Of a DNA stretch of 64,000 bases, positions 1-64,000 are shown in pieces (positions within the stretch are counted from its first letter, which is position 1; each line of letters starts with the position of its first letter). A program made the position numbers and the translations under genes. Source of the DNA: Nitrosococcus watsonii C-113 (GTDB lineage: Bacteria; Pseudomonadota; Gammaproteobacteria; Nitrosococcales; Nitrosococcaceae); the NCBI RefSeq assembly GCF_000143085.1, contig NC_014315.1:2758001-2822000 (forward strand), in the 5' to 3' direction. The notes below the pieces were generated by a model that saw only the letters and a program-made list of their open reading frames with translations, was not told the DNA's origin and made no database searches.

Positions 1-314
1 GCCGCCGAGGAACGCCGAACCGCATCCACCAGAATCAGTAACTCCATTAAATTATCATTAGTAGGCGCGCAAGTAGGTTGAATGATAAAAACATCCTTGC
101 CACGCACATGCTCCATCAGTTCCACCATGACTTCCCCATCGCTGAAGCGACTTACCTGAGCTTTAGTTAGGGGAAGATGGAGATAGGCAGCAATATCCTT
201 CGACAACTGGAGATGGGCATTACCGCTAAGAATAAGCAAGCGAGATGAAGAGCCAGATCCAGTATCGGGAGTTCCTGGAGGGTAAGTACGGAATTTTCCT
301 GTGCGTGTTAGCAC
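1..314 (-). CDS. prs: Ribose-phosphate pyrophosphokinase, N-terminal part (runs off the window)
   Basis: Makes PRPP from ribose 5-phosphate and ATP for nucleotide, His and Trp synthesis in the cytoplasm. The minus-strand reading shows the family N-terminus: LLILSGNAH, then SRFSDGE, a DVFIIQ segment and [16 protein letters not shown]. These match the first 100 or so residues of bacterial Prs. No ATG is in frame. A GTG at 314 follows GAGAG by 5 nt and is my chosen start. This gives an extra N-terminal stretch of about 20 residues rich in Gly, Ser, Pro and Thr before the usual beginning, which is unusual for Prs, so a start nearer the conserved region is possible. It lies downstream of tRNA-Gln and ispE, the classical gammaproteobacterial order. 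Confidence 0.85.
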
Positions 315-364
315 TGTTACTCTCAAAGAAGAGGAAGAATAATATTAATCAACACTACCAAAAA

Positions 365-439
365 TGGCTGGGGTGCCAGGATTCGAACCTGGGAATGCGG
401 GGATCAAAACCCCGTGCCTTACCTCTTGGCGACACCCCA
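365..439 (-). tRNA. tRNA-Gln (anticodon TTG)
   Basis: On the minus strand the acceptor arm TGGGGTG pairs with CACCCCA. The anticodon loop TTTTGAT is closed by a CGGGG/CCCCG stem and gives anticodon TTG. The T arm contains GGTTCGAATCC. Discriminator G and CCA are encoded, and a T run follows. The T1-A72 acceptor start is typical of tRNA-Gln. It lies between ispE and prs as in other gammaproteobacteria and is probably cotranscribed with them. Confidence 0.95.
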
Positions 440-456
440 ACAATACTAAACTATCG

Positions 457-1299
457 TTAACAGCCTGTTTTCTCTAAACAGTCTAACAATAACGAATCAT
501 TACAGCCTTTAGCAACAATACCTTGCCAATGGGAAGGCATACATGCTAATGCCGCCAAGGCTTGAGATTTTCCATCAAACGCCGCGAATACACTGCTACC
601 CGTACCTGTCATCCTAGCCGGTGAAAACTGGGACAACCAATCAAGGGCTTCAGCCACCACGGGATAGCGCCCCCGCACCACAGGCTCGCACACATTTTCC
701 CCTTCACCGGCAAGAAGACCCGGTATTGTCATAGGTTTGCAATCCCGTGTCAATTCTGGAGCGGTAAATACCTCACGGGTGGATACGTGAACCGCTGGAG
801 TAACAATCAAATACCAGGGTTCGGGCAACTCAAGCGGCTGCAATTGCTCTCCCACCCCTTCTGCCCAGGCGGCGCGGCCATAGATAAATACAGGCACGTC
901 CGCGCCCAATTCCAGTCCCAATTGGGCCAGTTGGGAGATGGATAACCCTGTTCCCCAAAGATGATTCAACGCCACTAAGGTAGTCGCCGCATCCGAGCTT
1001 CCACCACCTAGACCGCCACCCATGGGGAGGTGCTTACGAATTCGGACTTCTACTCCCTGGGAGCAAGCCGTCCTCTGCTGCAAGAGCAAAGCCGCTCGAT
1101 ACACCAAGTCTTGTTCCACCGGCACCGCCGGTAAGGGTGATAAGTGCTCAATACGCCCGTCTGCACCAGGCCGGAATCCCAACCAATCGCAATAATCAAT
1201 AAATTGAAAAGCGGTTTGGAGCAGATGATAACCATCTTCACGGCGTCCAGTGATATGGAGAAACAAATTTAGTTTGGCGGGAGCAGGCCAAAGCAACAC
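457..1299 (-). CDS. ispE: 4-diphosphocytidyl-2-C-methyl-D-erythritol kinase
   Basis: ATP-dependent GHMP kinase of the MEP isoprenoid pathway; it phosphorylates the 2-hydroxyl of CDP-methylerythritol. The 280-residue product has the expected N-terminus (PAPAKLNLFLHITGRREDGYH), the GHMP ATP-binding loop PMGGGLGGGSSDAA near residue 95, and a C-terminal RMTGTGSSVFAAF segment. Length is normal. The start is GTG at 1299. It lies 7 bp downstream of the lolB stop, so it belongs to the minus-strand run TPR gene-lolB-ispE, with tRNA-Gln and prs following. Confidence 0.96.
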   Translation of the reverse strand: MLLWPAPAKLNLFLHITGRREDGYHLLQTAFQFIDYCDWLGFRPGADGRIEHLSPLPAVPVEQDLVYRAALLLQQRTACSQGVEVRIRKHLPMGGGLGGGSSDAATTLVALNHLWGTGLSISQLAQLGLELGADVPVFIYGRAAWAEGVGEQLQPLELPEPWYLIVTPAVHVSTREVFTAPELTRDCKPMTIPGLLAGEGENVCEPVVRGRYPVVAEALDWLSQFSPARMTGTGSSVFAAFDGKSQALAALACMPSHWQGIVAKGCNDSLLLDCLEKTGC

Positions 1300-1306
1300 G
1301 AAATGC

Positions 1307-1915
1307 TTACCCTAAATGCCAGTGATCGATAACGAGCCGTAACCGAAGTTTTGGATGCTCTAGAAAGACTTTACCAGGAAGCGCAAGGTTTTCAATCCAC
1401 TTATAATCCAAATAGCGAATTTGCCAACCGCCTTGGGACAAACGGAGCAGGCGCCCAAAAGAGTCTAAGGACGACTTGGCTACAGGTAATCCTGGTGCTG
1501 GCAATCCCAATAACCAATAACGCAGACCACTGACGGGCAACGACCATCCTAAGCGAGTCTCAAGGAGTTCTTCCGCGGAGGTTGCGACCATTGGCTCTTC
1601 CTTGGGAGCGCGGAGAGTAACTCTGTCAGGATTGCCATACAATTCCACACTCCCCTGTCCAAGGGGAAAAAGCCACAGAATTTTAAATTCATCACCCCTT
1701 TGCGTCCACCGCAAGGTACCCGTCCAAGCCTCTTTGATGGCATTGATTGCTAAGCGTCCACTCAAATTCCAGTCATCAAGTTTTTGCAGGGCAAACTGGC
1801 GCTCCTGCCACGTTTGCTGAGGATTGGCGGAAGGAGAAGGTTGGCGAAGGGGCATACAACCCACAAGCAGGATGACGCTCAACACTAGCAAGATCAAAAG
1901 TCTGCACCACCTCAT
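1307..1915 (-). CDS. lolB: Outer-membrane lipoprotein receptor LolB
   Basis: Receives lipoproteins from the periplasmic carrier LolA and inserts them in the outer membrane. The 202-residue product begins with a lipoprotein signal ending in lipobox LVGC near residue 20. The mature part has the LolB pattern WNLSGRLAI followed by GTLRWTQRGDEFKI and a PVSGLRYWLLGLP segment. Its ATG overlaps the stop of the upstream TPR gene (ATGA), indicating translational coupling. The order lolB-ispE is widely conserved in gammaproteobacteria. Confidence 0.94.
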   Translation of the reverse strand: MRWCRLLILLVLSVILLVGCMPLRQPSPSANPQQTWQERQFALQKLDDWNLSGRLAINAIKEAWTGTLRWTQRGDEFKILWLFPLGQGSVELYGNPDRVTLRAPKEEPMVATSAEELLETRLGWSLPVSGLRYWLLGLPAPGLPVAKSSLDSFGRLLRLSQGGWQIRYLDYKWIENLALPGKVFLEHPKLRLRLVIDHWHLG

Positions 1916-3654
1916 TCCTGAAAGCGCTGCATAACTTCCAGAAGCACTTTATTGCCTTGGTTCATTTTAAGCGTATGTTGCCATACTTGGCGGGCGCCTG
2001 CCTTATCACCCTTTGCCCACAGCACTTCTCCCAAATGGGCCGCGATTTCCGGGTCTTTGCGAAGCTCCATCGCCTCACGCAGGTATTTCTCCGCCTTATC
2101 GTAATCTCCCAAGCGGTAATAAACCCAACCCATGCTGTCAAGAATAAACGCATTATTAGGCTTTAGCTTCATTGCCCGGGAAATATAGCGCAACGCTTCC
2201 TCAAGACGTCCCGTTCGATCCGCTAAGGTATAGCCAAGCGCATTAAGAGCCTCAGCATTGCCCGGCTCTAAGGTTATAACCCGCCGCAAATCTTGTTCAG
2301 CAATATCCAGCCGGCCTAGGTTTTCTGCCACCAAAGCGCGAGCGTAGAGCAGATTAGTATCATCTGGACGGCTTTGCAGCGCCTTATCATAATGGCTCAT
2401 CGCCTCTTTATAACGCCCAGCGTTGATAAGAATTTCACCTTCCGCAAGCTGAAACCGATCGGCCTGAGTAGGGAATTTTTTACTTAATAACTGCAAGTGC
2501 TGACGGGCAGCCGGTAGATTGCCCCGTTGTGCTGTCACTACTGCCTGGCGAACCTGGGCATCCACCATCAACCTGCCGCCAGTAATCGAAGCATACCAAT
2601 TAATGGCCTTAGCAGCGTTATTTTGCAATTCGGCTAGCCGTCCTAGATAAAAACGGGCTTGATCTACATTCTGACCCAATGTTAGTAAACGCTGAAAATA
2701 GTCTTCCGCCTGCTCATACTCCAATCGTTCCATAGCTAACAGACCTTGCGCCAACAGGACATCTGGATTCTCGGGTTGCGCTTGCTCTAGCTGCTCGAAC
2801 AGAAGTTCGGCTTTGGCTACTTGACCGGCTTCCATCAGCATTTGCCCATAGACTAAACGTAAAGGAATACTCGCCTCTCCCTTTTCAATCACTGTTTCCA
2901 GCGATTGGAGAGCGGCATCCTCCCGTCCTTGCTGCTGGAGAATTCGGGCCCGCATGATCAGGGGCCTATCCGCTTCGGGACGTTGGATAATTACCCGCTC
3001 TATCGTGCTCAGAGCAAGATCCAACCGCTTTAACTGTAAGGCAAGGTAAGCGTACCCATAGAGAGCATCTGGATCGTTAGCTTGAAAGGCGGATAGATTA
3101 CCCATTAACGCCAATGCCGTTTCTGGATCTGCGCTCCCAGCCAACATGGTGGCAATCTTTAAAAAAGTACGTTCACTACTTTCCGGGCTTAGGGCAACCA
3201 AATGCTCTAGGTGAGTTTCAACTTCATTGTATTGCTGTTGCCCCAGGAGCAAAGAGACTAAAGCTTGGCGCGCATCCTCGTTGTTCGGGTCCGCTCTCAC
3301 CCATAACCTGGCCGCCTGGGTAGCTGCACTGATATCCCGGGCAAAAAGGGCGATACGGGTTGCCCGCTCCGCAAGGCGCGGATCGCGAGTCTCTCCCGCT
3401 AGCTGCAAGTAAACCTTCATCGCATAGTCAACTTGACCGCGCTGGCCCGCAATGTCAGCGGAAAGCAGTTGATACAGCAGGGCGGGGGTTAGTTCGACAT
3501 CTGGATAGCTTGTCTCCGGTGTCGTCGCTACTGCTGGTCCCGTGGTATTCTCTTCAGCCTTGGCGGCAGCCGCCGGACGCATTTCCTGCGTAGCACAACC
3601 TGCTAGCAGCAACACTACTAACCCAGCGGTCAATCGGAAAGGAGCTTGTTTCAT
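1912..3654 (-). CDS. Tetratricopeptide-repeat lipoprotein
   Basis: A 580-residue protein with a lipoprotein signal (LLLAGC at about residue 20) followed by a low-complexity Ala/Glu linker and many tetratricopeptide repeats. Repeats are recognisable as blocks such as YARALVAENLGRLDIAEQDL and YYRLGDYDKAEKYLREAME. The protein is therefore probably a membrane-anchored periplasmic scaffold. The same kind of TPR gene precedes lolB in other Chromatiales and pseudomonads. Its precise partner is unknown. It heads the lolB-ispE operon and is divergent from hemA across 273 bp. Confidence 0.88.
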   Translation of the reverse strand: MKQAPFRLTAGLVVLLLAGCATQEMRPAAAAKAEENTTGPAVATTPETSYPDVELTPALLYQLLSADIAGQRGQVDYAMKVYLQLAGETRDPRLAERATRIALFARDISAATQAARLWVRADPNNEDARQALVSLLLGQQQYNEVETHLEHLVALSPESSERTFLKIATMLAGSADPETALALMGNLSAFQANDPDALYGYAYLALQLKRLDLALSTIERVIIQRPEADRPLIMRARILQQQGREDAALQSLETVIEKGEASIPLRLVYGQMLMEAGQVAKAELLFEQLEQAQPENPDVLLAQGLLAMERLEYEQAEDYFQRLLTLGQNVDQARFYLGRLAELQNNAAKAINWYASITGGRLMVDAQVRQAVVTAQRGNLPAARQHLQLLSKKFPTQADRFQLAEGEILINAGRYKEAMSHYDKALQSRPDDTNLLYARALVAENLGRLDIAEQDLRRVITLEPGNAEALNALGYTLADRTGRLEEALRYISRAMKLKPNNAFILDSMGWVYYRLGDYDKAEKYLREAMELRKDPEIAAHLGEVLWAKGDKAGARQVWQHTLKMNQGNKVLLEVMQRFQE

Positions 3655-3927
3655 CTATATCTCATCACTCCTAGTGACTTGTTCCCGTAAATTACGAATA
3701 ATTGGTAATATATAAATTCGCCTTAGGCGATATTTTCGCATATTTAAGCTTAAGGTCCCTTATAAAAATGCTAAATACCATTAAATTTAGTTTGGTTTGA
3801 GAGTCAGAGCAAAGATGCTGGGTTCCAGATTAAGGGACTATTTTGAACAGCCTAGATGATAAAATTTGCTCTGTATTTTAAGAGTAACCCCATAATTATA
3901 AGCTAGTACGGCTCTTTATTTACTCCT
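3655..3927. promoter_or_regulatory. Divergent intergenic region between TPR gene and hemA
   Basis: This AT-rich 273-bp gap separates divergent operons, so it must hold promoters for both the TPR-lolB-ispE run and hemA-prfA. I see several A/T-rich hexamers compatible with -10 boxes but no unambiguous -35/-10 pair or operator. Confidence 0.5.
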
Positions 3928-5190
3928 ATGCAACTGCTTGCCTTTGGTGTCAACCATAAAACCGCCTCGGTTGCTATCCGAGAACAAATCACGTTTACCC
4001 CGGAACGTCTCCCCTCCGCGTTGACGGAGCTTGTGAATCGCAGCGGCGCCAAGGAAGCAGCCATTCTATCCACCTGTAACCGGACCGAACTTTATTGCGG
4101 TTGCGCACCGGGGCAACAAGAAGCCGTGATCGAATGGCTGCGCCAATATCACTGCATGGAGCCCAAAATTCTTGAGACTTGCCTCTACACTCATCCAGAT
4201 CATTCCGCAGTACGGCATCTGCTTCGGGTGGCAAGCGGACTGGATTCCATGGTCCTTGGTGAACCTCAGATTCTGGGTCAAATCAAAGCTGCTTATAGCT
4301 ATGGACTGGAGGCAGGAACTATTGGCCGGGTATTGGGACGCTTATTCCAACACACCTTCTATGTGGCCAAACAGGTCCGCACCGATACAGCGATTGGTAC
4401 TAGTCCTGTATCGGTAGCCTTCGCCGCAGTTAGTCTAGCAAAACAGATTTTTGGCGATCTGGAACCCACCACGGCTTTTCTCATCGGTGCGGGTGAAACC
4501 ATCGAGCTGGCGGCGCGCCATTTATTTACCAACGGGGTTGGGCACATTATTGTTGCTAATCGCAATCTCGATAAAGCTTATCAACTAGCGAACCAATTCA
4601 ATGGCTATGCCATCCCTCTCACGGAGATGCCAAAACACCTAGCGGAAGCGGATATTGTGATCTCCTCCACCGGGAGCCAACTGCCCATCCTCGGTAAAGG
4701 CACGGTTGAACGGGCCTTGCGGATTCGTAAACATCGCCCCATCTTCATGGTAGATATTGCCGTTCCCCGGGATATCGAACCCGAGGTAGGGGAACTACAG
4801 GATATCTATCTTTATAATGTGGATGATTTGCAGGAGGTCGTCCAGGAGAACCTCCGCTCCCGTCAGGCGGCAGCTTTGCAAGCCGAGGAAATTATTGATA
4901 CTCAGGTGGAGTATTTCATGGACTGGGTGCGCACTCAAGATGCCGTACCAGTCATCTGCGCTGTCCGTCAAGAAGCTGATCAGCTACGCAAGGAAGCCTT
5001 GGAAAAAGCCCGCCGCCGCTTGGCCCAGGGCCATGACCCGAATGAAGTTTTGACAATGCTGGCCCATAATTTAACTAATAAACTCATGCATGTGCCCACA
5101 AGACAACTACGGAGCCTAGGTGCTACAGGAGATGAGCTTGCTTTACAAGCAGCCCTTAAAATTTTCGATGTTGACCACTTCAAAGCTTAA
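3928..5190 (+). CDS. hemA: Glutamyl-tRNA reductase
   Basis: First committed step of C5-pathway tetrapyrrole synthesis: NADPH-dependent reduction of glutamyl-tRNA(Glu) to glutamate-1-semialdehyde. The 420-residue product has the catalytic-cysteine motif [10 protein letters not shown] near residue 50, the [17 protein letters not shown] block, a Rossmann NADPH domain ([16 protein letters not shown] near 190) and the C-terminal dimerisation helix region. Length is normal. Twelve bases separate it from prfA, the typical hemA-prfA operon. The rest of the early haem genes are at 8.5-13.2 kb on the other strand. Confidence 0.97.
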
Positions 5191-5202
5191 AGAGATCTGT
5201 CC

Positions 5203-6285
5203 ATGAAGGACTCTATTCGCAGCAAGCTAGAAACCCTAGCCGAACGACAACAAGAACTCACTGCCCTATTGGCCGAACCGGAGATAGCAAGCGCGCAAAA
5301 ACAATTTCGTGAACTATCCCAGGAATATGCCCAACTTGAACCCGTTATTAGCTGTTTTCGGGATTTTGAACAAGCCCAAAACGTTCTTGATGAAAGTAAG
5401 GCGCTTCTCCAAGATCAAGATCCAGAACTTCGGGTCCTGGCCCAGGAAGAAATTGCCGCTACGGAAAAAAAGCTCGAACGGCTCGACCGGGAGTTGCATA
5501 CGCTACTCCTGCCTACCGACCCTAATGATAAACGTAATATCTTTTTAGAGATTCGTGCCGGCACAGGGGGGGATGAAGCAGCCTTATTCGCTAGCGATCT
5601 CCTGCGCATGTATTTACGGTATGTTGAACAACGGGGCTGGCGAACAGAAATCATGGGGGATAGTCCGGGAGAGCATGGTGGCCATAAAGAAATCATCGTG
5701 CGAATCGTGGGTGCGGGCGCCTATTCACGTTTAAAATTCGAATCAGGCGGCCACCGGGTCCAACGGGTTCCTCAAACCGAATCCCAAGGCCGTATTCATA
5801 CCTCCGCTTGCACGGTTGCTATCATGCCAGAAGCCGAGGAAATCGATGAGATTGACATTAATCCAGCGGATCTGCGCGTGGATACTTTTCGTGCTTCCGG
5901 AGCAGGCGGCCAGCACGTCAATAAAACTGACTCAGCCATTCGGATAACCCATCTTCCTAGCGGGATCGTGGTGGAGTGCCAAGATGAACGCTCTCAGCAT
6001 AAGAATCGGGCTCGGGCCATGTCCCTGCTGCGGACCAAGCTAAAATTGGAGGAAGAAGAAAAACTAGTAGCTGAAGAAACCGCAACCCGGCGTAGCCTTA
6101 TCGGTAGTGGAGACCGCTCAGAGCGAATTCGCACTTATAATTTTCCCCAAGGCCGGGTGACCGACCATCGAATTAATCTAACGCTTTATAAACTTGATGA
6201 AATTCTCCAAGGCAACCTCGATGCGATTATCGATCTATTGGTGGCAGAATACCAAGCTGATCAGTTGGCGGCATTAAGCGATTAA
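5203..6285 (+). CDS. prfA: Peptide chain release factor 1
   Basis: Recognises UAA and UAG stop codons and triggers peptidyl-tRNA hydrolysis. The 360-residue product has the class-I release-factor core with GGQ in [16 protein letters not shown] at about residue 230 and the stop-codon recognition region around [19 protein letters not shown]. Length and start match the family. It follows hemA by 12 bp. In many gammaproteobacteria prmC follows, but here minC comes next after 144 bp, so prmC must be elsewhere. Confidence 0.97.
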
Positions 6286-6290
6286 AGGAT

Positions 6291-6310
6291 AGGGGATTTT
6301 ATTTTCCCCT
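6291..6310 (+). terminator. Hairpin after prfA
   Basis: An imperfect palindrome AGGGGA / TCCCCT with a T-rich loop lies just after the prfA stop. There is no long T run behind it, so it is a modest candidate for the end of the hemA-prfA transcript. Confidence 0.45.
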
Positions 6311-6429
6311 CCTTGTCTTTCAGCACTCATACCTGTATAAAAGGAAACTTACCCCGTATGAAATGAAAGATACAGTAAGTATAGCCCAAGCAAAACTAGC
6401 CGCTCCTATCTCATCCGTATTACCGCTTT

Positions 6430-7164
6430 ATGTCATCCACGGCCTTTGCCCCAAAACGCGCTTTTGAACTTAAAGGCGAGCTATCCGCCCTAAGCGTATT
6501 GCGGCTGCAAGATACCGATATGGGACGAATAGCCCGCGAGCTTGCGGCTAAAGTCAAAATCGCTCCTGGATTCTTTTCTAATACGCCGATTGTCATTGAC
6601 CTTAAGGAACTAGGTGACGGTGAACGCTTGCTCGACTTCGCGGCACTTAAGATCGTACTCATCAAACATGGCCTTGTGCCCATAGGCGTGCGCAATGCCC
6701 AAATGAAGGCGCAAGAAGCAGCGACCCAAGCCGGTTTTGCCTTACTTAGAAATAATCCCGCCGGGCATCTTCCGGCTGCAAACACGGAGGGTTCCAGGCG
6801 CCAGCGCCACCAATGGAGTTCTGAAGCGCCTCCTCTTCGCAAAAGTCTGATGATCACGCGGCCTGTCCGTTCAGGGCAACAGGTCTACGCACGGGAATGC
6901 GATCTTATCGTATTGGCCCAGGCTAGCCCTGGCTCGGAACTGCTAGCAGACGGTAATATTCATGTTTACGGCTCACTGCGAGGGCGCGCGCTAGCAGGAA
7001 TCCGTGGAGATATAACGGCACGGATATTTTGCCAAAGCTTGGAAGCGGAATTGATTGCCATTGCAGGAAATTACAAACTGATCGACGATACAGAAGATTC
7101 GCTCAAGGGCCATCCTGCCCAGATCTATCTGCGGGAAGAGCACTTAATGATTTCACCATTATAA
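6430..7164 (+). CDS. minC: Septum site-determining protein MinC
   Basis: FtsZ-assembly inhibitor that keeps Z-rings away from the poles, recruited to the membrane by MinD. The 244-residue product has the N-terminal domain (FELKGELSALSVLRL, then PIVIDLKEL), a variable linker near residues 110-140, and the C-terminal beta-helix domain (RSGQQVYARECDLIVL, GNIHVYGSLRGRALAG). Normal length. It starts the minCDE operon, 39 bp before minD. Confidence 0.96.
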   Translation: MSSTAFAPKRAFELKGELSALSVLRLQDTDMGRIARELAAKVKIAPGFFSNTPIVIDLKELGDGERLLDFAALKIVLIKHGLVPIGVRNAQMKAQEAATQAGFALLRNNPAGHLPAANTEGSRRQRHQWSSEAPPLRKSLMITRPVRSGQQVYARECDLIVLAQASPGSELLADGNIHVYGSLRGRALAGIRGDITARIFCQSLEAELIAIAGNYKLIDDTEDSLKGHPAQIYLREEHLMISPL

Positions 7165-7203
7165 TCAAAAAACCAGATCCACAGGCTAGGGAGGATCGAA
7201 CAC

Positions 7204-8010
7204 GTGACCAAGATAATTGTCGTCACATCCGGTAAGGGTGGCGTGGGCAAAACAACGACGAGTGCCGCGTTTTCCACGGGCCTTGCTATGCAGGGCTATA
7301 AAACTGCGGTCATTGATTTTGATGTGGGCCTACGCAACCTAGACCTTATTATGGGATGTGAACGGCGGGTCGTCTATGATTTTGTTAACGTCATCAATCA
7401 AGAGGCGCGACTTAACCAAGCGCTTATCAAGGATAAACGTCTTGAAGACTTATATATACTTCCCGCTTCCCAAACCCGTAACAAAGAGGCACTCACTAAG
7501 GAAGGAGTAGCACGGGTTTTAGAGGAATTGCGAGAACTAGAGTTTGAATATATCGTTTGCGACTCACCGGCGGGAATAGAACATGGCGCGCTTATGGCCC
7601 TTTACTTTGCGGACGAAGCCTTGATAGTCACTAATCCCGAGATTGCCGCAGTCCGGGATTCTGATCGAATTCTTGGCATCATACAAAGCCAATCCCAGCG
7701 TGCCGAACGAGAGCAGGAGCCCATCAAGGAACATTTGCTCATCAGTCGCTATAATCCCATGCAAGTCAAGCGGGGAGAGATGTTGAGCGTGGATGATATT
7801 CTCGAAATTTTGGCAATTCCCCTACTGGGCGTTATTCCCGAATCCAAAGCAGTTCTATTGTCCTCTAATGCGGGAATGCCGGTTATCCTGGATGAAACCA
7901 CTGATGCCGGTCACGCCTATTGGGATTCGGTATGTCGCTTTTTGGGCGATGATGTTCCACATCGGTTCATCCATCAGCGCAAGCCTTTCTTCAAACGGCT
8001 TTTTGGGTAA
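7204..8010 (+). CDS. minD: Septum site-determining ATPase MinD
   Basis: ParA-type ATPase that oscillates between poles and recruits MinC and MinE at the membrane. The deviant Walker A motif SGKGGVGKTT is at residues 9-18. The Walker B-like region is EYIVCDSPAGIEHGAL, and the C-terminus HQRKPFFKRLFG is the amphipathic membrane-targeting helix. Its 268 residues are normal. The ORF begins with GTG at 7204 after a GGGAGGA-type ribosome site. Seven bases separate it from minE. Confidence 0.97.
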   Translation: MTKIIVVTSGKGGVGKTTTSAAFSTGLAMQGYKTAVIDFDVGLRNLDLIMGCERRVVYDFVNVINQEARLNQALIKDKRLEDLYILPASQTRNKEALTKEGVARVLEELRELEFEYIVCDSPAGIEHGALMALYFADEALIVTNPEIAAVRDSDRILGIIQSQSQRAEREQEPIKEHLLISRYNPMQVKRGEMLSVDDILEILAIPLLGVIPESKAVLLSSNAGMPVILDETTDAGHAYWDSVCRFLGDDVPHRFIHQRKPFFKRLFG

Positions 8011-8017
8011 TATAAAG

Positions 8018-8308
8018 ATGAGTTGGTTCAATTACTTCAGAGCAACAAGGGGAAATTCAGCTCGCACTGCCAAAGAACGATTGCAGATCGTGATTGCTCA
8101 TGAGCGAATAGATCGCTCTGGCCCCTCTTACCTCCCCAGGTTGCGGGGGGATATCATTGAAGTTATTCGCAAATATATAGAAATTGATGAAGACCAGGTC
8201 AAAATTCAGATGGAGCAAGAAGGCGATATGGATGTGCTTGCCTTGAATATTCAACTGCCCGATGCCTCCCCTCTGTTGCCCGAAGCCCGTCATTCTTCTA
8301 AGCAATAA
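8018..8308 (+). CDS. minE: Cell division topological specificity factor MinE
   Basis: Stimulates the MinD ATPase and drives pole-to-pole oscillation. The 96-residue frame starts at ATG 8018 (MSWFNYFR, the membrane-binding N-terminus) and contains TAKERLQIVIAHER, the MinD-contacting strand, and DIIEVIRKYIEID. An overlapping longer reading frame beginning at 7793 is only an in-frame extension into minD. It is the last gene of minCDE. Confidence 0.95.
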   Translation: MSWFNYFRATRGNSARTAKERLQIVIAHERIDRSGPSYLPRLRGDIIEVIRKYIEIDEDQVKIQMEQEGDMDVLALNIQLPDASPLLPEARHSSKQ

Positions 8309-8507
8309 TTCTTCAACTAGGGGAAGAGCCGCTTTTTGAAGGGCTCAATGGCAGCTATATTATTTAGTTAGCGGTGAAGCAACATCATAGATTTCGCTCT
8401 TGAGGCTAGTAACTCCAGGAGCGAGATCTTGCCACGGCCCTACCAACCCTTCTTATAGAGGTAACCACGGCTAAAATGCTCTAACATTTAAAAAGTCTCC
8501 TGGATCT

Positions 8508-9800
8508 CTAGGAAGCAGGTCCCGTCAATTGTGGCGCGGAAGAATCAGCGTCTGATAGGGAAATCTCCCGGGCATTTGCCTTTTCTGGTAAGCTAAATTT
8601 AGTGCTTTCCTCCACCGCACCACTGGTAGCCATGGACAACCCTTTACTATAGCACTCAAGCGCCGCCTCCGAATCGCCTATCTCCTCGAGTACTTTCCCA
8701 AGTTCACGGTAAGCCTCTGACCTTGGTGCATAAGCAATACTGGTTTCCAAGTATTGCCGAGCCTTGCCCCATAAACCATTATGTTGGGCTAGTCTTCCCA
8801 AAGTTAGCAGCAACCAAGGATTATTTCCCTGCTGAGAAAGCCAGGCCTCCGCCCGCGCTAGCTGCGCCACCAGATCTGAGGACTGAACCAATCCATAAAG
8901 ATAGATCAACTCATCGCTCCAGTTCCCTTTCAGGGTATCCTGGAGGAGTTGCTCCGCTAAATCTTGTTCATTCCGATCAATGAGCGCATAAACATAGGCC
9001 GCCACGATTTTTGGATGTTTCCGGAAACGGTTGGGCACCGCCTTCCACCTATCGATTAAAGCGGCATCGCTTTCATTTTGAGCTGCTTCCTGCAAAAGTT
9101 CCACATGGGCCATAACCTCTAATGAATGGGCTTCTTCCTTATTCACCAAACGCCGCTTGCATAACTGAGGAAGCAAACCAAGCAGCTGATTCCAATCTCT
9201 TTGTTGTAAGTAAAGGGATTTTAGCAGCCTAAGCGGTTGAGAATGCCTAGGGTCCAGGGTTCGCAGATGGTTCAGAATTGCCAATGCCTGCTCAAACTGC
9301 CCACTGTTTACTTGCAGTTCCGCCTGAGTCAACTCAACGGCAAAAGTAGCGGCGGGCACGGCCTCCCGAGCCAAACGCAAGTAGTGATCACGCCGCTCGT
9401 AAGCACCTTGATTTTGGGCAGATCGGGCAGCGGCAATATAATTGAGCAAGGGAGTATTACTATAGGCAATATCCTTAACCAGAGCCCGTTCGGCCCGGTC
9501 CCAATTGCCTTCTTCTATGTCGATTAAACCTTCAATCAGCATTTTGCTAGCACGGGAGCTACGCCGCCGCTGCCGGGTTTTTCCCAATCGCCGGGGGGTT
9601 TTCCCTATATGGGAGATGAAGCGCAGTGCTAAATATCCACCGATAAAGGCCAATCCTAAGACGATCACTGCTAATGTCAGCGTCGTTTCTATCATCCATT
9701 GACCGTATCCAATAACGAGATAGCCGGAATCATCGTGGGTAAGCAGCTCCAGACCAGCCGCCAGGATCAAAACAATTAAGCCAAAGATAACAGCTTTCAT
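8508..9800 (-). CDS. hemY: HemY-like inner-membrane TPR protein
   Basis: A 430-residue protein of the proteobacterial HemY family (not the Bacillus protoporphyrinogen oxidase). Two N-terminal membrane segments (about residues 3-20 and 38-62) are followed by a basic patch and the HemY_N domain, then TPR-like helices to the C-terminus. The exact biochemical role in haem synthesis is unsettled in the family. Its ATG overlaps the hemX stop as ATGA, so it is the last gene of hemC-hemD-hemX-hemY. It converges on minE with 199 bp between stops. Confidence 0.92.
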   Translation of the reverse strand: MKAVIFGLIVLILAAGLELLTHDDSGYLVIGYGQWMIETTLTLAVIVLGLAFIGGYLALRFISHIGKTPRRLGKTRQRRRSSRASKMLIEGLIDIEEGNWDRAERALVKDIAYSNTPLLNYIAAARSAQNQGAYERRDHYLRLAREAVPAATFAVELTQAELQVNSGQFEQALAILNHLRTLDPRHSQPLRLLKSLYLQQRDWNQLLGLLPQLCKRRLVNKEEAHSLEVMAHVELLQEAAQNESDAALIDRWKAVPNRFRKHPKIVAAYVYALIDRNEQDLAEQLLQDTLKGNWSDELIYLYGLVQSSDLVAQLARAEAWLSQQGNNPWLLLTLGRLAQHNGLWGKARQYLETSIAYAPRSEAYRELGKVLEEIGDSEAALECYSKGLSMATSGAVEESTKFSLPEKANAREISLSDADSSAPQLTGPAS

Positions 9801-11497
9801 GTCCCGTCTCCTTCACCGCCTCTGGCGGCTTGTGGCTTTATGTGCCTTAATACTTGACTCAACGTCTTCAACGATCCAGCAATATCCGGCAAGGAAGATT
9901 CTATAGTCGTCTGTTCTAGCTTAGCGAGCGTATCCTTTATCACTTCAGCCTCAGAACCTTGAAAATAAGTCTGCAACCAACTTTGCGCTAACTCAAGGCT
10001 TTGTCGAAAAGCAGCTTCGTTTTTTAGTAAAAGATTTAGCCGGGCTGTCTCTAATTCAAGCCGCAGATTTTGATAGAGGAAATAACGCTCTTCCGGTAGT
10101 AAGGTAGGGATACCGCCGCCTTCTGCTTCATGTCGGTGCTTGACCACGACCATGCCCTTGAGGTCGTTCCAGATAACCTGCAAAAATTCCTTGGTTTTCG
10201 CAATATAAGTATTGCCTTCCGGTTCCGGAGTCGACTCAGGGGCTTGCTCTTTAGTCTTTGAAGCTGTTTCTGACTCTGCCAAAACCGTTTCTTTGAGTTC
10301 TAATGTTTTTACTCGCTCAATAATATTAGTGAGAGAGAGGGCCATACCATCAATATCGGGCTCGGGAACTGCTTTTAGAGAATTAATTTCTTCCGCTAAT
10401 TTAGCACGTACCGGCGTGAACGCAGGATTAGCCATATCGCGAAGGATCCTATCAGCCGTTTGCAAAGCAACCAGGGCTACGCTTACATTTTGTCCCAATT
10501 GCAAGCGTTCATTGGCAATGCGCATGAGATAAGCCGCTTCGGCGATATCCCAATTCCCCGGCTGCGGACCCCTTTCTACTTCGGAACGAAGAAGACTCAG
10601 AGTAGACTCTAAGGTCCCCATTCCCTGCTGAAACTTCTTGAGCTCGCCTTTATTCTCCGCAATTTCTTTCTTTAGGTTAGTAACTTCCTGCTGAAGCGAT
10701 TCTTCTTGTCCAGCAAGCCGTTCATCCATCTCAGAGGCGACTCTTCCGGCAAGTTGCTCATCTACTTGCGCGGCTATGCGGGCATCCATCTGGGGAGACT
10801 GGGTCTCTAACCGCTCAGCCAATTGCTCGGACAAAGACTCCCGCGCTTGACGCTCTTTCTCAACCAAGAAGTGCGTATAATAAAGGCTACCTAGTGCTAC
10901 TAAAATTAGAGCAATGGCCAGTATCACAAACCCTGCCAAACTTTTACCTCGACCCGATCCATCGCTTGCCTTCTCTACTTGGTAGGGATGAGTACGACGA
11001 ATAGGACGCGCTTTCGGGCTATCTCCTGCAGGAGGTTCTTCCTTTTTGGGCGGCTTAGCCGCGTCTCCGGCTGCTTGGGGATTCTCCGAAAAAGAGACGC
11101 TTTTCTCTTTTGGAGTCGATTCTGAAGCTGCTGTTCTTGCCTCAGCCTTCGGATTTTCTGGCTCCGGGGCTTTCGAAGTTAACCTGGCTGCCTTTGTTCC
11201 TGGTAAGGCAGCATCTTCGGAAGATTTTCCCGAGGAACGCTCTAGAGGAGGAGTTCCTGTTGGCGTTTTAAAAGCTGATTTATTACTTTCAGATTTCGAA
11301 GAAGAAGCACTGCTCTCCTTGGAAGCTTGCTCCGTTGCTTCTACTCTGGGTGCAGCAATAGAAGCCTTGGACTCTGGCTTTTCCAGTCCCGGAGCTTTGG
11401 AGTCAACCTCCCCACTAGCCCTCTTAAAATCTGCTTTTTCCGATAATCTGGCTTTCTTTTCTTTCCTTCCCGGCAAGTTCTCTTTTTTATCGCTCAT
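9797..11497 (-). CDS. hemX: HemX-like membrane protein
   Basis: A 566-residue HemX family protein, annotated in some genomes as uroporphyrinogen-III C-methyltransferase although it lacks a methyltransferase fold. Residues 1-180 are a low-complexity Lys/Ser/Glu/Pro-rich cytoplasmic tail. A single membrane segment lies near 187-210. A coiled coil (about 215-300) and the periplasmic HemX domain (LRSEVERGPQPGNWDIAEAA and later ARLNLLLKNEAAFRQSL) follow. The N-terminal tail is unusually long compared with Escherichia HemX. Coupled by ATGA overlaps to hemD upstream and hemY downstream. Confidence 0.9.
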   Translation of the reverse strand: MSDKKENLPGRKEKKARLSEKADFKRASGEVDSKAPGLEKPESKASIAAPRVEATEQASKESSASSSKSESNKSAFKTPTGTPPLERSSGKSSEDAALPGTKAARLTSKAPEPENPKAEARTAASESTPKEKSVSFSENPQAAGDAAKPPKKEEPPAGDSPKARPIRRTHPYQVEKASDGSGRGKSLAGFVILAIALILVALGSLYYTHFLVEKERQARESLSEQLAERLETQSPQMDARIAAQVDEQLAGRVASEMDERLAGQEESLQQEVTNLKKEIAENKGELKKFQQGMGTLESTLSLLRSEVERGPQPGNWDIAEAAYLMRIANERLQLGQNVSVALVALQTADRILRDMANPAFTPVRAKLAEEINSLKAVPEPDIDGMALSLTNIIERVKTLELKETVLAESETASKTKEQAPESTPEPEGNTYIAKTKEFLQVIWNDLKGMVVVKHRHEAEGGGIPTLLPEERYFLYQNLRLELETARLNLLLKNEAAFRQSLELAQSWLQTYFQGSEAEVIKDTLAKLEQTTIESSLPDIAGSLKTLSQVLRHIKPQAARGGEGDGT

Positions 11498-12291
11498 AAT
11501 TTATCCTCATGTTCAATAATGGTCTGGACGAGAGCGGCATCGCTAGGCTCCTGCGCCACCCATATCTGGGTAAATCCAAGCTCTCTTGCTTGCTGGGCTT
11601 GCCGGGAACCGATGACCACCAGCGGGATTCTACGAAGTTCTTTTAGCAGAGTCTCCCCGGCAAGGTGGCAGAGATTTTCCAAAATAGCTTTACTGGTGGT
11701 GATCACCACGTCTACCGGAACATTGGTCAGGGCTTGCCGAAGATTAGCGGCCACGGAAGGGGAAGGAAGACAGCGGCGGTATACTTCAGCATATTCGACT
11801 TGAGCTCCACGCTTGGCCAACGTCTTTGCTAGCAATTCCCTTCCTCCACTAGCCCGAAAAAGGACGACCTGCTGCCCCTTCATAGCTTGCAATTCATCCA
11901 TGGCCAACAACGCCTCGCTGTTATAGCCGGAACTAGGGCAAAGATGAGGAGGCAGCCCAAAGTCTTCTAACGCTTGCGCCGTGGCTCGCCCTACTACCGC
12001 GATTTTGAGATTTGCAGGCATCTCGCGGCGACAAAGCACCCAAGGTACTCCGCGCTGCACCGCATTAGCGCTGACGAACACAGCCCAGTGAAAATCATCC
12101 AAACGGCCAATAATTTCCTCTACTACGGCAGGTACTTCCGAATCGCCGATTTCTACCGTCGGAAAACGTACGGCTTGCCCGCCTTCAAGTTCAATCGCTA
12201 GAGATAATTTTTCGGCCTGCTCTGCCGGTCGGGTAACCAACACCCGTCGACCCGCAAGCCGCTGCTGGGAGATGATCCCGCTTTCAGCCAC
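11494..12291 (-). CDS. hemD: Uroporphyrinogen-III synthase
   Basis: Cyclises hydroxymethylbilane with inversion of ring D to uroporphyrinogen III. The reading frame is open to 12342, but that would cover the hemC end. A GTG at 12291 overlaps the hemC stop by 8 nt and gives 265 residues, the usual length, so I use it. Family segments visible are [27 protein letters not shown], a central [17 protein letters not shown] and [13 protein letters not shown]. Sequence is weakly conserved in this family, but position directly after hemC makes the call firm. Confidence 0.93.
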
Positions 12292-13216
12292 TGTAAACCT
12301 CTGCCAGGATCTTATCTGCCCCCCGTCGAAGCAAATCCTCACCCAACGATGCGCCTAAACTCTCTGCATCCCCAGGCATTCCCCATGTTTCTCCTCGAAT
12401 AACCCGGCCGCCATCGGGCTGCCCCACCAGGGCACGCAGCCTCAGTCGTTCATCTTCTAGCTCAGCATAGCCAGCAATAGGCACCTGGCAGCCACCGGCA
12501 AGCCGTGCGTTTAATGCTCGCTCCGCCTGAAGGGTAATCCGCGTTGGGGGATGTTCGAGCACTTTAATAAGTTCCTCGGTAGCGGTATCCCCTTTTCGGC
12601 ATTCAATGCCGATAGCCCCTTGACCAATAGCAGGAAGGCTGACTTCGGGAGCTAGCGATTCCCTTATTCGGTGGGTTAACTCTAAACGTTTTAAGCCCGC
12701 AGTGGCCAAAATAATACCATCAAATTCGTTATTATCTAATTTGGCTAGGCGGGTATTCACATTACCGCGCAGATCCAAAACCTGAAAGTCAGGGCGACGT
12801 TCCCGCACTTGGCTTTGCCGGCGCAAACTTGAAGTTCCCAGCCGCGCACCCTCCGGCAAACTATCTAAATCCTGCCAATGATTGGAGACAAAAGCATCTC
12901 GTGGGTCGCCGCGCTGGCAAATAACCGCTATATGGAGATTTTCAGGCAAATCTACCGGCACATCTTTCATGGAGTGAACGGCAATATCAGCCTCCCCACT
13001 AAAGAGGCCCTGTTCTAGCTCCTTAATGAATAGCCCTTTGCCACCTATCTTGGCCAGGGGCGTATCCAGAATCTTATCGCCTTGGGTACTCATGCGAACC
13101 AGCTCTACACTCAAATCAGGATAGTGATGACGCAAGGTATTAGCAACATATTCAGCTTGCCACAAAGCGAGAAGACTCTTACGGGTGGCAATGCGAAGAC
13201 AGGTCTTTGCACTCAT
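12284..13216 (-). CDS. hemC: Porphobilinogen deaminase (hydroxymethylbilane synthase)
   Basis: Assembles four porphobilinogens into hydroxymethylbilane on a dipyrromethane cofactor. With ATG at 13216 the product is 310 residues, starting [20 protein letters not shown], as usual. The longer frame from 13324 has no family support. Cofactor-binding Cys is in [12 protein letters not shown] and the substrate loop region in [15 protein letters not shown]. It is first in the hemCDXY operon and divergent from argH. Confidence 0.96.
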
Positions 13217-13469
13217 AATAAATACCATTTTACATTGATTTGATAAATTAAAGCTGGTTAAAGAAGAAATGAAACCGGTGCTGGAATTGCAAAACTTGAG
13301 TAAATACTTCGCCGAGCGGGGCATTGATCCGAGCTAAAATCAAGGCAAATATTTTATTAACCTGACCGGCTATGGCAGCTTTTCCACAGATATTTAGCGT
13401 AAAATTAGTGCAAGATACCTTGATAATAAAAACTTTTCCACTTTCAGCATCCGGAGAATGTCTCTTTAT

Positions 13470-14897
13470 ATGAGTCATAACAACATCACTCATGGCAAAC
13501 CCTGGTCCGGCCGTTTCCACGAACCTACCGATACCTTTGTCGAAGAGTTTACTGCTTCTATCGGCTTTGACCACCGGCTTTACCGGCAAGATATCCACGG
13601 CTCCATCGCCCACGCTCGTATGCTAGCCAAGGTAGGCGTACTTTCCAGCGAAGAATGCGAGGCCATCATCCAGGGCCTAGAAACTATTGCCCAAGATATC
13701 AGCCGAGGGCAGTTTTCCTGGTCTGTGGCCCTTGAAGATGTGCATATGAACATTGAAGCCGCCCTTACTGAGAGGATTGGCCCCGTCGGAAAAAAGCTCC
13801 ATACCGGCCGCTCCCGCAATGATCAGATCGCCACCGATATCCGACTCTATCTACGAGATGCCATTGATCTTATCACCGCCCAGCTACAGCGCTTGCAAGA
13901 AGGATTGCTAGCGATAGCCGAGCGGGAAGCAGCCACCATCATGCCAGGGTTTACTCACCTACAAACGGCGCAACCGGTCACTTTTGGCCATCATTTAATG
14001 GCCTGGTTTGAGATGCTAATCAGAGATACCGAGCGCCTCATTAACTGCCGCCAGCGGGTTAATATCCTGCCCTTGGGAGCAGCAGCGCTAGCGGGAACCA
14101 CCTTCCCCATCGATCAAGCCTATACAGCCGAGCTGCTAGGCTTTGATGGCATAGCGGAAAACTCACTGGACGCCGTCTCTGATCGGGATTTCGCCATTGA
14201 ATTTACCGCCGCTGGCGCCCTTCTCATGACCCACTTGTCCCGCTTTGCCGAGGAATTGGTGCTCTGGTCCTCGGCCCAATTTGACTTTATCACTTTGCCT
14301 GATCGATTCTGCACGGGCTCTTCCATTATGCCCCAGAAAAAAAATCCGGATGTACCAGAATTGGTACGGGGAAAAACAGGGCGGGTCAACGGTCATTTAG
14401 TGGGCCTTCTCACCCTGATGAAAGGCCAACCGCTGGCTTATAACAAGGATAACCAGGAAGACAAGGAACCGCTCTTTGACACCGTGGATACTCTCTTGGG
14501 ATGCCTGCGGGCCTTTGCGGCTATGATCCCGGCAATCACAACCAATCCCGATAAAATGCGGGAAGCAGCAACTAAAGGCTATGCGACCGCAACGGATCTT
14601 GCTGACTATCTGGTACGCAAAGGCGTTTCATTCCGGGATGCCCACGAAATCGTGGGCAAAGCCGTGGCCCTTGCTATCGAACAAAATAAAGATCTGGCCG
14701 CGCTCAAGCTGGCTACCCTCCAAAGCTTTTCTCCTGTTATAGAGGAAGATGTCTTCGATGTCCTAACTCTAGAAGGCTCAGTGGCGGCAAGAAATCACTT
14801 AGGGGGTACCGCCCCCGCCCAGGTGCGCGCGGCCATCCAACGAGGGCGAAAGAAACTAAGCCCCCTGGCGCCTAACTTGCCTCGATGGACTCCATGA
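13470..14897 (+). CDS. argH: Argininosuccinate lyase
   Basis: Last step of arginine synthesis: argininosuccinate to arginine and fumarate. The fumarase/aspartase superfamily signature [12 protein letters not shown] is near residue 280, with KPWSGRF at the N-terminus, HTGRSRNDQ near 115 and the TFGHHLMAW region. I take the ATG at 13470 (MSHNN). The in-frame ATG at 13458 lies directly against a GGAGA and is too close to it. 475 residues is normal. Its last 26 bp overlap the convergent end of gcvT. Confidence 0.95.
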
Positions 14898-15987
14898 GAT
14901 CTGCTGGAACACAGGCCCGGCCATTGCGAACGAAGGGCGGTTTAACCATGGCAGCCGGCACCGCCCGCCCCCGGATCTGGACTTCACAGGAGCTATCAGC
15001 GCCCACTGGCACGCGGGCGAGGGCAATGGATCGCTCCAAAGTGGGAGAAAACCCACCGCTGGTCACTACGCCTTCCCCCAAGTTAGTGGTGATGGCCTGC
15101 CCATTGCGCATGAGCCCCTTGCCCTGGAGCAGCAAGCCCACTTGCTGATGGGGGCAACCCGCGGCTTGTTGGGCTTCTAAAACCGCACGACCTATAAAAT
15201 CCCGCTCCGGGGGTTTCCAGGCGACCGTCCATCCAAGACCTGCTTCCAGGGGAGTTGTGGCCTCATCCATATCTGCCCCATACAGACACATACCCGCTTC
15301 TAGCCTTAACGTATCCCGCGCTCCAAGGCCACAGGGCTTCGCCCCGCCTGCCTGCAAGCGCCGCCACCAGTCCTGGGCTTGTGGGCCTGATAACAATAAT
15401 TCATAACCATCCTCCCCCGTATAGCCGGTACGGGCAACAAAAAGCCCCTCCTCCCAGGTAGCCTGAAAGCGCTTAAGGTTGGCAACTTTTTCCTTTAAAG
15501 ATTCGGATAACTGGCCGTGGACCTGGGCGCGGGCTTTAGGTCCTTGAACGGCAATCATCGCTAACTCAGGACGCTCTTCCACTTGAACCTTAAAGGGAGC
15601 GGCGTGAGATTCAACCCAGGACAAAACCTTATCCCGGGTTCCCGCATTAGAGATCAAACGAAATTCTTGCTCCGCCATCAGGTAAACAATGAGGTCATCA
15701 ATAACCCCACCCTGCTCATTAAGCATACAGCTATACAACGCCGTTCCAGGATCGCTCAGCCGATCCACGTTGTTAGCGAGCAACTGGCGCAAAAAAGGAC
15801 GCACCTTCTCGCCCTTAAGATCCACCACAGTCATATGGGAAACATCAAATATCCCCACCCCCTGGCGCACTGCCTGATGCTCCGCCACTTGGGAACCGTA
15901 ATGCAAAGGCATATCCCAACCGGCAAAGTCCACTAACCGGGCTCCCGCCGAGCGGTGCAGATCGAATATCGCCGTATGTTTTCCCAT
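14872..15987 (-). CDS. gcvT: Aminomethyltransferase, glycine cleavage T protein
   Basis: Transfers the methylene group from the aminomethyl-lipoyl H protein to tetrahydrofolate. The 371-residue product shows [20 protein letters not shown] at the N-terminus, [13 protein letters not shown], the folate-site region [13 protein letters not shown] and [15 protein letters not shown] strong GAGGAGGAG ribosome site precedes the ATG. gcvH and gcvP are not next to it. I see no glycine-riboswitch pattern upstream, only the palindrome at 16018-16063. Confidence 0.94.
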
Positions 15988-16017
15988 GACACACTCCTCC
16001 TCAAGGATATTAAATAA

Positions 16018-16063
16018 GGGCGTAAACCATAGAACCCATGGAAGATTTCGATGGTTCCCGCCC
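16018..16063. repeat. Large palindrome upstream of gcvT, terminator or REP-like
   Basis: Arms GGGCGTAAACCAT and ATGGTTCCCGCCC pair (CGCCC, AACCAT blocks) around a 20-nt loop. On the minus strand a TTATTTAATA stretch follows, which fits a terminator for transcription arriving from the RAYT/PIN side. Because it adjoins a RAYT remnant, it could instead be a REP-type palindrome. Confidence 0.55.
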
Positions 16064-16136
16064 TTGCACGATTAAATTTCTATTTTAGATTTTACCGCCT
16101 GAATCGCGAATAAAAGAAGTACTCATCATTGGTTCT

Positions 16137-16369
16137 TTATCTCTTAGTTTCCCCCGCGGCCCTAATAATTTGGCTGACACGGGAATAACGAAGATCAAAG
16201 CGAGCGCCTATTTCCTTCATAGTGTACCCACCACCAGCATAGGCCCGCGCAATGGCCTCACCTTGATCACAGTGCCTTTTGGAAAGAACTTTAGGGATTT
16301 TGCTGCGGGCCGCAGAAAGCCACATAATAAAAGGTGTCAGGGAAATTCAATACGTAAAGGCCGAACCAT
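16137..16369 (-). pseudogene. REP-associated tyrosine transposase (RAYT) remnant, internally deleted
   Basis: The minus strand at 16369 begins MVRPLRIEFP, the classic RAYT N-terminus, and hits a stop at once. The downstream frame ends in a C-terminal helix-turn-helix typical of RAYTs (AIARAYAGGGYTMKEIGARF, SRVSQIIRAAGETKR). The catalytic middle, about 200 residues with the HUH and Tyr motifs, is missing. This is therefore a collapsed, inactive copy with only its two ends kept. Confidence 0.8.
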
Positions 16370-16639
16370 GAATCCAACCCTACCATAAGAATAAAAACAA
16401 ACAAACTACAAGACTAAACCCTATAGGGATGAGATGATCTATGCTGGCCAGGATTTAACAAGAAAGGCTTTTCCGCTACCAAAAACAAATATTAACAGCC
16501 ATACTTGTTATATGAAGGAACTTAAAAGAATAGAAGCGCCCATTTTGGTTCTTGCGGTTATAAATTATGAACACACACCCCTTAATGACTAGGGTTTTGT
16601 AAGTTAATTAACAGTAGAGGCAATCGTCTCATGGCTTTA

Positions 16640-17245
16640 TTAAGGATGACTAATAGGTGGTTTATAGCTAACGTTTTCAGCCTCTATCACAATATATTTT
16701 TGCTGGCGTAATTGTTCAACCAAACCCATTAATTCAGCTTCTGCAAGCTTTTTCATGAACAATGCGTTGATCGTATTTGCTAAAGTTTTAACCTTGCGGG
16801 GCCGGGAATGACCACGCGAGGAAAGGCTTTTTACAATAGCAGTTATTTTCTCTTCGGATGAAGTAGCGTTTGAAACACCTAGAAAAGGTATCTCGGATAT
16901 CGCCTTTTCTCGTTGAGCGTATATCTTTTTTTCTTTCAAATGCCGGATAAGAGGATCGAAGCCGGTATCTTTCGAGATGATGTGAAAGTAGCCCTTCGGG
17001 TCCCGCTCCGCTAATTGTCCCACATAGAATGCAATATGAAAATCCAGGGCATTGGAACCATTTCCAGCAATTTTTACGTACTCGGCATTGCCACCTAAGG
17101 ATTGTAGCGATAAGGCAAAATCAAATGGCACCTTGGTTTGATTAGCGCCTATGAAAACCAGTACTCTACATGGATGGTCCTTGAGAACAGACAAACTCTT
17201 TGGCTGAACATTCTCATAATCAATTAATATATAATTATTCTTCAC
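16640..17245 (-). CDS. PIN/NYN-domain protein, putative RNase
   Basis: A 201-residue protein starting MKNNYILIDYENVQP, in which IDYEN provides the first acidic residue of a PIN/NYN nuclease fold. A later ISKDTGFDPLIRHL supplies the second acidic cluster, and GNGSNALDFHIAFYVG the middle one. The C-terminal 60 residues may be a helical accessory domain. This pattern matches small stand-alone PIN proteins seen in many proteobacteria. No antitoxin-like gene is adjacent, so a toxin role is not supported. Target RNA is unknown. Confidence 0.75.
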   Translation of the reverse strand: MKNNYILIDYENVQPKSLSVLKDHPCRVLVFIGANQTKVPFDFALSLQSLGGNAEYVKIAGNGSNALDFHIAFYVGQLAERDPKGYFHIISKDTGFDPLIRHLKEKKIYAQREKAISEIPFLGVSNATSSEEKITAIVKSLSSRGHSRPRKVKTLANTINALFMKKLAEAELMGLVEQLRQQKYIVIEAENVSYKPPISHP

Positions 17246-17336
17246 GGGCCATCCTTTTTGCTCACCCTGATTCCTTTATCGGCCACGGGTAAAATGACTT
17301 TAGCGCCTACTGAAATGCGGAAAACTTGCCTTCTAA

Positions 17337-17631
17337 TTATTTCACTTCAACCCTTAAATCGGAGAAAAACTGCCTTCCCCACCCAACAAGAATACCCTCC
17401 CTGATCATAACGGGCGTCATTTCCTCATCAGTAGTTGTTCCATCAGGAATTCGCTGCGTAACATAGTAAAGTACGAGATAAGTTTGTTCGTTCTCCAGAA
17501 AAGAATCTGTTCTCCATGGTTTTCCCATGTGCTGCAACACTTCCTCTTGCGCCATCCCAGTATGGAGTCCATTAAGCCGATCTCGGTTACGAGACACCTC
17601 TATTTCCTTGGTATAGTGATTTGTATTAATA
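17337..17631 (-). pseudogene. BamE/SmpA-like lipoprotein, 3' part (split by composite element)
   Basis: The frame reads from the IS junction through IINTNHYTKEIEVSRNRDRL and NGLHTGMAQEEVLQHMGKPW to the stop at 17337. LHTGM-EEVLQHMGKP is the SmpA/BamE-type domain found in small outer-membrane lipoproteins. A GTG at 17597 could restart translation, but without a signal peptide. The 5' part with lipobox lies at 20986-21046. Joining the halves across one TA restores a continuous frame of about 116 residues. Confidence 0.85.
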
Positions 17632-18518
17632 ATAGGACGCGTTATGTTGTGAAATGACTTATTCGTTGGATATGAGAGAAGCCGTAATCTCGTTTGTAAA
17701 TAATGGCGGCAGCGGGACAGAGGCGGCGCATATTTTTGTGTTGCACGTTCTACCCTTTACAGGAGGCTTGGCATGGATAATCCGCAGCCCAAGGTGCATG
17801 GTTTTAGGCGTGGTAAGATCAATAAATCTGCTCTAAAGAAGCATGTTTGTGTTTATCCTGATATGTTTTTGCATGAACGTGCTGATATTTTTAGTGTTGA
17901 TACAAGTTCCATGAGCCGCGCTTTAAAGGCGATGCGCATCGTAAAAAAAAGAGCGCGGGTATAGAGCGAGCGCTGTACTATAAAAAGGCAGGCGTTCTGC
18001 GAAAAGCTCAGCGCCGAACATCGCATGATGGGCTTTAAAAACTTGATTGACATGGATGAGACAGGCTTTGATGCCCCTTGTTACCGTGATGCGGAATGGG
18101 TGCGAAAAGGGCAGAAGATCCTCGGTCTTTGTTCCGGTAAACGTAAACACCGTACCAACCTCATCATGGCGCAGCGTCACAATGGTACCAGGACGCAAAA
18201 AAGAATGGCTGGCACCGATGCTGTTTCAAGGATCGTGCAATGCACAGCTTTTTGAAATGTGGGTTGAACAATGCCTGATGAAAGAGCTGCATGAACCCAC
18301 CATCGTGGTCATGGACAATGCGTCATTTCACAACCATAAACGCGTTCAAGATATTCTGGCCAAGAACTATCACTATGTGATCTCGCTACCACCATATTCA
18401 CCCGATTTAAATTCCATCGAAAAAACATTCGGAAGCATGAAACGAAGAAGACAGTCTATGCCAATAGGCACGACAATCAATCAGCTTATATTCTCTTAAT
18501 TCTTAACGCAAATGTCTA
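17632..18518 (+). mobile_element. IS630-family copy 1, degenerate
   Basis: Transposase pieces appear in order in different frames. They are MTYSLDMREAVISFVNNGGS (from 17654), RSTLYRRLGMDN-type linker and MDNPQPKVHGFRRGK (17773), the DDE pieces MDETGFD (18052), MDNASFH (18313) and LNSIEKTFG (18409), and an end near 18499. At least three frame breaks are present. The left end ATAGGACGCGTTATG is a poor match to the inverted right end TAGACATTTGCGTTAAG. Its right end cuts the VOC gene. Confidence 0.82.
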
Positions 18519-18649
18519 TAGCCGCCCGCCGAAACAAATGCTGCTTGTGATCCGAAACGTTGAGTCAACTCTAAGCCAAGTACTCCGCAGTAGAAATCCA
18601 GCGCGCGTTGCAAAGTGACGACCTTTAAATGCGCGTGACCAATTTTCAT
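18503..18649 (-). pseudogene. VOC/glyoxalase-family gene, 3'-truncated by IS630 copy 1
   Basis: Minus-strand frame from ATG 18649 reads MKIGHAHLKVVTLQRALDFY, then GLELTQRFGSQAAFVSAGGY. This is the first beta-alpha-beta module of the vicinal oxygen chelate family, with the metal-ligand His in GHAHL. After GGY the frame enters the IS end (18518 downward) and stops at 18505. About two thirds of the protein is missing. Confidence 0.8.
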
Positions 18650-18700
18650 CCCAGTGTCAATCGGGCCGGGACTTTAGTTAGTCGGAATTATGAGAAATCA

Positions 18701-19273
18701 TCACTTAGCCTTTGCGTTTTCACGGAGGGTTTTCAACGCACAGCCCCAAGCAATGAGTTGATCCAGCATATCATCAACCGATTTTTGATGGCGCTCGTGC
18801 GGCGTGAACTCGCTCATGTTTTGGAAGTCGGTGAAAAGCGAGAACATCACTTGATTGCGGACGTGAGCCATTTGCAATTCGCTTGCTACCAGCCTGAGTT
18901 GTTCCACTGCTCGCGCACCCCCGGCGCTGCCGTAACTCACGAAACCTGCTGCTTTGTTGTTCCACTCGGCATAGACAAAATCAAGCGCGTTTTTGAGTGC
19001 ACCCGGTGTACCGTGATTGTATTCGGGCGTCACGAAAACATAGGCATCGAAGGACGCGACTTTGGCCGCCCACGCTTTAGTGTGCGGCTGGGAGTACTGC
19101 CCCATCGAAGGTGGCGCTGGCTCATCGAGCAGCGGCAGGTCGAGCTCTTTGAGATCAACCAGCTCGAACTCGGCATCGCTACGCTGCTCGGCGATGTCAT
19201 AAACCCAGCGCGCGACGGATTCGCCCACACGCTCCGGACGGGTGCTACCAATAATAACTGCAATTTTAATCAT
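18701..19273 (-). CDS. NADPH-dependent FMN reductase-family flavoprotein
   Basis: A 190-residue flavodoxin-like reductase. The FMN phosphate loop is IIGSTRPERVGESVARW near residues 8-25, and the family motif VTPEYNHGTPGALKNALDF near 90-110 binds the isoalloxazine and substrate. It resembles chromate/quinone reductases and azoreductase-type proteins, using NAD(P)H to reduce FMN, quinones or metals. It is cargo between the two IS630 copies, downstream of the SDR and upstream of the broken VOC gene, all on the minus strand. Substrate cannot be read from sequence. Confidence 0.88.
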   Translation of the reverse strand: MIKIAVIIGSTRPERVGESVARWVYDIAEQRSDAEFELVDLKELDLPLLDEPAPPSMGQYSQPHTKAWAAKVASFDAYVFVTPEYNHGTPGALKNALDFVYAEWNNKAAGFVSYGSAGGARAVEQLRLVASELQMAHVRNQVMFSLFTDFQNMSEFTPHERHQKSVDDMLDQLIAWGCALKTLRENAKAK

Positions 19274-19348
19274 GTTAATTTTCTCGTTAAAAAGTTTTCA
19301 TTTTAGGTTCGACGAACGTTCTCGCTTTGGAGAACGCGGCATCCAAGC

Positions 19349-20128
19349 TCAACGATAAACAAGGCCACCGTCAATCAGGGGAGCTTGTCCGGTCATGTAA
19401 TCCGAATCCGGCCCCGCTAGATAGGAAACGAAAGATGCCACGTCTTCGGGTGTCTGCGCCCGCCCAAGAGCGATGTCGCCGACGAATTTTTCGTAGGTAT
19501 CGCCGATTTTGGCTCCCGTGATTTCGGCCATGCGCCGGTCAATTTCGACCCACATATCGGTGCCGACAACACCAGGACAGTAAGCATTGACTGTGATTCC
19601 ATCGCTCGCAAACTCTTTGGCCGCCGCCTGCGTCAAGGCACGGACGGCGAACTTAGTCGCTGAATAGACGCTCAGCAGAGGAATGCCTTCGTGACCCGCG
19701 ATGGAAGACGCGCTGATGATTTTACCTTTCTGCTCGCGCTCCTTGAACTTCGCGCCTGCGGCCTGAATGCCCCACAGAACGCCTTCAATATTGACCTTGA
19801 AGATTTTATCGACTTCTTCGGGCGTGACTTCGGCGATGGATTGGATAGTAGCGATGCCCGCATTGTTGACGATGATGTCGAAACCGCCGAGTTCCTTTTC
19901 GGCGTGGTCAACGGCGGCGTAAACCTCATCCCGCTTTGATACGTCGGCTTTGAATGTGGTGGCCTTGCGACCCACCGCCCGCACTTCGTCGGCGACGGCT
20001 CCCATTTTCTCTTCGTTAAGATCTACGATGGCGATGTCCGCGCCGTCGTTGGCCAGACGTAATGCAATCGCCCGTCCGATGCCCTGTCCTGCGCCTGTGA
20101 TTAGGGCGACTTTTCCGTTAATGCCCAT
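19349..20128 (-). CDS. Short-chain dehydrogenase, acetoin/diacetyl reductase-like
   Basis: Classical SDR of 259 residues. The cofactor loop [10 protein letters not shown] is at 11-20, NNAG near 88, and the catalytic Ser (SSIAGHEG) and YSATK complete the active site. The C-terminal [17 protein letters not shown] is typical. It most resembles (S)-acetoin-forming diacetyl reductases or 2,3-butanediol dehydrogenases, but related SDRs act on many secondary alcohols. It is the first gene of the cargo operon of the composite element. Its 5' end lies about 30 bp from the IS630 copy 2 end, so its promoter may be in the IS. Confidence 0.85.
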
Positions 20129-20161
20129 GTCAATCTCCTTTTACTTTCACTAACGATACTA

Positions 20162-20985
20162 TAGTAGTTCGCATTAATAAATAGGACAATATGAGTTGAT
20201 CGGTTGTTGTCTCTTGCGGCATATCTTGCCTTCGTTTCATGGCCCCGAATGTTTTTCGATGGGATTTAAATCGGGTGAGTATGGCGGTAGCGAGATCACA
20301 TAGTGATAGTTCTTGGCCAGAATATCTTGAACGCGTTTATGGTTGTGAAATGACGCATTGTCCATGACCACGATGGTGGGTTCATGCAGCTCTTTCATCA
20401 GGCATTGTTCAACCCACATTTCAAAAAGCTGTGCATTGCACGATCCTTGAAACAGCATCAGCTCTTGATTTCGTCAAAGGTTTTACAGCCCTTCACCGTC
20501 CAGCCAGATGGCCTGTGTGTAGGGGTATCAAAGCCAGTCTCATCAACGTAAATCAGGTTCTTGAATCCAAACATTCGATGCTCGGCTTTGAGTTTCTCAC
20601 AAAACTCTTGCCTTTTCATCATGCAACGCTCTTTATACTGGCGTTCTTTTTTTTTTACGATCCCCAGCTTTTTCAACATCCGCCCCATTGAGCTGGTGTG
20701 AACATCAAAGATAGCAGCCCGTTCATGAAGATACAGACCAGGGCATTCCTGAGCATGTGCCTTGAGAACTATTTTATCGATCTTACCACGCCTAAAACCA
20801 TGCACCTTGGGCTGCCGATTATCCATGCCAAGCCTCCTGTAAAGGGTAGAACGTGCAACACAAAAATATGCGCCGCCTCTGTCCCGCTGCCGCCATTATT
20901 TACAAACGAGATTACGGCTTCTCTGAGGTCTATTGAATACGTCATCCGTAAACATAGCATGTAATCTTATTAAGGAGAACTACTA
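20162..20985 (-). mobile_element. IS630-family copy 2, internally deleted
   Basis: Inverted repeats TAGTAGTTCTCCTTAATAA (right side, minus strand) and TAGTAGTTCGCATTAATAA (left side) agree at 17 of 19 positions. The transposase starts MTYSIDLREAVISFVNNGGS near 20946, continues as MDNRQPKVHGFRRGK from 20826, keeps VDETGFD, and then breaks at about 20458. There a deletion joins it to the C-terminal part with MDNASFH and LNPIEKHSG. The C-terminal part matches copy 1 almost exactly, while the middle differs. Confidence 0.85.
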
Positions 20986-21046
20986 TAATAGTGCACCCAA
21001 TAATCAAAATAAATAGCAATATGAGAACAAACACAACTTTATGCAT
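20986..21046 (-). pseudogene. BamE/SmpA-like lipoprotein, 5' part with lipobox
   Basis: Minus-strand ATG at 21046, preceded by AGAG about 6 nt upstream, reads MHKVVFVLILLFILIIGCTI, a textbook lipoprotein signal with lipobox LIIGC. The IS630 element then interrupts it. Its continuation is at 17631 and below. The gene is almost certainly inactivated in this strain. Confidence 0.82.
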
Positions 21047-21508
21047 AAATTTCTCTTTCCCATGATTCAGAATAACAAAGACCCAAACCTAGCCTTATCT
21101 TCAAACATTACTTTATAGTCATTTGATCAACAAACTGACCTATTGATTGGAAATCATCAATCGCATTCTTAAAACGGCAGACTGCCTCTAGTAGCTTCGT
21201 CTTTTTACCAGCAAAATTTAACCATCTATTGGTATTACCTCTAAGACAAATATTGCTGCTGCATTGGCCCCGCCAATTTCTAGAGGCGCTATAAAATTTC
21301 TGGTTTGCGATGGGAGGTTGCCAGATTTTGCTTTATAAATTTATGCGCTCTGGGTAACTGACTTAATAGGGAAATAGCTGGAGTCGGTGCCCATACTGGT
21401 AAGCTTCTGGCAATTTAATTATTCTGAGATATATAAATATATATTTTGTAAGGAAAGGTAAAGAAATCAGATTTTATTTTATAACGCTATGTTAATATTA
21501 ATTCTATT
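21047..21508. other. 462-bp gap without a supported gene
   Basis: AT-rich. On the minus strand a frame of about 75 codons ending at 21108 is open but has no start codon or ribosome site and no family I recognise. It may be a gene remnant. The plus strand just before 21509 is very AT-rich and probably holds the promoter of the next lipoprotein gene. Confidence 0.4.
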
Positions 21509-22537
21509 ATGTCTAAAACAAAGTGCTTGTTGGCGGTTATGGGGCTCGCAATTCTAACCGCCTGTAGTAATTCCGACGACCAACCAGTAAGTAACGACTC
21601 CCATCATGATTTACAGAAAAAAACCATCTCTGGAATGGTAAGCTACCGGGAACGCATGGCACTTCCACCAAACACCACGGTACGGGTTGTTCTGGAAAAG
21701 ATTAACCAGGCTAGTGGAACTAGCCAACAAATAGCAGAGCAGGTTGTTGAGCCCAGTCACTCGGTACCTATCCCTTTCCGCTTAGAATACAAGCCGGTTC
21801 CATTGGAGAGTGATCATAAATTTTCGCTACAGGCGCAAATCCTCAAAGCAGATGGCCAATTACTATGGACAACGACAGTGCGTAAGGAGGTGAATCCTAA
21901 CGATCCCCCTCCATCCATTACGTTAACGCTGCATCGCGCCGCTTTCCAACAAGGACAGCTACCAAATTCAAAGAAAAAGCCTGCTCGCCCGTGGGTATTT
22001 GAGTGCCACGATCTTGCCTTTAGCGCAGTTAGCAGTCCCGACAAAATTACTCTCTATCTTCCCCAAGGCCGCAACGAGACATTAGCTCGAGTACGCGCCG
22101 CATCCGGCGCCAAATACGAAGGAAAGGAGATACTTTTTTGGAATAAGGGTAATAGCGCCATACTCGAGATCGGCGGTAAACGCTATCAGAATTGCCACCG
22201 CAACCAAGAACGCGAGGCGCGCATTCCAAGTACGTTCTGGCCTGTGGACTTCCATGCCACTGGCAATGAGCCTGGCTGGATAATAGAAATTGTTAAGGGA
22301 CACAGGGTCAATCTGCTGATGGATTATGGTAAGTCCAGGGTTTCCCTACCTTGGATAAATCCAAAAACAAGTGGTGAAAGCACCATCTACGAGACAAAAA
22401 CAGGGTCTCATAGACTACGGATCGTAATCGCACCAGAAGCCTGCATGGACAGCATGAGCGGTGAGCAGTTCGAAGCCCAAGTGATTCTCAAATTGGCGGA
22501 TAAAACATATCGAGGTTGCGGACGTTTCTTGGAATAG
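21509..22537 (+). CDS. Three-domain lipoprotein: YbaY/YscW, MliC-like and COG3650-like
   Basis: 342 residues with a lipoprotein signal ending ILTAC near residue 19. Residues 40-150 (ISGMVSYRERMALPPNTTVR, then LQAQILKADGQLLWTT) are a YbaY/YscW beta domain. Residues 165-235 (FECHDLAFSAVSSPDKITLY to RYQNC) resemble MliC-type lysozyme inhibitors, with paired Cys. Residues 250-342 (DFHATGNEPGWIIEI to YRGCGRFLE) match the COG3650-type domain. Probably an outer-membrane lipoprotein in the periplasm protecting the wall or the envelope. No operon partner is close. Lysozyme inhibition is an inference from the middle domain only. Confidence 0.72.
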   Translation: MSKTKCLLAVMGLAILTACSNSDDQPVSNDSHHDLQKKTISGMVSYRERMALPPNTTVRVVLEKINQASGTSQQIAEQVVEPSHSVPIPFRLEYKPVPLESDHKFSLQAQILKADGQLLWTTTVRKEVNPNDPPPSITLTLHRAAFQQGQLPNSKKKPARPWVFECHDLAFSAVSSPDKITLYLPQGRNETLARVRAASGAKYEGKEILFWNKGNSAILEIGGKRYQNCHRNQEREARIPSTFWPVDFHATGNEPGWIIEIVKGHRVNLLMDYGKSRVSLPWINPKTSGESTIYETKTGSHRLRIVIAPEACMDSMSGEQFEAQVILKLADKTYRGCGRFLE

Positions 22538-22719
22538 ACCGCCATATTAACGCCTGCCTTCTTATTCTGGGTACTTCAAGTATTTCAAAAGGTTTTTAAC
22601 TCGCTAATACTTACGCTGCCCAGAGGAAAAACTCCGCGCATCTTTTAAGATTAAAAGGATACCCTGTTAAAATAAGCATCCAAGCAATAGATTTGCGTTT
22701 ACAAATAAAGGAGGGCGCT

Positions 22720-23103
22720 ATGGCTGTGCAACTTAATCATACTATTGTGATGTCACGTAATCAGGAAGAGTCGGCAAAATTTCTGACTGAGATACTTGGA
22801 CTACCTGACGCTAAACGATTCGGTCCGTTCCTGGTGGTTGAAATGGACAACAAGGTAAATCTGGATTTCTATGAAACCGATGGCGACATCACCTCGCAAC
22901 ACTACGCTTTCCTCATTACAGAAACGGAATTTGATGAAATCTTCGCCCGACTTCGCGAACGTAATATTCGCTATTGGGCTGATCCAGGCCAAACCCAAGC
23001 AGATAAAATCAACCACAACGATGGTGGTCGCGGCCTATACTTTGAGGACCCTAATGGGCACCTTCTCGAAATTATCACCCGGCCCTATGGTGGCGGCAAC
23101 TAG
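22720..23103 (+). CDS. VOC-family protein (glyoxalase/bleomycin-resistance fold)
   Basis: Single 127-residue vicinal-oxygen-chelate protein: LNHTIVMSRNQEESAKFLTE at the N-terminus and GLYFEDPNGHLLEIITRPYG at the C-terminus. Potential metal ligands are His in LNHT, a mid-protein His (TSQHYAF) and Glu in LLEI. I use ATG 22720, 5 nt after AAGGAGG at 22708-22714, rather than the upstream in-frame ATG at 22693. Substrate is unknown. It sits alone between two unrelated transcription units. Confidence 0.82.
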   Translation: MAVQLNHTIVMSRNQEESAKFLTEILGLPDAKRFGPFLVVEMDNKVNLDFYETDGDITSQHYAFLITETEFDEIFARLRERNIRYWADPGQTQADKINHNDGGRGLYFEDPNGHLLEIITRPYGGGN

Positions 23104-23148
23104 GCTATGCTAAAGTTTTCGGCGGGGCTTTTGTTAATCGAATATTGA

Positions 23149-24639
23149 TTAAAATCTGTCCAGTTCTGGAAAAGGAAGTTTACCGTGATGAACATGCATG
23201 GCCCCGAATTCGGCACAGCGATGCAAAGTAGGAACGGCTTTCCCCGGATTAAGCAGGCCCTTGGGATCAAAGGCAGCTTTGAGGGCGTGGAATTGTTGTA
23301 GTTCAGCGGTGCCAAATTGGATACACATCTGGTTAATTTTTTCTACTCCTACCCCATGTTCGCCGGTGATAGTACCACCAACGGCAACACAAAGCTCCAA
23401 GATATTAGCTCCGAGTTGTTCAGCCCGCTCCAGCTCGCCAGGGCGATTAGCATCATAGAGGATGAGAGGGTGCAGGTTTCCGTCTCCCGCGTGGAAAACG
23501 TTAGCCACGGGCAGGCCAAACTCCTGGGAAAATTCGTTAATCCGCTCCAGGACCTGGGGCAAACGGTTACGGGGAATGGTCCCATCCATGCAGTAATAGT
23601 CGGGCGCTAGGCGGCCAACGGCCGGGAAAGCCGCTTTGCGCCCCTGCCATAATTTTGCCCGTTCTTGCTCATCCAGGGCCGTACGAATATCGACGGCGCC
23701 ATGGCTCAGCAGCAATTCCCGGACTTTGCGAATCTGATGAGAAACTTCCGCCTGGGTGCCGTCTAGCTCACATAGCAAAATGGCGGCGGCTTCCTGAGGA
23801 TAGCCCGCATGAACAAAATCCTCGGCGGCCCGGATCGCCAGATTATCCATCATCTCCAAACCCGCGGGAATGATGCCCGCGCTGATAATTCCCCCTACCG
23901 CGGCGCCCGCCTTGGCCACGTTATCGAAGGCCGCCAAAATTACCTGTGCCCGCTCGGGGAGGGGCAAAAGCCTGACCGTAACTTCAATGATAACTCCAAG
24001 CAGCCCTTCCGATCCCGTCATGAGGGCTAGCAGATCATAGCCAGGGGAATCAAGGGTTTCACTCCCCAGGACAATTTGCTCCCCCGTCATGGTCAGTATC
24101 TTTAATCCAAGGATATTATGCACCGTGAGACCATATTTAAGGCAGTGGACGCCGCCAGAGTTTTCTGCCACATTGCCGCCAATGGTACAGGCAATTTGCG
24201 AGGAAGGATCAGGAGCGTAATAAAGCCCGGCGGGAGCAGCTGCTTGAGAGATAGCCAGATTACGTACGCCTGGCTGCACCCGGGCTGTGCGGCTAACAGG
24301 GTCAATAGCAAGGATACGGTTAAATTTCGCAAGACTAAGCAGTACACCGTTTTTCAGGGGTAAGGCTCCTCCGGAAAGGCCGGTGCCCGCCCCTCGCGCC
24401 ACCACCGGAATATCCCGACTATGGCAAAGGCGCAGGATTTTTTGAACCTGCGCCACTGTTTCCGGTAAGACTACTATTCCGGGGAGGGCGCGATAGGCGG
24501 AAAGTCCATCACACTCATAAGGGCGCAGATCTTCCTCTTCAAAAAGAATAGCTTCTGGGGAAAGGAATGTACTGAATGCTTTAACGAGTTTACGCTTAGG
24601 GATGGAACGGCCGAAGATCTCATGAGTTGGCGACGACAA
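23149..24639 (-). CDS. glcD: Glycolate oxidase subunit GlcD (FAD-linked oxidase)
   Basis: Oxidises glycolate (or D-lactate) to glyoxylate. The 496-residue product has the PCMH-type FAD domain with VVARGAGTGLSGGALPL near 80-97 and DPSSQIACTIGGNVAENSGG. The C-terminal FAD-oxidase domain has VFHAGDGNLHPLI and GGTITGEHGVGVEK. Length is normal. glcE and glcF are not adjacent. It is divergent from a D-glycerate 3-kinase gene across 79 bp, which fits salvage of 2-phosphoglycolate formed by RuBisCO oxygenation. Confidence 0.92.
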   Translation of the reverse strand: MSSPTHEIFGRSIPKRKLVKAFSTFLSPEAILFEEEDLRPYECDGLSAYRALPGIVVLPETVAQVQKILRLCHSRDIPVVARGAGTGLSGGALPLKNGVLLSLAKFNRILAIDPVSRTARVQPGVRNLAISQAAAPAGLYYAPDPSSQIACTIGGNVAENSGGVHCLKYGLTVHNILGLKILTMTGEQIVLGSETLDSPGYDLLALMTGSEGLLGVIIEVTVRLLPLPERAQVILAAFDNVAKAGAAVGGIISAGIIPAGLEMMDNLAIRAAEDFVHAGYPQEAAAILLCELDGTQAEVSHQIRKVRELLLSHGAVDIRTALDEQERAKLWQGRKAAFPAVGRLAPDYYCMDGTIPRNRLPQVLERINEFSQEFGLPVANVFHAGDGNLHPLILYDANRPGELERAEQLGANILELCVAVGGTITGEHGVGVEKINQMCIQFGTAELQQFHALKAAFDPKGLLNPGKAVPTLHRCAEFGAMHVHHGKLPFPELDRF

Positions 24640-24718
24640 GGGGTCAACTCCTCTAGGACAATTGTATGTTCAATGATAAATCATAACATTTTACAGTCTT
24701 CTTGGAGGGAAAACAGAA

Positions 24719-25840
24719 TTGAAGAGTTCCGAATTGATGGAAGCGGATGAAGTCGCTCATGTTCTCCGTAGGCTAGGAAAAGGGGCGAAATTTGGTGATC
24801 TCGATGCCCGCGCCCGTTTGCTCCTAAAGCAATTAGAAAGGAAGACAGGCCAATTCTGGGGCGCCTCGGAGACAGCAGCAACCTATACCCAGCAGCTGCT
24901 AACGACTAAATGCCACCTGCTACCCTTAATTTATCCTGCCTTCAAGGCTAGATGCCGGCAGTTGCGGTTAAATCCTCCGCCACTAGCAACGCTTTGGCGG
25001 ATTTATCTCCCGCTAGCCCAGTGGCTAGTGATGCAGAGAGAAAAAAATCCCAAGGAGACATTTGTCCTTGGGGTAAGCGGAGCTCAAGGATCGGGCAAAT
25101 CTACCCTTTGTGGCCTGCTCCAGATTATTCTTGAGGCCGGTTTTGACCAACGGACGGCTATTTTATCCATCGATGATTTTTACCTTAGCCAGACTGAGCG
25201 CCGCCGTCTGGCGGATCAGGTCCATCCTCTTTTCCGGACCCGGGGGGTGCCAGGCACGCACGATATATCGCTGGCCATGGAAATATTGACATCCCTGAAA
25301 GAGGTAAACCAAAGCACCGTGACTTCACTGCCGGTTTTTGATAAGGCAACAGATAATCCTTTACCGCGGGAGAAATGGATCGCCTTTCAAGGAAAACCGG
25401 CTATCATTTTATTTGAAGGATGGTGTGTGGGGGCCAGGCCAGAACCTGAACCGCGTCTGGTTAAGCCTATGAATACTCTTGAGGCGGAGGAAGACCGGGA
25501 AGGAACGTGGCGCCATTATGTCAATCGGATGCTGGAGAATGAGTATGCACAGTTGTTTGGTTTATTGAATGCCCTGCTCTTCCTGGAAATACCCACCTTC
25601 GAGGTGGTTTATAGGCAGCGGCTGGAACAGGAACAACAACTTGCCCAACTATTGCAACAAAGGCAGGGCAGTAAGGAAGATCGGCGCACCATGAGCCCAT
25701 CAGAACTGCGGCATTTTATTATGCACTTTCAACGGCTGACGGAATACCTGTTAGATGAAATGCCAGGGCGGGCTGATCTCGTTCTGAAAATTGACGATTA
25801 TCGGCGGTTTCAGAGCGTTAAAATAAGATCCCGTACCTAG
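24719..25840 (+). CDS. D-glycerate 3-kinase-like P-loop kinase
   Basis: 373 residues. Walker A GAQGSGKST is at 121-129, a downstream ILSIDDFYLSQTER supplies the base-like Asp pair, and VHPLFRTRGVPGTHD and ILFEGWCVGARPE are hallmarks of the GLYK/Tda10 branch of the phosphoribulokinase/uridine-kinase superfamily. It phosphorylates D-glycerate to 3-phosphoglycerate. A GGAGGG ribosome site 9 nt upstream supports TTG at 24719; an ATG at 24737 is the alternative. Divergence from glcD supports a shared glycolate-glycerate salvage role. Confidence 0.86.
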   Translation: MKSSELMEADEVAHVLRRLGKGAKFGDLDARARLLLKQLERKTGQFWGASETAATYTQQLLTTKCHLLPLIYPAFKARCRQLRLNPPPLATLWRIYLPLAQWLVMQREKNPKETFVLGVSGAQGSGKSTLCGLLQIILEAGFDQRTAILSIDDFYLSQTERRRLADQVHPLFRTRGVPGTHDISLAMEILTSLKEVNQSTVTSLPVFDKATDNPLPREKWIAFQGKPAIILFEGWCVGARPEPEPRLVKPMNTLEAEEDREGTWRHYVNRMLENEYAQLFGLLNALLFLEIPTFEVVYRQRLEQEQQLAQLLQQRQGSKEDRRTMSPSELRHFIMHFQRLTEYLLDEMPGRADLVLKIDDYRRFQSVKIRSRT

Positions 25841-25886
25841 CTGGAGTCGCCAATCATTTAATTTAATAATTTCTCTCGAGCTTTCT

Positions 25887-26999
25887 TCAGAAGGCGGCTT
25901 CATGGTAAAGGATTTCCTGGGGCGTTTCTTTTTTTATAAGTTCTCCTCCCATCTGGCCCAGGGATAAACCTACGCTGAGGCCAATCACAAGCAGCAGGGC
26001 CGCGTATGGCCAGGACCATCCGTTACTGAAGCATAAGGGGAGAAGAAAAATAATGGCTCCCAAGATGGCGCCAACTATTGCAATCTTATAAGTATAATCG
26101 CTAAGAAAATAGCGTAACTCGTCCCACCAAGTAGTTGTCATCGACGTTGAGGAAAACTCTGTAGAAAGGCTTTTTTGCAGGATTTCCAGTCGTTCCTGCT
26201 GTTCTTCTTTGGGGATTTCCAATACTTCTTGGGGCGCATATTTTATTACCTTGTTCATATAACGTATTCTTGAGCTTACTCGTTCAGGAGCCTTGGAATG
26301 CAAGGCTTGAATTTTTTTTTGTATTACTTGGGAGCGGGACGATTTATCTTTTGCTGCTAAAAATGCTTTCAATTGAGATTCAATCTCATAGGTAGCTACA
26401 TCCCCAGCATGAGCCCTCATCAGTTCAGCCGGATGTACCAAAAGCATAGGGTTATGTTCTACCTCCTTTGCAGCAATCACATTCCCCACGCTGAGCCCGC
26501 CACCAATGGTAAGAGGCGCCCAAATGAGTATATCAATACCCATTTTCCGAAGCTGCTCTAACTCTAGTCTATCTTCTCGAATGGCTCTAAAGACAACAAT
26601 GAGCAGGCCAAGAAGGGCGCCCAGTGCGATTGCTGTCCAGGAAATTGTACCGCGCCTGCGCTTGGTTTCTTTATTCCAAGATTCAATGCGGGAATTAATT
26701 TCTTCTTCAAGGAGAAGCGCCCGTTGAAGCGCTTGCAACTGAGATAAGTCGCATATGATTCGGAGATAAGCTTTTAATTCCTTTACTTTCTGCACGAAAC
26801 CTTCCCTGTCTTCAGTAGTTTTGACAATGTGTTGCACAATTTGATGAGCTTTTAGAACCAAGGGTTCGCTCATATTTTGCTTGCTGGTGAGAAGATAATT
26901 TACCTGACGATAAAAGTCAGGGGGAAAAGTTTTAGTAGAAGCAATGAGCAGGGTAGGAATAAAAATTAATATGACTAATAGGGAAAAATAACGAATCAT
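25887..26999 (-). CDS. Unrecognised multi-pass membrane protein
   Basis: A 370-residue protein I cannot assign. Visible features are an N-terminal signal or anchor (residues 3-20) and a helical region to about 110. A membrane segment follows near 117-137 (TAIALGALLGLLIVVF), then a possible hydrophobic stretch near 155-170. A charged helical stretch runs from 190 to 300, and two strong membrane segments lie near 315-335 and 340-362. The layout suggests a helical domain between membrane anchors. The gene has its own transcription unit, converging with the glycerate kinase gene. Confidence 0.6.
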   Translation of the reverse strand: MIRYFSLLVILIFIPTLLIASTKTFPPDFYRQVNYLLTSKQNMSEPLVLKAHQIVQHIVKTTEDREGFVQKVKELKAYLRIICDLSQLQALQRALLLEEEINSRIESWNKETKRRRGTISWTAIALGALLGLLIVVFRAIREDRLELEQLRKMGIDILIWAPLTIGGGLSVGNVIAAKEVEHNPMLLVHPAELMRAHAGDVATYEIESQLKAFLAAKDKSSRSQVIQKKIQALHSKAPERVSSRIRYMNKVIKYAPQEVLEIPKEEQQERLEILQKSLSTEFSSTSMTTTWWDELRYFLSDYTYKIAIVGAILGAIIFLLPLCFSNGWSWPYAALLLVIGLSVGLSLGQMGGELIKKETPQEILYHEAAF

Positions 27000-27307
27000 T
27001 CTTTTGAAGAAGCAACTTTACTTTATAAATCCACCTTTGAATAAAGAAAAAACTTATGTTTTTGCAGTACTATATTATAAGTCCTTCTATATATCGCTAT
27101 AGTCTAATGGTCTAGCGGCGAGAATGGATGATTTCTATATCTGCTGAGAAATCGGATAGAGTCGTAGTCAGGGACCAACAGATCTTTAAACAATGTTCAT
27201 ACCTTAATCCATGAAATAGAGCGCCCACTTGCTATGCAAACGGGCGCTCTATAGTTATACGATTATACCCATCGTCATTAAATAAGGAATGTTATTAACC
27301 CGAACAA
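27000..27307. other. 308-bp gap with one perfect stem-loop
   Basis: Apart from the hairpin at 27217-27251 I see nothing coding. A TCTAATGGT string near 27107 looked like a tRNA D-loop, but no T arm or acceptor stem follows. Confidence 0.5.
27217..27251. terminator. Perfect 10-bp stem-loop
   Basis: Arms TAGAGCGCCC and GGGCGCTCTA are exactly complementary around a 15-nt loop. Located 56 bp beyond the stop of the minus-strand repeat gene (27308), it fits its transcription terminator, although the T run is short. Confidence 0.65.
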
Positions 27308-27619
27308 TTAGTAACCTCCCCCGCTACCAGAGCCTGATTGTCCTGGACGTTGCGTGGAACTTCCTCCTTCCATGCCCTTATGTTGGCCCTTGTCCATGCC
27401 TTCCATGCCCTTATGTTGGCCCTTGTCCATGCCTTCCATGCCCTTATGTTGGCCCTTGTCCATGCCTTCCATGCCCTTATGTTGGCCCTTGTCCATGCCT
27501 TCCATGCCCTTATGTTGGCCCTTGTCCATACCTTGATGCTGCTCCGCGGATAGTGTCGCGCTTGCTAGCATAAGGGATAAAGCAGCGGCGGAAATTAAAA
27601 GTAAATTTCTCTTTTTCAT
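27308..27619 (-). CDS. Secreted tandem-repeat protein (GMDKGQHKGME repeats)
   Basis: A 103-residue protein from ATG 27619, chosen because GGAG lies 7 nt upstream; an ATG at 27640 is possible. The signal peptide is MKKRNLLLISAAALSLMLAS, cleaved near ATLSA. The mature part is five copies of the 11-residue unit GMDKGQHKGME and a Gly/Ser-rich tail ending GSGSGGGY. His, Met, Asp and Lys density suggests metal binding or an intrinsically disordered periplasmic protein. It vaguely recalls the small secreted MXKDX-repeat proteins. Function is unknown. Confidence 0.75.
   Translation of the reverse strand: MKKRNLLLISAAALSLMLASATLSAEQHQGMDKGQHKGMEGMDKGQHKGMEGMDKGQHKGMEGMDKGQHKGMEGMDKGQHKGMEGGSSTQRPGQSGSGSGGGY
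27366..27530. repeat. Five tandem 33-bp repeats
   Basis: Unit begins CCTTCCATGCCCTTATG on the plus strand and occurs at 27366, 27399, 27432, 27465 and 27498. Copies are identical except for one base at the end of the last. Near-perfect DNA identity points to recent slippage or gene conversion, so copy number may vary between strains. Confidence 0.95.
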
Positions 27620-27862
27620 GAGTTGACTCCTTATTTTCATCAGTTAGAAATATGCCCTACATAGCTTTCAGTAGTTGGAATTAAGGGATCGTAATTCCCT
27701 TAAAAATTCTAAACTTTACTACTCGGTTTTCAAATGCCTCCTTTTTTCTTGGACTCAGGGCGGTTGAACTCAGTCACGAGCATCTTTTTTAAGAATAGTC
27801 ACTCTAGAAGGATAATTCTATACAGGTAAACCCTTAGTAAGAGGTCTAATACAATCAGACAT

Positions 27863-27899
27863 CATAGGAGTAACTTAATGAAAGAAAGTAACTCCTATG
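27863..27899. terminator. Stem-loop downstream of the first AI-2E-family gene
   Basis: CATAGGAGTAACTT pairs with AAGTAACTCCTATG with a single mismatch. It lies just after the stop (27906) of the minus-strand transporter gene, so it is its likely terminator, although there is no clear T tract. Confidence 0.6.
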
Positions 27900-27905
27900 G
27901 TTAAG

Positions 27906-28988
27906 TCATTCCACCTGGGAATAAAGATTAGTAAATACTTTTCCATAAATATCGAGTACAGTGATTAACAAGGCGGCGATAATGGGGCCAACAATAACAC
28001 CCACCATTCCAAACATAAGAATACCACCCAAAGTAGCTAACAAAATCAGTAAATCGGGCATTTTGGTCTCGCTGCCCACAATTCGCGGACGCAGGATGTT
28101 GTCAACCGAGCCTACGATAATTATCCCCCATAACGTCATCCCAATGGCCCAGCCTATCTGATTCGTAGCTAGCAAATAAATTACCGCCGGAATCCAAACA
28201 ACGGGGGCACCGAGCCCCGGAATCGCGGATAACACGACCGTGATGGTACCCCAAAAAATAGCCCCTTTAATGCCAGCTATCCAGAAGGCGAGCCCTACTA
28301 GCGTTCCCTGTAATACCCCAATAATAAGAATACCCTTTAAGGTCGCCTTTGTGACTGAAAGCCCTTTTTCAAGAATATGGGAACGATCTTTTTCAGTAAG
28401 GGGAAGGTAACGTATTAAGTTAATAAGCGAATCCGGCCCCCATATAAAAAAGAAAAACATGGCATATAACATAATGAAAAATTTTACGATGAAACCGATC
28501 GTGCCTTGGGTGGCCTTAGAAATTCCACTTGCGATAAATGCACCTGCATTACCGGCAAACTCCCCTACTTTAGCTAAAATACGCGTTCTATAAGGCTCAA
28601 GCTGATCAGCGAACGGTAGCCACTGTGGAAATTCGTGAAGGGAGGAGACGTTTTGATCAGGGATTTTTTTCTCTATCCAGGGGCCAATAGTATCGCTGAC
28701 TTGAATCGCTTCAGCAGCCACGGCGCCAAGCAAACCTAGCAACGGCAGACCAATCATTAGAATAGCCAACAGGAGCGTAGTCATTGACGATAGCACCTGC
28801 TTGCCATGAAATTTCTTTAAAATCCAAGCATACACAGGATACAGCATGGCAGTGAAAATAATCGCTAAAAGAACAGCAATAATATACTCATGAATCATCA
28901 CTAAAAAGACTGCTAGAATAGAGATCAGCAGTAACATAATAAAGATTTTTCGGTAACGATTTTGCGCTTCATCATCTAGTTGGGTCAT
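27906..28988 (-). CDS. AI-2E family transporter (PerM-like)
   Basis: 360 residues with the UPF0118/AI-2E exporter layout. Two N-terminal hairpins of membrane helices are present (ISILAVFLVMIHEYIIAVLL and LLLAILMIGLPLLGLLGAVA). A soluble stretch of about 60 residues follows, then four or five helices ending with GMVGVIVGPIIAALLITVL. Motifs GLGAPVVWIPAVIYLL and DNILRPRIVGSETKMPDLL are family hallmarks. The substrate is uncertain in the family; some members export autoinducer 2, others act in Na+ or pH tolerance. It is followed downstream by a hairpin. A second member is at 42332-43384. Confidence 0.9.
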   Translation of the reverse strand: MTQLDDEAQNRYRKIFIMLLLISILAVFLVMIHEYIIAVLLAIIFTAMLYPVYAWILKKFHGKQVLSSMTTLLLAILMIGLPLLGLLGAVAAEAIQVSDTIGPWIEKKIPDQNVSSLHEFPQWLPFADQLEPYRTRILAKVGEFAGNAGAFIASGISKATQGTIGFIVKFFIMLYAMFFFFIWGPDSLINLIRYLPLTEKDRSHILEKGLSVTKATLKGILIIGVLQGTLVGLAFWIAGIKGAIFWGTITVVLSAIPGLGAPVVWIPAVIYLLATNQIGWAIGMTLWGIIIVGSVDNILRPRIVGSETKMPDLLILLATLGGILMFGMVGVIVGPIIAALLITVLDIYGKVFTNLYSQVE

Positions 28989-29088
28989 ATCTTTTTATCT
29001 ATCTCAAAAATAGCGTTAAAGGATTAAAACATGGCTTAATAGCTTGTAGACAGACTTCTATCTTTAATATAGCTTAGTCTTTTATTGT

Positions 29089-31143
29089 CTATCCGGTATT
29101 GGATAGCTCAATGGATAGACCTTTTAGGGACTTTGGATCGGAGAGTAAGTAACGCTTCTCCCGAGCGGATAGGCTGTCAAACCCTTGTTCTATTAATTTA
29201 TAATTTAATGCCTTGAGATAGTACCTTTCTCTCTTGCTTAAAGTGCGTTCAGGTAGGAGATGTAGATGGATAGCGCGGACTTCCGAATCTCCGAATAGCC
29301 GCTTTGCTCCTTGGCCGTCAAGGCTAGATTGCGTGGATAGGCTGGCAAGGTTTTCATGCAGCAAGATAAGTACCTGCGGTGGCCAGGTTTCTTCCGGGAT
29401 CAGGAACAATCCTTTTTCTCGGGCGCGCTGGCCTAAGTAAATGCTGCTTGAATACATGGAAAGAGGGATAGATAGTACTAGCCCTATTAATACGGGCGTG
29501 AGCCACCAGAAAAAAACTGGAATATAAAAATAGCTTATTAAGCCTGCTGTAAGACCCAATAACGTCTGTCCCCGGTGGGCAACCCATGCTTCCTTTAAGC
29601 CAAGCTTATGCTCATCCCGGCGTTGGGAGGGCCAGCCGATGTTCTGGCGTAACAAGATTGCCGTTACGAATCTGCTTTGGTACAGCATGAGTATGGGGGC
29701 AATAAGCGCTGAGAATAAGGTTTCTAGTACTACGCTAAGGCTCGCTTTTCCCATGCCGCCATGGAATACCTGTTCTTGCTTATTCAAAAACAAGAGAACA
29801 AGGCTTAAAAGCTTAGGGACAAAGAGCATGGAAAGGGTCACTATCAGCACCGTGGTCATCTCAATAGCGTAGGATTCAGGCCATACGGGAAAGAGACTAT
29901 TGCTTAAAAAATAGTCGATTTCCTTGTGGCTTTGTATATAAGCCTCAATCGCGGCCACTATTAGGAATAGCAGCCAAAGTGGTGAAGCCAAGTAAGACAT
30001 AATTCCCATAAGAAGATGAAGGCGGCTAATAGATCGCCAGCCAGGGGAAAAGAGGAGGCAAAGATGTTGCAAGTTACCTTGACACCAGCGGCGATCCCGT
30101 TTGGCGTAATCAATCAGGGTGGAGGGAAGTTCCTCATAACTTTCCCTGAGATCAGGCGCAAGCCAAACCTCCCAACCGGCCTTGTGGAGTAGAGCCGCTT
30201 CAACAAAATCATGACTGAGGATTTCGCCACCAAAGGGTTCGCGGCCAGAGAGCTTCGGCAAATCGCAATGCTGAACAAACGGCTGAATACGGATGATGGC
30301 ATTGTGACCCCAATAATTGCTCTGCCCTAATTGCCAAAAAGCAATGCCCGCGTTAAACAAGGGACCATAAAGGCTAGCCCCGAATTGCAGGATACGGGCA
30401 AACAAAGATTCGCGATTAACGGGGCGGGGGGGCGCCTGGATTAAAGCGGTCGAAGGATGCGCTTCCATCAGCTCAACCATTTGCACCAAAGTGCGGCCTC
30501 CCATAAGGCTATCCGCATCAAGAACAATCATATAACGGTAAGCATCTCCCCACCGTTTGCAAAAATCAGCAATATTGCCACTCTTGCGGCCACTATTTTG
30601 TTCCCGATTACGATAGAAAATACGCCCATGAGCGTTTAGCTCTTGGCACATTCGATGCCAATGCCACTCCTCCTCCACCCAGAGATCCGGGTCTTGGGTA
30701 TCGCTAAGGATGAAAATATCGAATGTTTCCGCTTGGCCCGTTTTGAGCAAGGATTGATAAATTGCTCGCAGCCCCGCGAATACTCTTTGCGGTTCCTCAT
30801 TATAAATCGGCATGACCAGAGCCGTTTTAGCAAGCGGGCTTGGGGTAGTAGTAGGTTTTTTCTTTAAAGTCCAGGCAGAAATTGAGAGCGGATCATCGCC
30901 TTGCCGGAGCAAACTCCAGAAGCCGAGGATCGCAGTCCAAAAAGAAGCGCTGATCCATAGAATTAGAAGCATATATAAGAGAAGGAGCAAGCCTTCCAAC
31001 AGCGTGATACCGCCTTTTTGAAAAACTCCCGTGAGCAAAAAGAGCGCGCCGAAAGTGGTGATAAGAACCAAGCCATAATAAATTTGTCGCCTAAGGATAC
31101 GTTTATATTTAGAGATAGCCGGAAAAGTCATGGTTTGCTCCAT
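29089..31143 (-). CDS. opgH: Glucans biosynthesis glucosyltransferase OpgH
   Basis: Inner-membrane GT2 glucosyltransferase that builds and exports the beta-1,2-glucan backbone of osmoregulated periplasmic glucans. In the 684-residue protein two N-terminal helices precede a cytoplasmic GT2 domain with MVLDADSLMGGRT (metal-binding Asp) and the acceptor-site motif DRRWCQGNLQH. Several C-terminal helices follow. It overlaps the end of opgG by 16 bp, the usual opgGH operon. The likely role is adaptation to low osmolarity or envelope stress. Confidence 0.94.
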   Translation of the reverse strand: MEQTMTFPAISKYKRILRRQIYYGLVLITTFGALFLLTGVFQKGGITLLEGLLLLLYMLLILWISASFWTAILGFWSLLRQGDDPLSISAWTLKKKPTTTPSPLAKTALVMPIYNEEPQRVFAGLRAIYQSLLKTGQAETFDIFILSDTQDPDLWVEEEWHWHRMCQELNAHGRIFYRNREQNSGRKSGNIADFCKRWGDAYRYMIVLDADSLMGGRTLVQMVELMEAHPSTALIQAPPRPVNRESLFARILQFGASLYGPLFNAGIAFWQLGQSNYWGHNAIIRIQPFVQHCDLPKLSGREPFGGEILSHDFVEAALLHKAGWEVWLAPDLRESYEELPSTLIDYAKRDRRWCQGNLQHLCLLFSPGWRSISRLHLLMGIMSYLASPLWLLFLIVAAIEAYIQSHKEIDYFLSNSLFPVWPESYAIEMTTVLIVTLSMLFVPKLLSLVLLFLNKQEQVFHGGMGKASLSVVLETLFSALIAPILMLYQSRFVTAILLRQNIGWPSQRRDEHKLGLKEAWVAHRGQTLLGLTAGLISYFYIPVFFWWLTPVLIGLVLSIPLSMYSSSIYLGQRAREKGLFLIPEETWPPQVLILLHENLASLSTQSSLDGQGAKRLFGDSEVRAIHLHLLPERTLSKRERYYLKALNYKLIEQGFDSLSAREKRYLLSDPKSLKGLSIELSNTG

Positions 31144-32696
31144 TGATAGATCCAGGTTTCACTTAGCGTCTCTTCACCGACTTTAAGATAAGCCCGCAAA
31201 TCTATAGGTTTTTCACTCGCTTCCGATTCTAGTTCAAAACTCAGGCGCCAGTGGTTAGTAAAGGGATTCTTATGTACCACAGGATGCATAATACGCCCCT
31301 GAGAAGTACTAATATCAGCCTCTACAGGGGCGTGCTTACTGATAAGTCGAAGAGTCTCGCTGGCAAAATCCACTACGAATTTACGCCGCTTACCGTTCAA
31401 TACCTCTGCTCCGCCACTACCAATCCGGGTAGTGAGTGCCTTACCTCCTCCAGCAGGCTCGGGCGAGTTATTAGCCAAGAAGTGCAAGCGATACTTAAAA
31501 ACCCAGTCTTCCGCTTCCCTGATCGGTTGCTGAGGAACCCAAAAAGCAGCGATATTATCATTTTGTTCCGCATCGCTTGGAATCTCGATAAGGTAAATAG
31601 CGCCTTCCCCCCACTGCCCCACGCTTTCTACCCAGGCGCTTGGCCGTAACTGGTATTTATTCTCCAGATCTTGATAGTGGCCAAAATGTCGATCGCGCTG
31701 CATCAGGCCAAAACCAATAGGATCGGTATCACTAAAAACGCTTACCTGCAGGCGGCGAGGGTTAGTGAGCGGCCGCCAGACCCACTCGCCATTACCCTTA
31801 CCAATGAGCAGACCATCCGAATCATGGACTTCAGGGCGGACATCATCCACAAAATAATCCGTATTTTCCCCATGAAAAAACATGCTCGTGAGGGGGGCCA
31901 TACCCAGACGCTCAACTCCATGTCGGAAAAATAAATGGGAGGTAACTTCTAGCGTGGTGGTTATGCCTGGCCGAATAATAAATTGATAGGCCCCAGTCAT
32001 ACCTGGACTATCCAACAGAGCATAGACGGTAAGCTCGCTACTTTGCTTGTTGGGCTTTTGGATCCAAAATTCTTTAAATAGTGGGAATTCTTCCGTTTTT
32101 GTTAGGCCCGTATCTACCGCTAAGCCTCTAGCGGAAAGGCCATACACTTGCCCTAAACCAATGGCACGGAAGTAGCTAGCCCCCAAGAAAGCAGCTATTT
32201 CGTTCAGCTCCTTATCCTTACGAAGGGGGTAAAATATCCGAAAACCAGCAAAGCCAAGATCGGGGGGAAGTGGTTCAGAGAATGAATGATTTCCAAAATC
32301 AAATAGACTGTTCGAGTAGGTAACCGTGTGGGGGATACCTTTTTCAATAATATGAATCGTAACCTGGTCCTTGAACAAAAACCCACGAGGGAAAAACTGC
32401 AATTGAAAGGGCAGATCTTGCCCCCGCCAAAGAGTCTGTTTTGGGTTATAACGGATATTATGGTATTGGTCATTGTCAAGGCCAGCCAACGATTCAGGTA
32501 GTACGCCTGCTTCCGAGTTTTCGCTATAGGGCTGTGTTGCCTGCTGGCGCGCTATTTTCTCCACTATGGAAAAATCAAAAGGCTTAGTAGAGGGGGTATC
32601 CGTTTGTTGAGCGGGTATTAAATTCGGCTCCGCCTTAGCCATCCCTGGGGCTAGGAAAAGAAATAATATTAAAAAATAACCTATTTTTTGTTTCAT
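31128..32696 (-). CDS. opgG: Periplasmic glucans biosynthesis protein OpgG
   Basis: Periplasmic partner of OpgH that shapes or branches the glucan. I use ATG 32696, giving a signal peptide MKQKIGYFLILFLFLAPGM ending at AKA. The frame is open to an ATG at 32732 that adds 12 residues, and neither has a clear ribosome site. Family blocks are YNPKQTLWRGQDLPFQLQFF, GFRIFYPL, ASYFRAIG, GLSARGLAVDTG and the C-terminal Ig-like part. Normal length of about 520 residues. It is the first gene of the opgGH operon. Confidence 0.93.
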   Translation of the reverse strand: MKQKIGYFLILFLFLAPGMAKAEPNLIPAQQTDTPSTKPFDFSIVEKIARQQATQPYSENSEAGVLPESLAGLDNDQYHNIRYNPKQTLWRGQDLPFQLQFFPRGFLFKDQVTIHIIEKGIPHTVTYSNSLFDFGNHSFSEPLPPDLGFAGFRIFYPLRKDKELNEIAAFLGASYFRAIGLGQVYGLSARGLAVDTGLTKTEEFPLFKEFWIQKPNKQSSELTVYALLDSPGMTGAYQFIIRPGITTTLEVTSHLFFRHGVERLGMAPLTSMFFHGENTDYFVDDVRPEVHDSDGLLIGKGNGEWVWRPLTNPRRLQVSVFSDTDPIGFGLMQRDRHFGHYQDLENKYQLRPSAWVESVGQWGEGAIYLIEIPSDAEQNDNIAAFWVPQQPIREAEDWVFKYRLHFLANNSPEPAGGGKALTTRIGSGGAEVLNGKRRKFVVDFASETLRLISKHAPVEADISTSQGRIMHPVVHKNPFTNHWRLSFELESEASEKPIDLRAYLKVGEETLSETWIYQWSKP

Positions 32697-33224
32697 AGCA
32701 AAACATTTACGCTTATTGGTTGTATGATTCATTAGTATAAAAACAGATAAAGCAAACAGAGTTTCCAGGCTTAAAAATGCCTGCTGGCATCATCAGAAGC
32801 CAGTAGAAATTAAATGGTTTCAGATACCAGAGTAATAATCGTAAGCTTGTTGAAATCAGCAAGGACGGGGAGCATGTCTACTGATAAACAATCAGGGAAT
32901 TTAAGGAACGGTCAGTGAAGCTAACGAATGAACAAGCATGACGCCCTTCTTTAATGCGAAGAATGATATTAGAGAGTTACTTCTATACATTCAAGTTTTA
33001 TTATTTATTACTGGTTCCATATCCAACAAGCCAAATCCATCTAATGCTTTCAGTTCGCTTGATTTTTGCGGTAAAGCTATCAACCAACGCATCCATCAGG
33101 TTCAAAAACTGCTCACTACTAAGGGCCTGCGCCTCATACCAAAAAAATCTTAACTGTAAAAGTAGTTTAGTTGTACTATAAGTTTAGTACGCCTCGGTAA
33201 ACTATAAAAAAAGGAAGGATAAAA
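32697..33224. other. 528-bp gap without a supported gene
   Basis: Holds the promoters for opgGH (minus) and the LysM gene (plus). A plus-strand frame at 32938-33153 would give 71 residues, but it has no ribosome site and no family resemblance. The last 60 bp contain a small imperfect palindrome (GTACTATAAGTTTAGTAC) upstream of the LysM gene. Confidence 0.4.
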
Positions 33225-34196
33225 ATGAAAGCCTATTTATCCCTTATTTCGACTTTAACTGGCTTAAAAAATACTACTGTTGGAGTAATGATGGATCATT
33301 CCAGGTCCAACGTTCATAATTACTACCGCCGAGCTAACCATAAGCCTTTTGGGTGCGGTCCCACGAGAAGTTATGGTGGGATTTTGTCCGTAGTCATTGT
33401 ACTCTTATTGATTGTAATATTAGCAGCAGGTGCAGTATGGACATACCTTGGCCGCCAGGGTGAAGAAGTAAAGGTAACCAACCAGGAAAATAAAGCACTC
33501 GCTCCCCAGGCAAGCGCAACTAAATCCGCGGAACCCGAATCTACTGATGAGCTAGCTGCTAATGATAAAAAATATACATTAGCTACTAACGAACAGGAAG
33601 CTACGCTAAAAGAGGAAAAGGATGACTTTGCCGCGATTTTAGAGGAATTAAATAGGGAGGAAGAGAAGGCTGAATCTGAAAAACCCGGAGAGTCTTCTCC
33701 ACAGCTAGCGCGGGATAAGATGCCTGCCCAAACAGTCCCTAAACAGACCGAACCCACCTCGCACGAGGAAAACTCATTTGAACCAGCCCCCAAGAAACCC
33801 TATGAGAGAGGGAAAGTCCCGACAGCGGAAGAGCTAGAGAACACGGAATCTTTCCGCTCTCAATCTAGCGAATCTTCTCCCCTTCAAACGGAACAACCCG
33901 AACCTTCGGGAATAGGGCAAAAGGGAGAGGAAGCCTCGACAGAGCGTCCTAAATCCATTGGGCTACCCAGCACTCCACCAGAGCAGCCCAAACCTTCAGG
34001 GATGGACCAGCGCGGAGAAGAAATTAACTCAAAATCAGTCACTATTCAACGGGGTGATTCTCTTTCATCTCTTGCCGCGAGAGTCTACGGCGATGCGAAT
34101 AAGTGGCGTGTGATTTACGAGGCAAATCAGGATAAGATCAAAAATCCTGATCAATTATTGGTAGGGACTAAGTTAACTATTCCTGCATCGAAGTAA
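33225..34196 (+). CDS. Membrane-anchored LysM-domain protein
   Basis: 323 residues. A basic, Arg/His-rich cytoplasmic N-terminus (about 60 residues) precedes one membrane segment near 63-85 (LSVVIVLLLIVILAAGAVW). A long charged Glu/Pro/Ser linker follows, then a C-terminal LysM domain (VTIQRGDSLSSLAARVYG, then LLVGTKLTIP) that would bind peptidoglycan. AGGAAGGA before ATG 33225 sets the start. The LysM domain is close to that of the 53137-53913 protein. It probably links the inner membrane to the wall; enzymatic function is not evident. Confidence 0.78.
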   Translation: MKAYLSLISTLTGLKNTTVGVMMDHSRSNVHNYYRRANHKPFGCGPTRSYGGILSVVIVLLLIVILAAGAVWTYLGRQGEEVKVTNQENKALAPQASATKSAEPESTDELAANDKKYTLATNEQEATLKEEKDDFAAILEELNREEEKAESEKPGESSPQLARDKMPAQTVPKQTEPTSHEENSFEPAPKKPYERGKVPTAEELENTESFRSQSSESSPLQTEQPEPSGIGQKGEEASTERPKSIGLPSTPPEQPKPSGMDQRGEEINSKSVTIQRGDSLSSLAARVYGDANKWRVIYEANQDKIKNPDQLLVGTKLTIPASK

Positions 34197-34346
34197 CAAG
34201 GAGGCTGCAAAGAGGGAGAAAGCTATAAGTATGACTAATTTATTTATAATTAACTTGAAATATTTAAAAAATAGACTATTATTTTTTAGAAGTCCGTAGT
34301 CATCAACTAATTTTTAAACCCATATAAAATGAAGAGGATCATAAAA

Positions 34347-34526
34347 ATGATGAAGATTAAGCTTGTAATCATTGCTCTACTTCTTGCAGGAAGCGCCTGG
34401 CTAAGCGGTTGTGAACAGGAGGGCCCGGCTGAGCGTGCGGGTGAGAATATAGACCAAACAATGGAAGATGCGGGTGATCGCATGGAAGACGCTGGGGATC
34501 GTATGGAAGATGCTACCGATCGATAA
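34347..34526 (+). CDS. Small lipoprotein with heptad repeat tail
   Basis: 59 residues from ATG 34347, favoured by AGAGG 9 nt upstream over the in-frame ATG at 34329. The signal ends in lipobox LSGC. The mature 35 residues are three near-copies of EDAGDRM, an amphipathic acidic helix of the type seen in entericidin-like and YtxH-like stress peptides. An outer-membrane role is likely but no function is assignable. Confidence 0.7.
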   Translation: MMKIKLVIIALLLAGSAWLSGCEQEGPAERAGENIDQTMEDAGDRMEDAGDRMEDATDR

Positions 34527-34882
34527 AGTAAAAATTTAAGAACCCTCATCCAGCGTAACATTGCACAGCTTTATGCTGAGAGAGTGAACGAAGATAGATG
34601 AGCAAACAGCCTAATGCTACCCGCATTGGGCTGTTTGGCCTAGATCTGCTTATACCTTTCTCCTTCATTTCAGAGTAGGTGAAGTATGCGCAGCGTCGCC
34701 CCACAAAATAAGTAGAATTTCCTAGAAATCCTTCCAAAAAATGTAAACAAAGCAACTTATTATAATATCTATACCGACAGCATAGCCCACCTGACACACA
34801 CTGGCCAATGGTCCGTCAGATTCAAGTCTCAATTTTTACAGATTTACCGGCGTCTCCCCCACCCACACACTCTTTTCATAAA
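34527..34882. other. 356-bp gap with a strong stem-loop
   Basis: Convergent gap between the small lipoprotein gene and the AsmA gene. It contains the hairpin at 34604-34636. No coding frame is convincing. Confidence 0.5.
34604..34636. terminator. 14-bp stem-loop between convergent genes
   Basis: AAACAGCCTAATGC pairs with GCATTGGGCTGTTT with one G-T wobble and a 5-nt loop. It probably ends the upstream lipoprotein transcript and may act on both strands. T tracts are weak. Confidence 0.6.
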
Positions 34883-36886
34883 TTAACGGATTTTTTCATA
34901 ACGCCTGCTTTCTTGCTGAATACGAGCAATATCGGCCATAAACTTCTTACAATTAGTTAATTTTTTATTCTTACTCTCTCTTCCACCGCTAAAGATATTT
35001 TTAAAGCTTTTGGCGATAGGGGTAGCAAACACCTCGGCAGCCACCTCAAGCACTGAATCTTTGCCACCAATATCAATTCTGGGATTCAATAGATCGCCCT
35101 CTGTCACTATTTTAATGGGCGCCCCGGTTAAAGAGAAATCTTTTTCCCTGGCAGTCAACACGTACCTCACTAACTCCTTATCCAGATCCACGAATCCATT
35201 ACCCACTACATTAGAGTCATCAGTATTGATCAGCAGGGACTTGGTTTCGATACGTCCGGAATTGATATCAAATAATCCCACCAGACAGTTCAATTCCGGC
35301 TTTGGATTATCGGCCAGCCAAGAAACGAGCGCTTCAGTCACATCGAGCTGCAGGGCTTCTACCAGCAAACTGCTGATATAGCCGTCCTCAACCAGGAAGT
35401 TCAGATCCCCATTCAAGGTGGAAGCCACCCCTTGCGGTGAACTACCACTGGCATGCAAGTTAGCCACCGCATCAAAATTCCCTCCAATGATGTCATCCAT
35501 ATTGAGCTTATTGTCAAGATCGGCTAGCTCTTCAGAGATTTTCTTGAGTCCAAAATGATTAGCGGTTAGTTTAAGGTCGGCTCCTGTTAAATTATTCCTA
35601 GATTGATCGATGAGCCCTTTCAGAACAGCCTTTCCTCCTAGCATCCTTATTTTTAATGGATGCAGCGCAAGCTGCCTTTCCTTGATTGCAATATTAAGTT
35701 TACCTCCTTGAATAAGCCTATCCCAATCACCGCCGACATATTTATCCACTTTTATACGTAGGTAAAGTTCAAGCCTTGCTGGGATAAAAGGCTCGATAGG
35801 ATCATCATCGAAGAGCTTTTTCTTCTCGCTTTGCTTTTCTTGCGCCTTAACATCAATATCCGTGACTTCTTCTTTTAACTCGGCCGCGCCTTTTTTAGCC
35901 ACGGGCCTGAAATCTGGGCTTGCCAGCACCGGGAATAGCAGATTTCCTCTAACAAGCGTTCGTTTTTCATTTAAGTCTATCTTCAACTTCCCTCTCATTT
36001 GACTCTGACCATAATTAATCGTCAGCTGAGTCAGATTTAACCATCTATCCTCTATATTTGCATCAATAGTGCCAGAACCGTCATAAGCATGAAAAGTTCT
36101 GGTTTCTAAACCGGCTAGCTTGGCTAACCGCGATAATGTTTCCCCGGTCCCCTTTACCCGCACTTTACCCTTTACTCTCTTAGGATGGCCGGAAATATCG
36201 CCAGTAGCATAAAGTGCTATCGTGTCGATATGACCTGTCAGCACGAGAAGTTTATCTACCTTTTTTTCATTGCTTGCTTTTTGATCAATTTGAAAACTAA
36301 CTGGAATAGTATCAATCCTCCCATGGAAGGAGACTTTTCTTTGGGGGGAATAAAAATCTCGCAACCGAATGTTTTCCATCCGCAAGGTATGGGTTTCTTT
36401 TTTTGCTTTGTTATGGTAAGCCACCGTAAAATTACTTAGCTTAAAACTTCTGATCTTCTCTACTGCAAAATAACCCGGAGGCTTTTTCTCTTGCGGTAAG
36501 AAAGTATTCCAATTAGTTTTGTTCTTTTGCTCAGCCAAAAACACTTGACCATCCCTGATTTCCCCATCTAGGAGGTTGATTTTTCCCAGTATTAACGGCA
36601 AAAGTTCAAACTGGAAAAAAACTTTACTGATAGTCGCCATATTGGGCTTATCCGCCCATTCCGCGTTTTCTAGCCTTATTCCTTTTATTGTAATGCTAGG
36701 TTGCAATGTCAATAAATCTAACTTGAGATCACCCGCTATCACCAATTCTCTGCCATACGCTTGTTCTACGTAGCTGGAAGCCCATTTTTTAACCCTATTC
36801 TCATCAAGCACTATTATCGCCACTATTATTACTAACAGCAGGACTGCAATGATAAGGGCTAATAGGACACATAATTTTTTTAGCAT
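34883..36886 (-). CDS. AsmA-family envelope protein
   Basis: 667 residues with an N-terminal membrane anchor (LLALIIAVLLLVIIVAIIVL) and the AsmA N-terminal signature, VKKWASSYVEQAYGRELVI followed by LQPSITIKGIRLENAEW. A long beta-rich periplasmic body and the C-terminal AsmA block (DGYISSLLVEALQLDVTEAL and NSGRIETKSLLINTDDS) follow. AsmA-like proteins are bridge-type proteins tied to phospholipid traffic and outer-membrane homeostasis. It is a single-gene unit. Confidence 0.86.
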   Translation of the reverse strand: MLKKLCVLLALIIAVLLLVIIVAIIVLDENRVKKWASSYVEQAYGRELVIAGDLKLDLLTLQPSITIKGIRLENAEWADKPNMATISKVFFQFELLPLILGKINLLDGEIRDGQVFLAEQKNKTNWNTFLPQEKKPPGYFAVEKIRSFKLSNFTVAYHNKAKKETHTLRMENIRLRDFYSPQRKVSFHGRIDTIPVSFQIDQKASNEKKVDKLLVLTGHIDTIALYATGDISGHPKRVKGKVRVKGTGETLSRLAKLAGLETRTFHAYDGSGTIDANIEDRWLNLTQLTINYGQSQMRGKLKIDLNEKRTLVRGNLLFPVLASPDFRPVAKKGAAELKEEVTDIDVKAQEKQSEKKKLFDDDPIEPFIPARLELYLRIKVDKYVGGDWDRLIQGGKLNIAIKERQLALHPLKIRMLGGKAVLKGLIDQSRNNLTGADLKLTANHFGLKKISEELADLDNKLNMDDIIGGNFDAVANLHASGSSPQGVASTLNGDLNFLVEDGYISSLLVEALQLDVTEALVSWLADNPKPELNCLVGLFDINSGRIETKSLLINTDDSNVVGNGFVDLDKELVRYVLTAREKDFSLTGAPIKIVTEGDLLNPRIDIGGKDSVLEVAAEVFATPIAKSFKNIFSGGRESKNKKLTNCKKFMADIARIQQESRRYEKIR

Positions 36887-37260
36887 GAATTCGCTTAATT
36901 TAAAAAAGGCAGATTATTGGAATAAAATGTTAACGTTTGTAATCACTACTTGCGCTTATTTTCCCCCATTCTCTTTCTAATTAGATAGGATGGGGCGGAG
37001 AACGAACTACTCATGAGTGTAGATGCTTATTCTTATCCATCCACCACAAAAAAAGGTGAATTTTAATAAAGTCCAAAACAGTTTAATGTAGGGGTATGTC
37101 CTTATAGAACAGCTCTCTTACAGAGCATAAAATAATTAATACTACTAGTGTTTTGACCTCCTCTCTTCAGCCTGGCTACTCGCCAGGCTTTTTTTTATCC
37201 GTCCTATTTATCTGATCTGCATTCTAATGGCTTTTTAACCTCTATGGGGGCGTTGGCTGC
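36887..37260. other. 374-bp gap with an orphan plus-strand terminator
   Basis: Neither neighbour is on the plus strand, yet a clear intrinsic terminator points that way at 37169-37196. Otherwise I see no coding frame. It may contain a small RNA gene. Confidence 0.45.
37169..37196 (+). terminator. Intrinsic terminator without an upstream gene
   Basis: AGCCTGG and CCAGGCT form a perfect 7-bp stem around a 7-nt loop, directly followed by a run of eight T. This is the best rho-independent terminator in the window. A CCTCCTCT stretch lies just upstream. Confidence 0.85.
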
Positions 37261-38664
37261 TTAGAGAGCATAGAGATAGGATAATAAATCCTCTTTCTCC
37301 TGAGAAGTCAGATCCAACTGCAAAACTAAATTAAAGAATTCTACGGTGTCAGCTAAAGTTAAGAGTCGGCCATCGGCGAGATAAGGAGGAGAATCCTTGA
37401 TGCCCCGTAGGGTAAAGGTTTTAATCGGACCATTAGCTACATTATATTGATGGTTGATTTTTTCTGGCTCATAGAAGCGCTCTAGGTGGAGATCATGCAT
37501 TTGATGATCTAAAAAGGCTGGCGGTATATGACAAACGCTGCACTTACCTTTACCAAAAAAGAGCTTCTCGCCGCGCTGCTCTTTCTCGGACGCCGTTGCG
37601 GGTATCAAGCGACCCGTTGCGTCTAATTTGGGCGCTGGCGGAAAATCAAACATATTTTGCATCTGGGCCATCATTGCCACTTGCTCGGTACGATTAGGCA
37701 GATGAACCCCTTTTTTAGCTGCAATCACATGATCGCCATCAAAGTAGGCGGTCCGCTGCTCGAATTGGGAAAAATCCTCCACCGAGCGCAGGGAACGCTT
37801 GGAGCCATGGATCTGCTGATTGTACATACCTCGTAGACTTACCGTGTCCAGCCGAAACCTATTCTCTTGAGGACGGGTATCCGGGTTGAGATGGAAAGCG
37901 GCATTGGTGTGTCCATTGACATGGCAATCGAGACAGGTAACCCCTAAGGTGGGCTCCTTAACTTTTCTATCCTCAGTCTGGTTAAACTCCTGCTGGGGAA
38001 AGGGAGTGAGTAGTAACCGTAAGCCTTCCATTTGAACAGGCGTAATGATTCCATTCAGAAGCCGATAGTAATTCTTGATGGTGAGCACCTCGCCCCGCGA
38101 AACATCTCCTAGTTCCGGATGAGTCGTTAAATAGACAGGCGGAGGAAACTCAGGTAAGAAGTGCTCTGGTAGATCAAACTCTACATCGAAGCGAGAAAGA
38201 TCCCGACCCTCCGCTTTTTGGATAGCCTCGATTTGGTTGGGGGGGTAAACTTGGCCGCCTATATTATGTTTAGGATGAGGAAGGGGCCGAAAGCCTTGGG
38301 GGAATAGATCCCGCTGCTTAATTTCCTCGGCAGTCATTGCAGCAAGCTGCTCCCAGGTGGTTCCCTCCGGCAGCTTTACCCGAACTCCCTCCTGCACGGG
38401 TTTCCCCGCCGACATAGTGATCGTCTTGGAAGGCTGGTCCTGAAGCTCATAACGCTGCTCCAAAAGGGTTTTCTGATGCTTCGTGACGTTAGGTTTAGCG
38501 GCAATATCCTGTTGCTTCACTTCATCAAAAGTTTTTTTTATCGCAACTGGTTTATAGCTCGTTGCTTGCTCATCCGCCAATAGAATTCCGCTACCGCCAA
38601 CCAACGCCAAACCCATACTGATTGCTATCCACCAGCTTTTGAAAAAATACCTTTTTCTTTCCAT
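37261..38664 (-). CDS. Di-haem c-type cytochrome, cytochrome-c-peroxidase/MauG-like
   Basis: 467 residues with a signal peptide (WIAISMGLALVGGSGILLA). Two haem c sites are visible: CLDCH in GVTCLDCHVNGH near residue 245 and CSVCH in GKCSVCHIPPAF near residue 385. Around the second are TLRGIKDSPPYLADGRLLTL and the C-terminal LTSQEKEDLLSYLYAL, which are typical of the di-haem peroxidase family. A stretch of about 200 N-terminal residues before haem 1 is extra. It would act in the periplasm as peroxidase or electron carrier. The alternative is a MauG-like maturation enzyme. Confidence 0.8.
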   Translation of the reverse strand: MERKRYFFKSWWIAISMGLALVGGSGILLADEQATSYKPVAIKKTFDEVKQQDIAAKPNVTKHQKTLLEQRYELQDQPSKTITMSAGKPVQEGVRVKLPEGTTWEQLAAMTAEEIKQRDLFPQGFRPLPHPKHNIGGQVYPPNQIEAIQKAEGRDLSRFDVEFDLPEHFLPEFPPPVYLTTHPELGDVSRGEVLTIKNYYRLLNGIITPVQMEGLRLLLTPFPQQEFNQTEDRKVKEPTLGVTCLDCHVNGHTNAAFHLNPDTRPQENRFRLDTVSLRGMYNQQIHGSKRSLRSVEDFSQFEQRTAYFDGDHVIAAKKGVHLPNRTEQVAMMAQMQNMFDFPPAPKLDATGRLIPATASEKEQRGEKLFFGKGKCSVCHIPPAFLDHQMHDLHLERFYEPEKINHQYNVANGPIKTFTLRGIKDSPPYLADGRLLTLADTVEFFNLVLQLDLTSQEKEDLLSYLYAL

Positions 38665-38918
38665 GTCTGTTCCTCTAAAATAGTTCTTAAGTAAATATTA
38701 ATGATTATTTGAATAATAGCTAACGATAAGAAACAGTCTAGGAAATTTTTAAAAACGTTAAGCCTCAGAACAGAAGGTTTTAGAAATTGAATGAATCCCT
38801 ACAAAAGCGAAAAAAGAGGTTAACAATAACCCCCCACGACAGCCCCACATAGGACCGCCGCAAAAAGCTTTCAAGGCGGGGTAATTGTCTTTTGCGGTAG
38901 AGAATAGAAAATATAATT

Positions 38919-38946
38919 CCTAGCGATCCTAGTTAGGATCGCTAGG
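38919..38946. terminator. Perfect 13-bp stem-loop after OB-fold gene 1
   Basis: CCTAGCGATCCTA and TAGGATCGCTAGG are exact complements with almost no loop. A T run follows on the plus strand; on the minus strand, the direction of the adjacent gene, an A/T-rich stretch follows. A sister hairpin follows the paralogue. Confidence 0.7.
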
Positions 38947-38963
38947 AGGTTTTTTTAAGGCAA

Positions 38964-39488
38964 CTAATCGTCCCGTTCTGTTACATCAACATGGTCCGCA
39001 ATAAGAAACGCATCCACGTCTTCTATCTCGGTTCTAATTTCTTCATCCAGAACCCAATCGTATTCACGCTCAACGTCCACAAACTTCACCGCGCGAACCG
39101 TTCCGGTAACGGTAACCTCGTCGTCTTCCTGAACATTAAGATTGCCTTTTGGCATCACAACCACTATCTCATCGTTAAAAAGCCCGCCGCTTTCGAGGAT
39201 AAAGGCTTTCTTATCAATCCTTTCTTCTACTTCTCCGGAAACGGTAACTTTCTGGCCATCGTAACGTTCTATATTATCTAGCAGTTTTTCTACATCTTCT
39301 ACTGTCTGGGCTTGGCCACCTGCTTGCTGCCCATCCATCCGAGAGGATTGGTCGGCACCTGAAGAAGGCGGGACAGTTGTCTGCGCGCTACCCAGGGCAG
39401 GCAGAGACATAAGCGCAGCGCTAGCCATGGCGGCTATAAACGTTTTTGTGACGGTGTCTATGTTTAGTTGCTGTAAAAATTTCATCAT
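38964..39488 (-). CDS. Periplasmic OB-fold protein, paralogue 1
   Basis: 174 residues. Signal peptide with core FIAAMASAALMSLPALGSAQ is cleaved after SAQ. A short Ser/Gln-rich linker (GADQSSRMDGQQAGGQAQ) is followed by an OB-like strand pattern: RYDGQKVTVSGEVEERIDKK, AFILESGGLFNDEIVVVMPK, EDDEVTVTGTVR. The acidic C-terminus ends DVDAFLIADHVDVTERDD. It belongs with small bacterial OB-fold (BOF-type) envelope proteins. Ligand unknown. It is a tandem duplicate of 39670-40194. Confidence 0.72.
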   Translation of the reverse strand: MMKFLQQLNIDTVTKTFIAAMASAALMSLPALGSAQTTVPPSSGADQSSRMDGQQAGGQAQTVEDVEKLLDNIERYDGQKVTVSGEVEERIDKKAFILESGGLFNDEIVVVMPKGNLNVQEDDEVTVTGTVRAVKFVDVEREYDWVLDEEIRTEIEDVDAFLIADHVDVTERDD

Positions 39489-39622
39489 TTTTACCTCTTT
39501 ATAATAGGAAATCAGAATCGTTATAAATAAAAAATTTATGGATAGCCGCTACCAATGATCATTAAGATTTTATAGAAAGACTTAAAAATAATGAATAGCT
39601 TATAGGCATTAGGAAACGCAAC

Positions 39623-39650
39623 CCTGGCGATCCTAGATGGGATCGCCAGG
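39623..39650. terminator. Perfect 11-bp stem-loop after OB-fold gene 2
   Basis: CCTGGCGATCC and GGATCGCCAGG are exact complements with a 6-nt loop, in the same position relative to the gene as the hairpin at 38919-38946. It was evidently duplicated with the gene. Confidence 0.7.
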
Positions 39651-39669
39651 AGGTTTTATTTCAAGGTAA

Positions 39670-40194
39670 CTAATCGTCCTGTTCTGTTATATCTACATGG
39701 TCTGCAATAAGAAATGCTTTTGTATCTTCTATCTCATCTTTAATTTCTTCGTTAACTACCCACTGATATTCATTTTCAATGTCAGCAAATTTGGCCGAAC
39801 GAACTGTTCCGGTAACCGTAACCTCATCGTCTTCCTGAACGTTTAGATTGCCTTTCGGCACTATTACGACTATTTCATCATTGAATATCCCGCCACTTTC
39901 AAGGATAAAGGCTTTCTTATCAATCCTTTCTTCCACTTCCCCGGAAACGGTAACTTTCTGGCCATCGTAACGTTCTATATTTTTCAGGAGCTTTTTCACA
40001 TCTTCTACCGTCTGGGCTTGGCCACTTGCTTGCTGCCCACCCATCCGAGAGGATTGGTCGGCACCTGGAGAAGGCGGGACAGCTGTCTGAGCTATACCCA
40101 GGGCAGGCAGGGACATAAGCGCAGCGCTAGCCATGGCGGCTATAGTCATTTTTGGGAGAGTGCCCATCCTTTCTTTCCAGAAAATCTTTTTCAT
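39670..40194 (-). CDS. Periplasmic OB-fold protein, paralogue 2
   Basis: 174 residues, very close to its downstream neighbour from the signal peptide core (AAMASAALMSLPALG) to the C-terminus (AFLIADHVDITEQDD). Differences cluster at the extreme N-terminus (MKKIFWKERMGTLPKM) and in the segment after TVTGTV. Both start with a clear purine-rich ribosome site. The pair are probably independent units, as a hairpin separates them. Confidence 0.72.
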   Translation of the reverse strand: MKKIFWKERMGTLPKMTIAAMASAALMSLPALGIAQTAVPPSPGADQSSRMGGQQASGQAQTVEDVKKLLKNIERYDGQKVTVSGEVEERIDKKAFILESGGIFNDEIVVIVPKGNLNVQEDDEVTVTGTVRSAKFADIENEYQWVVNEEIKDEIEDTKAFLIADHVDITEQDD

Positions 40195-40601
40195 ACTTAT
40201 CTCCTTTACTTAACATATAAAATTTAGTTTGGGAAATGTTCTCTATACCATAGGTAACTAAAAACAGAACTCTTTCTATCAAAATCTTTTAACACATAAC
40301 TATAGAACGTTTTCTAGAATTGTCTAGCATAAATAATATTTAAAAATAGAATCGTTTTCTTATGGATGCTGAGCGTGCATATAACTTGAAATTATTACAT
40401 CACCAAGAAAATTTTTACATAAATAAAAATGTAGTTGCTTGCTAACTAAAATAAAAAAAGCGAGCTAAATCAAGAAAAATAGGCCCTAGTCATCATTTTA
40501 TTTTGCTTAGACGAGGGCCTAATATTATCGGTATATTTTTTGCTACAAATATCAGGGCACGCTATAGATATGAAATAAATCATTAACCTTTGGAGGAAAC
40601 C
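40195..40601. other. 407-bp AT-rich gap with a stem-loop
   Basis: Divergent gap holding promoters of the OB-fold and PRC-barrel genes. It includes a hairpin at 40480-40521 and no supported gene. Confidence 0.45.
40480..40521. repeat. Stem-loop upstream of the PRC-barrel gene
   Basis: TAGGCCCT and AGGGCCTA are exact complements around a 26-nt loop. Position 80 bp before the gene would suit a leader element or the end of an upstream transcript. Confidence 0.4.
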
Positions 40602-41039
40602 ATGAATACACCTATAACTACTCCCCCCGGCAGCGAACAACCCCGAGTCATTGGAGGCGAAGACAATACTAGCGGACCGGGTCCCTATCTCATGACCGCC
40701 AATTCTCTGGAAAATAATGAAGTGTACAATCTGGAAGGAGAAGAGTTAGGTAAAATCAAGGACATCATGATAGATGTACCTAAAGGCCGGATAGCCTATG
40801 CGGTTTTATCCTTTGGGGGGATTCTCGGCATGGGAGATAAATTATTTGCCGTACCGTGGAATGCCTTAACCTTGGACGCGAATGAAAAGTGTTTTGTATT
40901 AAGAGTTAATAAAGAAGTCCTTGAGAACGACCCCGGATTTGATAAAGATAATTGGCCATCAATGGCTGATCAACGGTGGGCTAGCGATGTCCATAGCCGT
41001 TATGGAACTCGTCCCTATTGGGAAGGTTATACGCCCTAG
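40602..41039 (+). CDS. PRC-barrel domain protein
   Basis: 145 residues from ATG 40602, 7 nt after a GGAGG site. No signal peptide is seen. A PRC barrel spans about residues 27-115: MTANSLENNEVYNLEGEELG, DIMIDVPKGRIAYAVLSFGG and KLFAVPWNAL. The segment DPGFDKDNWPSMADQRW follows. PRC-barrel proteins of this type are small stress-linked or RNA-processing-like adaptors; function here is unknown. The closing DKDNWP motif recurs in the protein at 53137. Confidence 0.82.
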   Translation: MNTPITTPPGSEQPRVIGGEDNTSGPGPYLMTANSLENNEVYNLEGEELGKIKDIMIDVPKGRIAYAVLSFGGILGMGDKLFAVPWNALTLDANEKCFVLRVNKEVLENDPGFDKDNWPSMADQRWASDVHSRYGTRPYWEGYTP

Positions 41040-41233
41040 GGTTATTAGTCTATTAAACGTGTTCGCCAGGGACGGCAAGCACGAAAAAACTTTGGGGTGT
41101 TCCTCACAACCTTGGAAAGGAACAGTGCATTTCCCTGTATTTCTCCAAATAAGTAGGACTTCTTTTTTATTTTTACTAAATCCATCTATCCCTCTCTGTC
41201 GTTCTCTTTTCATCAAGGTTCTAAGAGGATGCA

Positions 41234-41947
41234 TCACTGCACCCTGAATGGAATCCGGATTTCGCCAAAAAATTGATTGCTCTGGGCGCTGCTCAAATCG
41301 GCCCGGAAGGTCACCCGTGACAAGTCATCCGAGACGCGTTCAAAATAAAGATAGCCTTCAATGTGGCCGCCAGCCTCTAGTACGCCTTCTGGTAGTGCCC
41401 GCTTAAACATTTCTTGAGTTGGCAATGGTAGATTTATCCAGTAAGCATTGTAAGTATCATAGTAGAATGGATCGTAGGCAAATGTGCCGCGATAAGCCGC
41501 CATAGTAGGATAGATCTCGGCGTAGAACGGGGCAACTGTGAAAGCATGGTATACGAAATGGGGTTCAGTTATTGCCGTGTAGCCAGGGTTGACGACAGGC
41601 TCCGGAATAGATCCCACGATTTGATACAGGGGCAAGGCAGCGTAGCGCATGCCGTCATCGGCGATGAGGGCGAAGTCATTGTAACGCAAGCGCAGTGCCG
41701 TCTCGCTTTGGTTATCGATGAGTACCCGTACCGGCGTCACTTCATTTTGAATGGGTTGGGGTCCGGGCCATGGGCCCGCTTGCACGATTACCTGAACCCC
41801 TTTCACCCGGCTAACAGCAGCGTCCTCTAAGCGCGTCACTTCATTCGCCGTGGAGGCTGGCTTTAAGTTAGCTGCCGGCGGTGTACAGCTGGCAACGAAT
41901 AGTATAAGAGGAATAAACGTAGTGAGCATCCTATTGGATTGTCTCAT
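41234..41947 (-). CDS. Lipoprotein of unknown function
   Basis: 237 residues with a lipoprotein signal (LLTTFIPLILFVASC). The mature part is beta-rich, with VKGVQVIVQAGPWPG, PVRVLIDNQSETALRLRYND and an aromatic-rich middle rich in Tyr, Phe and Pro. A C-terminal sandwich-like end is GHIEGYLYFERV, then FGEIRIPFRVQ. I do not recognise the family; the NQSETALRLRYNDF pattern recalls Ig-like domains that handle envelope stress. It is a single unit. Confidence 0.65.
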   Translation of the reverse strand: MRQSNRMLTTFIPLILFVASCTPPAANLKPASTANEVTRLEDAAVSRVKGVQVIVQAGPWPGPQPIQNEVTPVRVLIDNQSETALRLRYNDFALIADDGMRYAALPLYQIVGSIPEPVVNPGYTAITEPHFVYHAFTVAPFYAEIYPTMAAYRGTFAYDPFYYDTYNAYWINLPLPTQEMFKRALPEGVLEAGGHIEGYLYFERVSDDLSRVTFRADLSSAQSNQFFGEIRIPFRVQ

Positions 41948-42331
41948 AACGGCTTTCTCCTATATATCTGCCGACCGGCCACTACTATAAAAATGATCGC
42001 TGGCTTGAGCGCATATTTAAATACATACAAGAAGGAACTCATCTTTTTTTACCCTTCAGCTTGTAGCTTTAAATTAATCTTATATACCCAAAGAGAAATT
42101 TTCCAAAGCTCTAATCAAAATTTTGGCTTACCAACCTCTATAGTTCCTTTCCATACCAGGTGTTCTAAACTAATTACTTAAAACTTAGGAAGAGGAATGC
42201 CGTGAATGATGGGCGTTCTCCCGACGAGAGTTTTAGGCAGTTAGTCATCCCCGATTCTCTGGGGTTTAGCCAGTAAAGCCATTTCTATCGCCGAAACCTA
42301 GTATAGCTAGTGGCCCTAAAGGAGAGGGCTT
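41948..42331. other. 384-bp gap without a supported gene
   Basis: Divergent gap between the lipoprotein and transporter genes; promoter region only. A reading frame at 41939-42181 has no ribosome site or recognisable family. Confidence 0.4.
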
Positions 42332-43384
42332 ATGGAGCCAACGAATTTTCCGGTGAATTTTTTTATACGCCGCCTATTAATCGCCGTAGGGATCGGGGTA
42401 GCCGTCTTTATTCTTTTGTTCTTGCTTGGGCATCTAGCTCATCTATTGCTGCTGGTGTTTGCGGGCATCTTGGTAGGGGTATTTTTGCGTGGCGTCGCAA
42501 ACTGGCTGAGCAATCATGTGCCTCTTTCCGTGGGTTGGTCGCTTACGCTGGTGATTTTCCTTGTGTTTTATTTGGCAATCATGGGCAGTTTGCTGCTAGG
42601 ACCCACGATCGCCAATAATTTCAGCGAACTCAATCAAATTATTCCGCAAGCCTTGGCCCGTCTCCAAACGTTTTTAAAAGGACACGATATCATCGAGCAG
42701 TTATTGGAGAACTTTCTTCAGCAGGATAAAGCGACTCTCCTTGCCCAAAATATGTTTTCTCGAATAGCGGGGGTTTTCTCCAGCCTAATGGGCTTGGTGG
42801 TGGGACTTCTCATTATCTTTGCTAATGGTTTCTATTTTAGCGTGGAGCCCCAGGTTTATATAAATGGCGTCCTGCATTTATTCCCCAAGCATAGACGCAA
42901 ACGCGCTAGCTTAGTTTTAAGCGAACTAGGGCATGTGTTGCGTTGGTGGCTCGTAGGAAGAATAGCCTCGATGACGGTGATAGGCATTTTGACCTGGGGA
43001 GGACTACTATTATTGGATATTCCTTCCGCGGCCGCCTTGGCTTTTTTAGCAGCGGTTTTATCGTTTGTGCCTAACATTGGCCCGCTGCTGTCAGTGGTGC
43101 CTGCCGCATTAGTGGGCTGGCTGCAAGGGCCCATGAGCGTGCTGTATGTAATCCTACTCTATACTATTATCCAAACCCTTGAGAGCTATGTGATCACACC
43201 CTTAATCCAGCGGCAAGTCATTATGCTCCCGCCCGCGCTTATTTTGACGGCACAGTTAGCCATGGGAATGGCTTTTGGCATCCTTGGCGTATTGCTAGCC
43301 ACACCCTTTGCCGTTGTAATACTGGTGCTGATACAAATGCTTTATATAGAAGATATATTAGAAGAGTCGGTAAATTTGCCTTAG
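42332..43384 (+). CDS. AI-2E family transporter (PerM-like), second copy
   Basis: 350 residues with the exporter layout. N-terminal helices are AVGIGVAVFILLFLLGHLAH and LVFAGILVGVFLRGVANWL. A soluble middle and C-terminal helices follow, with ASMTVIGILTWGGLLLLDIP, SFVPNIGPLLSVVPAALVGW and ESYVITPLIQRQVIMLPPAL. It is a different subgroup from the 27906-28988 copy. The tandem DUF1328 genes follow on the same strand 109 bp downstream, consistent with a shared stress setting. Substrate unknown. Confidence 0.88.
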   Translation: MEPTNFPVNFFIRRLLIAVGIGVAVFILLFLLGHLAHLLLLVFAGILVGVFLRGVANWLSNHVPLSVGWSLTLVIFLVFYLAIMGSLLLGPTIANNFSELNQIIPQALARLQTFLKGHDIIEQLLENFLQQDKATLLAQNMFSRIAGVFSSLMGLVVGLLIIFANGFYFSVEPQVYINGVLHLFPKHRRKRASLVLSELGHVLRWWLVGRIASMTVIGILTWGGLLLLDIPSAAALAFLAAVLSFVPNIGPLLSVVPAALVGWLQGPMSVLYVILLYTIIQTLESYVITPLIQRQVIMLPPALILTAQLAMGMAFGILGVLLATPFAVVILVLIQMLYIEDILEESVNLP

Positions 43385-43492
43385 GGGAAAAAGGCGTCGG
43401 ATTGAGATGGATAATTTTTAAAAATTTATGCGCTTCTAAAAATCATGAACTATACTTTTATTTCGTAATAATGACATACAAGAGGTGAAAAA

Positions 43493-43660
43493 ATGTTTGG
43501 CTGGGCAGTAACTTTTTTGATTATTGCGCTCGTGGCGGCTCTTCTGGGTTTCACGGGCATAGCGGGGATGGCCACGGAGATCGCATGGATTTTATTTGTG
43601 GTGGGAATAATTTTATTTGTCGTCTTCTTAATTTTAGGGCGGCGACGACCTCCTTTGTAG
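43493..43660 (+). CDS. DUF1328 small membrane protein, copy 1
   Basis: 55 residues, [20 protein letters not shown] at the start and GRRRPPL at the end, with two membrane helices joined by a short loop ([12 protein letters not shown]). This is the DUF1328/YtjA family of stress-induced small inner-membrane proteins. AGAGG 8 nt before the ATG supports the start. The function of the family is not established. Confidence 0.88.
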
Positions 43661-43710
43661 GTTGAAATATACTTTTATGCCGTAAAATAGAAATAGATAA
43701 GGAGAAAAAA

Positions 43711-43878
43711 ATGTTTGGCTGGGCAGTAACTTTTTTAATTATTGCGCTCATAGCAGCTATCTTTGGCTTCACAGGATTAGCGGGGGTGGCTACCCATATC
43801 GCATGGATTTTATTTGTGGTGGGAATTATTTTATTCGTGGTCTTCTTACTTTTAGGGCGACGAGCGCCTCCCCTCTAA
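43711..43878 (+). CDS. DUF1328 small membrane protein, copy 2
   Basis: 55 residues, near-identical to the preceding gene. The loop differs ([12 protein letters not shown]) and the end is GRRAPPL. AAGGAG lies 7 nt before the ATG. The two copies are 50 bp apart, and even the leader bases are similar, so this is a recent tandem duplication. Confidence 0.88.
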
Positions 43879-43989
43879 TATTAAGGAGTGTGCTTCACCG
43901 GACCGATGGACAGGGAGGTCTTCGGTGTTTGGGGGTTGACCATTTCAGCGATGGGATCAACAAAGGTTATCACCCACCCAAGTGATTAT

Positions 43990-45402
43990 TTATCCCATTA
44001 CCTCCAGCAATGCCAATAACGGTCCAGGCCAAATTCCTAAACCGAGGATGCCTGCTAAACAGCTACTATACAGCGCAAGGTAATCTTTTTTCATCGGCAT
44101 GGAATACACCTGAACAGGAGAGTAAAGGTATACCTCGGCGATAATCTTGACATAATAATACAGCGCCAGCGTCATATTAATCACCGCGATGACGGCAAGC
44201 CCTATCATCTCCCCCTCAAGCACTGCTGCTAGCAAAAAAACTTTGCCGGCAAACCCGGCCAGGGGTGGGATGCCCGCCAGCGACAATAGGCATAGAGCCA
44301 AAACTCCAGCAGTCCCCGGCGCATGCTGACTTAAGCCCCGGAGCGCTTCGTAGGAGTCGCTGCCTGTCGCCCGTTCCAAATGAGCCCCCACCGCAAAGGC
44401 GCCCAAGGTCATAAATAAATAACCAGCGAGGTAATAACCAATAGCCGCCAAGGCGCCCGTTTCCCGTTCGGCCACGGCCACCGTCATGAGAAGATAACCT
44501 GCGTGGGCGATGCTCGACCAGGCGAGCAAGCGCTTTAGATGGTTTTGCCGCAGGGCGATCAGATTGCCCAGCGTCATGGTTACGGCGGCGCCTATCGCGA
44601 GCCAGAGGGGCCATCCGGCCATTTCACCGAGCATTCCTTCCAGCATAAAGCGCAGCAGGGCCGCCATGCCGGCCGCTTTGGGCACCACGGCGAGAAAACC
44701 CGCCACCGGCGCCGTCGCTCCGGCAAATACATCCGGCGCCCACACATGAAAGGGCGCCAGCGTGATCTCGAAGCCATAGCCCACCAGGATTAAGATCAGG
44801 GCCAGGGTTACCCACAGCCCATCTGCGTCCCGCAAGCCGCTGCCAATCGTCTGTAAATTCAGGCTACCCGTTAAACCATACAAGAAAGTCAGCCCGTAGG
44901 CCATAATGGCTAAAGCGACCCCCGCGTAAATAAAATATTTAAGAGCGGCTTCCAGAGCGGGTCGGTGGCAGCGTTCAAGGGCGACCAGCACATAGCTGGC
45001 CATGCTCATCATCTGAAAGAAAAGTACGATTAGGCCCAGATCCCGGCTAGAAGCCAGCCCCACGGCCCCCAGGGTGGCGAACATCACCGCGACCGCCGCC
45101 GGGGCCTGTTGGGAGCGGCCGCGGAAATATATCATCAGCAACGCCACAGTCATAAGGCTGCTTAGCTCAATAATTAGCTTAAAAACATGGGCAAAACCAT
45201 CCAGGGCGTAACTGCCATGGAAAGCCATCACCGGCTGCCAGGAAAGCATTCTGGCGGTCGCCACCAGGCAGGCAAGCATTCCCAGCAGGGCCATTAGCCC
45301 TGGCAGCACCCGCCATTGACCCCGTACCCAGCCCGCTAGGGGGACCAGTACTAGACACAGGCCTCCCAGGATAAGTTCGGGGATGAGCGCCCACAGTTTC
45401 AT
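43990..45402 (-). CDS. nuoN: NuoN-like antiporter-type subunit, with changed channel residues
   Basis: Complex I membrane-arm subunit of about 470 residues, homologous to Mrp antiporters. The start at 45402 overlaps the nuoM stop as ATGA; the frame is open upstream but lies inside nuoM. Fourteen or so helices are visible. The segments FFQMMSMASYVLVALER (TM5) and GYGFEITLAPFHVWAPDV (TM7) align with the proton-path helices. By eye the canonical TM5 Glu is Gln130 and the TM7 Lys is Glu212. TM8 Lys242 (VVPKAAG) and the Lys in AGFAGKVFLL are kept. It is the last gene of the nuo cluster. Confidence 0.9.
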   Translation of the reverse strand: MKLWALIPELILGGLCLVLVPLAGWVRGQWRVLPGLMALLGMLACLVATARMLSWQPVMAFHGSYALDGFAHVFKLIIELSSLMTVALLMIYFRGRSQQAPAAVAVMFATLGAVGLASSRDLGLIVLFFQMMSMASYVLVALERCHRPALEAALKYFIYAGVALAIMAYGLTFLYGLTGSLNLQTIGSGLRDADGLWVTLALILILVGYGFEITLAPFHVWAPDVFAGATAPVAGFLAVVPKAAGMAALLRFMLEGMLGEMAGWPLWLAIGAAVTMTLGNLIALRQNHLKRLLAWSSIAHAGYLLMTVAVAERETGALAAIGYYLAGYLFMTLGAFAVGAHLERATGSDSYEALRGLSQHAPGTAGVLALCLLSLAGIPPLAGFAGKVFLLAAVLEGEMIGLAVIAVINMTLALYYYVKIIAEVYLYSPVQVYSMPMKKDYLALYSSCLAGILGLGIWPGPLLALLEVMG

Positions 45403-46874
45403 CCTGCCGCCAGGCCCCGCGTGGTTTCCCGAATGATGCCCAACAGCCAACTTGGCAATATCCCTAGCAGCAGGGATAAAATCGTTAAGCTCCCCAGGAT
45501 CGCCAGCTTTCGTCCTTCCGGCTCCCGCATCGCCGCCGCCTGCGCGTGGGGCTCGCCCCAGAGCACCGAGATCACGATACGCAGATATAAACCCGTGGTG
45601 ATCACTAACGCCGCCAGGGTCACCCCGGCGACCCCGAAATTCCAGGAAACGGCCGCTCCCAGTAGTTGAAATTCCCCAATAAATCCCGAAAGTCCAGGCA
45701 ACCCTAACGAGCCGAACACCAGCACCCCAGTTAGCAAGGAAAAGACCGTTGCCTGGCGGGATAAGCCACTCAGCCGGCCCATCTCCCGCGTCCCCGTTTG
45801 ATCTTGAATCACGCCAACGGCGAAAAACATCCCTCCCGTCAGCAGGCCATGGCTAATGATCTGGTAAATGCCGCCATTTAGGGCCAATGCCTGCACGCTT
45901 GCAGTGGGCGCCAACACGGCCAGCGCCGCTGCCAGCATGATATACCCCATATGATTGATGGAGGTGTAGGCAATGAGGCGCTTTAGATCCTGCTGGGCCA
46001 GCGCGGCCAGTGCCCCGTAAACAAGGGAAATCAAGGCCAGCGCCAGCAACAGCCAAGCGTACTCCAACATTACCCGCGGCATAGTGGGCAGCATAATGGC
46101 GAGCAGGCCATACGCGCCCATCTTAAGTTGAATGCCAGCGAGCATCACGCTGCCTTCGGTGGGCGCTTCCACATGGGCATCGGGCAACCAGTTATGGAGG
46201 GGCACGGTAGGCAGTTTCACGCCAAAGCCAAGGAGCATTCCCAGCATGATCCAGCCGCCAGCCGTGCTCCCTTGGGCCAGGGGCTGGGCCTCGATGATGG
46301 TGGGCAACGAAAAAGTATGGGGCTCCATCAACAGATATAGCGCCAGAAAGCTTAGCAAAATCGCCAGACTAGCGGCCCGGGTATAGAGAAAAAATTTCAT
46401 GGCGGCGTAGCGGCGATCCTCATGACCCCAGAGGCCGATAATGAAATACATGGGCACCAAGCCCACTTCAAAGAAAAGATAAAATAGCAGTAAGTCTTGA
46501 GCGGCGAAGACCCCCAACAGGCCGGTGGCCATGAGCAGAAAGAGCGCGGCGTGGCCCTTGGGGCGATCGTCATTCCGCAGCACATAGACCATCACCGTAA
46601 CCAGCAACCACGCCGTCAGTAAAATCAGCGCCAGCGAAAAACCATTGACGCCCACATCGTAGGCCGCATTGACAGGCGGAATCCAAGGCAAGGTGGCGCG
46701 CCACTGCAATCCCGGCCGGGCGGCATCGAACCCGGTCAATAAACCTAAGGCGGCGGTAAAGGCCAGCAAGGCGCCCGCCAAAGCGACCCACCGAATCAGA
46801 AAAGGGCGTGAACGGGGCAGGATTAACACCACCAAGGCCGTGGCTAAGGGCAAAAAAATAGTCAAGCTCAACAT
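45399..46874 (-). CDS. nuoM: NuoM-like antiporter-type subunit
   Basis: 491 residues of the complex I NuoM family. Unlike its neighbours it keeps the usual charged residues: Glu in FFEVGLVPMYFIIG, Lys in GVKLPTVPLHNWLPDAHVEA, and Glu in GLSGFIGEFQLLG, aligning with E. coli Glu144, Lys234 and Glu407. A putative ion path is therefore intact. It is coupled to nuoN by ATGA and separated from nuoL by an IS605 element that begins 27 bp before its start. Confidence 0.92.
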   Translation of the reverse strand: MLSLTIFLPLATALVVLILPRSRPFLIRWVALAGALLAFTAALGLLTGFDAARPGLQWRATLPWIPPVNAAYDVGVNGFSLALILLTAWLLVTVMVYVLRNDDRPKGHAALFLLMATGLLGVFAAQDLLLFYLFFEVGLVPMYFIIGLWGHEDRRYAAMKFFLYTRAASLAILLSFLALYLLMEPHTFSLPTIIEAQPLAQGSTAGGWIMLGMLLGFGVKLPTVPLHNWLPDAHVEAPTEGSVMLAGIQLKMGAYGLLAIMLPTMPRVMLEYAWLLLALALISLVYGALAALAQQDLKRLIAYTSINHMGYIMLAAALAVLAPTASVQALALNGGIYQIISHGLLTGGMFFAVGVIQDQTGTREMGRLSGLSRQATVFSLLTGVLVFGSLGLPGLSGFIGEFQLLGAAVSWNFGVAGVTLAALVITTGLYLRIVISVLWGEPHAQAAAMREPEGRKLAILGSLTILSLLLGILPSWLLGIIRETTRGLAAG

Positions 46875-46996
46875 GAATTGAGATACCTTGCCATAAATTA
46901 CGCCGCGCGGGGACTACCGACTTTAGGCGGCAGAGGAAGCGCGGCCCTCCGTAAGGTTGTTTGCAGTATATGTCTGCCGGATGTATAATTACCGGC

Positions 46997-47392
46997 ATGA
47001 CTCGTTACGCCAAAAATGCCGGCGCAGTGTTTGCGCTCAAATATCACCTGGTTTGGTGCCCCAAATACCGTCGCAGTGTATTGGTTGATGGCGTCGCCAA
47101 GCGGCTGGGCCAGTTGATTCGAGAAGTCGCAAGTGAGTTTGAAATGACCGTGCATGCGATGGAGATCATGCCAGATCAGGTGCATCTGTTCGTTGAGTCT
47201 GATCCACGCTGGTGCGTTGCCGAGATAGTTAATCGTTTTAAAGGGCGAAGCAGCCGCGTCTTGCGTTCCGAATTTCCGGTTTTGCGCAGCCGCTTGCCGA
47301 CCCTGTGGAGCCGCAGTTACTACGCGGGCACGGTAGGCCGCGTGTCCGAGGCGACCGTGCGCCGTTATATTGAGAACCAGGTCGGCAAGTAG
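46997..47392 (+). CDS. tnpA: IS200/IS605 TnpA (Y1 HUH transposase), HUH motif altered
   Basis: 131 residues: KYHLVWCPKYRRSVL at the N-terminus, IMPDQVHLFVE at 58-66 and the nucleophile Tyr124 in VRRYIENQ. The usual His-hydrophobic-His pair at the metal site (commonly PDHVHL) reads Gln61-Val-His63, a change reachable by one base (CAC or CAT to CAG). If the alignment is right, metal binding and thus single-strand transposition would be weakened or lost. Start taken at 46997; the frame is open upstream. It ends immediately before tnpB. Confidence 0.87.
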   Translation: MTRYAKNAGAVFALKYHLVWCPKYRRSVLVDGVAKRLGQLIREVASEFEMTVHAMEIMPDQVHLFVESDPRWCVAEIVNRFKGRSSRVLRSEFPVLRSRLPTLWSRSYYAGTVGRVSEATVRRYIENQVGK

Positions 47393-48511
47393 ATGATCAA
47401 GGCGTTTAAATACCGTCTTTATCCAAACGCCCATCAAGCGCGCGAGCTTGAAATCATGCTCGAAACGCATCGACGTTTGTATAACGAATGCCTGGCTCAA
47501 CGAAAAGAGCGCTTTGAGACCGCCCAAGAAAGCGTGAAGTACACGCAGCAATCGGCTTGGTTTAAATCCGCTCGCGGCGCTAACGATTGGTACGCTCTGC
47601 TTAATTTCTCCTCTGCCCAGGCCACGATGAGACGCCTGGATAAAGCCTTCCAAGCGTTCTTCCGGCGCATTAAGGCCGGTGGAAAGCCCGGTTATCCGCG
47701 CTTCAAGGCCCGGGGCCGCTTCGATAGCTGGACATACCCAGCGCACGGCGACGGCGCATGGTTGCTCAATGGCAAGCTGCGCCTTCAGCACCTTGGTGTG
47801 GTTAAGGTGCGCCAGCATCGCCCTGTAGAGGGTACGGTCAAAACCGTGCAGCTCAAGAATGAAGCCGGGAAATGGTTCGTCGTTGCCAGTTGCGATGTTG
47901 GCGCTGCGCCACCGCCGCGAGCCAGTGAGACGGCTGTCGGCATTGATGTCGGATTGGAATACTTCCTGTCCACCGATCAAGGCGAACACGTTGATAACCC
48001 GCGTTATCAAAAAGAAGCGTTGCGCCAGTTGCGGGTTGCTGGGCGTGCTGTTTCGCGCAAGAAAAAAGGCAGCCGGAACCGACGCAAAGCGGTTGCCAGA
48101 TTGCGTGCTGTACATGCGCACGTAGCCAACAAAAGGCGGGACCACCACAAAGTGGCCCGCGATTTGGTGAGTCGATACGCCTTCATCGCGGCGGAAAGCC
48201 TGACCGTGAGAAACATAGTCAGAAATCGCCGGTTGAGTCGGTCGATTTCGGATGCTGGCTGGCGCCAGTTTCTGAACATACTCCGCGCCAAGGCTAAAAG
48301 CGCCGGGTCGGTGTTGGTTGAAGTTCCTCCGCAGGGCACGTCGCAAGCGTGTTCCGGGTGCGGCGCAATGGTGCGCAAAGCGCTGTCCGTGCGCATGCAC
48401 CAGTGCCTGGAGTGCGGCCTGATCCTGCAAAGAGATGTCAACGCCGCCAGTAATATCCTGGCCCGTGGCCCGGCTCGGATGGAGCCTGTGCAGCTTAACG
48501 TGGCGCAATAG
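47393..48511 (+). CDS. tnpB: TnpB RNA-guided nuclease
   Basis: 372 residues. N-terminal OrfB helix-turn-helix region (AFKYRLYPNAHQARELE); RuvC-like acidic residues at GIDVGLEYF, AAESLTVRNI and LQRDVNAASNI; and a zinc ribbon with CSGCG and CLECG. All three acidic positions and the four Cys are present, so it looks active. Family knowledge: TnpB uses an omega RNA from its 3' end and cleaves DNA next to a TAM, which promotes retention of the element. Here the TAM would be TTAC-like. Confidence 0.92.
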   Translation: MIKAFKYRLYPNAHQARELEIMLETHRRLYNECLAQRKERFETAQESVKYTQQSAWFKSARGANDWYALLNFSSAQATMRRLDKAFQAFFRRIKAGGKPGYPRFKARGRFDSWTYPAHGDGAWLLNGKLRLQHLGVVKVRQHRPVEGTVKTVQLKNEAGKWFVVASCDVGAAPPPRASETAVGIDVGLEYFLSTDQGEHVDNPRYQKEALRQLRVAGRAVSRKKKGSRNRRKAVARLRAVHAHVANKRRDHHKVARDLVSRYAFIAAESLTVRNIVRNRRLSRSISDAGWRQFLNILRAKAKSAGSVLVEVPPQGTSQACSGCGAMVRKALSVRMHQCLECGLILQRDVNAASNILARGPARMEPVQLNVAQ

Positions 48512-48559
48512 CGCGTGCGTGCCACAAGAAGCCGTCTGCTTTAGCTGACGGTGCATCAC
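48512..48559 (+). ncRNA. Probable omega RNA 3' end / right-end hairpin
   Basis: Downstream of the tnpB stop, CCGTC...GACGG (48532-48551) forms the right-end hairpin with inner GC pairs and a TTTA loop, followed by GCATCAC. In this family the 3' part of the tnpB transcript is the omega RNA scaffold, and the guide is read from flanking DNA past the end. Here that would be the 3' end of nuoL. Confidence 0.55.
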
Positions 48560-50518
48560 TTAGTCATTCCCCGCCAGCAATAGCCCAACCGCGACAATCC
48601 CGACGCCTATCAGAAAGATGAAAGCGAACACGCTCAAAGTATAAAGATAAAGCTTGCCGCTCTGGGAGGAGCGCAGCTTCTGCCCACCCCATTGAAAAAA
48701 GCCCGCCAAGCGGTCATGACCCGCACCCCATATTGCTGACTCAAAGCGTGCCGCTGCCTCGCCAGCCGCCATAGCTGTGTCCCTGCTAGCGCGGGCAGCC
48801 CCATTGAAAAAGCTTTCGTAAAGCAGAACGCCCTTGGCTAGCAACAACGCCCCGGTAGCAAAAAACCGCCCTGACCTATCAACATGCCGTTCCAACCTAG
48901 CCAGTGTCACCGCCCCTGCTATGGCAGTGCGGGCTGTCACAGCGACCAGGCCATAAATGATAACAGCCAGTCTGCTAGGCCAGCGGCCAAGGGCGGGCGC
49001 CGGCCCCCGCTGGTAAACCCGCCCCGCGCCTAGTCCTAAGCCGATGAGGCTTGCCAGAACAGCGCCCTGGGACCAGGCACCACTTAAGGCCGCACTACTA
49101 GCCGCAAAAGGCAGCATGGCCTCGATGGGAGTTTTAATCAGCGCCCCGAGCCCGGCGGCAGCCAGGGCCAAACCCAGGGCAGGCCCAACCAGCGCTACGG
49201 ATTCGCGCGAGTTTGCCGGCGTGGCCGTCCGCGGCGTAACCCCAAAAGTAGCCATGGTAGCCCGGCCTATATAGATTCCAGCCAGTAAAGTCAACACCAG
49301 CATGATGATTCCCCAGGCGGCATGGACGGAGATGGCCTGCCTTAATAGATGCTCCCCGCTCCAATAGCCCGACAACAGCGGAAAACCCGCCAGCGCGAGG
49401 GCAGAGGCAAGGAAGGCGCCCGCCGTCCACGGCAAGCGCTTTCCCAGCCCGCCAAGCCGGCGCAGATCCCGGGTGCCCGTGGCCCGCTCCAGCGCGCCGG
49501 CGCTAAGAAAAAGCGCTGATTTAAAAGTAGCGTGGACGGTCAAATGAAAAGCCGCCGCCAGCGGCCCCCCCAGCCCTAGCGCGAGCATCATCTCCCCCAG
49601 TTGGGAAACGGTGGACCAAGCAAGAAGGCGCTTTAGATCGTATTGGGCGGTAGCCACCAAGGCGGCGATCAAAGCGGTGAAGGCGCCAACCCCCAACACC
49701 ACTGCTAAGGCCAAGGGCGTATGTTCAAACAAGGGAAACAGCCGCAGCACCAGAAATACTCCCGCGGCGGCCATGGTGGCTGAGTGAATCAGGGCCGATA
49801 CCGGCGTTGGCCCCGCCATCGCTTCCGGAAGCCAAGCGGTCAAGGGCAATTGGGCGCTTTTTCCCATAGCTGCAAGGAAAAACAGCAGGGCCAGCCCATT
49901 GAGCGTCCCGGTGGTAAAAACGCCATTTTCCACCTGCGCAAAAAAAAGCGGCAATTGGGTCGTGCCGGTGATTGTCAGGACCCAAAGCCAGCCGAGCAGC
50001 AGGCCCATATCCGCGAGCCGGGTCATGAGCAGCGCCTTAATGGCCGCTTGCCGGGCCTTGGTCTGGCCATGGCGCTGGCCAATTAAAGCAAACGAGGCCA
50101 GCCCTACCCCTTCCCAAGCGATAAATAGCAGTAGCAACGACTGGCTCAGCACCAGGAGCAGCATCATCCCTACAAAAAAGCTCAGCCAGGCGAAAAATCG
50201 TTGGCGGCCCCCTTCATCAGCCATGTAGGACACGGAATAAACGGCCACGGGCAGCGCAATCCAGGCGACTAGCGTAGCCATCCACCAGCCCAGGCTATCG
50301 GCCGCCAGGCTTAGCGTCAGCGCAAAGCGGCCTACCGTGAACCAGGTCAGTGTCATCTCAGTGTCGGTGCCGGACAAGGGCAGCATCGCCAAGGCGGCGA
50401 TAAAAATCCCCCCGAGCGCAAGTCCGCCCCCCCGGTCTGGCAGCCAGCGCCCGCCAAGGGCAATCAGCGCCGCCATGAATAGGGGAGCAAAGGGCGCTAG
50501 CAGCAACAATGCCGTCAT
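48560..50518 (-). CDS. nuoL: NuoL-like antiporter-type subunit
   Basis: 652 residues of the complex I NuoL family with the long C-terminal lateral helix region. Glu136 (FIAWEGVGL), Lys220 (GKSAQLPLTAWLPEAM) and the HATFKSALFL block are kept. In TM12 the usual S-K-D-E of E. coli aligns with GYWSGEHLL at 384-392, so the terminal Lys (399 in E. coli) is Gly388 with Glu beside it. Its ATG overlaps the nuoK stop. Its stop touches the IS605 element. Confidence 0.93.
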   Translation of the reverse strand: MTALLLLAPFAPLFMAALIALGGRWLPDRGGGLALGGIFIAALAMLPLSGTDTEMTLTWFTVGRFALTLSLAADSLGWWMATLVAWIALPVAVYSVSYMADEGGRQRFFAWLSFFVGMMLLLVLSQSLLLLFIAWEGVGLASFALIGQRHGQTKARQAAIKALLMTRLADMGLLLGWLWVLTITGTTQLPLFFAQVENGVFTTGTLNGLALLFFLAAMGKSAQLPLTAWLPEAMAGPTPVSALIHSATMAAAGVFLVLRLFPLFEHTPLALAVVLGVGAFTALIAALVATAQYDLKRLLAWSTVSQLGEMMLALGLGGPLAAAFHLTVHATFKSALFLSAGALERATGTRDLRRLGGLGKRLPWTAGAFLASALALAGFPLLSGYWSGEHLLRQAISVHAAWGIIMLVLTLLAGIYIGRATMATFGVTPRTATPANSRESVALVGPALGLALAAAGLGALIKTPIEAMLPFAASSAALSGAWSQGAVLASLIGLGLGAGRVYQRGPAPALGRWPSRLAVIIYGLVAVTARTAIAGAVTLARLERHVDRSGRFFATGALLLAKGVLLYESFFNGAARASRDTAMAAGEAAARFESAIWGAGHDRLAGFFQWGGQKLRSSQSGKLYLYTLSVFAFIFLIGVGIVAVGLLLAGND

Positions 50519-50829
50519 CCTTTCAGCGCTTTATATTTATCCACTTGTACGGTTTGATGGCGGCGATAGAGCAACATCATGATGGCCAAGCCGATGGCCA
50601 TTTCAATGGCGCCAATGGTCACAATGATAATCACGAAAATTTGGCCGGAGTAATCCTGGGGAGCGGTGAAACGCCAAAACGCCACCAGATTTAATCCTGT
50701 GGCATTCAGCAATAGTTCAATTCCCATGAGCACCATCACCGCGGTACGCTGGGCGATGATGGCATAGAGTCCAATGGCGAACAGCACCGCCGCTACCAGT
50801 AAAAAAGCAGTTAAGGGAATCGCAATCAT
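50515..50829 (-). CDS. nuoK: NuoK-like subunit
   Basis: 104 residues, three membrane helices. The two buried Glu of the family are kept: MGIELLLNATGLN near residue 37 and IGAIEMAIGLAIM near residue 76. Normal length. It overlaps nuoL by ATGA and lies 48 bp after nuoJ. In canonical complex I this subunit forms part of the E-channel linking the quinone arm to the antiporter subunits. Confidence 0.94.
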   Translation of the reverse strand: MIAIPLTAFLLVAAVLFAIGLYAIIAQRTAVMVLMGIELLLNATGLNLVAFWRFTAPQDYSGQIFVIIIVTIGAIEMAIGLAIMMLLYRRHQTVQVDKYKALKG

Positions 50830-50877
50830 GGGGTCATCTTTTCTCCCATATACATACGGATAAGCGCAACAAAAATT

Positions 50878-51663
50878 TTATTTTTCCGTCTCCTGGTCGG
50901 GTTCGGCCGTCTCAAAGGGAGAATCAGTTTTAATGGGAGCAGGAGGCGCGTCTACCGCAGCCTGGAGGTCCTCCCTCTGGGTCGGGTCAGGATGCTTGCC
51001 AGGGCGTTGCAGCATAACAGCGCCAAAAATACCCAGCAGAATTAATAAACCCGCCCCTTCAAAGGCAAGCATGTATTTATCCATGAGCAAGTGACCAATC
51101 CGCCGGGGCGAGTCTTGGTCCGGCATTTGCCTGACTACCGCCCAGTGGGGTCGCCATAGTAAAAGCGCAATCAGTAAAGCGCCGATGCCCACGGACAGCA
51201 GGGCGGCCGCGCGCTTAACGGGGGTAAACATGGACATATCATCATTGCCGTGGTTTCCTTCCTTCTCCCCTTCTTCCTCGTGGTTGCCCTTATCGGGGGA
51301 AGAATCATCCTTATTTCCATCCGCTTTGGATTGAGGGGAGCGGGCCAAGCCCAGGCTAAAGAACCACTCGGGGCCCCGAAGCCGCATGTGAGTGCTCATC
51401 ATCGCGCCGCCGGGATCGCCGCTGAACAGCAGCATGAACAAAATCATCACCAACATACCGCCGATGTACATCATGATTTGCAATAGGGCTAGCAAGTCAG
51501 CAAGCAGCAAAATAAATAAGCCCGCCACCCCTATGAAAGAGGCCATCAGAAAAATACCGCTGCGAAACATGCTCATGGTGGTGGCCATGCCCAAGGCTCC
51601 GGCGATGCTGATAAAAGCAAAGATCCCAAACGTAATCCATTGCAGAACCGGACTCACTTCCAT
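50878..51663 (-). CDS. nuoJ: NuoJ-like subunit with a charged insertion
   Basis: 261 residues, longer than typical NuoJ (roughly 170-200). The core helices and the TM3 motif MMYIGGMLVMILFMLLFSG are present. Between the third and fourth membrane segments, about residues 108-146, lies a highly charged Lys/Asp/Glu/His/Asn-rich stretch (KADGNKDDSSPDKGNHEEEG). There is also an extended acidic C-terminal tail. It abuts nuoH without a gap. The insertion may be a docking surface, which is inference. Confidence 0.9.
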   Translation of the reverse strand: MEVSPVLQWITFGIFAFISIAGALGMATTMSMFRSGIFLMASFIGVAGLFILLLADLLALLQIMMYIGGMLVMILFMLLFSGDPGGAMMSTHMRLRGPEWFFSLGLARSPQSKADGNKDDSSPDKGNHEEEGEKEGNHGNDDMSMFTPVKRAAALLSVGIGALLIALLLWRPHWAVVRQMPDQDSPRRIGHLLMDKYMLAFEGAGLLILLGIFGAVMLQRPGKHPDPTQREDLQAAVDAPPAPIKTDSPFETAEPDQETEK

Positions 51664-52596
51664 TTAGTAGTCTGCGCCTGGAGAAAAGGGTTCTTGACCG
51701 ACGCCTAGCAGGATTAATCCGCCCACGATGAGCACATTAAGCAAGCCCACCGGGATAAGAATTTTCCATGACAGCATGAGTATCTCAGCCGTGCTTAGCA
51801 GCCGCGCCTGACGGCCCAACCAAACCATAAGGGCCATGAGCCCCACGGTCTTGATGACCATCCAAACCGGCCCCGGCAAAAGCGGGCCGCTATAGCCCCC
51901 CAGAAAAATAACCGCCCCCATGGCGGCGACCACAAACAGCACCCCCGACAGGGCCAGCCGCCAGAGCAAACCTTTCCAGCCGCCAAACACCCCGAGCACG
52001 CCCCGGTTGAGGAGCTCGGCGAAAGGCTCCAGAAAAGGCGCCCGATACGTTTGTATCAAGCCGGTGGCCACATAAAGGGCAAAACCAAGGGGCTGGGGAA
52101 TGAGGTACCAGAGTTGAGCGTTGGCCTGCGCCTCAACAATATTCACCGTCGATAAGGAGCGGGCCATCATAATCGGCCCGATAATCGCCAACCCGAGCGG
52201 GATTACATAGGCAATCAATTGGGCGATAGTCCGGTAACAGGCTTCCACGCTAGCGGGCGTATTGGCGCCCCATCCCCCCAGCGCGATGCCGAGCACCACA
52301 AAGTCCACCACTACAATGAAATAAAAAAGCCCGATATTGACATCATTGCCTACTAGGGAAGGGCTAAAGGGAATGCAGACCATGGCCCAGCTCACGCCCA
52401 TAAACGCAATGACCGGTCCGGCATAATAGAGCCAGGGATCGGATTGAGTTAACCGCACATCGGCAGCAATTTTTACCGGACTTGCCGGTCCCCGCTCGCT
52501 ACCAGCGCCAAGCCAGTTAGGCTCCAGCCAGGCGGTAAGCCACGCCCCCGCCAAAAGGGCGAGCAACGGTGCCAGAACGCTCATCATCACTCCCAT
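51664..52596 (-). CDS. nuoH: NuoH-like subunit lacking quinone-chamber motifs
   Basis: 310 residues. Order and fold match NuoH (GIALGGWGANTPASVEACYR, then TIAQLIAYVIPLGL), but family hallmarks are degraded. SYE is AYV (Glu to Val131). ETNRPPFDLPEAESELV is reduced to QTYRAPFLEPFAELL. The N-terminal NRxGPNR(V/A)GP loop is not recognisable. These segments normally line the quinone tunnel and contact NuoB/NuoD. The first ATG overlaps nuoA by 10 bp; an ATG at 52587 overlapping the nuoA stop is equally likely. Confidence 0.88.
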   Translation of the reverse strand: MGVMMSVLAPLLALLAGAWLTAWLEPNWLGAGSERGPASPVKIAADVRLTQSDPWLYYAGPVIAFMGVSWAMVCIPFSPSLVGNDVNIGLFYFIVVVDFVVLGIALGGWGANTPASVEACYRTIAQLIAYVIPLGLAIIGPIMMARSLSTVNIVEAQANAQLWYLIPQPLGFALYVATGLIQTYRAPFLEPFAELLNRGVLGVFGGWKGLLWRLALSGVLFVVAAMGAVIFLGGYSGPLLPGPVWMVIKTVGLMALMVWLGRQARLLSTAEILMLSWKILIPVGLLNVLIVGGLILLGVGQEPFSPGADY

Positions 52597-52904
52597 TTCA
52601 ATCCACCCATTCCCCAGGCATAGGCAATACCGCCGCTCAGCAATGCGATAAAGACCAGCATATCGAGAAAAGCTTTTAGTCCAATCTCCGCGAATACCAC
52701 CGCCCAGGGATACATAAAAATCATCTCCATATCGAAGGCCACAAAAATAAGCGCATAAGTTGTAAAACCGAAACGATATTTTTTCCAGGAATCGGGCGCT
52801 GACAACGATTCGCTGGGAGGACGCCAGAAGGCGGCGGCCAGCAGCGACACTCCCAGGGCGGACAGTCCAATAAGCGCGACAATGGTGTAAGTTTGCAAAA
52901 TCAT
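52587..52904 (-). CDS. nuoA: NuoA-like subunit lacking the ECG loop
   Basis: 105 residues, three membrane helices. TM2 has the family signature AFDMEMIFMYPWAV near 56-69. The TM1-TM2 loop, which normally carries YECG and faces the quinone site, reads PDSWKKYRFGFTTYALIF here, with no Cys. It is the first gene of the cluster. No nuoB precedes or follows it: upstream is a plus-strand PRC/LysM gene. Confidence 0.9.
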   Translation of the reverse strand: MILQTYTIVALIGLSALGVSLLAAAFWRPPSESLSAPDSWKKYRFGFTTYALIFVAFDMEMIFMYPWAVVFAEIGLKAFLDMLVFIALLSGGIAYAWGMGGLKWE

Positions 52905-53136
52905 TTTTATATTTGATCGCGTTAAGGAGCGGCGTATTTAAGAATTAAAGACAGGCAATCACAATAAATCTACTTTTAATTTTTGGTGCGTTCGGTATTA
53001 AAAGCCGGGGCCTTTGCGACGCATCGTTTTTAATCGCTATATCTAAGGGTTTTCCCGTATAGAAAATTCCTTAACCCGAAATAGGCTTAAGTTAGTAATC
53101 GCCTACTTTTTGTTAGAACAAGAGGAAAATATCATT

Positions 53137-53913
53137 ATGAACAAATTCATTTCCCTTATTTCATTACCTGGTAAAAACAAAATTTTCTCCTTCCTCGCTA
53201 TCCTGTCAACGTTGCTTTTAAGCACCGCCTTATTAGCAGATGAACAGTCGCAGCAACCCGGCGCAGACGAGGGCCAACCACCTTCTAATCAGAGCCAGGA
53301 ATCCAATCAAGGATTCCGGGTGACGGGCTCTTATTCAAATATTTACAAAGCCACGGGCGTGATTGGCACAACGGTTAAAAATAAACAAGATAAAAAATTA
53401 GGAGAAATTAGCGATCTGGTTATTGATAAATCAGGTCAAGTAAAATATGCGGTTTTAACTCATGGCGAAACCCTTGGCGTGGGCGGAAAAAAAACTGCTA
53501 TTTCCTGGGATCTGATTCAGTTTTCTTCCGATGGAAAGAAGTATTCCTTAGTCCTGGATGCCACGCCAGAAGAGTTAGAGAATGCGCCTTCCTTCAATAA
53601 GGATAATTGGCCCGCCAACGCCCAAGTGACTGATACCAGCTCCTTGCAAGGGCAGCAACAATCCTCGGATAGCTCCTCTACGGACCAAGACTCAACCAGC
53701 AAAGGATCACAATCCCAGCAGGGCGGCAACGGAAACGGAGCTAACAGAACAGTCACTGTCCAAGAGGGCGATACCCTTGCCGACATTGCCCACCATGCTT
53801 ACGGCGATGCCAGTAAGTGGCGCCTGATTTATAACGCCAACAAGGACAAAATTAAAGATCCCAAGGATTTGCTGGTAGGGACGAAATTGACCATCCCCTC
53901 GCCCAATGAATAA
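53137..53913 (+). CDS. PRC-barrel plus LysM periplasmic protein
   Basis: 258 residues from ATG 53137 (AGAGGA 10 nt upstream); a TTG at 53110 is disfavoured. A signal peptide (SFLAILSTLLLSTALLA) is followed by a Gln/Ser linker. A PRC barrel (GVIGTTVKNKQDKKLGEISD to AISWDLIQFSSDGK) precedes NKDNWPANAQ, a second linker and a C-terminal LysM domain (VTVQEGDTLADIAHHAYGDA). It probably sits in the periplasm attached to peptidoglycan. It joins the domains found separately in the 40602 and 33225 proteins. Confidence 0.8.
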   Translation: MNKFISLISLPGKNKIFSFLAILSTLLLSTALLADEQSQQPGADEGQPPSNQSQESNQGFRVTGSYSNIYKATGVIGTTVKNKQDKKLGEISDLVIDKSGQVKYAVLTHGETLGVGGKKTAISWDLIQFSSDGKKYSLVLDATPEELENAPSFNKDNWPANAQVTDTSSLQGQQQSSDSSSTDQDSTSKGSQSQQGGNGNGANRTVTVQEGDTLADIAHHAYGDASKWRLIYNANKDKIKDPKDLLVGTKLTIPSPNE

Positions 53914-53929
53914 GTGATAAAAAATATAA

Positions 53930-53961
53930 GCATGGACGGGTTGTTAATCATCCGTCCATGC
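53930..53961 (+). terminator. Perfect 10-bp stem-loop after PRC/LysM gene
   Basis: GCATGGACGG and CCGTCCATGC are exact complements around a 12-nt loop, starting 17 bp after the stop codon. Likely terminator separating it from the SDR gene; no long T tract. Confidence 0.7.
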
Positions 53962-54020
53962 GTGGCTTGTTAAGTCTTTCCTAAGCTTAATAGTAACCAC
54001 CAACGTCTAGGCGATAAAAA

Positions 54021-55010
54021 ATGTCTTTTTCCCCTAAAGTCGTTGTGATCACGGGCGCCTCCGCAGGCGTGGGCCGAGCAACCGCCCAGGCGTTCGCGAG
54101 AAACGGCGCCTCCATTGGATTACTGGCGCGAGGGCGTGAAGGGCTGGAAGGCGTGCGCCGGGAAGTCGAATCCCAGGGTGGAAAAGCTTTGATCCTGCCA
54201 ACGGATGTGGCCGATGCGGACCAAGTAGAAGCTGCGGCGGCCGCCGTTGAAAAAACCTTTGGCCCCATTGATGTCTGGGTTAACGATGCCATGACTAGCG
54301 TGTTCTCGCCGGTCAAGACAATGACTCCCGAGGAATTTCGGCGGGTCACCGAGGTGACTTATTTAGGCTGCGTCAATGGAACCTTGGCTGCCCTTAAACG
54401 TATGTTATCCCGCAATCGAGGGGTGATTATTCAGGTGGGTTCGGCATTGGCTTATCGGGCCATTCCCTTGCAATCATCCTATTGCGCCGCCAAGCACGCC
54501 ATTCGGGGCTTTACCGACTCCCTGCGGTGCGAACTGCTCTATGAAAAATCCCAGGTCCGCGTGACCATGGTGCAAATGCCCGCGCTCAACACGCCCCAGT
54601 TTGACTGGGTTAAATCGAGGCTGCCCCGCAAGGCTCAACCGGTGCCGCCGGTTTATCAACCGGAGGTTGCAGCCCGGGCCATCTTGTGGGCCGTCAAACA
54701 TCCCCACCGTGAACTTAAAGTGGGGCTACCGACGATTTTAATCGTGGCCATTAATAAGATTGCGCCGGGCCTGCTAGATCATTATTTAGCCCGCACGGGC
54801 TATCAATCCCAGCAGCGGGAAGAACCCGAAGATCCCAACCGCCCTCATAATCTGTGGAATCCGGTTGCAGGTGATTTCGGCGCCCATGGCAGCTTTGACA
54901 AGATAGCCCATCGCGGCAGCATTGCTCTTTGGGTAACCACCCACCCCCGTCGTCGGCTTGCCCTGGCGGTAGGGTTGATGTTAGCGCTATGGGTTCTAAT
55001 TTTTTTATAA
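54021..55010 (+). CDS. SDR-family oxidoreductase with C-terminal membrane helix
   Basis: 329 residues. Cofactor loop [20 protein letters not shown] is at the N-terminus, NDAM replaces the usual NNAG, and the catalytic YCAAKHAIRG is near residue 155. After residue 240 an extension ends in a hydrophobic segment (LALAVGLMLALWVLIFL), so the enzyme is probably membrane-associated. Similar extended SDRs are common near sugar or lipid genes. It starts a plus-strand run that continues with the TPP enzyme 89 bp later. Confidence 0.83.
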   Translation: MSFSPKVVVITGASAGVGRATAQAFARNGASIGLLARGREGLEGVRREVESQGGKALILPTDVADADQVEAAAAAVEKTFGPIDVWVNDAMTSVFSPVKTMTPEEFRRVTEVTYLGCVNGTLAALKRMLSRNRGVIIQVGSALAYRAIPLQSSYCAAKHAIRGFTDSLRCELLYEKSQVRVTMVQMPALNTPQFDWVKSRLPRKAQPVPPVYQPEVAARAILWAVKHPHRELKVGLPTILIVAINKIAPGLLDHYLARTGYQSQQREEPEDPNRPHNLWNPVAGDFGAHGSFDKIAHRGSIALWVTTHPRRRLALAVGLMLALWVLIFL

Positions 55011-55099
55011 GGGCAAGCGCCCGCCGGTTTTGCAGGCATCTAGGTGAGACCCGTTCAGGTGATATTACCAACAATCCTCAGCACAGGAGGTTGAGCAGC

Positions 55100-56902
55100 A
55101 TGAGCCAATTAGTCAGCGATTTTCTCCTACAGCGATTAGGCGAGTGGGGTATCCGGCGAATTTATGGTTACCCTGGTGATGGCATCAATGGAATTATCGG
55201 CGCCCTCGGCCGGATTCAAGATCGGATGGAGTTTATTCAAACCCGCCATGAGGAAATGGCGGCTTTTATGGCCTGCGCCCATGCTAAATTCACCAGCGAG
55301 GTGGGCGTTTGCCTGGCCACTTCAGGGCCCGGCGCCATCCATCTATTGAATGGCCTGTATGACGCCAAACTGGATCACCAACCGGTGGTGGCCATTGTCG
55401 GTCAACAATCCCGCGCCGCTCTAGGAGGGCATTACCAACAGGAAGTGGATCTCATCTCCTTGTTCAAGGATGTGGCCCATGAATACGTGCATATGTGCGC
55501 CTCTCCCATCCAGGCGCGTCATTTAATTGATCGCGCGGTCCGCATCGCCAAGGCCGAACGCACCGTCACCTGCCTTATCTTTCCCAATGACGTGCAGGAG
55601 CTGGAAGCGGTTGAGAAACCGCCCCGGGCCCACGGCACTGTTCATTCCGGCGTTGGCTATACAATTCCCCAGGTGATTCCCCGGCAGGAAGATCTGCAGC
55701 GGGCCGCCGAAGTGCTCAACAAAGGCAGCAAGGTAGCTATCCTGGTAGGCGCCGGCGCTTTGGGAGCCACCGATGAGGTTATCCAGGTCGCTGAACTGCT
55801 CGGGGCGGGGGTTGCGAAAGCCTTGCTGGGCAAGGCCGCGCTGCCCGATGAACTCCCTTTTGTGACTGGCTCTATTGGCCTTTTGGGGACTAAGCCAAGC
55901 TGGGAGCTAATGGATGGCTGCGACACCTTTTTTATGATTGGCTCTGCTTTTCCCTACTCTGAGTTTCTGCCAGAAGAAGGTCAAGCCCGGGGTGTACAGA
56001 TTGACCTGGATGGGCGCATGCTAAGCTTGCGTTACCCCATGGAAGTCAATCTGGTAGGCGACAGCGCAGAAACTCTGCGAGCATTAATTCCCCTTCTTAA
56101 ACAAAAAACGAACCGGGCTTGGCGGGAGAAAATTGAAAGGGAGGTCGCCCAATGGTGGCAAGTGCTCGAAAGCCGCGCCATGCACGATGCCGATCCCATT
56201 AATCCGCAGCGGGTTTTCTGGGAGCTGTCTTCCCGGCTGCCGGAGAACTGCATCATCAGCAGCGACTCCGGTTCCGCCGCCAACTGGTATGCCCGGGATA
56301 TCAAGATCCGCCGGGGCATGATGGGTTCTCTCTCGGGGGGCTTGGCGACCATGGGGCCCGGCGTTCCCTATGCCATTGCCGCCAAATTCGCCTTTCCCGA
56401 TCGGGTAGTAATCGCCACCGTTGGCGACGGGGCCATGCAAATGAACGGTAACAGTGAACTAGTCACCGCCGCTAAATATTGGCAACAATGGCAAGATCCA
56501 CGCCTCATTGTCCTGGTACTCAATAATCGGGATCTCAACCAAGTTACCTGGGAGCAGCGAGTAATGGCGGGCGATCCCAAATTCGAAGGTTCTCAGAGCT
56601 TGCCCGATTTTCCCTATGCCCGCTATGCCGAATTATTAGGATTTAAAGGCATCCGCGTAGACCAGCCAGAAGATATCGGTCCCGCTTGGGAGGAAGCCCT
56701 AGCCGCTGACCGGCCAGTGGTGCTAGAGGCGTATACGGATGGGAACGTGCCACCCCTGCCGCCCCATATCAAACTGGAACAAGCCAAAGCCTACGTCTCC
56801 GCCCTGCTGCACCAGGATCCAGAAGCCATCAATATTATCAAGCAATCCATTAAGGAAATTAAGGAAAGCTGGTTTCCCAGCGATCAGGAAAAGAGGGGGT
56901 AA
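55100..56902 (+). CDS. Thiamine pyrophosphate-dependent enzyme (pyruvate oxidase/acetolactate synthase type)
   Basis: 600 residues from ATG 55100, set by AGGAGG 9 nt upstream; the open frame reaches 54929 but overlaps the SDR. N-terminal TPP domain has HEEMAAFMACAHAKF (activating Glu) and GPGAIHLLNGLYDAKLDHQP. The middle is a Rossmann domain (AILVGAGALGATDE). The C-terminal TPP-binding motif GDGAMQMNGNSELVTAAKYW ends with LNN. It resembles PoxB-like pyruvate oxidases and related decarboxylases. The 2-oxoacid and acceptor cannot be told from sequence. Six bases separate it from the next gene. Confidence 0.87.
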   Translation: MSQLVSDFLLQRLGEWGIRRIYGYPGDGINGIIGALGRIQDRMEFIQTRHEEMAAFMACAHAKFTSEVGVCLATSGPGAIHLLNGLYDAKLDHQPVVAIVGQQSRAALGGHYQQEVDLISLFKDVAHEYVHMCASPIQARHLIDRAVRIAKAERTVTCLIFPNDVQELEAVEKPPRAHGTVHSGVGYTIPQVIPRQEDLQRAAEVLNKGSKVAILVGAGALGATDEVIQVAELLGAGVAKALLGKAALPDELPFVTGSIGLLGTKPSWELMDGCDTFFMIGSAFPYSEFLPEEGQARGVQIDLDGRMLSLRYPMEVNLVGDSAETLRALIPLLKQKTNRAWREKIEREVAQWWQVLESRAMHDADPINPQRVFWELSSRLPENCIISSDSGSAANWYARDIKIRRGMMGSLSGGLATMGPGVPYAIAAKFAFPDRVVIATVGDGAMQMNGNSELVTAAKYWQQWQDPRLIVLVLNNRDLNQVTWEQRVMAGDPKFEGSQSLPDFPYARYAELLGFKGIRVDQPEDIGPAWEEALAADRPVVLEAYTDGNVPPLPPHIKLEQAKAYVSALLHQDPEAINIIKQSIKEIKESWFPSDQEKRG

Positions 56903-56908
56903 GGAGCG

Positions 56909-58012
56909 ATGGCCGCCCGCAGCATTGAGGTTCCTGTCGAAAAATTGGAAGTTTCGGCTTACCAAATTCCTACCGATTTTCCCGAGGCGGATGGAACCCT
57001 GAGCTGGGACGCCACGACTCTGGTTTTGGTCACCGCCACGGGAGGTGGCAAGCAGAGCCTGGGCTATACCTATGGCAATAAAGCCGTGGCGACTTTGATT
57101 GCCGGCAAGCTTACAGAAATGGTGGTTGGCCAAAACGCCATGGCCATTACCAGCAGCTGGCAAGCCATGGTAAAAGCCATCCGTAACCTAGGCCGGCCCG
57201 GCATCTGCTCCATGGCCATTGCCGCCGTGGATACCGCCCTGTGGGATCTGAAAGCCCGGCTTCTTGATTTGCCTCTGGTTGCCCTGCTAGGCGCGGCGCG
57301 GGCGGAAGCTCCTATTTATGGCAGCGGCGGTTTTACCAGTTACTCTTCCGAGCAGCTTCAAAAACAGCTAAGCGGCTGGGTAAGCGAGGGGATGCAGGCA
57401 GTCAAAATGAAGGTGGGCAGCCAGCCCCATCAGGACCCGGAGCGGGTGCGGCTCGCCCGCGAGGCCATTGGCGAGGAGGTGGCGCTGTTTGTGGACGGCA
57501 ACGGCGCCTATGGGCGCAAACAGGCGCTCGCCCTGGCCGAAGCCTTTGCCCAACACCGGGTAACGTGGTTTGAGGAGCCGGTCTCATCGGATGATTTGGA
57601 GGGCCTTCGCCTGCTCCGGGATCGGGGTCCAGCTGGGATGGACATCGCCGCCGGGGAATACGGCTATGATCAATATTACTTCCGCCATATGTTGGCGGCG
57701 GGCGCGGTGGACGTGCTGCAAGCAGACGCTACCCGCTGTGGGGGTATCACCGGCTTTATGGCAGCCAGCGCTCTTTGTCAAGGTTATGGCATTCCTCTGT
57801 CCGCCCATACGGCGCCGTCCCTCCATGCCCATGCTGTCTGCGCGCTCCCCCATATCCGCCCCCTGGAGTATTTCCACGATCATGCTCGCATTGAGGCGAT
57901 ATTCTTCGATGGTGTGCTCAAACCTGTAAATGGGGCCCTTAAGCCAGATACTTCCCGTCCTGGGCTGGGTCTAGAGTTGCGGCAGGCAGATGCCGCCCAA
58001 TATGCAATGTAA
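56909..58012 (+). CDS. Enolase-superfamily enzyme (mandelate racemase/muconate lactonising type)
   Basis: 367 residues. Capping N-terminal domain precedes a TIM barrel with the family residues: Lys166-Met-Lys168 (AVKMKVG), Asp196 and Asn198 (VDGNGAYG), Glu222 or 223 (WFEEPV), Glu250 (AAGEYGY), Asp in LQADATRCGG and His300 (LSAHTAPSLH). A KxK plus His pair fits acid-sugar dehydratases and racemases. Placement with a sugar-type GMC oxidase and a lactonase favours an aldonate dehydratase; substrate unproven. It overlaps no gene but follows the TPP gene by 6 bp. Confidence 0.85.
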   Translation: MAARSIEVPVEKLEVSAYQIPTDFPEADGTLSWDATTLVLVTATGGGKQSLGYTYGNKAVATLIAGKLTEMVVGQNAMAITSSWQAMVKAIRNLGRPGICSMAIAAVDTALWDLKARLLDLPLVALLGAARAEAPIYGSGGFTSYSSEQLQKQLSGWVSEGMQAVKMKVGSQPHQDPERVRLAREAIGEEVALFVDGNGAYGRKQALALAEAFAQHRVTWFEEPVSSDDLEGLRLLRDRGPAGMDIAAGEYGYDQYYFRHMLAAGAVDVLQADATRCGGITGFMAASALCQGYGIPLSAHTAPSLHAHAVCALPHIRPLEYFHDHARIEAIFFDGVLKPVNGALKPDTSRPGLGLELRQADAAQYAM

Positions 58013-58043
58013 TAAGCCTAAGCTTTTAATTTAGAGGGTAACG

Positions 58044-59669
58044 ATGGAAGCAGTGATTAACCATTATGATCTGATTGTCATCGGCAGTGGTCCCGGAGGC
58101 GCTTCTCTAGCCCAGCGTCTCGCACCCACTGGCAAGCGTATTCTTTTGATTGAGCGGGGCGGCTACCTGCCGCGCTCAATCGACAATTGGAACACGCGCA
58201 AGATATTCGTTGAGGGCCTTTACCAGGCGCGGGAAACTTGGTACGGCGGGAACGGCGAGGCCTTTCATCCTGGGTTGCACTACTATGTTGGCGGTAATTC
58301 AAAGGTCTACGGCGCGGCGCTGTTCCGGCTGCGCGAGCGCGACTTCCAGGAAGTTCGCCACGCTGACGGCGTCTCGCCCGAGTGGCCACTGAAATATGAT
58401 GTATTCGAGCCCTATTATGCCGAGGCCGAGCGGCTCTACCACGTGCATGGCGAGCGGGGCGAGGATCCAACCGAGCCGCCGGCGAACGGTCCTTACCCCT
58501 ATCCAGCCGTTGCACACGAGGCGCGCATCGAGGAACTCGGCAGAAATTTCCGCCGGCAGGGGTTGCGGCCTTTTCATCTGCCGCTTGGCATTTTGCTGGA
58601 CGAACGCGACGGCGTGACGCTGCCGACCAGCCCCTGCATCCGCACGCCTTACTTCGATGGCTATCCCTCGCCTCTGAATGGTAAAGCCGACGCCCAGGTG
58701 ATGTGCATCGATCCTATGCTTGCGGCCCACGATAACGTCACGCTCCTCACCCATGCCTATGTCTCGAAACTCGACACTGATGCCTCGGGCCGGCGCGTTA
58801 GCGCGGTCCGCGTCAAGCGCAATGGCGAAGAAGAAGACTATTCAGCCGACATCGTAGTAGTAGCCTGCGGCGCACTTTCCTCCGCGCTGCTGCTCCTGCG
58901 CTCGGCCAGCGATAAGCACCCGAACGGGCTTGCCAACGGCTCCGATCAGGTCGGCCGCAACTACATGCGCCACAACCAATCGGTGCTGATGGCGCTCGCT
59001 CCCAGGACAAACGACACCGTGTTCCAGAAGACACTCGCCGTGAGCGATTTCTATTTCAGCGCCGACGATTGGAATTATCCACTCGGCCTGATCCAGATGA
59101 TGGCCAAATCACATCCCGACCAGATTCGCGGCGAGGCGCTGCCGCAGTGGTTGCAGTGGCTACCGAAGATGCCGTTCGAAGCAATGGCAAAACACGCGAT
59201 GGATTTCTGGTTATCCAGCGAAGATTTACCGCAGCCGGAGAACCGCATCCGCTACGATGGCGAGCGGGTGGTACTCGATCTGACCGAGAACAACATGGAG
59301 GCGCATCACCGGCTAAAGCGCAAGCTCAAACATTTGCTGAGCAAGGCGGACACACGCCCGCATCTGCTGATGGAGCGCAGGCTCTACTTCGGCAAGAAAA
59401 TTCCTATCGGCGGTACTGCCCACCAGGCTGGCACCGCGCGCTTCGGCACCGATCCGGCAACCTCGGTGCTGGACCTCGATTGCAAGGCGCACGAGCTGGA
59501 TAATCTGTACATCGCGGATGCGAGCTTTTTCCCCTCCATCGGCGCGGTTAACCCGACCCTTACCATCATTGCCAATGGGCTGCGCATTGCCGACCGCATC
59601 AAGGAGCGCCTGAGCGCGTCCGTCCCGGTTACTAGCGGAGCCCAGGCGGACGCGAGGGGAAGCTTATGA
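58044..59669 (+). CDS. GMC-family FAD oxidoreductase
   Basis: 541 residues. Dinucleotide fold VIGSGPGGASLAQRLA at the N-terminus, then an acidic FAD-binding end LLIERGGYL. GMC C-terminal blocks are ARFGTDPATSVLDL, DNLYIADASFFPSIGAVNPT and LTIIANGLRIADRI. It oxidises an alcohol or sugar hydroxyl to carbonyl or lactone, passing electrons to an acceptor. DNA from here to about 61.6 kb is visibly richer in G+C than the core genes, which suggests horizontal acquisition. Its stop overlaps the DoxX start (ATGA). Confidence 0.9.
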   Translation: MEAVINHYDLIVIGSGPGGASLAQRLAPTGKRILLIERGGYLPRSIDNWNTRKIFVEGLYQARETWYGGNGEAFHPGLHYYVGGNSKVYGAALFRLRERDFQEVRHADGVSPEWPLKYDVFEPYYAEAERLYHVHGERGEDPTEPPANGPYPYPAVAHEARIEELGRNFRRQGLRPFHLPLGILLDERDGVTLPTSPCIRTPYFDGYPSPLNGKADAQVMCIDPMLAAHDNVTLLTHAYVSKLDTDASGRRVSAVRVKRNGEEEDYSADIVVVACGALSSALLLLRSASDKHPNGLANGSDQVGRNYMRHNQSVLMALAPRTNDTVFQKTLAVSDFYFSADDWNYPLGLIQMMAKSHPDQIRGEALPQWLQWLPKMPFEAMAKHAMDFWLSSEDLPQPENRIRYDGERVVLDLTENNMEAHHRLKRKLKHLLSKADTRPHLLMERRLYFGKKIPIGGTAHQAGTARFGTDPATSVLDLDCKAHELDNLYIADASFFPSIGAVNPTLTIIANGLRIADRIKERLSASVPVTSGAQADARGSL

Positions 59670-60202
59670 CCTGGCTGTCTGTTGACCTTGTTCCTCTCCT
59701 GATTCGCATCTGCCTGGTGATCCTGTTCCCCTTTAGCGCGCTCGACAAAATCTTCGATTGGCAGGGGGCGCTGAAGCAAGCGAAATCGAGCTTTCTGCCT
59801 AACGCGAGCGCGCCGTGGCTGTTGGTTGCCGCCATCATCGTGGAGTTGGCGGCGCCCTTTTGCATCGTACTCCGCTGGCATGATCAGCTCGCCGCCTTCG
59901 TACTTGCGGGCTTTTGCGTCGTCAGCGCGCTCCTTTATCACAATTTCTGGAACTACCCGGATTTCTGGATCAGGGGCGAGAGCAAGGCCCGTAGCCATTT
60001 CTGGGATTTTCTTAAGAACTTTGGGCTGGTCGGCGGCCTGTTGCTCATCGCCTGCGGCGCCACGCTGGCTCCCGCCGACAAGGTAGCTTCGCAGCCGCTA
60101 TCCTCGGCCCCGGTTTATTCACGGAGCGCGTCAGCCGCTCCGCCAGCACCTAGCCAAGCATTCGACCCATCAAATGAAAAGGTATCCGTCAATGAACAAT
60201 AA
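59666..60202 (+). CDS. DoxX-family membrane protein
   Basis: 178 residues with four predicted membrane helices (LLIRICLVILFPFSALDKIF, LVAAIIVELAAPFCIVL, AAFVLAGFCVVSALLYHNFW, LVGGLLLIACGATLA) and a Ser/Ala-rich tail. DoxX-type proteins often pass electrons to quinone or accompany oxidoreductases. It is translationally coupled to the GMC gene by ATGA, which suggests it could be the membrane electron acceptor partner of that enzyme. Confidence 0.8.
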   Translation: MTWLSVDLVPLLIRICLVILFPFSALDKIFDWQGALKQAKSSFLPNASAPWLLVAAIIVELAAPFCIVLRWHDQLAAFVLAGFCVVSALLYHNFWNYPDFWIRGESKARSHFWDFLKNFGLVGGLLLIACGATLAPADKVASQPLSSAPVYSRSASAAPPAPSQAFDPSNEKVSVNEQ

Positions 60203-60644
60203 GCAGGATGATAAACCCACAGTGCCCTACTGGCACATCTGGACTGATGAGGAGGGCGTGAGCCATCAGAATCAGTGCGCGCTGAAGGACTTCGAGCTAA
60301 GCAGCGTTGGCGACGCCGCGGCGCAGTGGAACAACCAGCAAGCACGCGGCGAGGCGACTATCGTGTTTGTGGTACTGCCAGAAAACTGGGTTGGCGAGTG
60401 GCACGAGAATCCCGCCCCGCAATGGATTCTGCCACTCTCGGGCCGCTGGTTCGTCGAATCAATGGACGGCACACGGGTGGAAATGGGCGCCGGCGAATTA
60501 TCATTCGGCGAAGACCAGAACTGTGTTGCCAACGACCAGGGTCACAAGGGTCATCGCTCTGGCACGATCGGCGACGAACCGGCGGTACTGATGACCGTGC
60601 GCCTACACGAGCCGCCGGTACGCAAACCTTGCCACATTCACTAA
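60192..60644 (+). CDS. Cupin-fold protein
   Basis: 150 residues from ATG 60192, overlapping the DoxX end by 11 bp; a more upstream in-frame ATG at 60174 is possible. Core beta strands run from EATIVFVVLPENWVGEWHEN through PAPQWILPLSGRWFVESMDG to GAGELSFGEDQNC, with a closing GHKGHRSGTIGDEPA. His residues in the first and second motifs could bind metal. Isomerase, dioxygenase or small-molecule sensor roles are all possible. Confidence 0.78.
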   Translation: MNNKQDDKPTVPYWHIWTDEEGVSHQNQCALKDFELSSVGDAAAQWNNQQARGEATIVFVVLPENWVGEWHENPAPQWILPLSGRWFVESMDGTRVEMGAGELSFGEDQNCVANDQGHKGHRSGTIGDEPAVLMTVRLHEPPVRKPCHIH

Positions 60645-60653
60645 GGGGCTTCC

Positions 60654-61571
60654 ATGAACACCGGTATGGCAAACATTGAGGTCCTAGACCCGCGTTTCAG
60701 ATCCATGGTGCTGCCCAACGCGCCGCTAGAGAAGCTGGGAGAAGGTTTCCGCTGGCTGGAAGGCCCAGTATGGTTTGCCGATCATCAGTGCCTGCTGGTG
60801 AGCGACATTCCCAACGACCGCATCCTGCGCTGGACTGAATCCGGCGGTGTGTCGATCTTTCGCGAACCCTCGAACTTCGCCAATGGCCACACGCGCGATT
60901 GCGAAGGACGGCTGGTTGGCTGCTCACACCAGGATCGTTGCATCAAGCGCACCGAACTCGATGGCCGCATAACCGTGCTTGCGGACTGCTACCAGGGTAA
61001 GCGTCTGAACTCGCCCAATGACATCGTGGTCAAGTCCGACGGCACGATCTGGTTTAGCGATCCGACCTTTGGCATCACTCGGGATTACGAAGGCGGCAAG
61101 CAGGAGTCGGAACTACCGCCGAGCTTGTACCGCTTCGATCCCCGCGATGGCGCGCTCACGGTAGTCGCCGATGATTTCCTTGGCCCCAATGGACTCTGCT
61201 TTTCGCCCGATGAAAGTTTGCTTTATGTAGCTGAGAGCGGGCCACCATTCGCAGACGATCCAGAGCAGTCTATCCGCGTGTTCGATGTCGCCGACGATGG
61301 CGCGCGTTTGCAAAACCCGCGCCTATTCCATCAGGTCAATCCGGGCATGGCCGATGGCTTCCGCTGCGACGAGGAAGGCAATATCTGGACAAGCGCCGCC
61401 GACGGGGTGCACTGTATTAGCCCGTCCGGCGACTTATTGGGCAAGCTCAAGGTACCCTTCGTCGTCTCCAACCTGGCTTTCGGTGGGCGTAATCGTAGTC
61501 GACTTTTCATCTGTGGCTCTCAGACCTTGTTTGCACAGTATGTAAACCGGCGTGGCGCGGCGCGGCCATGA
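60654..61571 (+). CDS. SMP-30/gluconolactonase-family lactonase
   Basis: 305 residues of a six-bladed propeller. EGFRWLEGPVWF carries the first metal Glu, RLNSPNDIVVKSDGTIWFSD the Asn and Asp ligands, and FLGPNGLCFSPDESLLYVAE the next blade. Calcium- or zinc-dependent lactone hydrolysis is the usual activity. Beside a GMC dehydrogenase this fits opening of the sugar lactone formed by oxidation. Its stop overlaps the following ATG. Confidence 0.88.
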   Translation: MNTGMANIEVLDPRFRSMVLPNAPLEKLGEGFRWLEGPVWFADHQCLLVSDIPNDRILRWTESGGVSIFREPSNFANGHTRDCEGRLVGCSHQDRCIKRTELDGRITVLADCYQGKRLNSPNDIVVKSDGTIWFSDPTFGITRDYEGGKQESELPPSLYRFDPRDGALTVVADDFLGPNGLCFSPDESLLYVAESGPPFADDPEQSIRVFDVADDGARLQNPRLFHQVNPGMADGFRCDEEGNIWTSAADGVHCISPSGDLLGKLKVPFVVSNLAFGGRNRSRLFICGSQTLFAQYVNRRGAARP

Positions 61572-62497
61572 GGGGCCGCGTGCAGCGGCTACTTCGTGTT
61601 AGCCGCAATGCCCTCGATCTGGTCCGCGCCATGAGCTTTTATAGGGACGCCCTAGGCTTTTCCCTGGTTAGCGAGAGGCCGATGGATGATCCCGCCTGGA
61701 GCGAGTTGATGGGTCTTCCCGGCACAGGCGGACGATCGGCCATTTTGCAGTTGGGCGAACAAACCCTAGAACTGGTGGCCTTTGATCCGCTAGGCCGCGC
61801 TTATCCATCGCAAAGCCGCGCGAGCGATCACTGGTTTCAGCACCTCGCAATTGTCGTTGCCGATATGGAGGCAGCCTACGCAAATCTTTGCCGTCATTTC
61901 TTCACAACGATTACCACCGGAGGCCCGCAACAGCTTCCGCCCAACGCAGGGTCGGTAACAGCCTTAAAATTCCGTGATCCCGTCGGCCATCCACTAGAAT
62001 TACTCCATTTCCCTTCCGGCGGCAGCGATGCCCGCTGGCAGCAAAAGCGCGGTGGGCACGATGTGTTCCTTGGCATTGACCATTCGGCCATAACCGTTGC
62101 CGACATCACAGAATCCATTGATTTCTACACGTGCTTGCTGGGCTTTCAAGTGGCTGCGCGCTCGCTCAATTCTGGCCCGGAGCAGGCGCACCTTGATAAT
62201 GCGCCTGGGGTGCGCGTGGAAGTGGTAGCGCTTCAGCCGGAACAGGCGGGGCCACCACATCTCGAATTGCTCGGCTATGAACGTCCCGCCGGACATCCCA
62301 TTCCCGCAGGGGTAAAAGCCCATGATCTCCTAGCTGACCGATTGATCCTAGAAGTGGACGACCTGCCGTCCCTGGCGCAGGCCATCGAAGGCGAAGGCAT
62401 TGAATTTATTTCTCCGGGGATTGTCACCTTGCGCGATGGGCATCGCGCGGCATTGCTGCGGGATCCAACCGGCCATATGCTAATGCTTTATGAATGA
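61568..62497 (+). CDS. Tandem-domain VOC (glyoxalase-fold) protein
   Basis: 309 residues with two VOC modules. Module 1 has VRAMSFYRDALGFSLVSERP, DHWFQHLAIVV and DPVGHPLELLHF. Module 2 has GIDHSAITVADITESIDFY and LRDPTGHMLMLYE. Such fused proteins act as dioxygenases, epimerases or lyases. It is coupled by ATGA to the lactonase gene and closes the plus-strand run; its end overlaps the convergent DUF2254 gene by 10 bp. Confidence 0.82.
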   Translation: MRGRVQRLLRVSRNALDLVRAMSFYRDALGFSLVSERPMDDPAWSELMGLPGTGGRSAILQLGEQTLELVAFDPLGRAYPSQSRASDHWFQHLAIVVADMEAAYANLCRHFFTTITTGGPQQLPPNAGSVTALKFRDPVGHPLELLHFPSGGSDARWQQKRGGHDVFLGIDHSAITVADITESIDFYTCLLGFQVAARSLNSGPEQAHLDNAPGVRVEVVALQPEQAGPPHLELLGYERPAGHPIPAGVKAHDLLADRLILEVDDLPSLAQAIEGEGIEFISPGIVTLRDGHRAALLRDPTGHMLMLYE

Positions 62498-63816
62498 TTT
62501 TGCCCACCCTCATCGACTGGTTGTGAAAAAAAGATGCGGTCTCTGATAGCTTGAATGGGCATGCGATCATAGGCCATGGGGACGCTGCGCTCAGCGGTTT
62601 CAATAACAACAGCAGCTTGTTGACGGAGCACCTGATGTCGTTGTGTGTCCGCCGTTAGCTTGGTAAGGGTTTCCAGATGCTGAAGAAGCCGGGTGAGGAC
62701 GGCAACATTGCCTTCGGCATTCTGGCGGATTTGATCACAGGCTTCGGCTAGTAGCTGAGAGAAAGTGGGTCCGCGAGCAATAAGACGCAGCCGCCCGCTA
62801 TCAGAGCGATAGGTTTTTTCAATATGGCGGCCAATAAGGCGCGCGAGGATCACCCCTAGGAAGTCAACGCAAATAATAGCGGTAGTGGTATCGTTGATAG
62901 CAGGTGACAGCGCTTTGAGCGCCACGTCCACAATCTGCCGGATACCGTAGGCCACGTCCTGCTCCACCGTCCGTTTCCCGTTTATGTTGTAGACCGCCTC
63001 CAGTTCTCCAATGAACTCATCATCTGGCGGCTTGCCCGCCACGGATACCAGCGGGGAGGCCTCGATGACAAAGTCGCCGACTTTCTTTTCCATTCGCACC
63101 AGGATGTCCTGGGCGCAGGCGATATCAAGCAGGGCCTCAGTGTCGATCCCTTGAATATAGCCAGATTGCTGCGCTGGAATAGTTACCCACGCCTGGATCG
63201 TCAAGTCCGCATCTACGCGCTCGACGATGGCCTTGCCTATCTCCTCGGGGAACAAGCGGTCAATAGCCTGGAGAGTCTCTTTGGCCGCTGATTCAATAAT
63301 ACTCGTAGCTTGAATGGAGGCGGCAATATGGTGGATGAAGAAGATGAAAAAACCAATGGCTACTAAGGTCAGTACCAGGGCGCCGAATACCGCTAGCGCC
63401 GGAACAAATATTCCTTCGTCGCCACCGCGAATCGCCCGTAGCACTAACAGGCAATAAACAAAGACCCCCACAAAGACACCGAGGACTGTTTGGTTGGCCC
63501 GATCCCGCATGAAATTCCGTAAGATGCGCGATGTATACTGATTCGAGGCCAGGGCTAGCGCGACGACCGTGATCGAAAAGGTAACGCCCGCGACCGTAAT
63601 CATCGAACTGGCGATAGCGGAAAGCAGCGTGCGCGAGCCCTCCGCGTCGGCCCCGAAGAACACCCTGGGCCAATGCTCTGCTAGCTGCTTGCGTTCTACC
63701 GCCGACTCTAGCTCAATGAGCCCCAGCGCAAGTATGATCGCGCCGATGACAATACACGTTGGGATAAACCACAAGCTCTCGCGTAGGACTTCCCATAGGT
63801 AAGTCAGTTTACTCAT
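62488..63816 (-). CDS. DUF2254 membrane protein
   Basis: 442 residues from ATG 63816 (MSKLTYLWEVLRESLWFIPT). Four N-terminal helices include FIPTCIVIGAIILALGLIEL, MITVAGVTFSITVVALALAS and VLGVFVGVFVYCLLVLRAI. A cytoplasmic domain follows. The block TLLSAIASSMITVAGVTFSI and the motif NQYTSRILRNFMRDR mark DUF2254. Function unknown; possibly a channel-like protein. The start shares a base with the stop of the upstream GMC gene (TGATG), so the two are coupled. Confidence 0.85.
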   Translation of the reverse strand: MSKLTYLWEVLRESLWFIPTCIVIGAIILALGLIELESAVERKQLAEHWPRVFFGADAEGSRTLLSAIASSMITVAGVTFSITVVALALASNQYTSRILRNFMRDRANQTVLGVFVGVFVYCLLVLRAIRGGDEGIFVPALAVFGALVLTLVAIGFFIFFIHHIAASIQATSIIESAAKETLQAIDRLFPEEIGKAIVERVDADLTIQAWVTIPAQQSGYIQGIDTEALLDIACAQDILVRMEKKVGDFVIEASPLVSVAGKPPDDEFIGELEAVYNINGKRTVEQDVAYGIRQIVDVALKALSPAINDTTTAIICVDFLGVILARLIGRHIEKTYRSDSGRLRLIARGPTFSQLLAEACDQIRQNAEGNVAVLTRLLQHLETLTKLTADTQRHQVLRQQAAVVIETAERSVPMAYDRMPIQAIRDRIFFSQPVDEGGQNHS

Positions 63817-64000
63817 CAAAGCATGCCTTGCGCCGCCATCGCCTGGATTCGATCGGCGGTGCGGCAGGCAATGGCCTGAATTGTCAGCGATGGATTGACG
63901 CCACCGACAGTGGGAAACACCGAGCCGTCGCAGACCCACAAATTGGGAATGTCCCACGAGCGGCAGTCAGCGTCGACGACGCTGGTGCTCGGCTCATCGC
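63816..64000 (-). CDS. GMC-family oxidoreductase, C-terminal end (runs off the window)
   Basis: Minus-strand frame entering at 64000 reads DEPSTSVVDADCRSWDIPNL, VCDGSVFPTVGGVNPSLTIQ, then AIACRTADRIQAM and a stop. This is the GMC C-terminal signature, with the catalytic-loop Asn in GGVNPSLT. It is the second GMC enzyme of the region, in an operon with DUF2254, and differs from the 58044 copy. Confidence 0.85.
   Translation of the reverse strand, partial: DEPSTSVVDADCRSWDIPNLWVCDGSVFPTVGGVNPSLTIQAIACRTADRIQAMAAQGML

Follow-up and report, generated by a model that had tools for sequence, protein, structure and literature searches.

In the 64,000 nucleotide stretch of Nitrosococcus watsonii C-113 DNA analysed here (the window), the antiporter-like subunit NuoN carries a glutamine where ordinary NuoN proteins have the glutamate of transmembrane helix 5 (TM5), and a glutamate where they have the lysine of TM7. 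This double substitution is real, it is fixed in one clade of NuoN proteins, it is rare, and it occurs in a membrane-only relative of complex I. Our favoured reading, held with slightly more confidence than doubt, is that this NuoN belongs to a stand-alone membrane arm of seven subunits (A-H-J-K-L-M-N), a redox-free translocator in which the TM5/TM7 pair was reset after the driver of the complex was lost.

The substitutions in NuoN

A sequence-only reading of the window had placed nuoN at 43990 to 45402, which is correct; the gene reads on the minus strand with its stop at 43990, the plus strand being full of stop codons. The gene and the codons that matter are as follows.

43990 to 45402, minus strand: nuoN (470 aa), charge-swapped antiporter-like subunit, its ATG at 45402 overlapping the nuoM stop
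45013 to 45015 (read 45015-45013), minus strand: codon of Q130, at the position of E. coli NuoN Glu133 in TM5, from alignment and model
44767 to 44769 (read 44769-44767), minus strand: codon of E212, at the position of E. coli NuoN Lys217 in the broken TM7, from alignment and model
44677 to 44679, minus strand: codon of K242, equivalent to Lys247 in TM8, kept, from alignment
44242 to 44244, minus strand: codon of K387, equivalent to Lys395 in TM12, kept, from alignment

Residues were matched by a HMMER alignment to E. coli NuoN (PDB 3rko_N) and by MAFFT alignments, and both equate Q130 with Glu133, E212 with Lys217, K242 with Lys247 and K387 with Lys395, the placement that had earlier been made by eye together with the retention of the later lysines. 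The alignment is gap-free and colinear around both swap sites (LIVLFFQMMSMAS against SLFLGIELISLPL, and VGYGFEITLAPFH against VGLGFKLSLVPFH). In the NuoN sequence and its alignments TM5 (residues 122-140) has no acidic residue and TM7 has no lysine, so that the Glu/Lys pair one helical turn away which the sequence-only reading had named as fatal to its claim is absent.

An AlphaFold2 model of the protein (mean pLDDT 92.1, pTM 0.93) places Q130 in the middle of TM5 and has E212 closing the helix 195-212, immediately ahead of the TM7 break. Foldseek aligns this model with E. coli, cyanobacterial and mycobacterial NuoN at TM-scores of about 0.9 to 0.95, with all top matches being NuoN/NdhB and ranking above every NuoM, NuoL and MrpD; by sequence the closest solved structures are likewise NuoN/NdhB chains. 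The top NCBIfam match is TIGR01770 (NuoN), at 328.2 bits just short of the cut-off of 332.6. Several independent alignments and the model rule out both a misalignment and a compensating pair one helical turn off, and the Q130 and E212 substitutions are confirmed.

Distribution of the swap

Relatives were sought in 84,980 species genomes. This gave a close set at 55-58% identity (Methylobacterium, Methylorubrum and one MAG each of Beijerinckiaceae and Hyphomicrobiaceae), well separated from ordinary NuoN, which follows only at 30-40%. A second Nitrosococcus-type genome (N. oceani-like) has a NuoN 88% identical to that of the window, and further copies are carried with intact reading frames on Rhodopseudomonas and Methylobacterium plasmids. 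The resulting clade thus spans Nitrosococcus, Methylobacterium/Methylorubrum, MAGs of Beijerinckiaceae and Hyphomicrobiaceae and a Rhodopseudomonas plasmid, and in a maximum-likelihood tree its 13 proteins form a single branch with 100% SH-aLRT support that takes in the plasmid copies. Whether the substitutions recur in close relatives had been left as a check, and they do: Gln and Glu are found together in 13/13 distinct clade members, and Glu and Lys in 75/75 rows of ordinary NuoN. As the swap is common to 13 distinct proteins, a single-genome oddity or a sequencing error is ruled out.

The ordinary NuoN rows were collected with peptide patterns taken from the window protein, which may bias that sample, and the TM7 motif itself was therefore searched in 398 Pseudomonadota genomes. 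The form F-K-x4-PFHxW is found in 319 of these, and the form F-E-x4-PFHxW only in the window nuoN and in one other match, FEQHPFPFHDW, which is unlike NuoN and comes from a genome that has an F-K match of its own. A wide distribution was not found: at the threshold used, 1/369 Gammaproteobacteria and 2/149 genomes of the Methylobacterium family sample are carriers, and the cluster to which the gene belongs was not found in two of the four Nitrosococcus-type genomes, one of which still has the neighbouring SDR and PRC/LysM genes.

Only three NuoN sites are fixed differently between the two groups (type-II sites), namely E133Q, K217E and Y231F, where the E. coli site numbers allow for five residues absent from the trimmed row. 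The orphan proteins also have 28 of the 32 positions conserved in canonical NuoN, and K242, K387, E151 and K155 are invariant in a 41-sequence alignment. With so few fixed differences and so many positions kept, the change is a targeted one rather than decay; a general drift of NuoN is ruled out by the same three-site count.

The seven-gene cluster

The gene is the last of a cluster on the minus strand with the order nuoA-H-J-K-L-[IS200/IS605]-M-N, which bears out the earlier placing of this NuoN in an orphan cluster: seven nuoAHJKLMN genes are present with no peripheral-arm gene. The remaining features are listed below.

45399 to 46874, minus strand: nuoM (491 aa), canonical E136/K220 pair, K251 and E401 kept
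46961 to 48511, plus strand: IS200/IS605 element (TnpA 46961-47392, TnpB 47393-48511) between nuoL and nuoM
48560 to 50518, minus strand: nuoL (652 aa), E136/K220 kept, Gly388 at the E. coli Lys399 position
50515 to 50829, minus strand: nuoK (104 aa), E38 and E76 (E. coli E36 and E72) kept
50878 to 51663, minus strand: nuoJ (261 aa), long charged insert after TM3
51664 to 52596, minus strand: nuoH (310 aa), lacking both the acids of the E-channel and the loops of the quinone site
52587 to 52904, minus strand: nuoA (105 aa), D58 and E60 kept

The statement that NuoM keeps its own pair holds, as E136 and K220 are both present, and NuoL also retains the downstream His and Lys of its channel. The TM12 Lys399 site of NuoL, which is Gly388 here, is Glu in most relatives and is a second charge change within the complex. 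The hydrophilic insert that follows TM3 of NuoJ is acidic in Nitrosococcus; in Rhizobiales it has many His, Met and Asp residues and resembles metal-binding loops. Elsewhere in the window, at 38964-39488 and 39670-40194 on the minus strand, lie two adjacent and very similar 174-aa proteins with a common C-terminal part, apparently a tandem duplication, the first of which (38964-39488) has no match to a Pfam family.

Neither the 64 kb window nor the related clusters gave a match to nuoB, C, D, E, F, G or I, and the same search recovers the peripheral genes in both complete complex I operons that the genome has. There are three NuoH genes in the genome and two NuoD genes, both of the latter in the complete complex I operons, and PF00346 (the NuoD-like large subunit) is confined to those two operons, so that a third NuoD-like gene is absent. 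The changes in NuoH are extensive: the window protein and nine relatives have lost the residues equivalent to E. coli E36, D63, E71, E157, D213, E216, E220, E228 and E241, with D111, R148, R209, K274 and K303 remaining; of the loops, the first cytoplasmic one is shorter and the one between TM5 and TM6 is rewritten. Most of those acids make up the E-channel and quinone cavity of complex I. NuoH is thus without its E-channel acids and its docking and quinone loops in the same complexes in which the Q/E pair of NuoN is fixed. Two features of a respiratory complex I, a peripheral arm (NuoB, C, D, I, E, F, G) and a NuoH that has a quinone cavity and an acidic E-channel, are missing here, and the NuoH losses speak against a redox activity.

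The cluster could instead be an alternative membrane arm, with the complete complex I of the cell supplying a peripheral arm that docks onto it, giving a "forward complex I". This is how the N. oceani cluster is annotated and interpreted in the published account (PMC3772326), and the same genome does have complete complex I operons. We consider it very unlikely, as NuoH is without its first cytoplasmic loop and without the E-channel/quinone residues that form the junction, as plasmid copies travel without peripheral genes, and as transcription of the N. oceani orphan genes runs opposite to that of the complete operon on ammonium (PMC3772326).

Selection and wear

Comparison of the window with the N. 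oceani-like copy gave dN/dS values of 0.084 for nuoA, 0.120 for nuoH, 0.148 for nuoJ, 0.014 for nuoK, 0.153 for nuoL, 0.122 for nuoM and 0.127 for nuoN. All seven cluster genes, with values of 0.014-0.15, are therefore under purifying selection, the orphan NuoN having a somewhat higher value than the ordinary NuoN of the same two genomes (0.056). Under this selection the other translocation residues of A, K, L (bar E. coli Lys399), M and N are kept.

The Nitrosococcus copies do show signs of wear: the window has its IS element inserted between nuoL and nuoM, and the N. oceani-like genome has a nuoL that is split. The IS200/IS605 insertion is clean, its TnpB is of the RNA-guided kind, and about 1.7 kb is missing at this point from the N. 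oceani-like genome. The nuoL of the latter (locus L100, 9423-11385) is in two reading frames with a break after about residue 545, which fits the "LL" of the published name NuoAHJKLLMN. Such wear, and the absence of the cluster from 2/4 Nitrosococcus-type genomes, might indicate a decaying relic of complex I that has simply lost its charges; against this stand the dN/dS values, the fixation of identical substitutions in two proteobacterial classes and the intact reading frames of the plasmid copies, and we regard decay as the least probable of the explanations, and a very remote one.

The role of the Glu133/Lys217 pair

Opinion is still divided on whether complex I pumps at its first antiporter-like subunit, and on how a signal from the quinone site gets there. 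Mutants of E. coli NuoN bear directly on the pair: E133A has NADH oxidase and pumping at the wild-type level and K217A has 68-109% pumping with about half the NADH oxidase, whereas K247A and K395A are nearly inactive (PMC13073174); an earlier study also found mutations of Glu133 to be without functional effect (PMC3046159). The expectation that the swap should stop or reverse this half-channel was therefore too strong. K217E is absent among the E. coli mutants found in the literature, and an effect beyond the loss of the lysine is possible. Set against these data, the orphan NuoN has its substitutions at the two positions that tolerate mutation and retains both essential lysines (Lys247 and Lys395).

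A rival account would be that the NuoN half-channel is inactive and serves as a structural spacer, with ions passing through NuoL and NuoM and with Gln and Glu as freely accepted replacements that stabilise the fold. That E133A and K217A are tolerated for pumping in E. coli does indicate that the site is not strictly needed. The Q and E are nevertheless invariant in 13 distinct proteins down to 55-57% identity with the window NuoN, and Lys242, Lys387, E151 and K155 are invariant where drift would be expected at such buried charged sites, which makes the spacer possible though not probable.

Why the pair changed was not addressed in the sequence-only reading; that NuoH lost its E-channel, and the complex its whole peripheral arm, offers an account. 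The change at tolerant sites, taken with the lost E-channel, suggests that the Glu133/Lys217 pair serves the coupling to the redox side, which the orphan complex no longer has. In the redox-free arm that we favour, the TM5/TM7 pair of NuoN would be what receives the E-channel signal, and it would have been reset because that driver was lost; the acid would have moved to TM7 beside the central Lys242, such that Glu212 and Lys242 may form a pair one helix, or one step, down the axis. The complex would then act as a gradient-driven translocator of ions (protons, or cation/proton exchange), Mrp-like and not redox-driven. Redox-independent ion translocation as in Mrp, suggested by the absence of the redox module, is most likely its role, with the reservation, which counts against this explanation, that retained residues are no proof of pumping.

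Comparison with known systems

Compared with NuoN/ND2 of complex I (E. coli, T. thermophilus and the cyanobacterial NdhB) the orphan NuoN is alike in fold, length, E151/K155, Lys242, Lys387 and the broken TM7, and differs in Glu133 to Gln, Lys217 to Glu and Tyr231 to Phe, and in lying outside any 14-subunit complex. The Mrp Na+(K+)/H+ antiporter (MrpA-G) is likewise a seven-subunit, redox-free system built around NuoL/M/N-type subunits. Mrp, however, has two antiporter-like subunits and no NuoH, whereas the A-H-J-K-L-M-N set is of the complex I type; the MrpA/B/C/D/E/F/G gene set is not present in the cluster, and Mrp-like loci lie separately in the genome. Group 4 membrane hydrogenases (MBH, FHL, Hyc/Hyf) also have complex I-type membrane arms with other drivers, but they all need a NuoB/NuoD-type catalytic module and the orphan cluster is without one.

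The homology to the Mrp family also raises an altered ion selectivity, in which the TM7 Glu forms a site for Na+ or another cation and the complex is a cation/proton antiporter for an ion other than that of complex I. The swap does give the pair a net charge of -1 in place of 0, which could suit a cation site, and the host of the window is marine. The clade, on the other hand, is mostly Methylobacterium, which is not marine, and the comparison with MrpD that had been proposed shows the TM7 Lys retained in the genome's own MrpD-like proteins; this explanation seems unlikely. Separate from the swap, the same genome has at C1:1198000-1212000 (L101) another cluster, with four proteins of the NuoL/M type; in one of them TM5 has Ala and TM7 has Arg.

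Metal neighbourhoods and expression

Metal-resistance genes flank 16/18 Rhizobiales loci and 0/64 canonical nuoN loci, the metal query proteins having come from five of those 18 loci; as the Methylobacterium loci are mostly near-copies, this represents about four or five independent cases. The neighbours, also of the plasmid copies, are a heavy-metal P-type (P1B) ATPase, a CusA/CzcA-type RND pump, a multicopper oxidase with CusF and cupredoxin, or DUF305, and flanks with copper or heavy-metal genes are seen at loci L009, L012, L021, L022, L097 and L099. Metal genes were sought beside the Nitrosococcus copies and not found. Any part in metal or stress physiology would be a further guess, drawn from these Rhizobiales neighbourhoods.

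In the N. oceani study, transcripts of the cluster drop by as much as 12-fold on ammonium after starvation, a response that the complete complex I operon does not share, with the orphan nuoH at -12.3-fold and nuoA and nuoE of the complete operon at +4.2 and +5.4; the transcript of a CzcA metal pump also falls (PMC3772326). A doubtful extension of the redox-free arm is that it has spread on plasmids and metal-resistance islands with its ion flow coupled to the handling of copper or other metals, in which case the NuoJ insert would bind metal on the cytoplasmic side and the TM7 Glu by Lys242 would be a new coupling site replacing the E-channel and Glu133/Lys217.

Novelty and meaning

The cluster is already known in one organism, N. 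oceani, and the N. oceani paper (PMC3772326) was the only one that the literature searched on membrane-only nuo clusters returned. Its NuoAHJKLLMN "C I-membrane arm" (Noc0474-0481) is apparently the same cluster, with a gene set and order that match the N. oceani-like genome, and the window differs from it in having an unbroken nuoL and an IS element between that gene and nuoM; the parts of the paper used here assign it to "forward complex I" and do not mention the NuoN swap or the NuoH losses. A study of the Methylorubrum extorquens copper cluster makes no mention of nuo. In the literature searched we found no report of the swap, of its coincidence with the missing NuoH E-channel or of the distribution on plasmids and metal islands.

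Evolution has here dropped the E-channel and, in the same complexes, has replaced precisely the two NuoN residues at which its signal is thought to arrive. By this pattern the pair would belong with redox coupling and not with ion conduction, and the seven-gene system is a natural and direct test of that. It also shows that a membrane arm with all seven of its subunits, corresponding to ND1-ND6 and ND4L, can be conserved, and can travel on plasmids, with no electron-transfer partner alongside.
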